Assembly (NCBI GenBank): GCA_001799635.1
Contig: MGTV01000025.1
Coordinates: 1 to 36,640, forward strand
Direction of reading: 5' to 3'
Length of the DNA: 36,640 bases
Source of the DNA: Elusimicrobia bacterium GWA2_62_23
GTDB taxonomy: Bacteria > Elusimicrobiota > Elusimicrobia > Elusimicrobiales > UBA9959
How positions within the stretch are numbered: position 1 is the stretch's first letter; each line of letters opens with the position of its first letter. The notes beneath the pieces were generated by a model, which saw nothing but the letters and a program-made list of their open reading frames with translations, was not told the DNA's origin and did not search any database. Both the position numbers and the translations under genes were made by a program. Positions 1-36,640 of this stretch are shown here, piece by piece.

Positions 1-79
1 CGATGGCCGCCAGAATACCGATGATGGCGACGACGATCATCAGCTCGATCAGGGTGAAGCCTTTCTTATTGTTTTTCAT
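1..79 (-). CDS. Type IV pilin / pseudopilin, N-terminal fragment (cut by window edge)
   Basis: Only the first 26 codons are in the window. They read [20 protein letters not shown] and onward, the class III prepilin leader: a short basic leader, Gly before the cleavage site, Phe at +1, Glu at +5 and a hydrophobic helix. A prepilin peptidase would cut after KKG and N-methylate the Phe. The 79 bases are identical to the start of the complete pilin gene at 227..712, so this is a second copy, transcribed away from it. An AAGGAG ribosome site lies about 8 bases before the ATG. The mature domain lies outside the window, so the copy could differ after the shared helix. Confidence 0.85.
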   Translation of the reverse strand, partial: MKNNKKGFTLIELMIVVAIIGILAAI

Positions 80-163
80 TCACTATTTCTCCTTGACTGT
101 CTCCCCCCATGGATGATTTATAGATAATGCCCTCAGGGGTTCCCTTAATCTACATTAATCCCC
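80..163 (-). promoter_or_regulatory. Upstream region of pilin copy 1, duplicated
   Basis: This leader and promoter region is nearly the same as 713..797 in front of the other pilin. Conserved parts on the coding strand are an AT-rich block (TATAAAT, candidate -10), a CCATGGGGGG block and the palindrome CCCTGAGGG (130..138). The palindrome ends 51 bases before the start codon in both copies. It sits where a -35 box would be, and no TTGACA-like box is seen there, so it may be an activator or repressor site. That role is inference. Confidence 0.55.
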
Positions 164-177
164 GCGCCCTGTCAAAC

Positions 178-205
178 AAAAAACCCCGCGCCGTGAGGCG
201 CGGGG
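178..205 (-). terminator. Rho-independent terminator of the pilin gene
   Basis: A perfect 9-bp stem (CCCCGCGCC with GGCGCGGGG) has a 4-base loop. On the minus strand it is followed by six T residues. It lies 21 bases past the stop codon of the pilin at 227..712 and separates the two pilin genes, so each is probably its own transcription unit. Confidence 0.85.
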
Positions 206-226
206 TCTTTCGCTGTGCGGCTTTGG

Positions 227-712
227 TTAGAAAGCCGACCAGGGGGTCACGGCCGCGATGGCCTGGCCCTTTATGTCTTCGTGCGTGCAGTTCGCCACGA
301 AGGTGCCCCACATGCTGGAAACGCTGGGGTTGTTGAAGTAGGCCCAGCCGCCAGCGTCAGCCGTACCGGTGCCGCCGGAGAACACACCCGCGACGGTGGC
401 GGAGCTGAAGATCGCCACAGCCTTGGTGTCGGCGTGACCGGTGGTGGGAACCTTGGCCACGGGGATCTCGTTGATGTACTTCGCGTTCTCGATCAGGATG
501 GCCAGGTCGTCGGTGGGGAACCAGCCTTCGTTGTCGCCGTAATACACCTGCAGCGCGCTGCGGACCGAGGAGAGAGCGCCCTTCGTGGCGCCTTCCTTGG
601 ACTTGTTGATCAGGTCGGCGAACTTCGGTATGGCGATGGCCGCCAGAATACCGATGATGGCGACGACGATCATCAGCTCGATCAGGGTGAAGCCTTTCTT
701 ATTGTTTTTCAT
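227..712 (-). CDS. Type IV pilin / pseudopilin (PilE/GspG-like)
   Basis: This 161-residue prepilin would form a subunit of a type IV pilus or a related filament on the cell surface. The N-terminus has a 7-residue basic leader ending in Gly, then [20 protein letters not shown], the conserved hydrophobic assembly helix with Glu5. The rest is a short globular head, typical of small PilE/GspG-like pilins. A strong AAGGAGG ribosome site precedes the ATG by 8-9 bases. The gene is flanked by its own promoter-like repeat and terminator. An assembly ATPase (PilB) is encoded at 2289..4100, but no inner-membrane platform protein, retraction ATPase or prepilin peptidase is seen here. Whether it is a major pilin or a minor pseudopilin cannot be told from sequence. 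Confidence 0.9.
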
Positions 713-797
713 TAATTAACTGCCTCCTTAGTATTCCCCCCATGGATGATATATGGATAATGCCCTCAGGGGTTACCCTAAATTTACATAAATCCCA
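713..797 (-). promoter_or_regulatory. Upstream region of pilin copy 2, duplicated
   Basis: Second copy of the pilin upstream region (compare 80..163). It carries the same CCCTGAGGG palindrome (763..771), the AT-rich candidate -10 block, the CCATGGGGGG block and an AAGGAGG ribosome site. The two copies differ at scattered bases, but the palindrome-to-ATG distance of 51 bases is identical, which suggests selection on the spacing. Confidence 0.55.
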
Positions 798-821
798 AAA
801 GGCGTGTCAATAATATCCGGC

Positions 822-848
822 AAATAAAAAATCCCCTCGCGGGGATTC
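822..848 (-). terminator. Rho-independent terminator after tRNA-Ser
   Basis: A 7-bp stem (AATCCCC with GGGGATT) around a TCGC loop is followed on the minus strand by TTTTT. It lies just downstream of the tRNA-Ser gene and upstream of the pilin promoter. Confidence 0.75.
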
Positions 849-866
849 TTTATTCCGTAAAAGCTA

Positions 867-954
867 CGGAAGGGAAGGGATTCGAACCCTTGATACCCTT
901 TAGGAGTATACAGACTTTCCAGGTCTGCGCCTTCAACCGCTCGGCCACCCTTCC
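867..954 (-). tRNA. tRNA-Ser, anticodon GGA
   Basis: On the minus strand the 7-bp acceptor stem GGAAGGG pairs with CCCTTCC, followed by discriminator G. The anticodon arm is CAGAC-CTGGAAA-GTCTG, giving anticodon GGA, which reads UCC/UCU serine codons. A long variable arm (TACTCC, loop, GGGTAT) marks a class II tRNA, and the T-arm has the usual GGTTCGAATCC. The 3' CCA is not encoded and must be added enzymatically. The gene is divergent from smpB. Confidence 0.95.
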
Positions 955-961
955 ACTCTAG

Positions 962-980
962 CCGCCCGGACTTCCGGCGG
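962..980. repeat. Imperfect inverted repeat between tRNA-Ser and smpB
   Basis: CCGCCCGGA and TCCGGCGG-like arms form a short GC-rich hairpin with one bulge, followed on the plus strand by TTTTATAATTTT. It lies between divergent genes, so it does not end either one. It could block antisense transcription or belong to the promoter region. Confidence 0.35.
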
Positions 981-1007
981 TTTTATAATTTTAGGATATT
1001 TGGTAAT

Positions 1008-1496
1008 ATGAAAACAATGACAAAGCCGGAAAAGCAGGACAAGGTAGAGGCCGTGGCCACCAACCGCAAGGCCAGGCACGACTATTTCATCACCGACACC
1101 TACGAAGCCGGCCTGGCCCTGGAAGGCCCGGAGGTCAAGTCCCTGCGCCTCAAGCAGGCCACGCTTACCTCCGCCTTCGTCAGGGCGGAAAAGGACGGCC
1201 TGTACCTCTACGGCCTGCACATCGCCCCCTACGCCTACAATACCCTCAAGGAGATAGACCCGCTGCGCACCCGCAAGCTGCTGCTGCGCGCGCCGGAGAT
1301 CCGCAAGCTCTCCGGGGCCCTGGCCACCAAGGGCATGGCGCTGGTGGCGCTGGAGGTCTATTTCAAGAACGGCTGGGCCAAGGTGCTGCTGGGCCTGGCC
1401 AAAGGCAAACGCTCGGCCGACAAGCACGAGTCCATAAAGAAGCGCGACCTGGACCGCGAGATGCGCCGCGAGTACAAGGATAAGTTCAAGGGCTGA
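1008..1496 (+). CDS. smpB: SsrA-binding protein SmpB
   Basis: SmpB is the partner of tmRNA in trans-translation and delivers it to stalled ribosomes. The 162-residue protein has the family hallmarks: the N-terminal ATNRKARHDYFI segment, YEAGLALEGPEVKSLR (here Ala-Leu replaces the usual Gly-Ile), the oligonucleotide-binding barrel around GLYLYGLHIAPY, LLLRAPEIRKL and a basic C-terminal tail. That tail (KKRDLDREMRREYKDKFKG) normally mimics the codon-anticodon helix in the A site. An AGGA lies about 11 bases before the ATG. A second ATG three codons in (1017) is possible. A TATAAT sits at 984..989, but no clear -35 is seen. The tmRNA gene itself is not in this window. Confidence 0.95.
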   Translation: MKTMTKPEKQDKVEAVATNRKARHDYFITDTYEAGLALEGPEVKSLRLKQATLTSAFVRAEKDGLYLYGLHIAPYAYNTLKEIDPLRTRKLLLRAPEIRKLSGALATKGMALVALEVYFKNGWAKVLLGLAKGKRSADKHESIKKRDLDREMRREYKDKFKG

Positions 1497-1514
1497 CCGC
1501 CCCCGCTGAAAATG

Positions 1515-1542
1515 AAAAGGCCCCGGGATCGGGGCCTTTTTA
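1515..1542. terminator. Bidirectional rho-independent terminator
   Basis: AAAAGGCCCCG, a GGAT loop and CGGGGCCTTTTT form a strong stem flanked by A and T runs. It can terminate both smpB (plus) and the converging pilB-outer membrane protein operon (minus). It fills the gap between the two stop codons. Confidence 0.9.
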
Positions 1543-1559
1543 TTTGCGAGCGGAAAGGG

Positions 1560-2285
1560 CTAGAAACGGAAGCCGGCGCTGGCGTTCACCAGGGGGCGGT
1601 CATGGGTGTAGGTGAACCCGGCGGCGATATAGCCCAGGTTCAGCTTGGCCCGCAGGCCCGCGGTGAACCGGGGCTCGGAGACCGAGACCTGCTTGCCGGA
1701 CAAGGCCGGGTCGGAAATGGCCTGGGCTTCGAGGCGGGTGAAGTCCATGCCGGCGCCTATATAGGGCGCCACCACTGGCACGTTGATGGAGCAGACCAGG
1801 CTGGTATTGAAATGCACCGCGTAGAAATAGCGGTGGGCGGCCATGTTGCCCATGGCGACGAGCATGGCGTTGATGTGGTACTTGGCGTCGGAAACGTTCC
1901 ACAGGCCGTAGCGCAGGCCGCCGCCGGCCACCGCCATGCCCTCGTAGGCGCCGCCGCGCACGAAACCGTCTATGCGGTAGGGCATGCCGATCTCGGCCTG
2001 CACCAGGCCCAGGCCGAACAAATTGTCTTTTTTAAGCACCCCGTTGCCGTGGGAAGGATTGAACTGGCCCACCGCGCGCACGCCCACGTCGAAACCGGAA
2101 AAACCCAGCGGGCGGGCCGTCTGGTTGGCCCCGGAGCCTAGCAGGCCGCCCAGGTCGCGGGCGAACGGCTTCAATTCGGAGGCGGTGACGGCGGCGAAAC
2201 CGTCGTAACCGGCCGCGGAGGCGGCGGAAAGGCCGCCCAGGAGGACGGCGCACAGCAGCGTTAAGGTCTTGGCAAATTTGAGCAT
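1560..2285 (-). CDS. Predicted outer membrane beta-barrel protein, unknown role
   Basis: No family is recognised. The 241-residue product has a clear signal peptide (about residues 1-24, ending ASAA). It then has alternating hydrophobic and polar strands rich in Gly and aromatic residues, and ends in a terminal Phe (ASAGFRF). That pattern fits an OmpA/OmpW-sized beta-barrel inserted by the BAM machinery. It starts 3 bases after the pilB stop, with a GGAG ribosome site inside the last pilB codons, so the two are probably co-transcribed and translationally coupled. A link to pilus biogenesis is possible from position alone. The operon ends at the bidirectional terminator. Confidence 0.7.
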   Translation of the reverse strand: MLKFAKTLTLLCAVLLGGLSAASAAGYDGFAAVTASELKPFARDLGGLLGSGANQTARPLGFSGFDVGVRAVGQFNPSHGNGVLKKDNLFGLGLVQAEIGMPYRIDGFVRGGAYEGMAVAGGGLRYGLWNVSDAKYHINAMLVAMGNMAAHRYFYAVHFNTSLVCSINVPVVAPYIGAGMDFTRLEAQAISDPALSGKQVSVSEPRFTAGLRAKLNLGYIAAGFTYTHDRPLVNASAGFRF

Positions 2286-2288
2286 AGT

Positions 2289-4100
<1,812 letters not shown>

Positions 4101-4105
4101 ATAAT

Positions 4106-4141
4106 CCTGATTATTATAAATATATTGGCCCGCAGTTACAA
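4106..4141 (-). promoter_or_regulatory. Sigma-70-type promoter of pilB
   Basis: TTGTAA (4141..4136) and a perfect TATAAT (4118..4113) are 17 bp apart on the minus strand. The predicted transcription start near 4106 lies about 6 bases before ATG 4100, or about 42 bases before the alternative ATG at 4064. Confidence 0.65.
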
Positions 4142-4154
4142 TAGGCGGCAGGCC

Positions 4155-4496
4155 TTAATCCCGGAATTCCAGGATATCCCCTTCTTCTACCCGGCCGGCG
4201 GCCCGGCCGGCCGGCAGCTCCAGTACCCCCCTGGCCCCGGGGACCCAGGGAGAGAACCGCCACGGACGGAGGTTCGGCAGCACCCGCAGGACCTTGCCCC
4301 CTTCGCCGAGGAAAACGGCGTCTATGGCGAAACGCATGAAGCACATATGGATCATGGCGCAGGGCTCCAGCCAGAGCCCTTCTTCCGGGCCGAGGTCACG
4401 GCGCGGGATAAGCCCGAACAAGCGCGAGGCGAAAGTATCCGCCCTGCCGGCAGCGGCGGAAACCTGCCCCCCCCTGGTGACGTTGAGAACTTTCAT
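4155..4496 (-). CDS. DUF192 family protein
   Basis: The 113-residue protein matches the DUF192 pattern: ASRLFGLIPRRDL near residue 23, then AMIHMCFMRFAIDAVFL (the usual WMKNT.IPLDIIF segment), then VLELPAGRA and a closing EEGDILEF. The biochemical role of the family is not established. Many members carry a signal peptide, but none is seen here. It starts 3 bases after the S8 protease stop and is the last gene of that run, so it is probably translated by coupling. No terminator is visible between it and the pilB promoter. Confidence 0.8.
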   Translation of the reverse strand: MKVLNVTRGGQVSAAAGRADTFASRLFGLIPRRDLGPEEGLWLEPCAMIHMCFMRFAIDAVFLGEGGKVLRVLPNLRPWRFSPWVPGARGVLELPAGRAAGRVEEGDILEFRD

Positions 4497-4499
4497 CGG

Positions 4500-6107
4500 T
4501 TATTTGAGCAGGGCGAAGCGGCCCACGGCCGCGTCCTTGCCGGTCTTGACCCTGAAGAGATACACCCCGCTGGCCACCATTACGCCGGCCTCGTTGCGGC
4601 CGTCCCACGAGGGAGAATCCAGTTTCTTAACCAGCTCGCCTTCGGAAGTGTACACTTTTATCTCCACTCCGGAAGCCGCGATCTGTTCGGGGATGGTGAA
4701 GGTGACCCGGCGGTGGGTCTTGGGCCGGAAAGGGTTGGGATAGGCCACGGCCTTGCGCGTGCCGGGGAACTGCTCGGTCCCGGTCACCGCCAGGCGCAGG
4801 GCCTTCATGGCGTTGATGCGCCCGTAGCCGTAATCTCTATCCGGACCGGACACCCCAAGATCATCGGCCGAATTTTTGAGGGTGTCGAAGACTTGAGCGG
4901 CAGTGTAAGTAGGCCTGGCGGACCACACTAGGGCAGCCAACCCGGCCGCCATGGGAGAAGAAAATGAAGTGCCTGTAGCTGATGCGTAACCGTTGTTAAT
5001 GTCACTAGTATAAAGTCCTACCCCTGGAGCAACGAGGCCCTTATAAATCATTGCATTATCTGTGTTTGAAAATGACGCCAGCGCGTCCGCTGAATCTGTT
5101 GCCCCGACTGCATAAACCCCGGAACAATTAGCAGGAGAGTCAATAACAGTAAGCCCTTCATTCCCAGCAGCCGCGAAGAGCAAAAGACCGGCGCCGATGG
5201 CATTAGTGACCGCAGTCTGTAATGCGGTAGAACATCCAAAACCACCCGCAGTCCCCAGACTCATATTCACGACAATCTTGCCATATGCTGATGTGTTATG
5301 CCTTGGAATAGCGTAATTAATTCCCTCTGCTATCGCATTTTCGGTCGTGCCACAAGTATCCGTAGGATAGGCCTCATCAGAACAGTCATCCTTGCAGTCC
5401 CCGTCATCAAAAACTTTAAGAGAAAGCAGTTGTGCACCCCATGACATACCCGCTACCCCCGCCCCATTATCCGAACTGGCTGCAGCCACACCAGCCACCC
5501 GCGTAGCATGATTGCACGCGGGAGTAGGCGGCTGATTATCGGACGAAACAGGGAAGCTGACCGGAGTAAATGATTTGCTCGCGGTATTTGTTAATTTCCC
5601 GGACAGCTCGGGGTGAAAACCATCTATACCTGTATCGATAACAGCCACGGTGACGCGGCTGGAAACGCCAGTTTCATATTCCCAGGCCCCGAAGGCCTGC
5701 ACCATACCCAAGGCGTACTGGCTTCCGACCGAAGGGTCGTCTGGTACGCGTTTAACACGGAAGACGCGGTTGGGCTCTGCCCATTCCACCGTCGGGAGTG
5801 AGGAGAGCAGGTTTAGCGCGGCGCCCACCCCAATGCCCCCGGGAAAGGAAACCACGGACCAGTTGAAGCGTTCGAAGGTGGAATCCACGCGGAAACCGGC
5901 CCTTTCAATGACGCCGAGGGCGGCGGCGGTGGAAACGCCGGCCTTGAACCGGACCAGGGCGGAACCCGAAGCCACCTCAAGCTGGGAAGTCTTCCCCGAA
6001 GCCGGGGAAAAACGGGCCAGGCGCTCGACCTTAAGCGCGAAAACAGGAACGGCCGGCAGCAGGCACAGCAGGCAGAGCAGCAGGGTCCGCGCCGGCGCTT
6101 TGGTCAT
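4500..6107 (-). CDS. Exported subtilisin-like (S8) serine protease with C-terminal FlgD-like Ig domain
   Basis: The 535-residue protein has a signal peptide (1-24), an I9-like propeptide (about 48-118) and a peptidase S8 domain. The triad is D158 (VIDTGIDG), H200 (in NHATRVAG, where most members have HGTHVAG) and S381 (GTSFSSP), with oxyanion N316 (AAAGNEG). After about residue 440 comes VAYPNPFRP...GVYLFRVKTG, the FlgD Ig-like or sorting-domain type found on secreted proteins. Its ATG overlaps the upstream stop as TAATG. The catalytic core (about 4940-5640) is clearly lower in GC than the propeptide and C-terminal parts, which suggests the core was acquired or exchanged separately. Substrate is unknown. 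Confidence 0.9.
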   Translation of the reverse strand: MTKAPARTLLLCLLCLLPAVPVFALKVERLARFSPASGKTSQLEVASGSALVRFKAGVSTAAALGVIERAGFRVDSTFERFNWSVVSFPGGIGVGAALNLLSSLPTVEWAEPNRVFRVKRVPDDPSVGSQYALGMVQAFGAWEYETGVSSRVTVAVIDTGIDGFHPELSGKLTNTASKSFTPVSFPVSSDNQPPTPACNHATRVAGVAAASSDNGAGVAGMSWGAQLLSLKVFDDGDCKDDCSDEAYPTDTCGTTENAIAEGINYAIPRHNTSAYGKIVVNMSLGTAGGFGCSTALQTAVTNAIGAGLLLFAAAGNEGLTVIDSPANCSGVYAVGATDSADALASFSNTDNAMIYKGLVAPGVGLYTSDINNGYASATGTSFSSPMAAGLAALVWSARPTYTAAQVFDTLKNSADDLGVSGPDRDYGYGRINAMKALRLAVTGTEQFPGTRKAVAYPNPFRPKTHRRVTFTIPEQIAASGVEIKVYTSEGELVKKLDSPSWDGRNEAGVMVASGVYLFRVKTGKDAAVGRFALLK

Positions 6108-6628
6108 TATTTTTTCTTGGTCCAGGCCGCTATCACGGCGGATTCTACGGCGCTTTTAAAGGCCCCGTCGGGAAAGGCCAGGGCCGGCGGGAAGGCCACC
6201 CAGTAGGTGCCGGGCTCCTTGGAGGAGGCCATGATCCCGGCGACCACCAGCAGCTCGCCGTCGAAGGAAAGCTCGGCGTTGGCCACCCTAGCCTTGGATT
6301 TAAGGGGCTTCAAAGCGTCCACGGCCACCTTGGGCCGCGCGCCCGGCTTTGCGGGAGCGCAGCCGTTCTTAAAGCACCCTTCCAGGCGGCCGTACAGGCC
6401 CTTGGAAAGCAGTTTGATGTCGGAATAGGTCTTGCCCTTGTTGTCGGTCAGCGGCATAACCACCGCGCCCTTCTCCCAGGTCACGCCTTTCACGGTCAAC
6501 GCGGTAAAGGTGAAATCGGCCTTGGCCGCGCCCTTCACCGCCGCCGGGGCGACGTTGGTTATGTCGAGCGCCGCGGCCGGGGCCGCCAGCAGGCAGGCGA
6601 GCAGCAGGGCGTTAATGGTGTTTTTCAT
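6107..6628 (-). CDS. Exported protein of unknown function
   Basis: No family is recognised. The 173-residue product has a signal peptide (about 1-20, ending AAAL) and a mixed alpha/beta body. Two cysteines four residues apart (GCFKNGCAP, near residue 85) could form a disulfide or bind a ligand in the periplasm. It overlaps the HAD gene upstream by 17 bases, and its stop overlaps the S8 protease ATG by one base (TAATG). The three are therefore translated together. A role with the protease, for example as an inhibitor or partner, is only a guess from position. Confidence 0.65.
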   Translation of the reverse strand: MKNTINALLLACLLAAPAAALDITNVAPAAVKGAAKADFTFTALTVKGVTWEKGAVVMPLTDNKGKTYSDIKLLSKGLYGRLEGCFKNGCAPAKPGARPKVAVDALKPLKSKARVANAELSFDGELLVVAGIMASSKEPGTYWVAFPPALAFPDGAFKSAVESAVIAAWTKKK

Positions 6629-7301
6629 TTATCCTCCGTATGATCCCCACGAGGTCGTTGATATCGTCCAGCTCGTAGTCCGCGCCGGAGACCGGCGTGT
6701 CGAACTCGTTGCCGTACTTGGCCCAGGCGGTTTGCATGCCGAAGGCCTTGGCGCCCTTGATGTCGCGTTCGGCCCAGTCCCCCACCATGATGGCGCTGGC
6801 GGGCTCCACGTCCATGAGCGAAAGGATCTTCTTGAAAGGCTTGGGCGAGGGCTTCTTCTCGCCGGTGTCGTCGAAGGTTACCACGTGCTCGAAGTAATGG
6901 TGCAGGCCCAGGCCCACGATGCGCATCCACACGGACAGGCGCGGCGCGTCGGACACCACGCCCATACGCACGCCCATCTTGAGCAGGTCGGTCAGGGCCA
7001 TCTTCACGTGCGGGTACAGCGTGAAATGGCCGTCCTTGGCGCGCTTGTAGCCTATGATGCCGGCGGCGAGGATCTTGTAGTCGATCTTGCCGAACTCCTT
7101 CATGAGCACCTTGTCGAAGATGTTCTGGTCCTCTATGCCCTCGGCCCAATAGACCTTGAAGATCTTCTCCACCATCTGCGCCTTGGGCAGGTCCAGGCCC
7201 GCGTCTATCATGGCGTCCACGGCCGCGTCCACGGCGGCGCGCTTCATGCGCATGAAGTCCATGAGCGTGTTGTCGATGTCGAGGATGACGGCCTTGATCA
7301 T
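6612..7301 (-). CDS. HAD-superfamily hydrolase (phosphatase-like)
   Basis: The 229-residue protein has all four HAD motifs: I DIDNTL (nucleophile Asp8 and acid/base Asp10), II VVSDAP, III KPSPKPF with the conserved Lys, and IV GDWAERDIKGA. An alpha-helical cap lies between motifs I and II. Family members are phosphatases such as phosphoglycolate phosphatase or pyrimidine nucleotidases; the substrate cannot be told. The gene begins one base after the efp stop (TAAAATG) and overlaps the next gene by 17 bases, placing it in the lemA-htpX-efp run. The protein should be cytoplasmic, as no signal peptide is seen. Confidence 0.88.
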   Translation of the reverse strand: MIKAVILDIDNTLMDFMRMKRAAVDAAVDAMIDAGLDLPKAQMVEKIFKVYWAEGIEDQNIFDKVLMKEFGKIDYKILAAGIIGYKRAKDGHFTLYPHVKMALTDLLKMGVRMGVVSDAPRLSVWMRIVGLGLHHYFEHVVTFDDTGEKKPSPKPFKKILSLMDVEPASAIMVGDWAERDIKGAKAFGMQTAWAKYGNEFDTPVSGADYELDDINDLVGIIRRINEKHH

Positions 7302-7302
7302 T

Positions 7303-7869
7303 TTACTTGGAGACGCGTTCCACGTAGGTGCCGGTGCGGGTGTCCACGCGGATCTGGTCCCCCTCGTTGATGAACATGGGCACCTTGACGGTCAGCCCGG
7401 TGTTCACCGTGGCGTCCTTCATGGTGTTGGAGACGGTGTCGCCGCGCACGCCGTCCACGGTGTGGGTGACGGTCATCACCAGGTTGGCGGGCAGCTGGAT
7501 GGTGAAGAAGGCGTCGTTGAGGTAGATGCCTTCCACGGCCATGTTCTCGGTCATGTAAGGCAGCAGGGCCTTGATCTTATCCTTGGGCAGGCCCACCTGC
7601 TCGAAGGTGGTGTCGTCCATGAAGTAGGCCATGTCGGCCTCGGCGTAGACGTAGGTCTTGGGGCGCTTCTCCACCATCACGTCCTTGAACTTGTCTTCCG
7701 GGCGGTAGGCGGTCTCTATGATGGAGCCCGTCTCCACGCCGCGCAGCTTCACGCGCACCACGGCGCGGGCCTGGGACTTGCGGTGATGCTGCACGTCCAG
7801 CACCTCCACCATCTGGCCGTTCTCGTTGATGAACATGTTGCCGTTCTTGAATTGGCTTGCGAGTATCAT
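7303..7869 (-). CDS. efp: Translation elongation factor P, with Gln at the modification site
   Basis: EF-P enters the ribosomal E site and relieves stalling at polyproline. The 188 residues cover the three usual domains, ending GDQIRVDTRTGTYVERVSK. Domain I contains VQHHRKSQARAVVRVKL (26-42). It aligns without gaps to the QHVKPGKGGAFVRTKL type of loop, and the tip residue that is normally Lys (modified by EpmA) or Arg (rhamnosylated by EarP) is Gln33 here. The flanking Gly residues are Ser and Ala. An AGGAG ribosome site precedes the ATG. No epmA/epmB/earP-like gene is in the window. The factor is probably active either unmodified or with an unknown modification. Confidence 0.93.
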   Translation of the reverse strand: MILASQFKNGNMFINENGQMVEVLDVQHHRKSQARAVVRVKLRGVETGSIIETAYRPEDKFKDVMVEKRPKTYVYAEADMAYFMDDTTFEQVGLPKDKIKALLPYMTENMAVEGIYLNDAFFTIQLPANLVMTVTHTVDGVRGDTVSNTMKDATVNTGLTVKVPMFINEGDQIRVDTRTGTYVERVSK

Positions 7870-7900
7870 GTGTGTCTCCTGTGTTCTGCTGTCGGATCTG

Positions 7901-8965
7901 TCAGGCGCTCTGCGGGTTGCCGGCCTGGTAGGCCATCACCTTCAGGGCCAGTATGCGTTTCTCCATCGGCGGGTGCGTGGCGAGCACGTCCGCCGTGAAA
8001 CCGAGTTTTTCCTCTATGAGGCTGCCGCGCGGGTCCGTTATGCACATGTGCGCGACGCCGTTATTGATGGCGCTGGTGGGCATCACGGCCCGGCGGATCT
8101 TCTCCAGGGCGGACACCAGGCCCAGCGGGTTGCGGGTCAGTTCCGCCGCGCTGGCGTCGGCGAGGAACTCGCGCTGGCGCGAGATGGCCATGGCGAGCAT
8201 GCGCGAAAGCAGGGGTGCCAGGATGATGAGCACCACCCAGATGGCGAAGAAGACCAGGACCACCGCCCCGCCGCCGCCCTTGCGGCCGGAGCCGCCGGAA
8301 GACGAGGAGGACCCGCCGAAAGAACCGGACCGGCGGCCGCCGTAGCGGAAGGTGCGGCCGGCGAAATCGCTCAGCAGGGCCACGGCGCCTATCAGGCCGG
8401 CCAGCACGGTCATGAGGCGCATGTCGTAATTGCGGATGTGGCTCATCTCGTGGGCCACCACGGCCTGCAGCTCCTCGCGGTTGAGGTGCTCGAGCAGGCC
8501 TTCGGTGACGGCGATAACCGAGTTGGAGGGGTTGGTGCCGGTGGCGAAAGCGTTAAGGTCCGAATCTGGCACCACGTAGGCCGTGGGCGCCGGCAGGCCG
8601 GAGGCGGTGGCCATCTCGGCCACTATGTTGAGCAGCTGGCGCTCCTTCTCCGACGCGGAGACCGCCCTGCGGGCCATGGTGGAGCGCAGCACCATCCGGG
8701 GGCCGTTGAGCAGGCTGTTCACCGCCATGCCCATGCCGATGAGCAGCGAGATGATGGTGCCGAAGGGGATCTTGGACCCGGCCCCGGCGCGGCGGGCCTC
8801 GTAATAGCCGGTGTCGTTGTACTCGAAGGTGGGCGCGGCAACGGGGTTGAAGCTGCCGTAGAAATAATCGAAACCCAGGCCGAGGAACAGGAAAAGCGCC
8901 ACGAAGAGGGCCAGGATGCCCGCTGTCATGCGGCGGTTATGCGCCTGCTGTTCGAAAATGTTCAT
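7901..8965 (-). CDS. htpX: M48 membrane metalloprotease, HtpX-like
   Basis: This zinc protease of the inner membrane takes part in quality control of membrane proteins. The 354-residue protein has TM segments at about 14-33, 68-88, 182-200 and 234-258. The zinc motif HEMSH (H172, E173, H176) lies in AVVAHEMSHIRNYD, and the third ligand is E266 in RQREFLADASA. A low-complexity Gly/Ser loop (about 209-234) precedes the fourth TM, an insertion not usual in E. coli HtpX. The gene lies 64 bases after lemA, with a GC-rich hairpin between them. lemA-htpX pairs are common in bacteria, which supports the call. Confidence 0.9.
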   Translation of the reverse strand: MNIFEQQAHNRRMTAGILALFVALFLFLGLGFDYFYGSFNPVAAPTFEYNDTGYYEARRAGAGSKIPFGTIISLLIGMGMAVNSLLNGPRMVLRSTMARRAVSASEKERQLLNIVAEMATASGLPAPTAYVVPDSDLNAFATGTNPSNSVIAVTEGLLEHLNREELQAVVAHEMSHIRNYDMRLMTVLAGLIGAVALLSDFAGRTFRYGGRRSGSFGGSSSSSGGSGRKGGGGAVVLVFFAIWVVLIILAPLLSRMLAMAISRQREFLADASAAELTRNPLGLVSALEKIRRAVMPTSAINNGVAHMCITDPRGSLIEEKLGFTADVLATHPPMEKRILALKVMAYQAGNPQSA

Positions 8966-8989
8966 TGGTCCGGGGAAAACGCGGCGGCG

Positions 8990-9014
8990 CCGGCGCGGGG
9001 CTTGCCCGCGCCGG
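8990..9014 (-). repeat. GC-rich hairpin between lemA and htpX
   Basis: CCGGCGCGGG and CCCGCGCCGG form a perfect 10-bp stem with a 5-base loop in the 64-base gap between lemA and htpX. There is no T run, so it does not look like a standard terminator. It could be an mRNA stability or processing element that sets different levels of the two proteins. Confidence 0.5.
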
Positions 9015-9029
9015 TGACGCGGCGGGTCT

Positions 9030-9593
9030 TCAGACGGTCAGGTTGACCTTGGGATTCTCCCGCTCGGGGGAATCGGCCGGCAGTTCCCAGAGGGCGGCCG
9101 GGGCGAAGCCCAGCATGGCCGCGAACATGTTGGTGGGGAACACCTGCTGGTCGGTGTTGAACTTGGTGACCACGTCGTTGTAGAACTGGCGGGCGAAGCT
9201 GATCTGGTTCTCGGTATGGGTCAGTTCCTCCATCAGTTTCTTCACCGACTCGTTGGCCTTCAGGTTGGGGTAATTCTCGGAGATGGCGATGAGGCGGCCG
9301 AGGGCCTGGGTGAGCATGCCTTCCTTGGCGAGGATGTCGCCGGTGTTGCCGCCCTGCCCGGCGGAAACGGCCGCGGCGCGGGCCTGGATCACGCGTTCGA
9401 GCGTCTCTTTCTCGAACTTCATCTCGCCCTTCACGGACTCGACGAGGTTGGGGATCAGGTCGTGCCGCCGCTTGAGCTGCACGTCGATCTGCCGGAAAGC
9501 GTTCGTAACCTGGTTGCGAAGCTTAACGAGGCCGTTAAAAGTGAAGACGACCCAGCCGCCGAGAACAAGCAGTACTATAGCCAATACAGTCAT
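9030..9593 (-). CDS. lemA: LemA family protein
   Basis: The 187-residue membrane-anchored protein has an N-terminal TM helix (about 2-22) and the LemA core: NGLVKLRNQVTNAFRQIDVQ, KRRHDLIPNLVE, the YPNLKANE motif, then NQISFARQFYNDVV and a closing NTDQQVFPTNMFA segment. The family forms helical bundles on the membrane; its molecular function is not settled, though it often pairs with M48 proteases. GGAGG precedes the ATG. It lies 26 bases after the M24 peptidase stop and directly before htpX, so it is part of the same transcript. Confidence 0.93.
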   Translation of the reverse strand: MTVLAIVLLVLGGWVVFTFNGLVKLRNQVTNAFRQIDVQLKRRHDLIPNLVESVKGEMKFEKETLERVIQARAAAVSAGQGGNTGDILAKEGMLTQALGRLIAISENYPNLKANESVKKLMEELTHTENQISFARQFYNDVVTKFNTDQQVFPTNMFAAMLGFAPAALWELPADSPERENPKVNLTV

Positions 9594-9619
9594 TAGTGCC
9601 TCCGTATCTACCGCGTTTC

Positions 9620-10666
9620 CTACGCTGTCTTAGTCAATATCTCGCAGCCCGTCCTGGTGACGAGCACGGAATCCTCTATGCGCACGCCGAACTTGCCGTG
9701 CAGGTAAATGCCCGGTTCCACGGTAACGGCCATGCCGGGCCGGAGCGTCGCTTCGAACTTGGTGTTGAGGCGCGGGAATTCGTGGATCTCCAGCCCCACG
9801 CCGTGGCCGGTGCCGTGGATGAAGTACTGGCCGTAGCCGGCGTCCGAGATCACGTCGCGGCAGGCCTTGTCCACGGCGACGGCCTTGACGCCGCCACGGA
9901 CCGCGGCCAGGCCGGCCTTCTGGGACTTGGCCACTATGGCATAGACCTTCCTGAACTCCTCCGTCGGGCGGCCGTGGAAGTAGGTGCGGGTGATGTCGGA
10001 GCAATAATGGTTATAGACGCAGCCGTAATCCAGCAGCACGGCCTCGTTGTCCTTCAGGCGGCGCTCAGAGGTGATATGGTGCGGCAGGGCGGAATTGGGG
10101 CCGAAGCCGACGATCAGGTTGAACGACGGGCCCTTGGCCCCCATGGCCTGCATGAGGTCCTCGAGCTCGCGGTACACGGAGAGTTCCGTGCGGCCGGTCT
10201 TTATGCGGGGCTTTATCAGGCCGAAAGCTTTGGCGGCGATGCGGCAGGACTTGCGCAGGTCGGCCGCCTCTTCCCCCTCCTTGACGGCGCGCAGGGAGCC
10301 CACCAGCCCGCCCTGCTCGGCGAAACCGTGCTTGCGCCAGAGGGAGCCGCGGGTATAGGTCTCGTATTCGGGATCGAAAGCGGTCTTGCGCAGCTTGTGC
10401 GTCTTGCAGAGGGCGAGCACGGCCTGTTCGAAACCGGCTTCGGGCACCACGGGCTCCACGAAGGGCGCCCGCACTTTTATGTCCTCCACGAACATCTTGG
10501 GGGCGATGGCCCAGGCGGAATTGCGGGAGACCAGCAGCAGATAATCGTCCATGTGATAGCCGGTCAGAAAGCCCACGTCGAGGTTGCGGGTTACCACCAG
10601 GGCGTCCAGCTTGCTCTGTTTGAGCAGGTGCTGCAGGTCCTTAATACGTTTGGCGTGTATGTTCAT
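9620..10666 (-). CDS. M24 family Xaa-Pro aminopeptidase/dipeptidase
   Basis: This cytoplasmic metallopeptidase of the pita-bread fold removes residues next to proline. The start at 10666 (MNIHAKRIKDL) is chosen because AAGGA lies 6-10 bases before it and the family N-domain begins here; an upstream in-frame ATG at 10726 adds 20 unlikely residues. The N-domain covers about 1-120. The catalytic domain shows the dinuclear metal ligands: Asp in LLDYGCVYNHYCSDITRTYF (two Asp), His in HGTGHGVGLEIHE, Glu in TVEPGIYL and Glu in RIEDSVLVT. Interestingly, it lies in one run with efp, the polyproline translation factor, though function does not require the link. Confidence 0.9.
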   Translation of the reverse strand: MNIHAKRIKDLQHLLKQSKLDALVVTRNLDVGFLTGYHMDDYLLLVSRNSAWAIAPKMFVEDIKVRAPFVEPVVPEAGFEQAVLALCKTHKLRKTAFDPEYETYTRGSLWRKHGFAEQGGLVGSLRAVKEGEEAADLRKSCRIAAKAFGLIKPRIKTGRTELSVYRELEDLMQAMGAKGPSFNLIVGFGPNSALPHHITSERRLKDNEAVLLDYGCVYNHYCSDITRTYFHGRPTEEFRKVYAIVAKSQKAGLAAVRGGVKAVAVDKACRDVISDAGYGQYFIHGTGHGVGLEIHEFPRLNTKFEATLRPGMAVTVEPGIYLHGKFGVRIEDSVLVTRTGCEILTKTA

Positions 10667-10718
10667 AACTGGTCCTTGCCGGCCATGCCGGGACTCCGGC
10701 CTGGCACAAAAAGCCGGG

Positions 10719-10746
10719 CCTTCCAATTATACTATTTTATTATTAA
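10719..10746 (-). promoter_or_regulatory. Candidate -10 region for the M24-lemA-htpX-efp run
   Basis: A perfect TATAAT (10731..10726, minus strand) lies in an AT-rich gap after the GT2 gene. A start near 10719 would give a 53-base leader carrying the AAGGA ribosome site of the M24 peptidase. No good -35 box is seen at 16-18 bp. Confidence 0.4.
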
Positions 10747-11477
10747 AGGCGGCCGTAGCGGCGCGTGGAGACCAGGCCGGTCTTGTTGAGGAGAAACTCG
10801 CCCAGGGCGGCCAGGGTGCCGGCCCCGTAGAGCAGGCTGGCGCCGGGCCCTATGGAGGACGCTTCGGGGAAATATTTGGCCGGGACCGGGATGTCCCCTA
10901 TGCGCAGGCCGCGGAAGGCGGCCTGGAAGAGGAACTGCGAATCGAAGACGAAGCCGTCGGAATCGGCCTCCCAGTTCACGGCGAGCAGGGCCTCGCGGGA
11001 ATAAGCACGCAGGCCGCTGTGCCATTCGCCGAGGTTCTGGCCGGCGGCCAGGTTCTCGGCCACGGTCAGCAGGCGGTTGGCGGCGTATTTATAGACCGGC
11101 ATGCCGCCGGCCAGCGCCTCGGCCCGGGTGCGGATGCGGTTGCCCAGTACCACGTCGCAGACCCCGGCCTCGATGATCCCCGTCAGGAAAGGCAGCACGC
11201 GCGGGTCGTACTGGTAATCGGGATGCAGCATGGCCACGATATCGGCCCCGGACTCGAGGGCCAGGCGGTAGCAGGATTTCTGGTTGGCGCCGTAGCCGCG
11301 GTTCTCGGCGTGCCGTTCGGCCCGGATGCCGAGCGAGCGGGCGAGCTCGAAAGTCCCGTCCGAAGAGCGGTCGTCCACCAGGATGACCTCGCCGAAGACG
11401 CCGGCGGGCAGCGAGCGCACCGTGGCCTCCAGGGTCTTGACCGCGTTGTACGCCGGCAGGACAAGGACCTTCTTCAT
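10743..11477 (-). CDS. Family 2 glycosyltransferase (dolichol-phosphate mannosyltransferase-like)
   Basis: This 244-residue enzyme transfers a sugar from a nucleotide sugar, often to a polyprenyl phosphate. The start is ATG 11477 (MKKVLVLPAYNAVKTLE), preceded by GGGGGAG and overlapping the rsmA stop as ATGA. GT2 features include VILVDDRSSDGT (D35/D36, nucleotide binding), the NRGYGANQKSCY segment and MLHPDYQYDPR (D87 and D91, the metal-binding Asp motif region). No C-terminal TM pair is obvious, unlike GtrB-type members. It could serve cell-surface glycan or lipid-linked sugar synthesis; acceptor and donor are unknown. Confidence 0.88.
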   Translation of the reverse strand: MKKVLVLPAYNAVKTLEATVRSLPAGVFGEVILVDDRSSDGTFELARSLGIRAERHAENRGYGANQKSCYRLALESGADIVAMLHPDYQYDPRVLPFLTGIIEAGVCDVVLGNRIRTRAEALAGGMPVYKYAANRLLTVAENLAAGQNLGEWHSGLRAYSREALLAVNWEADSDGFVFDSQFLFQAAFRGLRIGDIPVPAKYFPEASSIGPGASLLYGAGTLAALGEFLLNKTGLVSTRRYGRL

Positions 11478-12244
11478 CTCTCCCCCAGGACGGCTTCGGC
11501 CAGCCGCGCGAAAATTGGCAGCGTGATCTCCTGCGCCCGGACGGAAGGTTTGAGCCCGGCCTTCTCCACGGCCGCGGCGGCGCGGGCCTTCTCCACGCCG
11601 CAGAGGGCCAGGGAATTTATCAGCGTCTTGCGCCGGTGGGCGAACGCTTTTTTGAGCAGCGAGCGGAAGCGGGCCTCCCCCGCCTCGTCGCTGAAGAAGG
11701 GCCGCGGCCGGAAGATCACCACGGAAGAATCCACCGCGGGCACCGGCCGAAAGCTGCCGGCCTTGATGTCCATCAGCAGTTCGCTGGAGGCGCGGGCGCC
11801 GGTCAACAGGGTGAGGAAGCCGTAATCCCCGCCGCCGGGCGCGGCCAGGATCTTGCGCGCCACTTCCTTCTGGAACATGAAGACCGCCAGGGTCAGCCGC
11901 GGGAAGGCCAGCACCTTGTCGAGGATGGGCGTGGCGCATTCGTAAGGCAGGTTGCCGATGAAGGCGGCGCGCCCGGGCCCGGCCGCGGCGTCGAGGTCCG
12001 TTTTCAGGAAATCGGAATTAATTATCTCCAGCCCCGGGAACTTCCGGCGCAGGTCCGGCAGCAGGTCCGGGTCTATCTCCACCGCTTTCATCGCGGCGCC
12101 GTACTTCGGGAAAAGATGGGAAGTAAGCGCGCCTCCCCCCGGGCCTATCTCGACGAGCCTGTCGAAAGTCCCGGCGTCCAGGGCCGCGGCTATCCGGGCG
12201 CAGATGCCTTTGTCGTTAAGGAAGACCTGGCTGTATTTGGGCAT
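11474..12244 (-). CDS. rsmA: 16S rRNA (A1518/A1519) dimethyltransferase RsmA/KsgA
   Basis: RsmA dimethylates two adjacent adenines in the 16S rRNA 3' hairpin, a late 30S assembly checkpoint, using S-adenosylmethionine. The 256-residue protein starts PKYSQVFLND (the usual GQ.FL.D start). It has the SAM motif VEIGPGGGALT (31-41), the acidic VEIDPDL and the catalytic NLPY (98-101, motif IV). The basic C-terminal helical domain includes FAHRRKTLINSL, which is typical. It lies 38 bases after murC and overlaps the GT2 gene by four bases (ATGA). No clear Shine-Dalgarno precedes it; a small GCCGG/CCGGC hairpin lies just before the ATG. Confidence 0.94.
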   Translation of the reverse strand: MPKYSQVFLNDKGICARIAAALDAGTFDRLVEIGPGGGALTSHLFPKYGAAMKAVEIDPDLLPDLRRKFPGLEIINSDFLKTDLDAAAGPGRAAFIGNLPYECATPILDKVLAFPRLTLAVFMFQKEVARKILAAPGGGDYGFLTLLTGARASSELLMDIKAGSFRPVPAVDSSVVIFRPRPFFSDEAGEARFRSLLKKAFAHRRKTLINSLALCGVEKARAAAAVEKAGLKPSVRAQEITLPIFARLAEAVLGER

Positions 12245-12282
12245 AAGTGGCCGGAGTGCCGGCGAAAAAAGTCCTTGTCCGG

Positions 12283-13674
12283 CTAATTCCCGAGCGTCTG
12301 CAGTTTAAGTTTTATCTCTTCGCCGGTCTTCCAGACGTCGCCGGCGCCCAGCGTCAGCAGCACGTCCCCTGGACGCAGTTCCTTCATGACCTCCAGCGCC
12401 CCCGGGAAAGGCGAGGCGGGGCGCCCGTTGCGCTTGAGCTGGCGCAGGATAAGGCCGGAATCCACGCCGGGCAGCGGCTTCTCCCCGGCGGCGTAGACGG
12501 GGGCCACGTAAAGTTTGTCGGCGTCGGAAAAGGCGCGGCCGAAGTCCTTATAGAGCAGCGCCGTGCGGCTGTAGCGGTGCGGCTGGAACAGCACCACCAG
12601 GCGCCGCCCTTTGAAGATGCCGCGGGCCGCGGCCAGCGTGGCCCTGACCTCGGTGGGATGGTGGCCGTAATCGTCCACGAACTCCACGCCGCCGGCGGAG
12701 CCGAAGCGGTCCATGCGGCGCTTCACGCCGCTGAAATTCCACAGGCCCTCGGCCAGCCGCCCGAAGTCGAAACCCAGGTAGCGGCCGGCGGCCAGCGCCA
12801 GCAGGGAATTACGCACGTTGTGTTCGCCCCCGGTCTTCAACCGCACCCGCCCGAGCCGGCGGCCGCGGAAGTACGCCGTATAGGCCGCCCCCCCTCCGGA
12901 GAAAACCGCGTCCTTGGCCGTCCAGTCGGCCTTGCCGCCCAGGCTGCAGGTGACATAGGGGGCCTTCACCTGCGGGAGCAGTTCCCTGACCACGGCGTCG
13001 TCGGAGCACAGGGCCGCCTGCCCGTAGAACGGCAGGCGCGCGAGATGCTCCAGGAAGGCGGCCTTCAGGTTGGCCATGCTGCCGTAATGGTCCAGGTGGT
13101 CGGAATCTATATTGGTGACGCAGGTGACCAGCGGGGAGAAGTAGAGGAAGGAGCCGTCGGATTCGTCCGCCTCGGCCACCAGGTATTCGCCGCCGCCCAG
13201 CTTCAGGTTGGAGCCGGCGCCTTTCACTATGCCGCCCACCACGGCGGTGGCGTCGGCGCCGGCCGCTTCCAGCGCGGCCGCGGTCATGGAGGTGGTGGTG
13301 GTCTTGCCGTGCGTGCCGGCTATGGTGACCGTCTTTTTAAGCGCCGCCAGGCGGGAAAGCATCAGGGCGCGGCGCACCACGGGGATGCCGCGGCGGAAAG
13401 CCTCGCGCAGTTCGGGATTGTCCGGCCTGATGGCTGAACTGACCACTACCACGTCGGGAGAACCCAGGGCCCGGGCGTGATGCCCTACGGTTATAGCGGC
13501 CCCCTCGCGGGCCAGCGCCCGCGTGATCTCCGACTCCCTGGCGTCGGAACCGGAAACCTCGTAGCCCAGCCCCAGCATCAGGCGGGCGATGCCGCTCATG
13601 CCTATGCCGCCTATGCCGATGAAGCGCGCCAGGCGCACCCGGGAAAGGTCCAGTTCTTCGGAGTAATCGTTCAT
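12283..13674 (-). CDS. murC: UDP-N-acetylmuramate--L-alanine ligase MurC
   Basis: MurC adds L-Ala to UDP-MurNAc in the first peptide step of peptidoglycan synthesis, using ATP in the cytoplasm. The 463-residue protein shows the N-terminal Rossmann motif GIGGIGMSGIA (20-30), the ATP loop GTHGKTTTT (120-128), the EADESDGSFL segment, NIDSDHLDHYG, the HNVRNSLLALA segment and DDYGHHPTEVRATL in the C-terminal domain. The length is normal. Its ATG overlaps the stop of the preceding NTPase-like gene as ATGA. It stands apart from any other mur or fts gene here, so the usual dcw cluster is broken up in this genome or located elsewhere. Confidence 0.96.
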   Translation of the reverse strand: MNDYSEELDLSRVRLARFIGIGGIGMSGIARLMLGLGYEVSGSDARESEITRALAREGAAITVGHHARALGSPDVVVVSSAIRPDNPELREAFRRGIPVVRRALMLSRLAALKKTVTIAGTHGKTTTTSMTAAALEAAGADATAVVGGIVKGAGSNLKLGGGEYLVAEADESDGSFLYFSPLVTCVTNIDSDHLDHYGSMANLKAAFLEHLARLPFYGQAALCSDDAVVRELLPQVKAPYVTCSLGGKADWTAKDAVFSGGGAAYTAYFRGRRLGRVRLKTGGEHNVRNSLLALAAGRYLGFDFGRLAEGLWNFSGVKRRMDRFGSAGGVEFVDDYGHHPTEVRATLAAARGIFKGRRLVVLFQPHRYSRTALLYKDFGRAFSDADKLYVAPVYAAGEKPLPGVDSGLILRQLKRNGRPASPFPGALEVMKELRPGDVLLTLGAGDVWKTGEEIKLKLQTLGN

Positions 13675-14234
13675 TTGGGGTTCTCCATCGCCGCGACGGC
13701 CCGGTCCATGAAGGCCTGGGAGGCGGCCACCGCCTCCGCCCAGCTCTCCGGGGCCAGTTCAATTATAACAGTATCCGCCATTTTAGAGAAAGCGTCCTCG
13801 AACTGTTTCGCCCCCCGGCGGAAGAAGACCACGCAGGGCCGGCCCGAGAAAAGCAGCTCCACCGCCCTGGCGCTGAACTCCGGGGAGAGCAGCGCCATGG
13901 GGCCGAGCTCGTCGAAGAGCAGCGCGCGGCCGGCGCCGGCGGCCTCCTCCAGCGCCCGCAGCGCCGTAACTTCCAGGGCGGGCAGGGAGACCCCGTACTT
14001 ATTGAAAGCTACCGGGGACACCAGCGCTTTGGAGGCCAGCAGCGCCCGCTCCCCGCCGAGGGCTTCCACTTCGAACCCCGAGCGCGCGCGCCCTTCGCGC
14101 AGTTCGCGGGTGCGGAAGCCGCCCAGCCAGCGCCCGTACACCGAACAGAGCCTGTCGGCCAGGCGCTCTTTGAGCGCGCAGTCGGTGAAACTGAACGCCA
14201 GCAGTGAGATCCGTTCCCTCTTCGCGCCGTTCAT
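13671..14234 (-). CDS. THEP1-type nucleoside-triphosphatase homologue lacking Walker A
   Basis: The 187-residue protein resembles the NTPase_1/THEP1 family. It keeps GGFRTRELREGRARSGFEVE, the downstream NKYGVSLPALE segment and the Walker B-like LLFDELGPMALLSPEF. The N-terminal P-loop GxxGxGKT[TS] of that family is missing: the aligned stretch reads LLAFSFTDCALKERL. It is therefore unlikely to hydrolyse NTPs by the usual route. The start is ATG 14234, with a GGAGGGGAG ribosome site and an ATGA overlap with the TPR gene; an upstream ATG at 14309 would add a low-quality extension. It also overlaps murC by four bases, so it is made together with MurC. Its role is unknown. Confidence 0.7.
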   Translation of the reverse strand: MNGAKRERISLLAFSFTDCALKERLADRLCSVYGRWLGGFRTRELREGRARSGFEVEALGGERALLASKALVSPVAFNKYGVSLPALEVTALRALEEAAGAGRALLFDELGPMALLSPEFSARAVELLFSGRPCVVFFRRGAKQFEDAFSKMADTVIIELAPESWAEAVAASQAFMDRAVAAMENPK

Positions 14235-15826
14235 TTGCTCCCCTCCAGCCAGGCCTTGTTGGCCTGGGCCGTCTTGTTGGCCGGGTCCAGGCGCAGCGCC
14301 TCCCGGCATTCCTCCAGCGCCTTCGCTTCCGCGCCGGCCTCCACCCAGGCCGCGCTGCGGCCCAGCGCGGCCAGCGCGCCGCCGCCGGAAAATTCGTTCA
14401 GCGCCAGGGCGTGCTCGCCGAGCAGGAGGTAGCCGAGGCCGCGGATCAGGGCGAGCTCCCGCCCGCCGCCGGCCTCAGCTTCCAGTTCCTCCAGGGCCTC
14501 GGCCGCGTTCTCCAGCCAGTTGTCGCCCATTACCCAGAGGCCCATGTCGTTGCCTACGTCCCGCGGCTTGAAGAGCGCCTTGGCCTTGGCGGCCGCCGAA
14601 GAACGGGGCGGCCCGGTCTCCACGCTGAAATTCAGCCGCGCGTCGTTGCCGGCGGAAACCGCCTTCATCAGTTTGTCGGCTTCCGCCGCCACCGCGGCGG
14701 CCCGGCGCTCGCGCTCGGCCGGCGAGGAGGCCGGCAGGAAATATTCCCGCCGGGTGTAGCTGACCTTGGGCTTGCGGAAAGCGGACTGCAGGCGGGCCCC
14801 GAGCTTCTCCCCCCCGGCGACGGGCGTGAGGGCGGCCTTGGGGGTTTCCAGGAGTTCAACCGTCACCCGCGCGTCCTGGCCGGCGGGGATCTTTTTAAGG
14901 GAGGAATACAGCGGGCTCGGCGGCGGCGCCTCCGCCCCGCCCGGCGGCGGGCCGGCGTAGGCCAGCCCCATGGAAATGCCGCCCTTGGGATTGGCCGGGG
15001 CCAGCAGGAAAGCGCCGTCCAGGACTTTTCCCACTTCGGAAACCCTGCCCGCCTTGTGCAGCGCCCAGGCCAGCCGGAACCTGGCCACCGAATCGCGGGG
15101 CTTGAGGGCCAGGGCTTTGCGGTAAAGTTTTATGGCGCCGGGCAGGTCGCCGTCGCGCTCGCGCAGCAGCGCCAGTTCCAGCAGGGCGTCCTCGTAGCCG
15201 GAGAACAGCGACACGGCCTTCTCCAACTGGGCGGCGGCAGCCTCGTAGCGGCCCAGGCGGGAATAGAACATCCCGAGCTGGTAGCGGTAGAGCGGGTTGG
15301 CCGGGTCCAGCGCCACGGCCGCGCGGAAATAGTCCAGCGCGCGGCCGAACTCGCCGAGCGCGTGATAGACCGACCCGGCGTTCATCTTCACGTCGGAGCG
15401 GGAAGGGTCCAGTTTTTCGGAGGCGAGGAAATCCGCGAGCGCCGGGCCGTAGTCGCCGGTGCGGGCCCGGACTATGCCGCGCAGCTGCAGGGCCATGGGA
15501 TTGCGGGGGTCCAGGCGCAGCGCCTCCTCGAATTCCTCCAGCGCCTTGTCGGGGGTGCCGAGCCAGTACAGGGCGGACCCGTACAGCAGGCGGGCCCAAG
15601 GGTCGGAAGGGCTGCGCTGCACCGCCCGGAAGAACTCGTCGGCCGCGGCGGAGTAATCCTCGGCGCCCATGAGCGCGTAGCCGCGGCGCAGGTTCACGGC
15701 GCTCTGCTCGGCCATGATCCGGTCCCAGACCGTGTTCTGCCCGGCCGGGGCGGGCACGCTCCCGCCCGCCGCGGGAAAAGAGGTCAACAGGATGGCGACT
15801 AGCGCCAGGGCGCGGCTGTGCGTCAT
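14231..15826 (-). CDS. Exported TPR-repeat protein
   Basis: The 531-residue protein has a signal peptide (about 1-22) and then about six tetratricopeptide repeats (about 45-285). They are recognisable from the recurring W/A-L-Y-G...A-L-...F--A--LDP pattern (for example GTPDKALEEFEEALRLDPRN and LGRYEAAAAQLEKAVSL). A middle region (about 290-420) is of unknown fold, and a further TPR-like pair closes the C-terminus (about 440-531). TPRs are scaffolds for periplasmic complexes. It leads the run TPR, NTPase-like, murC. It has no Shine-Dalgarno; a TATAAT sits 10 bases before its ATG. No specific partner can be named. Confidence 0.8.
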   Translation of the reverse strand: MTHSRALALVAILLTSFPAAGGSVPAPAGQNTVWDRIMAEQSAVNLRRGYALMGAEDYSAAADEFFRAVQRSPSDPWARLLYGSALYWLGTPDKALEEFEEALRLDPRNPMALQLRGIVRARTGDYGPALADFLASEKLDPSRSDVKMNAGSVYHALGEFGRALDYFRAAVALDPANPLYRYQLGMFYSRLGRYEAAAAQLEKAVSLFSGYEDALLELALLRERDGDLPGAIKLYRKALALKPRDSVARFRLAWALHKAGRVSEVGKVLDGAFLLAPANPKGGISMGLAYAGPPPGGAEAPPPSPLYSSLKKIPAGQDARVTVELLETPKAALTPVAGGEKLGARLQSAFRKPKVSYTRREYFLPASSPAERERRAAAVAAEADKLMKAVSAGNDARLNFSVETGPPRSSAAAKAKALFKPRDVGNDMGLWVMGDNWLENAAEALEELEAEAGGGRELALIRGLGYLLLGEHALALNEFSGGGALAALGRSAAWVEAGAEAKALEECREALRLDPANKTAQANKAWLEGSK

Positions 15827-15829
15827 GAT

Positions 15830-15851
15830 ATAAGGGATTATATTAATTATA
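15830..15851 (-). promoter_or_regulatory. Candidate promoter of the TPR-NTPase-murC run
   Basis: Two TATAAT boxes (15851..15846 and 15842..15837, minus strand) lie in an AT-rich island before the TPR gene. From the nearer one the transcript would begin about 4 bases before the ATG, that is, nearly leaderless. No convincing -35 is seen. Confidence 0.5.
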
Positions 15852-15865
15852 GGCGGCCGGGCGGG

Positions 15866-17023
15866 CTAGCGGGGTTTGCCGACGGTTATGCGGCGCGGGG
15901 CGCTGAACTTGCCTTCGAAACCCAGCAGGTCCACCAGCGAAACGCGCATGTAGTAATCCCCGGACGGCATTAGGTCCGCGAGGGCTATAGTTTCGAAAGC
16001 GTCGTAGGTCTTGTCCAGGGCCAGGTTAGTGAAGTTCTGGTCCTTGGAGACCTGCAGGTGGTAACTCTGCACCGGGTTGGCCACGGAGATCATCTTGACG
16101 ATCTCGGCGGCGTCGATGTTCTTGTCGTCCACGTCGCCGACCTTGGGCAGGTTGCCGGTCAGGTCCTTGTCCTTGGGCAGGGCCGCGCCAACGGAAGGGA
16201 CTTTACCGTTCTTTTTGAGGTTGAGGGACACCACGCCGTTTTCGGTGCGCAGCTGGGGCGCGCCGGAGGAGGCGAGGGCGGTCTGCGTCTGCTCCAGTTC
16301 CGGCAGCGGGGGCAGTTTGATGGGGTTGGAGGGCGGCATGTCCATCTTGACCTCGGCGGCGAAGCCCTCCGAAACCTCCACGGTCTTTCCCTGGGCCTCT
16401 ACGTCCGCCTTACCTTTATAGACCTGCACCAGCGTGGTCAGGTCGTCCTTGAGCTTGGCGCCGAACTCGGTATCCTTGGTCTTGGGCGTGATACGGGCCG
16501 AGGCCGTGACCACGCGCGAGCGCAGGCCGCGCATTTCGCCGGCCAGCAGCTCAACGTCGGTGTTCTTCTTGTCCGGCGGGCGCAGCACGGCGATGGAATT
16601 GGGGTAGAGGTTCAGCACCTCGCCGGTATAGAAGCGCACGTCGGCCCTGGCGTTGGCCCGGGTGCGCAGCGTGTCGCTCTTGAAAAGGTCCATCTTCATC
16701 GCTACGCCTTTCCAGTCGGTGACGCCGGTGCGGCGGAAGAGCACTTCGTTGAGGTAATAGATGAGCTTGGCGGCGCGGTACTGCTCCTTGATGAGGCGGA
16801 TCGGCACCTTGAGCGCCATGCCCGGCAGCGCTATGGACGGATCGGAGCCGGGCAGGCGGTTGTACTTGAGGAGCTCGTTCCACTTGGTGGGGTCTTTCAG
16901 GTAGGTATTGGAAATGCTCCAGAGGGTGTCGCCGGGGCGGACCACCACGGTCTGCAGTTCCTCCGCGGCCCGCGCGGCCGCGAAGAAAAGCAGTACGGGC
17001 AGCAGGGCGGCCAGGAGCCTCAC
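15866..17023 (-). CDS. Exported LysM protein with FecR-like region
   Basis: The 385-residue protein has a signal peptide (1-19). A LysM domain follows (about 24-74, VVVRPGDTLWSISNTYLKDPTKWNEL on to ALPGMALKVP), which binds peptidoglycan glycan chains. A FecR-like region (about 110-240: LRTRANARADVRFYTGEVLNLYPNSIAVL) is followed by a C-terminal Ig/FN3-like part ending YYMRVSLVDLLGFEGKFS. It would be a periplasmic, wall-bound sensor or scaffold. Its ATG overlaps the histidine kinase stop by four bases (ATGA), which suggests the two act together, for example in envelope sensing. FecR-type proteins usually regulate sigma factors; none is adjacent here. Confidence 0.82.
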   Translation of the reverse strand: MRLLAALLPVLLFFAAARAAEELQTVVVRPGDTLWSISNTYLKDPTKWNELLKYNRLPGSDPSIALPGMALKVPIRLIKEQYRAAKLIYYLNEVLFRRTGVTDWKGVAMKMDLFKSDTLRTRANARADVRFYTGEVLNLYPNSIAVLRPPDKKNTDVELLAGEMRGLRSRVVTASARITPKTKDTEFGAKLKDDLTTLVQVYKGKADVEAQGKTVEVSEGFAAEVKMDMPPSNPIKLPPLPELEQTQTALASSGAPQLRTENGVVSLNLKKNGKVPSVGAALPKDKDLTGNLPKVGDVDDKNIDAAEIVKMISVANPVQSYHLQVSKDQNFTNLALDKTYDAFETIALADLMPSGDYYMRVSLVDLLGFEGKFSAPRRITVGKPR

Positions 17024-19134
17024 GGGACCGCCTTTACGGCGGGGGTCTGGTGCTTGGGAATGGAGAAAACGAACTTGGCGCCCTTGCCGGGGTCGGATTC
17101 GGCCCAGATGCGGCCCTTGTGCGCCTCGGCCACGTACTTGCAGATGGTCAGGCCGAGGCCCGTGCCGCCGGCTTTCTGGCCTTTGACCTGCTCGAACTTC
17201 TCGAAGACCTTGTCCAGGTACTCCGGCGGGATGCCGTCGCCGGTGTCGCGCACCCAGGCCTGGATGGAATCCCCCCCGTCCGCCATGCCGATGGTGATGG
17301 TGCCGTTCTCAGGCGTGAATTTTATGGAGTTGCCGATGAGATTGGTGAACATGCGCTCCATCAGGCCGCTGTCGGCCGTGATCACGAGCTGTTCGGGCCC
17401 TTCTATCTGAAATTTTATCTGCTTGCGCTGACCGAGGGATTCCATCAGCTCTATGACCCTCGCGGCCACTTCGCGCAGGTTCATCTCGGTCAGCTTCAGT
17501 TCCATCTTGCCGGCTTCCATCTTGGCGGCGTCGAGGATATTGTTGATCATGCCGAGCAGGCGGAAAGAGGCGCGGTCTATGGAGACGAGCATCTTCTTCT
17601 GGGCTTCGTTGACGGGGCCGGGGATCTCCTTGATCATGAACTCCACGAAGCCCTTGATAGCGCCCATCGGGTTGCGCAGGTCGTGAGTGATGGAGTGAAG
17701 GAACTCGTCCTTGATGCGGTCCAGCTCCTTGTCCAGCGTGATATCGTAGAAACCCAGCAGGCGGCCCAGCGGCGCGCTATGGCCGGGGGCGGTGATGGGC
17801 GTGGTGAAGCATTTGAAGTAACGGCGGGAATGCTCCAATGAGATCTCGATCTCGCGGAAATGCCCTTCTTTGGGGGATTCCAGCACGTCCTTGACCGGCT
17901 CTTTCATGACCTCGGCCTGGATCAGATCGAACAGGGGCCGGCCTTCCACGGCTTCTTCCTGGCCGATGCCGAGCACGGACCGGGCCCGGCGGTTGGCCAG
18001 CTGCACGCGGCCGTCCATGTCTATCATCATGATGCCTTCCTCGGTGGAGAAAAGGATGGCCTCCGTGTTCTTCTGCTCGCGGATGATGCGGTCCACCTGC
18101 ATGTCGGAGTAGGTCTTGAGCTGGGAGACCATGGTGTTGAAGGTCTCGGCCAGGTCGTTAAGCTCGTCGGTGGTGTGCACCTCGGCTTTATGGGTGAAAT
18201 CCCCGGCGGCGACGTGCTCGGCGGCCCGGGTGAGGACGGTGATAGGCTTGGAAAGGCTGCGGCTGAGGAACCAGGCGGCCCCCACGGCCAGGGCCAGGAA
18301 CAGGAGCACGGCGTAAACGGCCTGGCGCTTCATGAAAAGGGCGTAGCTGTAGGCGCCTTCCTGCGGCTGGCTGACGATAACGGCGCCGCCCAGTTCGGAG
18401 ATCGGGGAGTAGGCGCCCAGCATCTGCCGGCCGGTCTCGTCGGAAAACTCCACCGAGCCGGAAGACAGCGCTTTTACGGCGTCCTGAGAAACGCGCCACC
18501 CCTCGGCGGAACGCACGGCCTCGGGGGCCAGGTCGGCGGGCCAGGCTATGGCCTTCCCGTCGCGGTCCAGTATCAGGGGGAAGCCGTCGGAGCCGACCCG
18601 CTTGAGGTCCAGGGAATCTATGAAGGTCCCCAGGTCCAGTTCCGACCGGAGGGCCATGTCCTTGCCGAAAGGATAATAGAACACCGCCACCCTGGTGCCG
18701 GGCTGCACCAGGAGGCTGCGGCGGCCGGAGCGCGCGGCCTTGAAGCCGGGCTCGGCGGCGTACTTCTTAAGCGGCTCTTCCTTGCTGGCGAAAGGGCTGA
18801 GGATCTTCACCACCTCGGCGCCTTCCCTGGAAAGCACCGAGAGCTGCAGCACTTCGCGCCGGGTCTCCAGCAGGGAAGCCAGCATGACCTGCTTGTTCTC
18901 CCAGTCCATCTGCCCCATGGCGGCGATGGCGGACCGGAAGGCCAGGTCGGCGCTCTTTACGTGGGCATTTATTTCGGAGGAGATCTTGTCGGCGGCGGTG
19001 AGGTGGAGTTCCAGGATGACCGTGCGCACGCCCAGCTGGCCCAGGCTTATGAGGCGCAGGCCGAGCAGGCCGAGGGGGAGCACCGATACCAGCACCAGTA
19101 CGGCCACGAACTTATGCAGGAGCCTTAATTTCAT
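17020..19134 (-). CDS. Membrane sensor histidine kinase (Cache-like sensor, HAMP, PAS)
   Basis: The 704-residue protein has TM1 (about 8-28), a periplasmic sensor of about 240 residues (Cache-like), TM2 (about 270-292), HAMP (about 293-345), PAS (about 352-460), HisKA with phospho-acceptor H484 (LHSITHDLRNPMGA), and HATPase_c. HATPase_c shows the N box (NLIGNSIKFTPENG), G1 (DTGDGIP), F box (FEKFEQV) and G2 (GGTGLGLTICK). It should autophosphorylate and signal to a response regulator, but no regulator gene is in this window. It leads a two-gene operon with the LysM-FecR protein (ATGA overlap). It has no Shine-Dalgarno, and the promoter -10 is 12 bases from the ATG. Confidence 0.93.
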   Translation of the reverse strand: MKLRLLHKFVAVLVLVSVLPLGLLGLRLISLGQLGVRTVILELHLTAADKISSEINAHVKSADLAFRSAIAAMGQMDWENKQVMLASLLETRREVLQLSVLSREGAEVVKILSPFASKEEPLKKYAAEPGFKAARSGRRSLLVQPGTRVAVFYYPFGKDMALRSELDLGTFIDSLDLKRVGSDGFPLILDRDGKAIAWPADLAPEAVRSAEGWRVSQDAVKALSSGSVEFSDETGRQMLGAYSPISELGGAVIVSQPQEGAYSYALFMKRQAVYAVLLFLALAVGAAWFLSRSLSKPITVLTRAAEHVAAGDFTHKAEVHTTDELNDLAETFNTMVSQLKTYSDMQVDRIIREQKNTEAILFSTEEGIMMIDMDGRVQLANRRARSVLGIGQEEAVEGRPLFDLIQAEVMKEPVKDVLESPKEGHFREIEISLEHSRRYFKCFTTPITAPGHSAPLGRLLGFYDITLDKELDRIKDEFLHSITHDLRNPMGAIKGFVEFMIKEIPGPVNEAQKKMLVSIDRASFRLLGMINNILDAAKMEAGKMELKLTEMNLREVAARVIELMESLGQRKQIKFQIEGPEQLVITADSGLMERMFTNLIGNSIKFTPENGTITIGMADGGDSIQAWVRDTGDGIPPEYLDKVFEKFEQVKGQKAGGTGLGLTICKYVAEAHKGRIWAESDPGKGAKFVFSIPKHQTPAVKAVP

Positions 19135-19139
19135 AGTTG

Positions 19140-19174
19140 CGCGGTTATTATAGCATTGTTAACAAGCGGGGCAA
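19140..19174 (-). promoter_or_regulatory. Promoter of the histidine kinase operon
   Basis: TTGCCC (19174..19169) and a perfect TATAAT (19152..19147) are 16 bp apart on the minus strand, inside the 3' end of rdgB. The predicted transcription start near 19140 is 6 bases before the ATG, and no Shine-Dalgarno is present. Confidence 0.6.
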
Positions 19175-19744
19175 TATGGCCGAGAGGGCGCGGGCGCGGT
19201 GGCTGAGGGCGTTCTTGGCCTCCTCGGAAAGTTCCGCCAGCGTAAGGGGGCCTTCGCCCACCAGGAAAAGAGGGTCATAACCGAAACCGTTGGCCCCGCG
19301 CGGCGCCGCGGCGATGGCGCCTTCCAGCGTGCCGCGGGCCGTGACGGTGAGGCCGGAAGGCAGGGCCAGCGCCACCACGCAGGCGAAGCGCGCGGAGCGC
19401 TTTCCCTCCGGGACTTTGTCCAGCGAGGCCAGCAGCAGGGCGTTGTTCTGAGCGTAAGAGGCGGTCTCCCCGGCGTAACGGGCCGAGCGCACCCCGGGCG
19501 CGCCGCCCAGGGCGTCCACTTCCAGCCCGGTGTCGTCCGCCAGCGCCGGGAGGCCGGTGAACCTGGCGGCAGCCAGGGCCTTCTTGAGGGCGTTCTCCTC
19601 CAGGGTGGCCCCGTCCTCTACAGCAGGGACGGCCCCCGGGAAGTCCGCCAGGGTCCTGACCTTAAGGGGCAGTTTTGGCAGGATGGCCAGCATCTCCGCG
19701 GCCTTATGGGTGTTGAAAGTAGCGAGAACGAACGTTTTTTCCAT
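19148..19744 (-). CDS. rdgB: Non-canonical purine NTP pyrophosphatase RdgB/HAM1
   Basis: RdgB cleaves dITP, XTP and similar damaged purine nucleotides to monophosphates and keeps them out of DNA. The 198-residue protein has the family start VLATFNTHKAAEM (usually VLATGNKGKL), ADDTGLEVDALGGAPGVRSARYAG, NGFGYDPLF and the closing SHRARAL. The length is normal. No Shine-Dalgarno precedes the ATG, and the next start codon in the other direction is only 14 bases away. It is followed within 13 bases by the histidine kinase, which has its own promoter inside the rdgB 3' end. Confidence 0.94.
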   Translation of the reverse strand: MEKTFVLATFNTHKAAEMLAILPKLPLKVRTLADFPGAVPAVEDGATLEENALKKALAAARFTGLPALADDTGLEVDALGGAPGVRSARYAGETASYAQNNALLLASLDKVPEGKRSARFACVVALALPSGLTVTARGTLEGAIAAAPRGANGFGYDPLFLVGEGPLTLAELSEEAKNALSHRARALSAILPRLLTML

Positions 19745-19758
19745 TAAAATATATTAAA
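19745..19758. promoter_or_regulatory. 14-base divergent intergenic region, all A/T
   Basis: The whole gap between the divergent rdgB and TPR start codons is TAAAATATATTAAA. It has a possible -10 in each direction (TAAAAT on plus, TTTAAT on minus), each 8 bases from its ATG. -35 elements would have to lie inside the opposing coding sequence. Neither gene has a Shine-Dalgarno. Confidence 0.45.
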
Positions 19759-22077
19759 ATGTTCTTTGTGACGGACTACTCACAAAATCTTAACATTTTT
19801 AGCGGCGCGCCGGCCGGCTTCCTGCAGGCCATCCGCACTTTCGAAGGCCTGAGATCGCTCGCCATGCCCGTCAAGGCGGCGGAGGCCGGCGGGGCCACGC
19901 TGTTCTTCATCGTCCCGAAGACAGAGGGCGGACAGGCCTTCCTGCCGGCCTTCACCGACGACCGGCTGGTGCTGCCGCCGCTGGTCAGCCTCCCGCCGGC
20001 AGACGCGGCGCTCCTGCTCTTCCACGCGCCCCACCACGAGTCCTTCGTTTTCAATTCCGAACACCCCCAGGCGCTGGAAATGCTTTCGCCGTTGAGGGCA
20101 TCCCGCAGCGACGTTTCGCTGCTGGCAGGATATTTCACCTCCGGCGGCGGGGCCGGCGGCGACCTGGCAGGGGCCGCGGCGGCGGAATTCGCGGCCGGCC
20201 GGCTGCACGCGGCGCATTACCTCTACGCGCTGGCCGCGGCGAAGAACCCGGACTCCAGGGCGCGGTTCGCGGCGGGTTCCGTACTGCTGGAACTGGGCCT
20301 GCTGCAGGAGGCCTACGACGGGTTGAAGGCGGAGACCGATCCGGAGGCCCTGCTGACGCTGGCCTCCATACAGCGGCGGGCCGGCGGCTACCAGGCCGCG
20401 GCCGACCTGCTGGCGTCCATCCCCCCCGGCACCCAGCTCGACGAGAGAGTGGCGGTGGAGAAGGCCTGGCTGGACCTGGAAGCGGGCCGCGAAGAGGAGG
20501 CGGAGAAAGCTTTCCAGCGTCTCTCCACAGCCGCTTTCGACAAGGCGGAGCCGCTGTCCGGCCTGGGCGCGGCACTGGCGAAGAACGCTTTCAAGGCCAA
20601 GGACAAGGGCAAACTTTCGGCCGCGGCCTCGGCGCTCCGTTCCGCCCTCGCCACCCCTTCCGCCCCCATGGCCCGGATACTTTTTCAGCTGGGCAACCTC
20701 TACTTCCGGTCCGGAGACATGGTGCAGGCCGAGGATTGCTACCGCCGGTCGGCCATGCTGGCCCCCGCCGTGCAGGCCCTGGGCAACCTGGCCCTGACGC
20801 TCCTCAAGACCGGCAAGAACGCCGAAGCCGCGGCGGTAACGCTGAAGATCGCCCTCACCGACACGGAATCGGCGGCGCGCCTCGTGCCGCAGTTCCCGCC
20901 CGCCGCCATTGAAGAACTTTTTCCCGCCCCGAAGGCCGCGCCGGCGCCGGCCCCGGAAACCGCGAAGCCGGTCGAACCGCCTCCGGCGGCGGCGCAGGCG
21001 CCGCTGCCCGCGGCCGCTCCGGCCCCGGCCCCTGTCCCCGGCCTGGCCGCGGCCTCGCTCGAACCGGCCCCGCTCTCCTCCGACAGGACAGGCGCCAAGC
21101 CGGCCCCCGCCGCTCCGGCCGCGGCGCCCAAGGCGGAGCAGCAGGCGCAGCGCCCCAGGATCGAGACCCTGCGGGACGTGATGTCCGCCCCCTCCGCCCC
21201 GACGGAAGAGGAAAGCCGCGGCGACGCGTTCATCTCGGGCGCCTTCCGCATGGCTTCGGACCTGGAAGACGAACTGGGCAGGAAAGTCTACTTCAACCCC
21301 GACGGCCTCGGCGAGGCTGAAAAGAAGCTCCGCCTCACCTTTATAAAGGACAAGGTCGACCAGCAGACCAAGGTGGACATGGTCAGGGACTGCGCGGCCT
21401 TTCTCTGCTACTTCCTCCAGGAGCGCCATAAAGGACGCCTGATCCAATTCCCTGACTTCGACCCCTGGGGCTGGCCCATGATCTTCGAGCAGCCCAACCT
21501 GAAACTGGTCACCTACCCGGTCCAGCGCGCCTGGCGCCTGCTCTGGGGCGGCGGGGTACCCGAACCCGGCTGGCTGGCCAAGTACTCGGTCTGGCTGACC
21601 GAACGCCTGCGCGCCCCCGGACCCCTGCCCTGCGGACTGGAAGCCGCGAAAAAGCGGATCATGAGCCACGCCGAGCGCCTGACGGACTCCGCCACCGAAC
21701 ACCGGCGGATGATGGTCCTGGTCTCCTCGCTGCCGGAGACCTCCGGCATAGAGCTCGGCCGCTCCGGCCTCTTCAAACTGGAGGAGGCGATAAGGAGCAA
21801 TTTCAAACCCGACATCCCCCCCACCACCGACGGCTGGAAACTGCTGCGCTGCTACGGCCACATTTTCGCCGAGACCCTGATCAGGGACCTGAAGGGCGTC
21901 TGGTACAATACCGACGGCGAGGACGGCGGCTGGACGCTGCAGTTCCCCTGGAAAACTATCGTCTTCCCTCTTGGCAAGGTCTACAAGGCCGCGGCCGACC
22001 GCAGCGGCCTGGTGGACTATTACGACCAGCTCGTGCAGGAAAAGATCCGCCTGCAGGGCGGGCCCACGGCCGGCTAG
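19759..22077 (+). CDS. Large TPR protein with unknown N- and C-terminal domains
   Basis: The 772-residue protein lacks a signal peptide. Residues 1-130 form an unrecognised domain. About 140-375 are degenerate TPRs (for example ARILFQLGNLYFRSGDMVQA). About 390-465 is an Ala/Pro-rich linker. About 470-772 is a conserved-looking, Trp-rich domain (FDPWGWPMIFEQP, then GVWYNTDGEDGGWTLQFPWK) of unknown family. The last part has the feel of small domains such as DUF3806, but I cannot confirm that. It is probably cytoplasmic. The start has no Shine-Dalgarno; the next in-frame ATG is 35 codons in (19864). Function unknown. Confidence 0.75.
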   Translation: MFFVTDYSQNLNIFSGAPAGFLQAIRTFEGLRSLAMPVKAAEAGGATLFFIVPKTEGGQAFLPAFTDDRLVLPPLVSLPPADAALLLFHAPHHESFVFNSEHPQALEMLSPLRASRSDVSLLAGYFTSGGGAGGDLAGAAAAEFAAGRLHAAHYLYALAAAKNPDSRARFAAGSVLLELGLLQEAYDGLKAETDPEALLTLASIQRRAGGYQAAADLLASIPPGTQLDERVAVEKAWLDLEAGREEEAEKAFQRLSTAAFDKAEPLSGLGAALAKNAFKAKDKGKLSAAASALRSALATPSAPMARILFQLGNLYFRSGDMVQAEDCYRRSAMLAPAVQALGNLALTLLKTGKNAEAAAVTLKIALTDTESAARLVPQFPPAAIEELFPAPKAAPAPAPETAKPVEPPPAAAQAPLPAAAPAPAPVPGLAAASLEPAPLSSDRTGAKPAPAAPAAAPKAEQQAQRPRIETLRDVMSAPSAPTEEESRGDAFISGAFRMASDLEDELGRKVYFNPDGLGEAEKKLRLTFIKDKVDQQTKVDMVRDCAAFLCYFLQERHKGRLIQFPDFDPWGWPMIFEQPNLKLVTYPVQRAWRLLWGGGVPEPGWLAKYSVWLTERLRAPGPLPCGLEAAKKRIMSHAERLTDSATEHRRMMVLVSSLPETSGIELGRSGLFKLEEAIRSNFKPDIPPTTDGWKLLRCYGHIFAETLIRDLKGVWYNTDGEDGGWTLQFPWKTIVFPLGKVYKAAADRSGLVDYYDQLVQEKIRLQGGPTAG

Positions 22078-22088
22078 GCCTTTAGCCC

Positions 22089-22124
22089 TTGATTCACCGC
22101 GCCTTTTTCCGGATAATATAAAGG
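22089..22124 (+). promoter_or_regulatory. Sigma-70-type promoter of the clostripain-like operon
   Basis: TTGATT (22089..22094) and GATAAT (22112..22117) are 17 bp apart. A start near 22124 gives a leader of about 29 bases with a GGAG ribosome site 8 bases before the ATG at 22153, a conventional arrangement. Confidence 0.6.
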
Positions 22125-22152
22125 TCGCCACTCTAAAAGCGGAGCGTACTGA

Positions 22153-23517
22153 ATGAAACTTCCAACAGCGATATTGCTCGCCCTGTTCGCCACCCATCCC
22201 GCCTCGGCCGGAACGGCCCTGGATTCACTCTCCGTACTCGCTCCCGAAGCGCCTGCCGCGGCGCCGGCCCCCAAAGCCGAACTGAAAGAATGGACCGTCA
22301 TGGTCTACATGAACGGCAAGAGCAACATAGAACCTTTCGCCCTGACCGACCTGAACCGCTTCGAAACGGCCGGCTCCGGCCCCAACGTCAACATAGTGGC
22401 CGAGATCGGCCGCTCGAAGGGCCTGGACAACGACACCACGGCCGACGGCGACTGGGCCGGGGTGCGCCGCTACTTCGTCACGAAGGACGCCGACCCGGAC
22501 CATATCGCGTCCCCCCTGCTGGCCGACCTGGGCAGCCCCGACATGGGCGACTGGAAAGAGGCCGCGGCTTTCGTGAAGTGGGCCAAGGCCGCCTACCCGG
22601 CCAAGAAGTACGCTTTCGTGATCTGGGACCACGGCTGGGGCTGGCTGGACCCCGTGAAACCCGGGCAGAACCCGATGGACGACGAGAAGTCCATTTCCCA
22701 CGATTTCGTGACCGGCAACTACATCGGCACCCGCCAGATGGGGAAGATCTTCCGCGAGGCCGGCAAAGTGGACCTGTACGTTTCCATGGCCTGCTTCATG
22801 CAGATGGCCGAAGTGGCCTACGAGATCAAGGACGGCGCCGACGTGATAGTGGGCGCGGAAGAAGTGATACAGCTGCCCAGCCTGAACTGGGAGGGCTTCC
22901 TGGCCGCCCTCGCGGCCGACCCCGGCGCCTCTCCCGAGAAGGCCGGCGTCTACCTGGTGGACACTTTCAAGGAAATGTACTCCCGTCCCGAAATGCAGGA
23001 CCTGCTGCAGCAGGGCGGCTACGGCACGCAGCTCTCGGCCATCCGCGGCGCTAAGATGCGCGGCCTCGCCGCCAGGCTCAAGACCTGGTACCAGCTGGCC
23101 ATGGCCGCCGACGACAGGGCCGCGCTGGCCCGGGCCAAGGCCGAAGTGGTGCGCTTCGAGATCGGCGACCCCTCCACGGACCCCGACAAGCGGGTGGCGT
23201 TCTACGGCGACCTCTCCCATTTCGTGGAGCTGGCGGGCCGCTACGCGGACAAGGCCCGCCCCGGCGCCGGCAAAGCCGCCGCGGCCGGCCGCAGCCTTAA
23301 CCGCTTCATCGCCTCCGAACTGGTGATCCGCAACGCGGCGCTCGGGAAGGACCGCACCGGCAAGGATTTCTCCTCGGTAAAAGGCCTCGCCATCAACATC
23401 CCCGGCAAGCCCGGCACCCTGATAGAGTACTACCCCACCTACGACCGGCTCTTCTTCGCGCAGGACAGCGGCTGGGGAGAGTTCATGAAATACCTGGACG
23501 CCATAGAGAACAGGTGA
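22153..23517 (+). CDS. Exported clostripain-like cysteine protease (peptidase C11)
   Basis: The 454-residue protein has a signal peptide (about 1-19) and a C11 caspase-fold domain. It shows WTVMVYMNGKSNIEPF at its start, catalytic H160 in VIWDHGWGW and catalytic C214 in YVSMACFMQMAEVAYEI, followed by VIVGAEEV. C11 enzymes cut after Arg or Lys and often mature by self-cleavage; the cleavage site is not obvious here. It would act in the periplasm or outside the cell. It has its own promoter and leads a five-gene run. Its TGA overlaps the next gene's GTG start. What an exported protease has to do with the isoprenoid and nucleotide genes downstream is unclear. Confidence 0.9.
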   Translation: MKLPTAILLALFATHPASAGTALDSLSVLAPEAPAAAPAPKAELKEWTVMVYMNGKSNIEPFALTDLNRFETAGSGPNVNIVAEIGRSKGLDNDTTADGDWAGVRRYFVTKDADPDHIASPLLADLGSPDMGDWKEAAAFVKWAKAAYPAKKYAFVIWDHGWGWLDPVKPGQNPMDDEKSISHDFVTGNYIGTRQMGKIFREAGKVDLYVSMACFMQMAEVAYEIKDGADVIVGAEEVIQLPSLNWEGFLAALAADPGASPEKAGVYLVDTFKEMYSRPEMQDLLQQGGYGTQLSAIRGAKMRGLAARLKTWYQLAMAADDRAALARAKAEVVRFEIGDPSTDPDKRVAFYGDLSHFVELAGRYADKARPGAGKAAAAGRSLNRFIASELVIRNAALGKDRTGKDFSSVKGLAINIPGKPGTLIEYYPTYDRLFFAQDSGWGEFMKYLDAIENR

Positions 23518-24452
23518 CCATAGACGGGGACGCTGATGACTATTTGACTATTTGGCAAAAACGCTTCCCCCCCCCGGTTTCATCCGCAGAACACCAAATG
23601 CCCAAGACATCTCCAAATAGTCAAATAGTCATCAGCGTCCCCGCCAACTCTTCGTTTGCGCCCGCTTTTTTCTTCCTCAAAAAAGACCAGCGCAGGGCGC
23701 TTTCAGCCTACTACGGCTACGCCCGCGCCGTGGACGACATCGCCGACGACCCGGGCCTGGCCGCGGCCGACAGGCTGGAGCGCCTGGCGGCCTGGCGCGC
23801 CTCGGTGGAAGTCCTGTTCTCCGGCGGAGAGCCGGGCGGGACGCTGGGGCGCGAACTGGCCTGGGCCGTAAAGGCCTTCCCGCTGCGCCGCGAACATTTC
23901 CTGCTGGTGCTCGACGGGGTTTCCGCTGACCTGGACAAGAAGAACTACGCCACCCGGGCCGAACTGGAACATTACATGTACCGCGTGGCCTCCGCGGTAG
24001 GCCTGGCCTGCCTGGCTATCTCCGGCTACGACGCCCCCGACGCCGGGCTCTTCGCGGAGAAGCTCGGCTACGCCGTGCAGCTGACCAATATCCTCAGGGA
24101 CGTGGCCGAAGACCACGCCGCCGGCCGCGTCTACCTGCCGGCCGAGGACCTGGCCAGGTTCGGGTGCCCGCCCGCCGCCCTCGGCGGTTCCAATTACTCC
24201 CCCGATTTTATAGAATTGATGAAATTCGAGGCGGCGAGGGCCCGCGCCCTTTACGCCGAGGCCCTGGCCCTGGCCGACCCCTCGCGCAAGCGCAGCCTCG
24301 CCGCGGCGCTGGTAATGGGCGGGGTGTACAGGGAACTGCTGGAGAAGCTGGAGCGCGGCGGTTTCCGCGTAAAAGAAGGCCGCGTGCGCCTGACCGCCCT
24401 GGAAAAATTCAAAGCGCTTTTAAAAGCCTGGAGAGACTATGTTAAAATCTGA
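23514..24452 (+). CDS. Phytoene/squalene synthase family protein (CrtB/HpnC/HpnD-like), N-terminus altered by an insertion
   Basis: The family joins two prenyl diphosphates head-to-head, giving phytoene, or presqualene/squalene for hopanoids. The fold shows [20 protein letters not shown], the first Asp-rich motif [20 protein letters not shown] and the second motif NILRDVAED with [10 protein letters not shown]. From GTG 23514 it is 312 residues. The first about 45 residues (before SSFAPAF) are almost entirely encoded by an inverted-repeat element (23525..23643). There is no other ATG/GTG/TTG just before the conserved part except ATG 23598 in the element's loop. GTG 23514 overlaps the upstream TGA, so coupled initiation is likely. 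The product (carotenoid or hopanoid) cannot be told, as no partner genes are near. Confidence 0.88.
23525..23643. mobile_element. Non-autonomous inverted-repeat (MITE/REP-like) element
   Basis: Two perfect 30-bp arms (23526..23555 and 23613..23642; 31 bp with the outer C/G pair) flank a 57-base spacer. Each arm starts GGGGACGCTGATG and holds a tandem 8-mer GACTATTTGACTATTT. The arms are AT-richer than surrounding DNA, and the spacer has a run of nine C. No transposase is encoded, and no clear target-site duplication is visible. The 117 bases between the G and C ends equal 39 codons and are open in the frame of the host gene. Similar GGGGACG-ended palindromes are, from memory, associated with RAYT-type transposases; that link is inference. 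Confidence 0.75.
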
Positions 24453-25002
24453 CGCCTGGATCCGCGAGAAGTGCCGCAAGGAAAAGATGATCGCCCCCTT
24501 CGTGGAGGGCCTGGTGGCCAGGGGCAAGGTCTCCTACGGCCTTTCCTCCTACGGCTACGACATCCGCGTCTCCGACGAGTACAAGGTGTTCACCGACGTG
24601 CACAACTGCGTGGTGGACCCCAAGAACTTCAACGACAAGTCCTTCGTGGACATCAAGGCCCCCTACTGCATCGTGCCGGCGCATTCCTTCGCCCTGGCCC
24701 GCTCGGTGGAATACTTCCGCATCCCGCGCGGCGTCATCGGGCTCTGCATAGGCAAGAGCACCTACGCCCGCTGCGGCATCGTGGTCAACATCACCCCCCT
24801 GGAACCGGAATGGGAAGGCCACCTGACGCTCGAGATCTCCAACACCACACCCCTGCCCGCCAAGATCTACTCCAACGAGGGCATAGCGCAGCTGGTCTTC
24901 CTCGGGGCGGAAGACGAGTGCGAAACCTCGTACAAGGACAGGAAGGGCAAGTACCAGGCCCAGCGCGGAGTCACGCTCCCCCGCATCTTGAAACCCCGGT
25001 GA
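24439..25002 (+). CDS. dcd: dCTP deaminase
   Basis: Dcd converts dCTP to dUTP, feeding dTMP synthesis; some homologues also hydrolyse dUTP. The 187-residue protein has [10 protein letters not shown] (39-46), the phosphate-binding GKSTYARCG (105-113), [11 protein letters not shown] with the conserved Glu before Gly, and [13 protein letters not shown]. The C-terminal tail [12 protein letters not shown] is the mobile lid that closes on the nucleotide. It overlaps the previous gene by 14 bases and the next by four (GTGA), in the middle of the C11-led run. Monofunctional and bifunctional forms cannot be separated by eye. Confidence 0.95.
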
Positions 25003-26945
25003 GCCTTCATCTGAAGAGCCTCCTCGCCGCGGCGGCGCTGTTCTGCGCCGCCGGCGGCGCGCGGCTTTACTCCGCCGACCGCGGCCCCGCCCGGGCCGAG
25101 GAAGCGCTGGCCGCCCTCGGGCCGGCCACGGACAGCAGGGAGCTGCTGCTGCGCGCCGTGGAACTGGCCGGCGACCCCGCGGCCGGCCGCTCGGCCGCCC
25201 TGGAAGCCTCGGCCCGGCGCCTGCTCGCCAAAGACCCTTCGGACTACGCCGGCTACCTGGCGCTCTGCAAGTACCTGCGCGGCGCCGGCCGCGCCCAGGA
25301 GGCGGTCTCCAACTGCCGCAGGGCCCTGGAACTGGACCCGACGCTGTACCCCGTGTACCGCGAACTGGGCCTGGCCTACGCCGCCGCGGGAAATCCCCGC
25401 AAGGCCTCCGAGACGCTGGAACAGGGCGTGGAACTTTCTTCCTCCAGTTACAAAGCCCGCTACGACCTGGCCCGCCTGTTCGAGGCGCGCGGCGACTTAG
25501 AGCGCGCCGCCCTGCAGTACGGGCGCGCCCTGCCGCTGGCCGCCAAAGATAAGGGCGAAGACGCGGCTTACTACCAGGCTCTCATAAAAGCCGGCAGCCG
25601 GCGCACCGCCGGCAAAAGATCGGCCGCCAGGACGAAGCCCCGGACCGCGCCCCGGCCTTCCGCGCAGGCCTCCCCCAAGGAGGCGGAAAACTGCCTCGAC
25701 AAATTCAAGACGGAATTCCTTAAAGACAACCTGGGCTCGGCCCTGGCCCAGAGCGACGCCTGCCTGAAACTGCTGCCGGCCAGCGCCCCGCTGGCGGCCG
25801 AGCGGGCCCCGCTGCTGGTACGGCTGGGCAGGTACGAGGAAGGCGTGAAGGAATACGAACGGGCCGCCCTGCTCTATTCACCCAACCCGCAGATGGCGGC
25901 TTTCTGCCGCATAAAGGCCGCGGAGACCTGGCTCAAACTGGGAGATTCCGGCAAGGCCGTAGCCCAGTACCAGCTGGCGCTGAAGGCCAATCCGCGCGAC
26001 CTCAACGCTCTCAAAGGCCTGGCCTCCGCCCAGGAAGCCCGCTCGGACATGAAAGGCGCCCTGGAGACCTACGGCGAGATACTCAAGGCTGCGCCCGGGG
26101 ACGAGAAGGCCCGGATCCGCCGTGAGGAACTGCGCGCCGGGTCCCTGACCGACAAGGAGGTCCTGCAAGAACTGGTGCTGCGTCAGGCCGCCGACCCGGC
26201 CAAGGCCGCCCCCTCGGAGGAAGACCTCAAACTCTTTAAGAATATCCGGGCCGCGGAACTGGCCGGCGGCGTGGACTACGTGCGCGCCAGGGCGCCCTCG
26301 GCCAAGGGCCTGATAGCCCAGCGCAAGGCCGGAGAGGGGCCTCGCCTGGTCCTGACCGCCGCGGGCTACAAGGCCTACATTTTCCACGCCACCAGGGACG
26401 CCATCAAGTTCCTGGAGGGCGAAGGGATAGGCCTGCGGGAAATGTTCCAGCTGCGCACCCTGGCCGGAGACAAGGCGTTCGACGCCGCCGGCAAGCTCAC
26501 CCCGGAAGGCGAGGAGCTCTGGCGGACTTCGGCTAAAGGCAAGAAGAACTGGCTGCTGCCCTACGAGCCGGTGCCGGCCAGCCCCCAGGCCGTGCAGGCC
26601 AACAAGGAAATTACCGAGTTGGAGAAGTCCGGGTACCGCGAGATCTCGGAGCCTGAATACCTGTGGCTGCTCAAGGTCACCACCTGTCCAGAGGACGTGC
26701 TCAAGACCCCCCCGCTCAATGTCAAGGAGATCCGGGACGGCGCCCGCAGCCGCTACATGCTGTGCTACCAGGCCAGCGAGATCTGCATGACCAACGAGAA
26801 TATAAAGCTGCCCCAACTGGTAGAGCAATACCGCAGCGGCGAGGCCGATCTCAGCGGCGGCGAATCCCACACCGGCTTCTTCGGCGGCGCGGCCTCTAAA
26901 AAACGCCGCTTCTGCGAGAACGGCCGGATCTGGCGCGGAGAATAA
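24999..26945 (+). CDS. Exported TPR protein with unknown C-terminal domain
   Basis: A GTG start at 24999, overlapping the dcd stop (GTGA), gives a 648-residue protein beginning with a signal-like segment ([19 protein letters not shown]). The long reading frame upstream inside dcd is only a shadow. Two TPR blocks follow: about 65-190 ([20 protein letters not shown]) and about 225-375 ([19 protein letters not shown]). They are joined by a basic linker ([19 protein letters not shown]). The C-terminal about 270 residues are not recognised; they contain four Cys ([27 protein letters not shown]) that could pair in the periplasm. It abuts the next small membrane protein directly (TAA then ATG). Function unknown. 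Confidence 0.75.
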
Positions 26946-27392
26946 ATGTCGGGACACCTCAAGAACATCCTCACCCTGCTGCTGGCGGTAGTGATCATAG
27001 TCCCGCTGATAGCCATCCTCACCCTGAACACCCGCGAAGCCGCCTCGGGACTCAAGGGCCGGCTGGCCGCCAAAGCGGCGTTGGCCGAGAAGGTGAGAGA
27101 GGCGCGGGCGCTGGGACTCACCTATGACTCGGCCATGGCCGCGCCTGCGGCGGCGCTGGGAAAGACCGCCGTCTGGTGCCTTAGCAACCCGGACAAGGGA
27201 CGGCGGATTTTTTACGAAGGCAACGAGACAAGACCCGTATACATGAACAACCAGACAGGGATACCGGAGTATCCCCTGCCCCACCGCAGCACCTGCGCGG
27301 ACGCCCTGGTAGAGATAACCACTTTCACAGCGTATTCCTTCGGAGACGTTTCCGCCCGCCGTATCGAAGTCCGCCTGATAGCCTACCCCTGA
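26946..27392 (+). CDS. Small single-span membrane protein, unknown
   Basis: The 148-residue protein has one N-terminal hydrophobic segment (about 7-27, ILTLLLAVVIIVPLIAILTL), a helical stretch and a small beta-rich end. Two cysteines (WCLSNPD and STCADAL) are in the outer part. The short N-terminus and helix recall a pilin-like minor component, but there is no prepilin cleavage motif (no Gly-Phe-Thr...Glu), so that idea is weak. It begins directly after the TAA of the TPR gene, so the two are coupled. No family recognised. Confidence 0.65.
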   Translation: MSGHLKNILTLLLAVVIIVPLIAILTLNTREAASGLKGRLAAKAALAEKVREARALGLTYDSAMAAPAAALGKTAVWCLSNPDKGRRIFYEGNETRPVYMNNQTGIPEYPLPHRSTCADALVEITTFTAYSFGDVSARRIEVRLIAYP

Positions 27393-27400
27393 GCCCTCCT

Positions 27401-27436
27401 TTGCATAAGGGCGGAAAATTTTGTATCATAATATGA
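27401..27436 (+). promoter_or_regulatory. Candidate promoter of rplM-rpsI
   Basis: TTGCAT (27401..27406) and TATCAT (27424..27429) are 17 bp apart. The transcription start would fall near 27436, which is past ATG 27433 and about 3 bases before ATG 27439. No Shine-Dalgarno is in range of either. Confidence 0.5.
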
Positions 27437-27438
27437 CT

Positions 27439-27870
27439 ATGACACAGAAAACCACTTTGCCCAAAGCCGACACGGCCGAAAAAACCAGGAAATGGCATTT
27501 CCTCGACGCTTCCGACCAGGTGCTTGGCCGTCTCTCGACGAAGATAGCCGTACTCCTGATGGGCAAGCATAAGCGCGACTTCGCCCCCAACACAGATTGC
27601 GGCGATTTCGTTGTTGTCACCAACACCGACAAGCTCCGCATCACGGGCAACAAGGCCGAGGCCAAGTTCTACTTCCGCCACTCCGGCTACGCCAACGGCG
27701 CCAAGACCATCCCGTACAAGCGCCAGATGGAGAACGATTCCACGAAGGTGCTCGAACTGTCCGTCAAGCGCATGCTCGACGACAACACGATGCGCGCCAA
27801 GCGCCTCAAGCGCCTGCGCCTCTTCTCCGGGGCCCAGACCCAGTTCCCCGCCCCCAAGGCCGCGAAGTAA
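27439..27870 (+). CDS. rplM: Large-subunit ribosomal protein L13 (uL13)
   Basis: L13 is an early-assembling 50S protein. The sequence has the family core: RKWHFLDASDQVLGRLSTKIAVLLMGK, the following DCGDFVVVTNTDKLRITGNK, YFRHSGYANGAKTIPYKRQME and VKRMLDDNTMRAKRLKRLRLF. The usual YRHSGYPGG motif is present as FRHSGYANG. Start choice: ATG 27439 (MTQK) fits the promoter best; ATG 27433 or the TTG at 27421 would add 2 or 6 residues. The N-terminal dozen residues before RKWH are a small lineage-type extension. It is co-transcribed with rpsI, as in most bacteria. Confidence 0.95.
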   Translation: MTQKTTLPKADTAEKTRKWHFLDASDQVLGRLSTKIAVLLMGKHKRDFAPNTDCGDFVVVTNTDKLRITGNKAEAKFYFRHSGYANGAKTIPYKRQMENDSTKVLELSVKRMLDDNTMRAKRLKRLRLFSGAQTQFPAPKAAK

Positions 27871-27892
27871 GTAAACTTAAGGACTAGAAAAC

Positions 27893-28291
27893 ATGGAAAA
27901 CAAGAACCTCATTCTCGCCACCGGCCGCCGCAAGACCTCCGTGGCCCAGATCCGCATGTCCCAGGGCGGCGAAGGCAAGATCACCATCAACGCCAAGACC
28001 CCCGAGGAATATTTCGGCAATAATCCCCGCCTCCGCCACGAAATAACCAGGCCCTTCGACCTGGCCAAAGACCAGAAGTTCGACTGCGTGGTCAAAGTGG
28101 TAGGCGGCGGCGTGGCCAGCCAGGCCGGCGCCATCCGCCACGGCATCTCCCGCGCGATCGCCAGCCTCGGCGACAGCTTCCGCGCCTCCATGAAGAAGGC
28201 CGGGTTCCTGACCCGCGACTCCCGCATGGTCGAGCGCAAGAAGCCCGGTATGCCCAAAGCCCGCAAACGCTTCCAGTTCTCCAAGCGCTAA
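27893..28291 (+). CDS. rpsI: Small-subunit ribosomal protein S9 (uS9)
   Basis: S9 sits in the 30S head, and its C-terminal tail reaches the P-site tRNA. The 132-residue protein has ATGRRKTSVAQIRM at the start, the VKVVGGGVASQAGAIRHGISRAIA core, FLTRDSRMVERKKPG and the tail ARKRFQFSKR, ending in Lys-Arg as expected. AAGGA lies 9 bases before the ATG. It follows rplM by 22 bases and is closed by a strong terminator. Confidence 0.97.
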   Translation: MENKNLILATGRRKTSVAQIRMSQGGEGKITINAKTPEEYFGNNPRLRHEITRPFDLAKDQKFDCVVKVVGGGVASQAGAIRHGISRAIASLGDSFRASMKKAGFLTRDSRMVERKKPGMPKARKRFQFSKR

Positions 28292-28313
28292 ACAGCGCCT
28301 GGTTTACTGCCAG

Positions 28314-28346
28314 CCGGGGGAGGCCCAAAGCCTCCCCCGGTTTTTT
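28314..28346 (+). terminator. Rho-independent terminator of rplM-rpsI
   Basis: CCGGGGGAGGC and GCCTCCCCCGG form a perfect 11-bp stem with a CCAAA loop, followed by six T. A 9-mer GTTTACTGC occurs on both sides (28302..28310, 28362..28370); the second copy overlaps the next candidate -35. Confidence 0.93.
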
Positions 28347-28362
28347 ATTACGAAGCACGCTG

Positions 28363-28399
28363 TTTACTGCGGGCCCGCTAATTATTTATCATTCCTTAT
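28363..28399 (+). promoter_or_regulatory. Candidate promoter of the helical-protein and nucleotidase run
   Basis: TTTACT (28363..28368) and TATCAT (28387..28392) are 18 bp apart. The start would be near 28399, only about 4 bases before ATG 28403, and no Shine-Dalgarno is seen. Confidence 0.5.
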
Positions 28400-28402
28400 A
28401 GC

Positions 28403-28936
28403 ATGAAGAGACTCTGGCTGGCCCTGACCGACGCCCGTATACGGGCCGCGCTATCAGCCCTGGACCGCTGCGGCCCGGCCCTGGGCGACCTCATGAGCCA
28501 CCCGGAATTGGGCTCCGAGTTCTTCCCCCCGCTGCGCCGCGCCCTGGTCCGGGCCGGGGCCAAGGGCGGAAAACGCCCGGCGGCCTACCGCGCTTTGCAC
28601 GCCTCCGAAGATTTCGTGATCCGCCTGGAAAAGGCCTTCGCCGACATGGCGCTGCTGGACGCGCGCCCCGACGCGGCGGCCCAGGCCCTGGTTTTCCTGC
28701 AGCAGGCCTGCGCCATGGCCCCGCGCCTCCTGTCGGCGGGCTCCGGCCCCGCGGCCCTCGCCAACGCCCTGGGGCTTTGCGCCTCCGGCCGCAAGGTCCT
28801 GGCCCAGGCCAAGGCCGCCGCGGACCGGGACTCCGGAGAATTCACCCAAAATCTCAAATTTAGTAGTATATACTCCGGGCTGGACGCCGCCTTCGATTCC
28901 TTCGAGCGCTGCGCCGAAGCCCTCTCTCGCATATAG
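28403..28936 (+). CDS. Helical protein of unknown function
   Basis: No family is recognised. The 177-residue product is rich in Ala, Leu and Arg and appears all-helical. It has no signal peptide or TM segment and is probably a cytoplasmic helical bundle. A short AT-richer stretch (28850-28870) interrupts otherwise GC-rich coding. It stands 7 bases before the UshA-like nucleotidase, whose AGGAG ribosome site lies in the gap, so they are co-transcribed. PhoU-like bundles came to mind because of the phosphatases, but the metal-binding E/D-rich motifs of PhoU are not seen. Confidence 0.65.
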   Translation: MKRLWLALTDARIRAALSALDRCGPALGDLMSHPELGSEFFPPLRRALVRAGAKGGKRPAAYRALHASEDFVIRLEKAFADMALLDARPDAAAQALVFLQQACAMAPRLLSAGSGPAALANALGLCASGRKVLAQAKAAADRDSGEFTQNLKFSSIYSGLDAAFDSFERCAEALSRI

Positions 28937-28943
28937 GAGCCCC

Positions 28944-30488
28944 ATGAAAAGACTACTCGCCGCCCTGCTGCTATCCCTGCCGGTCCAGGCCTGGGCCCTG
29001 ACCATCCCCCTCTATCACACCAGCGACGTGCACGGCTGGTATTTTTCCCGCCCCGCCAAATGGGATAAGGCTAATTCCACCCGGACCATCGGCGGCTTCG
29101 CGGCCTTCGCTAATCTGGTGAAAGCGGACAAAGACAGGGTCCTTCTGGACTCCGGCGACACCTTCCAGGGCACGCCCGAGGGCACGCTCACCAAGGGCAT
29201 GGCCACCGCGGCCCTGATGAACCAGCTCGGCTACTCGGCCGCTACCGTCGGCAACCACGACTACGATTACAGCGAGGCCAACCTGAAACTGGTGGTCGCC
29301 GCCTCCAGTTTCTCCTGGCTGGGCGCCAACGTTTACGTTAAAGAGACCGGGGCCGCGCCCGACTACCTGAAACCTTACGTGATAGTGGAGCGGGCCGGCA
29401 AGAAGATCGCCGTCATCGGCATAGCGGGCCGCCACACGGTCACTTCCACCCTGCCCGCCAACGTAAAGCACCTGGAGTTCAAGGACGAAGCCGCCGAGGC
29501 GGCGCGCTGGGCAGGCATCGCCCGGGAGCAGGATAAGGCGGACGCCGTGATAGTGCTGGCGCACGTCGGACTGGGCGGCGACGCATACGGCCGGGTGGAC
29601 GTCTCCACCTGGACCCTCAAGCCCGAGCAGGCCGACTACGGCACCCTCGCCATCGCCCGCGCCTCCAAAGCCGAAGTGGTCTTCGGAGGGCACATCCATA
29701 CCGGCCTCGAGAAAGGCTACCTCGACAAAGAGAGCGGCTCGCTCATAGCCGAAAGTTATTTCGGCCTGACCAGCGCCACGAAAGTGCTGCTGGAGTTCGA
29801 CGATGCCACCGGGAGGTTCAAGGGCGCCACGGCGCAGCTGGTCCCGCTCTGGACCGACGTGACCGGCGAGGACCAGGCGGTGCTCGAGACCCTTAAAGGC
29901 TACAGCGCCATGGTGGACAAGGAGATGGGCAAGGTAATTTCCAAAAGCGACGCCGACCTGGGCGCCTCCCCCGCCGGGCTGGACTCCGACATAGGCAACT
30001 GGTTCACCGACGCCATGCGGAGACAATCTGGCGCGGACGTGGCCCTGCAGAATACGGCCGGCATCCGTTCCGACATGAAGAAAGGCGAGATCCGTATCCG
30101 CGACATTTTCCAGATCATGCCTTTCGAGAACACCCTGGTGAAGCTGACCCTGACCGGGGAACAGCTAAAGCGCCTGCTGGCGGACAACCTGCGCGGCGGC
30201 GCCTCCAAACTGCAGGTCTCCGGCCTGAAGGTAAAATTCCGACAGACCCCGGAAGGCCCCAGGGACATCGCCCTGGAGCACAAAGGCAAGCCCGTAACCG
30301 ACGGAGACAAACTCTCCGTGGTCACCAACAATTACCTCACCACCGGCGGCACCGGCGGCAAGGTGTTCGAAGAGGCCCAAAAGCTCGACGACACCATGCA
30401 GCCCATCCGGGAACTGCTCATGAAGGACATACAGGCCAACCCGGTAAAAACCGCGCCCGAAGGCGGGAGGATAGTCCGCCTGCAATAA
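28944..30488 (+). CDS. Periplasmic 5'-nucleotidase / metallophosphoesterase (UshA family)
   Basis: The 514-residue protein has a signal peptide (1-19). Its calcineurin-like metallophosphoesterase domain has the full ligand set: D28 and H30 (HTSDVHGW), D72 (LLDSGD), N104 with H105/D106 (VGNHDYD), H207 (VLAHVG), H250 and H252 (FGGHIHTG). The C-terminal 5'-nucleotidase domain (about 330-500) shows IGNWFTDAMRRQ and LQNTAGIRSDMKKGEI. Members split nucleotides, UDP-sugars or cyclic phosphates in the periplasm to scavenge phosphate and nucleosides. It is followed with no gap by a paralogue that has lost these ligands. The exact substrate is unknown. An AGGAG ribosome site is present. Confidence 0.92.
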   Translation: MKRLLAALLLSLPVQAWALTIPLYHTSDVHGWYFSRPAKWDKANSTRTIGGFAAFANLVKADKDRVLLDSGDTFQGTPEGTLTKGMATAALMNQLGYSAATVGNHDYDYSEANLKLVVAASSFSWLGANVYVKETGAAPDYLKPYVIVERAGKKIAVIGIAGRHTVTSTLPANVKHLEFKDEAAEAARWAGIAREQDKADAVIVLAHVGLGGDAYGRVDVSTWTLKPEQADYGTLAIARASKAEVVFGGHIHTGLEKGYLDKESGSLIAESYFGLTSATKVLLEFDDATGRFKGATAQLVPLWTDVTGEDQAVLETLKGYSAMVDKEMGKVISKSDADLGASPAGLDSDIGNWFTDAMRRQSGADVALQNTAGIRSDMKKGEIRIRDIFQIMPFENTLVKLTLTGEQLKRLLADNLRGGASKLQVSGLKVKFRQTPEGPRDIALEHKGKPVTDGDKLSVVTNNYLTTGGTGGKVFEEAQKLDDTMQPIRELLMKDIQANPVKTAPEGGRIVRLQ

Positions 30489-31955
30489 ATGAGCCTCCCC
30501 CGACTCCTGAAACACGCCCTGCCGGCCCTGCTGCTGCTGGCCGCGGCCTGCGCGAAAAAAGAGAAGGTCGTGATCTTCGCCACCGGGCGGGGCCAGGGCA
30601 GGCTCTGGGCCAGGCCGGAGCCGGCGCTTAAGGATAAGCTGGCCGGCGGCTACGCGGTCTTCAAGCGGCTTTACGACGGGGAGAACGCCCCGAAGCTGGC
30701 CCTGGACACCGGCAACCTCTTCTCCGCCACCCCCGAGGGCTGGCTGACCCGCGGGCGCTCGGCCGCGGACTGTCTGGGCGCCGTGCCTTACGGGGCCGCC
30801 GCGCTGGGCATGGAAGACCTCGCCCTTTCGCCCAAGGAACTGCAGAAGTTGGCAGAAGGCTCCAAGGTCCCCCTGCTGGCCTCCAACCTCTACCTCAAGA
30901 CCAACAAGAAGCCGGACTTCCTGCGCAGCCAGGTGGTACTGAACGCCGGCAGGCGCAAGGTGGGCGTCTTCTCAGCGCTCATAACCGCGCCCGGCAAGCC
31001 CAACCGCGCCAAGTACCTGTTGAACTACAAACTGGAGAAGGAAAGCTACGAGACCGCGCGGGCCGTGAAGGCGCTGCGCGACTCGGGCGCGGAGATCATA
31101 GTGATGCTCCTCAGCGTTAATCCCAAGGACAAGGCCGCGCCCGAGTTCTTTAAGGAATTCCTCGCCAAGGGGCCGCGCATAGACCTGGTGATCACCGACG
31201 AGCCCTCGGTAAAGAAACCTTTCAAGGCCGGCCGCGCCTGGGTGGCCCCCGCCGGGCTGGAAACGCTGCACGCGGCCAGGATCGAACTGGAGCTGGAGCC
31301 CGCCACCGGCAAGGTGAAAGACCTGAATTGGAAGAAGCTCCCGCTGCTGCAGGAAAAATACGGCCAGGACCAGGGCGTATTGAAGATCATCGCCGGCCAC
31401 CGCAAATACGCCTCCTCCCACTTCGCAAGGAAGGTAGGGTTCCTCACCGACCCGCTCCCGCTGGCCGACAAGGACGACACGCCCGCGGCCGATTTCACCG
31501 CCGACTGCATGCAGCGCTGGGCGCGCACCAACGCCGCCATCATAGGCCTCAAGGAGCCGGCCGTCGGTTTCTCCAGCGGCCCGGTTACCGTCGGCAACCT
31601 CTATTCCGCTTTCCCCCTGGACTCCAACGTGGTCTTCGTGAAGATCCGCGGCGACGACCTGGAGCGCGCCCTGGCGGCGATCCCGCAGGGCGAGATAGGC
31701 GTGGCCGGCCTGCAGCTCTTCTACAAGGACGGCGTGTTCGACCACGCCGGCACCGGCCGGGGCCCGCTGGTCCCGGGCCACGTCTACAGGCTCGCCGTCC
31801 CCGACTCTTTCGTGGGCGGCAAGGACAACCCGGTGCTCTCCAGCGCCATGGAATTCGCCAACTCCCGGCGCTACCTGCGCGAAGTGGTAGGCTGGTGCTT
31901 CGCCCGGCAGCGCGCCTGCGGCCGCCCCGCCGGCGGCAGGCTGGTGAGGAACTGA
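30489..31955 (+). CDS. UshA-like lipoprotein without metal ligands (pseudoenzyme)
   Basis: The 488-residue protein is a paralogue of the preceding nucleotidase but has a lipobox (LLLLAAAC, Cys21). It aligns through landmarks such as LDTGNLFSATPEGWLTRGR against LDSGDTFQGTPEGTLTKGM. The metal and catalytic residues are all replaced: D28 to R34, H30 to Q36, D72 to N76, N104 to M108, H105 to E109, H207 to L208, and the GGHIH motif to an ITDEPS stretch. The C-domain is retained in part. It should bind membrane but not catalyse, perhaps acting as a ligand-binding, inhibitory or scaffolding partner of the enzyme. ATG follows the upstream TAA directly, and its TGA overlaps the next ATG (TGATG). Confidence 0.85.
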   Translation: MSLPRLLKHALPALLLLAAACAKKEKVVIFATGRGQGRLWARPEPALKDKLAGGYAVFKRLYDGENAPKLALDTGNLFSATPEGWLTRGRSAADCLGAVPYGAAALGMEDLALSPKELQKLAEGSKVPLLASNLYLKTNKKPDFLRSQVVLNAGRRKVGVFSALITAPGKPNRAKYLLNYKLEKESYETARAVKALRDSGAEIIVMLLSVNPKDKAAPEFFKEFLAKGPRIDLVITDEPSVKKPFKAGRAWVAPAGLETLHAARIELELEPATGKVKDLNWKKLPLLQEKYGQDQGVLKIIAGHRKYASSHFARKVGFLTDPLPLADKDDTPAADFTADCMQRWARTNAAIIGLKEPAVGFSSGPVTVGNLYSAFPLDSNVVFVKIRGDDLERALAAIPQGEIGVAGLQLFYKDGVFDHAGTGRGPLVPGHVYRLAVPDSFVGGKDNPVLSSAMEFANSRRYLREVVGWCFARQRACGRPAGGRLVRN

Positions 31956-32557
31956 TGCCCGAACAGCAGCAGCCCAAGCCGCCGCCCGGCTTTTTCAGCC
32001 GCTGGTTCTCCAGGTTCAAGGCGTTCTGCGTACTGGCGGGCGCCTGGGGATTCCTGTTCAGCGTGAACTCGCTCATCGGCTTCCAGGCCGGCTTCGAATA
32101 CGACGACGGGCTCTCCTATTCCACCCCCGCCTTCCAGGCCGCGGAGAAGGACAAGCTGTCGCCCGGCACTCCCGACTACTGGAACGCCGTCAACCGCTCC
32201 TACGCTTACGAGCGGCTCAAGCCGGTGCCCTGGCTGACGGCCTGGACCCTCAAGGCCCTGGGGGTGAAAATAGCCGTGTTCTGCGACCGCGGGCAGGAAG
32301 GCGCAGACAGCCTGGAAGCCTCCTGGCGCCGCCTGGCCGACTACTTTTACTTTCCCCGCACGGAAGACGAGAAATACCGCGTCCTGGAGCGCCGCCGCTT
32401 CGTGCTGTACGCCGCGGCCACGGACGCGGGGATCATCCAGGCGCGCAAGGCCGGGGTCCACGCCCTGCGCATAAAAAAGAGCCACCGCTCGGTGCTCAAA
32501 GCCGAATACACCCCCGGCAAGTTCAAGGAACGGACCCTCCCCCTCTCCCAGTTCTAG
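31955..32557 (+). CDS. Membrane-anchored class B acid phosphatase-like HAD protein, probably inactive
   Basis: The 200-residue protein has a Pro/Gln-rich start, a hydrophobic anchor (about 24-44) and a HAD-like domain resembling class B acid phosphatases (AphA). GFEYDDGLSYSTPAF sits where AphA has GFDIDDTVLFSSPGF, so the nucleophile Asp is Glu and the motif Thr is Gly. The motif II region reads VFCDRGQ, and motif IV (usually FGDSDSDI) reads YAAATDAGI. The W-N--N segment and C-terminal AGVHALRIKKS are retained. The usual catalysis is unlikely. The coordinates start at ATG 31955, overlapping the upstream TGA; the frame upstream of that is a shadow. It closes the phosphoesterase-fold run. Confidence 0.75.
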   Translation: MPEQQQPKPPPGFFSRWFSRFKAFCVLAGAWGFLFSVNSLIGFQAGFEYDDGLSYSTPAFQAAEKDKLSPGTPDYWNAVNRSYAYERLKPVPWLTAWTLKALGVKIAVFCDRGQEGADSLEASWRRLADYFYFPRTEDEKYRVLERRRFVLYAAATDAGIIQARKAGVHALRIKKSHRSVLKAEYTPGKFKERTLPLSQF

Positions 32558-32564
32558 TCCCCCA

Positions 32565-32600
32565 TTGCCCCGGGGCCTTATAAAATATAAAATATAAGGC
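32565..32600 (+). promoter_or_regulatory. Candidate promoter of the HIT gene
   Basis: TTGCCC (32565..32570) and TAAAAT (32588..32593) are 17 bp apart, giving a start near 32600, 3 bases before the ATG. An alternative -10 TATAAA (32579..32584) would give a leader of about 12 bases with a weak AAGG. Confidence 0.5.
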
Positions 32601-32602
32601 TA

Positions 32603-32944
32603 ATGGCGGATTGTATCTTCTGTAAGATCGCTTCTGGCGAGATCAACGCCAAGGTCGTCTATGACGACGCGGACGTGGTGGCGTTCCTGGACCTTAACCC
32701 GCAGGCCCCCACCCACGCGCTGATAGTACCCCGCCGCCACATAGACAGGCTGACCGCCGCGACGGAAGCGGACGCGGAGCTCCTGGGCAAGCTGCAGCTG
32801 GCGGCCGCGAAAGTGGCTAAAGTTTTAAAGGTTGAAGGCGCGTTCCGGCTCGTTACCAATAACGGCAAGGGCGCGGGCCAGTCGGTGGACCATCTGCACT
32901 ACCACCTGCTCGGCGGCAGAAAGCTGCTCTGGCCCCCCGGCTAG
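32603..32944 (+). CDS. HIT family nucleotide-binding protein (HinT-like)
   Basis: HinT-type proteins hydrolyse purine phosphoramidates such as AMP-Lys. The 113-residue protein has the zinc-type CIFCKIASGEI start, VVAFLDLNPQAPTHALIVPRRH and the histidine triad DHLHYHLLGG (H97, H99, H101). NNGKGAGQSVDHLHYH is the standard family signature. Its length and lack of export signal fit a cytoplasmic enzyme. It lies just before rpsU and after the phosphoesterase run but has its own promoter candidate. It is followed by 45 bases that include the rpsU ribosome site. Confidence 0.95.
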   Translation: MADCIFCKIASGEINAKVVYDDADVVAFLDLNPQAPTHALIVPRRHIDRLTAATEADAELLGKLQLAAAKVAKVLKVEGAFRLVTNNGKGAGQSVDHLHYHLLGGRKLLWPPG

Positions 32945-32973
32945 ACGCCAAAAGATTTCAAGTTTGCATACCC

Positions 32974-32986
32974 AAAGGTGGTGATC
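32974..32986 (+). promoter_or_regulatory. Extended Shine-Dalgarno of rpsU
   Basis: AAAGGTGGTGATC matches the complement of the usual 16S 3' end (AAGGAGGTGATC) at 11 of 12 positions. It points to the GTG at 32990 and rules out the in-frame GTGs at 32978 and 32981, which lie inside it. Confidence 0.7.
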
Positions 32987-32989
32987 AGC

Positions 32990-33181
32990 GTGGTATTTGT
33001 CAAAGTAAGAGACGAAGAATCTATCGAAGAAGCTCTCAGGCGTTTCAAACACGACTGCGAGCGCAACGGCATCCTCAAGGAGATCAAGCGCCGGGAGCAC
33101 TATATGCCCCCGAGCATGAAGCGCAAGATAAAGTCCCAGGAAGCCCGGCGTAAAGTCCGCAAAGGCAGAAGGGCCTACTAA
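32990..33181 (+). CDS. rpsU: Small-subunit ribosomal protein S21 (bS21)
   Basis: S21 sits near the anti-Shine-Dalgarno of 16S rRNA and helps initiation. The 63-residue protein (VFVKVRDEESIEEALRRF, then CERNGILKEIKRREHYMPPS, then a Lys/Arg-rich tail) is a full-length member. The start GTG 32990 is set by an unusually long Shine-Dalgarno; earlier in-frame GTGs would add 3-4 residues. Because bS21 contacts the anti-Shine-Dalgarno region, such a leader could allow feedback on its own translation; that is inference. It heads the rpsU-dnaG-rpoD order known from many bacteria, with a terminator after it. Confidence 0.94.
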   Translation: MVFVKVRDEESIEEALRRFKHDCERNGILKEIKRREHYMPPSMKRKIKSQEARRKVRKGRRAY

Positions 33182-33199
33182 CAGGCTCCTTCCACAACG

Positions 33200-33230
33200 G
33201 CCGCGCGGATCACGGTCCGCGCGGCTTTTT
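33200..33230 (+). terminator. Terminator between rpsU and dnaG
   Basis: GCCGCGCGGA and TCCGCGCGGC form a perfect 10-bp stem with a 6-base loop, followed by TTTTT. It lies 19 bases after the rpsU stop and 27 before dnaG, like the partial terminator in the E. coli rpsU-dnaG-rpoD operon, which lets S21 be made in excess. Confidence 0.9.
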
Positions 33231-33256
33231 GCCTATTTCCGAATTCCGGCACATTA

Positions 33257-34990
33257 ATGGGTTCTTCACCAGTAATAGAAAAGATCAAAGAGAAACTGGA
33301 CATCGTGGATGTCATCAGGGAGTACGTGCCCGCCCTGAAGAAGGCCGGCCGCAACTTCAAGGCCAACTGCCCCTTCCACAACGAGAAGACCCCCTCCTTC
33401 AACGTCAGTCCCGACAAACAGATCTTCCACTGCTTCGGCTGCGGCGAGGGCGGCGACCTGTTCTCCTTCGTCATGAAGATCGAAGGCCTCACTTTCCCCG
33501 AAGCCGCCCGCAAGCTCGCCCTCAAAGCGGGCGTGGAGTACGGCGACGAACGCACCCACGAGATGACGGAAGCGGACAAGGAGCGCCTGGAGCTCAAGAA
33601 GATGCTGGCCCACGCGGCGGCCTTCTACCAGAAGGCCCTGTTCGCCCCCGAAGGCGAAAAGGCCCGCCTGTACCTGGGCGAGCGGCGCCTCAGCAAGGCC
33701 ACCGTGGAGCGCTTCGGCCTGGGCTGGGCGCCCGCCAACGGCAACGCGCTGATGGCCGAGCTCAAAGCCAAAGGCTGGACCAAGGACCTGGCCCTTAAAG
33801 CGGGCCTGGTGACCGAACGCGAGGGCGGCCGCACCGGCGACACCTTCCGCGGGCGCATAATGTTCCCCATCCGCGGCCAGGCCGGCGACACCATAGCCTT
33901 CGGCGGCCGCGTCCTGGACCCCGAGGCGCAGCCGAAATATCTGAACTCCCCCGAGACCGTCCTGTTCTCCAAGCGCCGCACGCTTTACGGCATCCACGAG
34001 GCCCTGCCGCAGATACGCATGAGCGGCCGGCTGCTGCTCCTGGAAGGCTACATGGACGTGATAGGCGCCCACCAGCACGGCGTGGACTGGGCCGTGGCCC
34101 CGCTGGGCACCGCCCTCACCGCCGAGCACGCCTCTTTCATCGGCCGCTACGCCAAGGACACCGTGGTGATGTTCGACGACGACCGGGCCGGCATCCAGGC
34201 CTCCGTCAGGGCCGCCGAGGTCTTCATGGAGTCCGGTCTGTACGTGCGCCTGGCCAACCTCGGCACCGGCCAGGACCCCGACGAGTTCCTCAACGACCAC
34301 GGCCGCGCCGAATTCGAAGGCAAGATAGCCGCCGCGGCGGACACGCTGGAATTCCGCATGAACCTGTTCTTCAAGAACCGCAAGACGCCCCCCACCTCGC
34401 AGGAAAAGGCGCAGGCCATAGCCCTGCTGCTCGAGACCGTGGCCAAGCAGCCCGACGAGATCCTCAAGAGCGAATGGGTGAAGTCCCTGGCCACCCGCTT
34501 CGGCGTGGAGGAGGCCTCGGTGCTCAAGCAGCTCAGGAAAGTGGTGGTCCGCCCCGAGCGCGAGGCCAGGCGCGAGGCGCCGCAGGCCGTCTCCATGCCG
34601 CCCATAGAACGCGGGTTCATCCAGCTGATGCTGCGCGACCCCGCCCTGATAGAGCAGGCGGCGGCGCTCTCCCCCGATGATTTTTCGGACCCCATGGCCC
34701 GCAGCCTGTTCTCCGCCATCCTGGCGCTGCCGCCGGAGGCCAGGACCAGGATCCCCCAGGCCATCAGCGCGGAATTCCCGGAGCAGGCGGCCCTGGTGAT
34801 GGGCCTGGCGGTCTCGGACCCGGGCGGCGAGATCTCGGCCGCGCAGAACGCCTCGGGCGCGGTCCGGATGCTCAAACGTTTTGCCCTGCAGCGGCGCTGG
34901 ACGGAGATGAAGGGGCGCATAGCCTCGCTCACCGCGGCCGAACTGCAGGAGTTCCGGCGCCTGGCCGGGGAACTGAAGTCGTCGAAGTGA
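33257..34990 (+). CDS. dnaG: DNA primase DnaG
   Basis: DnaG lays RNA primers for replication. The 577-residue protein has the CHC2 zinc ribbon with C38, H41, C59 and C62 (CPFHNEKTPSF then HCFGCGEGGDLFSF), the RNA polymerase core domain (GRIMFPIRG, AFGGRVLD, PKYLNSPET) and TOPRIM (LLLLEGYMDVI and the metal site MFDDDRAG). A C-terminal helicase-binding region follows from about residue 440. The length is near the family's 550-600. No Shine-Dalgarno is visible before the ATG. It lies between rpsU and rpoD, the classic order, and shares the transcript with rpoD (28-base gap). Confidence 0.96.
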   Translation: MGSSPVIEKIKEKLDIVDVIREYVPALKKAGRNFKANCPFHNEKTPSFNVSPDKQIFHCFGCGEGGDLFSFVMKIEGLTFPEAARKLALKAGVEYGDERTHEMTEADKERLELKKMLAHAAAFYQKALFAPEGEKARLYLGERRLSKATVERFGLGWAPANGNALMAELKAKGWTKDLALKAGLVTEREGGRTGDTFRGRIMFPIRGQAGDTIAFGGRVLDPEAQPKYLNSPETVLFSKRRTLYGIHEALPQIRMSGRLLLLEGYMDVIGAHQHGVDWAVAPLGTALTAEHASFIGRYAKDTVVMFDDDRAGIQASVRAAEVFMESGLYVRLANLGTGQDPDEFLNDHGRAEFEGKIAAAADTLEFRMNLFFKNRKTPPTSQEKAQAIALLLETVAKQPDEILKSEWVKSLATRFGVEEASVLKQLRKVVVRPEREARREAPQAVSMPPIERGFIQLMLRDPALIEQAAALSPDDFSDPMARSLFSAILALPPEARTRIPQAISAEFPEQAALVMGLAVSDPGGEISAAQNASGAVRMLKRFALQRRWTEMKGRIASLTAAELQEFRRLAGELKSSK

Positions 34991-35018
34991 TTTCTGAGAG
35001 CAGACTAGGAGACTAACA

Positions 35019-36640
<1,622 letters not shown>

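Follow-up and report, generated by a model that had tools for sequence, protein, structure and literature searches.

The locus described here raises the question of where translation of a conserved gene begins when a palindromic repeat occupies its start region, and whether any part of that repeat is read as protein. The window, by which we mean the whole stretch of DNA that was analysed (36,640 nucleotides; positions 1-36,640 of contig MGTV01000025.1, assembly GCA_001799635.1), comes from Elusimicrobia bacterium GWA2_62_23, designated G000 among the genus genomes compared below. Between a protease gene and a squalene/phytoene synthase family gene, an inverted-repeat listing of the window (minimum 16 nt, partners within 300 nt) places two arms of 31 nt (23525-23555 and 23613-23643) that are 100% complementary and separated by a 57-nt spacer, and this is the sole fully complementary pair among the 20 inverted repeats listed. 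A preliminary description of the locus had correctly reported perfect arms around a 57-base spacer and had put the arm length at 30 rather than 31. The features of the junction, from left to right, are as follows.

22153-23517, plus strand: upstream C11 (clostripain-family) protease gene (Pfam PF03415, E 2.2e-30), ending with the stop codon TGA at 23515-23517
23514-23516, plus strand: GTG overlapping the C11 stop, proposed as the synthase start in the preliminary description; not conserved as a start
23520-23522, plus strand: ATA, candidate decayed relic of the original ATG (window TGACCATAGAC, compared with TAAGCATGGCAC in the sister genome G025 and TAAACCATGGCGC in G005)
23525-23555, plus strand: left arm of the dimer, with the core GGGGACGCTGATGACTATTTGACTATTT at 23526-23553
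23556-23612, plus strand: spacer (loop) of 57 nt, holding a C9 tract at 23567-23575
23598-23600, plus strand: ATG in the loop, the most likely start codon; ATG or GTG is found at the matching place in all five carriers of the element
23613-23643, plus strand: right arm, an exact inverted copy of the left arm, read as ...NSQIVISVP in the synthase frame
23598-24452, plus strand: squalene/phytoene synthase family gene (HpnD-like; Pfam PF00494, E 2.4e-68), 284 aa from ATG 23598
24439-25002, plus strand: downstream dCTP deaminase-like gene (Pfam PF22769) that overlaps the end of the synthase gene and is the basis of the neighbour tree

From the outer GGGG (23526) to the outer CCCC (23642) the element measures 117 bases, or 39 codons, with zero stops in the synthase frame, exactly as the preliminary description had stated, and the overlap of GTG 23514 with the upstream stop is likewise real. 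Its statement that ATG 23598 is the only other start needs amending, given that an in-frame TTG is also present at 23544. Neither the repeat nor its fold is expected by chance: a 23-base half-site pattern, allowing up to three mismatches, matches twice in the window and never in 100 dinucleotide-preserving shuffles, and the RNA of the element region folds at -61.6 kcal/mol (z = -7.75), a value that 0 of 200 shuffles equalled. Slippage in the C9 tract would toggle the GTG 23514 frame on and off and leave the ATG 23598 frame unaffected.

The palindrome belongs to a dispersed multicopy repeat family. A search of its own genome (2.98 Mb, 51 contigs) with the element gave 60 matches at E ≤ 10, mainly half-sites of ~28 nt that are counted on both strands. 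The window plus 15 fetched stretches of this genome hold 26 half-sites, a count from which the weakest own-genome matches are left out, and these sort into nine short dimers, one pair lying 3 kb apart around a transposase, and six halves that are lone at the threshold used, some of which have weaker partners. All 26 carry the outer end GGGGACG; by eye, their flanks and spacers are unrelated, and the repeats themselves vary in subtype (GCTGATGACTATATGAC, GTTGTTGACTATTTGAC, and others). Among the other genomes of the genus, 20 of 31 match the element at E < 1e-3; at the looser limit of E ≤ 1 the search gave 79 of 101, with many matches at chance level. Close pairs in the scanned loci (<200 nt, at most two mismatches) are inverted with GGGG outward in 21 of 21 cases and span 73-146 nt in total. 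Of 72 half-sites, 68% have A immediately ahead of GGGG and 49% have T at -2, a hint of a TA target. The earlier suggestion of a mobile-type multicopy element is thus supported by matches in the genome of origin and in 20 of its 31 relatives, and the opposite outcome named with it, a single-copy sequence lacking related repeats, does not apply to a repeat that is dispersed in its own genome and across the genus.

The preliminary description had also proposed a search for a RAYT/IS200-like transposase, and an IS200/RAYT-type gene was indeed found between the same repeats. Matches to Y1_Tnp (PF01797) occur in 35 of 61 genomes searched, with five in the genome of the window. Over 45 scanned loci, 24 transposase ORFs passed a filter, and seven have half-sites on both sides (L119, L257, L258, L260, L263, L264, and L266), one has a half-site on one side (L259), and 16 have none. 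The fraction 7 of 24 should not be read as a rate, because four of the flanked genes (contig C15 of G000, and those of G005, G014, and G009) were picked for repeats already seen nearby. In all seven, one half-site lies upstream and an inverted half-site overlaps the 3' end of the gene or falls within 32 nt of it; their open frames are 334-383 aa. Of the five Y1_Tnp genes in the genome of the window, that on C15 (L119) is flanked, that at L247 is unflanked, and the three others fall outside the filtered set. The L119 ORF that was scored (331 aa) reaches 31.1 bits with Pfam Y1_Tnp, above the cut-off, and 60.4 bits with NCBIfam REP_Tyr_transpos, below the cut-off of 80. Its C-terminus (L119:3828-4823), DSQIVNNVP, is its own right repeat in translation. 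The corresponding ORFs of L258 (G005), L260 (G014), and L263 (G009) terminate inside the repeat in a different frame, with ...KIVI as their last residues. Within the 3-kb unit, the interval that separates the left repeat from the RAYT gene contains an ORF at L119:2743-3309 (MRLYAAIDLHSNNSVLVILDEEDR) that is apparently a piece of another transposase, which we take to be IS110-like. Genome G025 has the repeats and no Y1_Tnp match.

Orthologs of the synthase were found in 23 of the 32 genus genomes, including that of the window. HpnD (presqualene diphosphate synthase) is the best-scoring named family for the product, with 258 bits against TIGR03465, below the cut-off of 278.6. Five of the 23 orthologs (G000, G009, G014, G024, and G028), from five species, carry an element at a shared position, the junction of C11 stop and synthase core, and in each of them its CCCC end lies exactly 6 nt before the SSF codons. 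All 18 non-carriers are free of the element and read (E/A)AGS(S/T)F where the carriers read two other codons followed by SSF. The outcome that was said to speak against an insertion, element-free relatives with the same N-terminal residues, was therefore not encountered. The QSSF that adjoins the core in four carriers is no mark of the element, because it is also present in the element-free locus L141 of a more distant relative. Across a second collection of 80 named loci, in which up to 300 nt upstream were examined (a few loci being shorter), the element is confined to L133, L134, L136, and L137, which are the same four relatives (Elusimicrobia GWC2_64_44, STC_50, GWD2_63_28, and GWB2_63_16). 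The gene is under purifying selection in pairs that include at least one carrier, with dN/dS values of 0.10 (G014/G005), 0.17 (G024/G028), 0.28 (G009/G028), and 0.24 (G000/G025). One non-carrier, G015 (L056), has ACGGGGACGGCG in the 35-nt spacer between C11 stop and synthase ATG, which is possibly a remnant repeat end, or else a coincidence.

To locate the start of translation, we compared the reading frames of the five carriers. In the four carriers other than the window, the synthase frame is closed by a stop 10-69 nt past the C11 stop and ahead of the loop start, and a single ATG, GTG, or TTG stands between this stop and the synthase core, always in the loop. Because upstream frames are cut off in these four and the only standard start is in the loop, the right arm, about nine codons long, is probably translated in the window as well, from ATG 23598. 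GTG 23514 and TTG 23544 are also open to the synthase in the window; the position common to all carriers is ATG 23598. The start codon precedes the right end of the element by 45, 36, 36, 45, and 36 nt and follows the C11 stop by 80, 76, 80, 72, and 75 nt in G000, G009, G014, G024, and G028, respectively. Translated in the synthase frame, the right arm gives NSQIVISVP for the window and, for the other carriers, NSHIVISVP, NSHIVINVP, NSQQLNNVP, and NPQIVINVP. A start at ATG 23598 yields a protein of ordinary length, since position 4 of the HpnD profile aligns with residue 15 counted from that codon. The next in-frame start in the window, GTG 23730, is codon 45 and lies beside a DD motif that is presumably catalytic. 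In every one of the five carriers the sequence ahead of the loop start lacks, by eye, anything resembling a Shine-Dalgarno site.

The proposal that the element serves as the N-terminus of the synthase thus survives in part: the right arm is probably translated, and the reading of all 39 codons from GTG 23514 is opposed by the in-frame stop in four of five carriers. The accompanying idea that the insertion kept translational coupling is doubtful, because 14 of 18 non-carriers have only 1-35 nt from the C11 stop to the start nearest the core (the distance in G023 was read by eye), compared with 72-80 nt in the five carriers. In two of the remaining non-carriers, G013 and G004, a GTG overlaps the C11 stop; the other two, G011 (L060) and G002 (L075), have no ATG, GTG, or TTG between the in-frame stop and the core. 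In G011 and G002, a G-rich, ribosome-site-like stretch is followed by ATT just before the synthase core, and this arrangement suggests a rare AUU start for these two genes.

Our preferred reading, which we consider likely from sequence comparison, is that the element inserted over the start of the synthase gene, such that the loop ATG at 23598 now acts as the start codon and the right arm contributes about nine translated N-terminal residues. The element would be a non-autonomous, REP-like dimer composed of two inverted 28-base transposase-associated repeats (approximately GGGGACGYTGWTGACTATWTGACTATTT) around a spacer, and it was probably spread by IS200/RAYT-type tyrosine transposases acting in trans, a number of which are encoded by genes that these repeats flank. 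Insertion just behind the C11 stop would have displaced the original start of the synthase along with the conserved 'PYEAG' residues. The gene would owe its survival to the spacer, which supplies ATG 23598 in frame with the right arm. Initiation would then take place at this ATG, the extra N-terminal residues would be harmless, and the 31-bp RNA hairpin would be mostly a by-product.

Two other placements of the start have to be weighed against initiation in the loop. Translation from GTG 23514 through all 39 codons of the element would exploit a frame that is open across the whole element in the window, a GTG/TGA overlap of the kind seen in coupled genes, and the frame that also holds the candidate start relic ATA 23520. 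We regard this as very unlikely because four of the five carriers interrupt the frame with a stop 10-69 nt behind the C11 stop, and G028, which does have GTGA at its C11 stop, has that GTG outside the synthase frame, where it soon meets a stop. Moreover, the GTG 23514 frame crosses the C9 tract at 23567-23575 and therefore hangs on the exact assembled length of a homopolymer. The other placement makes the element nothing but a leader, with a rare start codon (ATA or ATC) in or just 3' of the right arm and with few or no element residues in the protein. Such a start may exist in the carriers: the lack of a standard start in G011 and G002 implies that rare starts may be used in this gene, and REPs that appear in N-terminal coding regions may mostly be extragenic sequences drawn in by misannotation, according to the available part of one survey (Di Nocera et al. 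2013, PMC3733652). However, the presumed ATT of G011 and G002 has a G-rich, ribosome-site-like stretch before it and, by eye, the ATA and ATC codons of the carriers have none nearby, and in none of the five carriers has the loop lost its standard start or the right arm its open frame. A leader with a rare start is therefore distinctly unlikely in our judgement.

In a further alternative, the RNA hairpin would have been selected for a regulatory function, presenting the loop start either as a translational switch, which the preliminary description had raised, or as a standby site. Its very stable fold agrees with such a role, as does the start codon, which five of five carriers place in the loop at a distance of 72-80 nt from the C11 stop, and the arms retain 31, 28, and 27 pairs in G000, G009, and G024 despite their differing sequences. 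A mobile element of this kind brings well-paired arms anyway, however, and G014 and G028 have eroded to 21 and 20 pairs, respectively, with mismatches (arm ends for all pair counts were set by the analyst). Because the arms of these two carriers have eroded while frame and start were kept, the comparison argues that coding, not pairing, has been maintained. Single arms of the five carriers fold at only 0 to -2.3 kcal/mol. No Rfam family reached its gathering score in 23000-24500, no promoter was found in 23350-23750, and within the same interval no intrinsic terminator lies inside the element, the one terminator-like site being on the minus strand and outside it. With pairing eroded in two carriers and no Rfam match, the switch is left unsupported, and we consider a selected regulatory hairpin highly improbable.

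If the element inserted over the start and the loop ATG took its place, the history of this junction must still account for the scattered distribution of the carriers. In the synthase tree, G000 groups with the element-free G025 (100/99) and G014 with the element-free G005 (100/99), and G009, G024, and G028 form a group (97/95). The C11 tree again joins G014 with G005 and places G000 with G025 and G030; G009 goes with G005/G014 (91/91), not with G024/G028. A single insertion inherited vertically was rejected, with one carrier clade giving p-AU values of 4.9e-5 (synthase), 1.1e-5 (C11), and 0.0035 (tree of the downstream dcd neighbour). As for species-tree markers, rpoB was found in only 14 of the 32 genus genomes. 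The long valS matches are of two score classes, ~980 and ~600 bits, that occur in different genomes of the genus, as if two kinds of valyl-tRNA synthetase were present.

The loops are related in G014 and G028, where 6 of 500 shuffles were as good. For the other nine of ten loop pairs, 73 to 482 of 500 shuffles reached the observed score, and these include G024/G028 and all four pairs that involve the window; G024 and G028 are sisters (dS 0.31), and yet their loops are indistinguishable from shuffles. G014 and G028 also agree, by eye, in their arm variants, GACCATT on the left and ATCAACGTC on the right, although the gene body of G014 is sister to that of the element-free G005. Purely independent insertions are consequently not favoured for this pair, as their loops are related and their arm variants shared. 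Because the carriers do not form one clade, and because even sister species have dissimilar loops and arm subtypes, the junction saw more than one event; the element may have moved by recombination, been replaced by another, or inserted repeatedly. Sliding identities along the locus gave no clear breakpoint. The left flank of the window is at most suggestive of an old ATG that has decayed to ATA, in a stretch too short for a test.

An extension of the loop-start reading, which we put forward as speculative and rather unlikely, is that the junction is a re-usable 'start cassette', a single gene start that, in this genus, dimers with different subtypes and unrelated loops have repeatedly captured or exchanged. 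Each loop would then provide an in-frame ATG or GTG 36 or 45 nt before the right end, and a mobile palindrome would constitute a recurrent, replaceable translation-initiation module of a metabolic gene. The patchy distribution, with sisters that have and lack the element and sisters that have different elements, makes the exchange of such gene starts a testable question.

Among described systems, the element most closely resembles a TIR dimer of the TIRYT kind. TIRtrons and TIRYTs have a RAYT-like tyrosine transposase between terminal inverted repeats, many of which also occur as dispersed dimers; the repeats may overlap the end of the transposase gene, and GGGGWSAS is common to some TIRs only and is not strictly defining (Di Nocera et al. 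2013, PMC3733652, in its available part). Seven of the transposase ORFs here are likewise flanked by inverted repeats of one kind, the dispersed dimers are inverted in 21 of 21 close pairs, and their GGGG ends recall those of some TIRs, but the end GGGGACGY agrees with GGGGWSAS at seven of eight positions, with G in place of A, and so departs from that motif. In REP/REPIN/RAYT systems, as described there, short repeats similarly pair up in inverted orientation, with mostly 20-100 bp between them, and are accompanied by a RAYT-type transposase (PMC3733652); the present element has both an inverted pair with a spacer and a transposase of that type. It differs from GTAG-type REPs in that there is no GTAG tag (26 of 26 half-sites start with GGGGACG) and in that a single unit has next to no hairpin (best -2.3 kcal/mol). 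CGTC-type REPs have a CGTC tag beside an 8-9-bp stem with a 4-5-nt loop and are not associated with a transposase (PMC3733652, same portion); here, CGTC occurs within CGTCCCC, but no stem-loop of that size is present and the repeats do have an associated transposase.

Translated palindromic repeats are already known from Rickettsia, where palindromic elements (RPEs) of ~105-150 bp are mobile and lie in frame within functional genes (PMC2229807 and PMC10969869, each in its available part). In the present case, reading frame, orthologs, and dN/dS would fit the in-frame translation of a palindromic repeat in a functional gene. RPEs, though, are in-frame insertions within ORFs, in contrast to the Elusimicrobia element, which appears to replace the start region and to supply the start codon. 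Compared with known TIR dimers, it would be a variant from which a conserved gene of several species draws its start codon and N-terminus, and we make no claim that such variants are absent from print. REPs at gene starts were suggested to be mostly misannotated 5' regions, at least in the accessible text of PMC3733652; with five orthologs carrying the element and 18 free of it, this locus is most simply read as a case in which a RAYT-type repeat is translated, and the element would have taken over the start of a gene under purifying selection. The portion of PMC3733652 available to us makes no mention of Elusimicrob-, a literature search for Elusimicrobia with 'REP-associated tyrosine transposase' returned no paper, and one for Elusimicrobi- with 'miniature inverted-repeat' returned only a general IS survey.

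We also scanned 142 site keys in loci L001-L051 and L106-L120 for translated repeats elsewhere, judging them by eye rather than with a gene caller, and within this set accepted only those in the synthase gene (L001 and L032). Other long open frames over repeats look like spurious GC-rich ORFs or belong to genes with a normal start just 3' of the repeat. An ORF in L110 has a repeat-like N-terminus and no Pfam or NCBIfam match. Finally, in L022 (G000, C37:67100) and L040 (G006, C151), from two species, a repeat lies directly upstream of a gene starting MKIRNFCIIAHIDHGKST or MNIRNFSIIAHIDHGKST, respectively, which we take to be lepA, and these two loci possibly represent a second shared repeat position.
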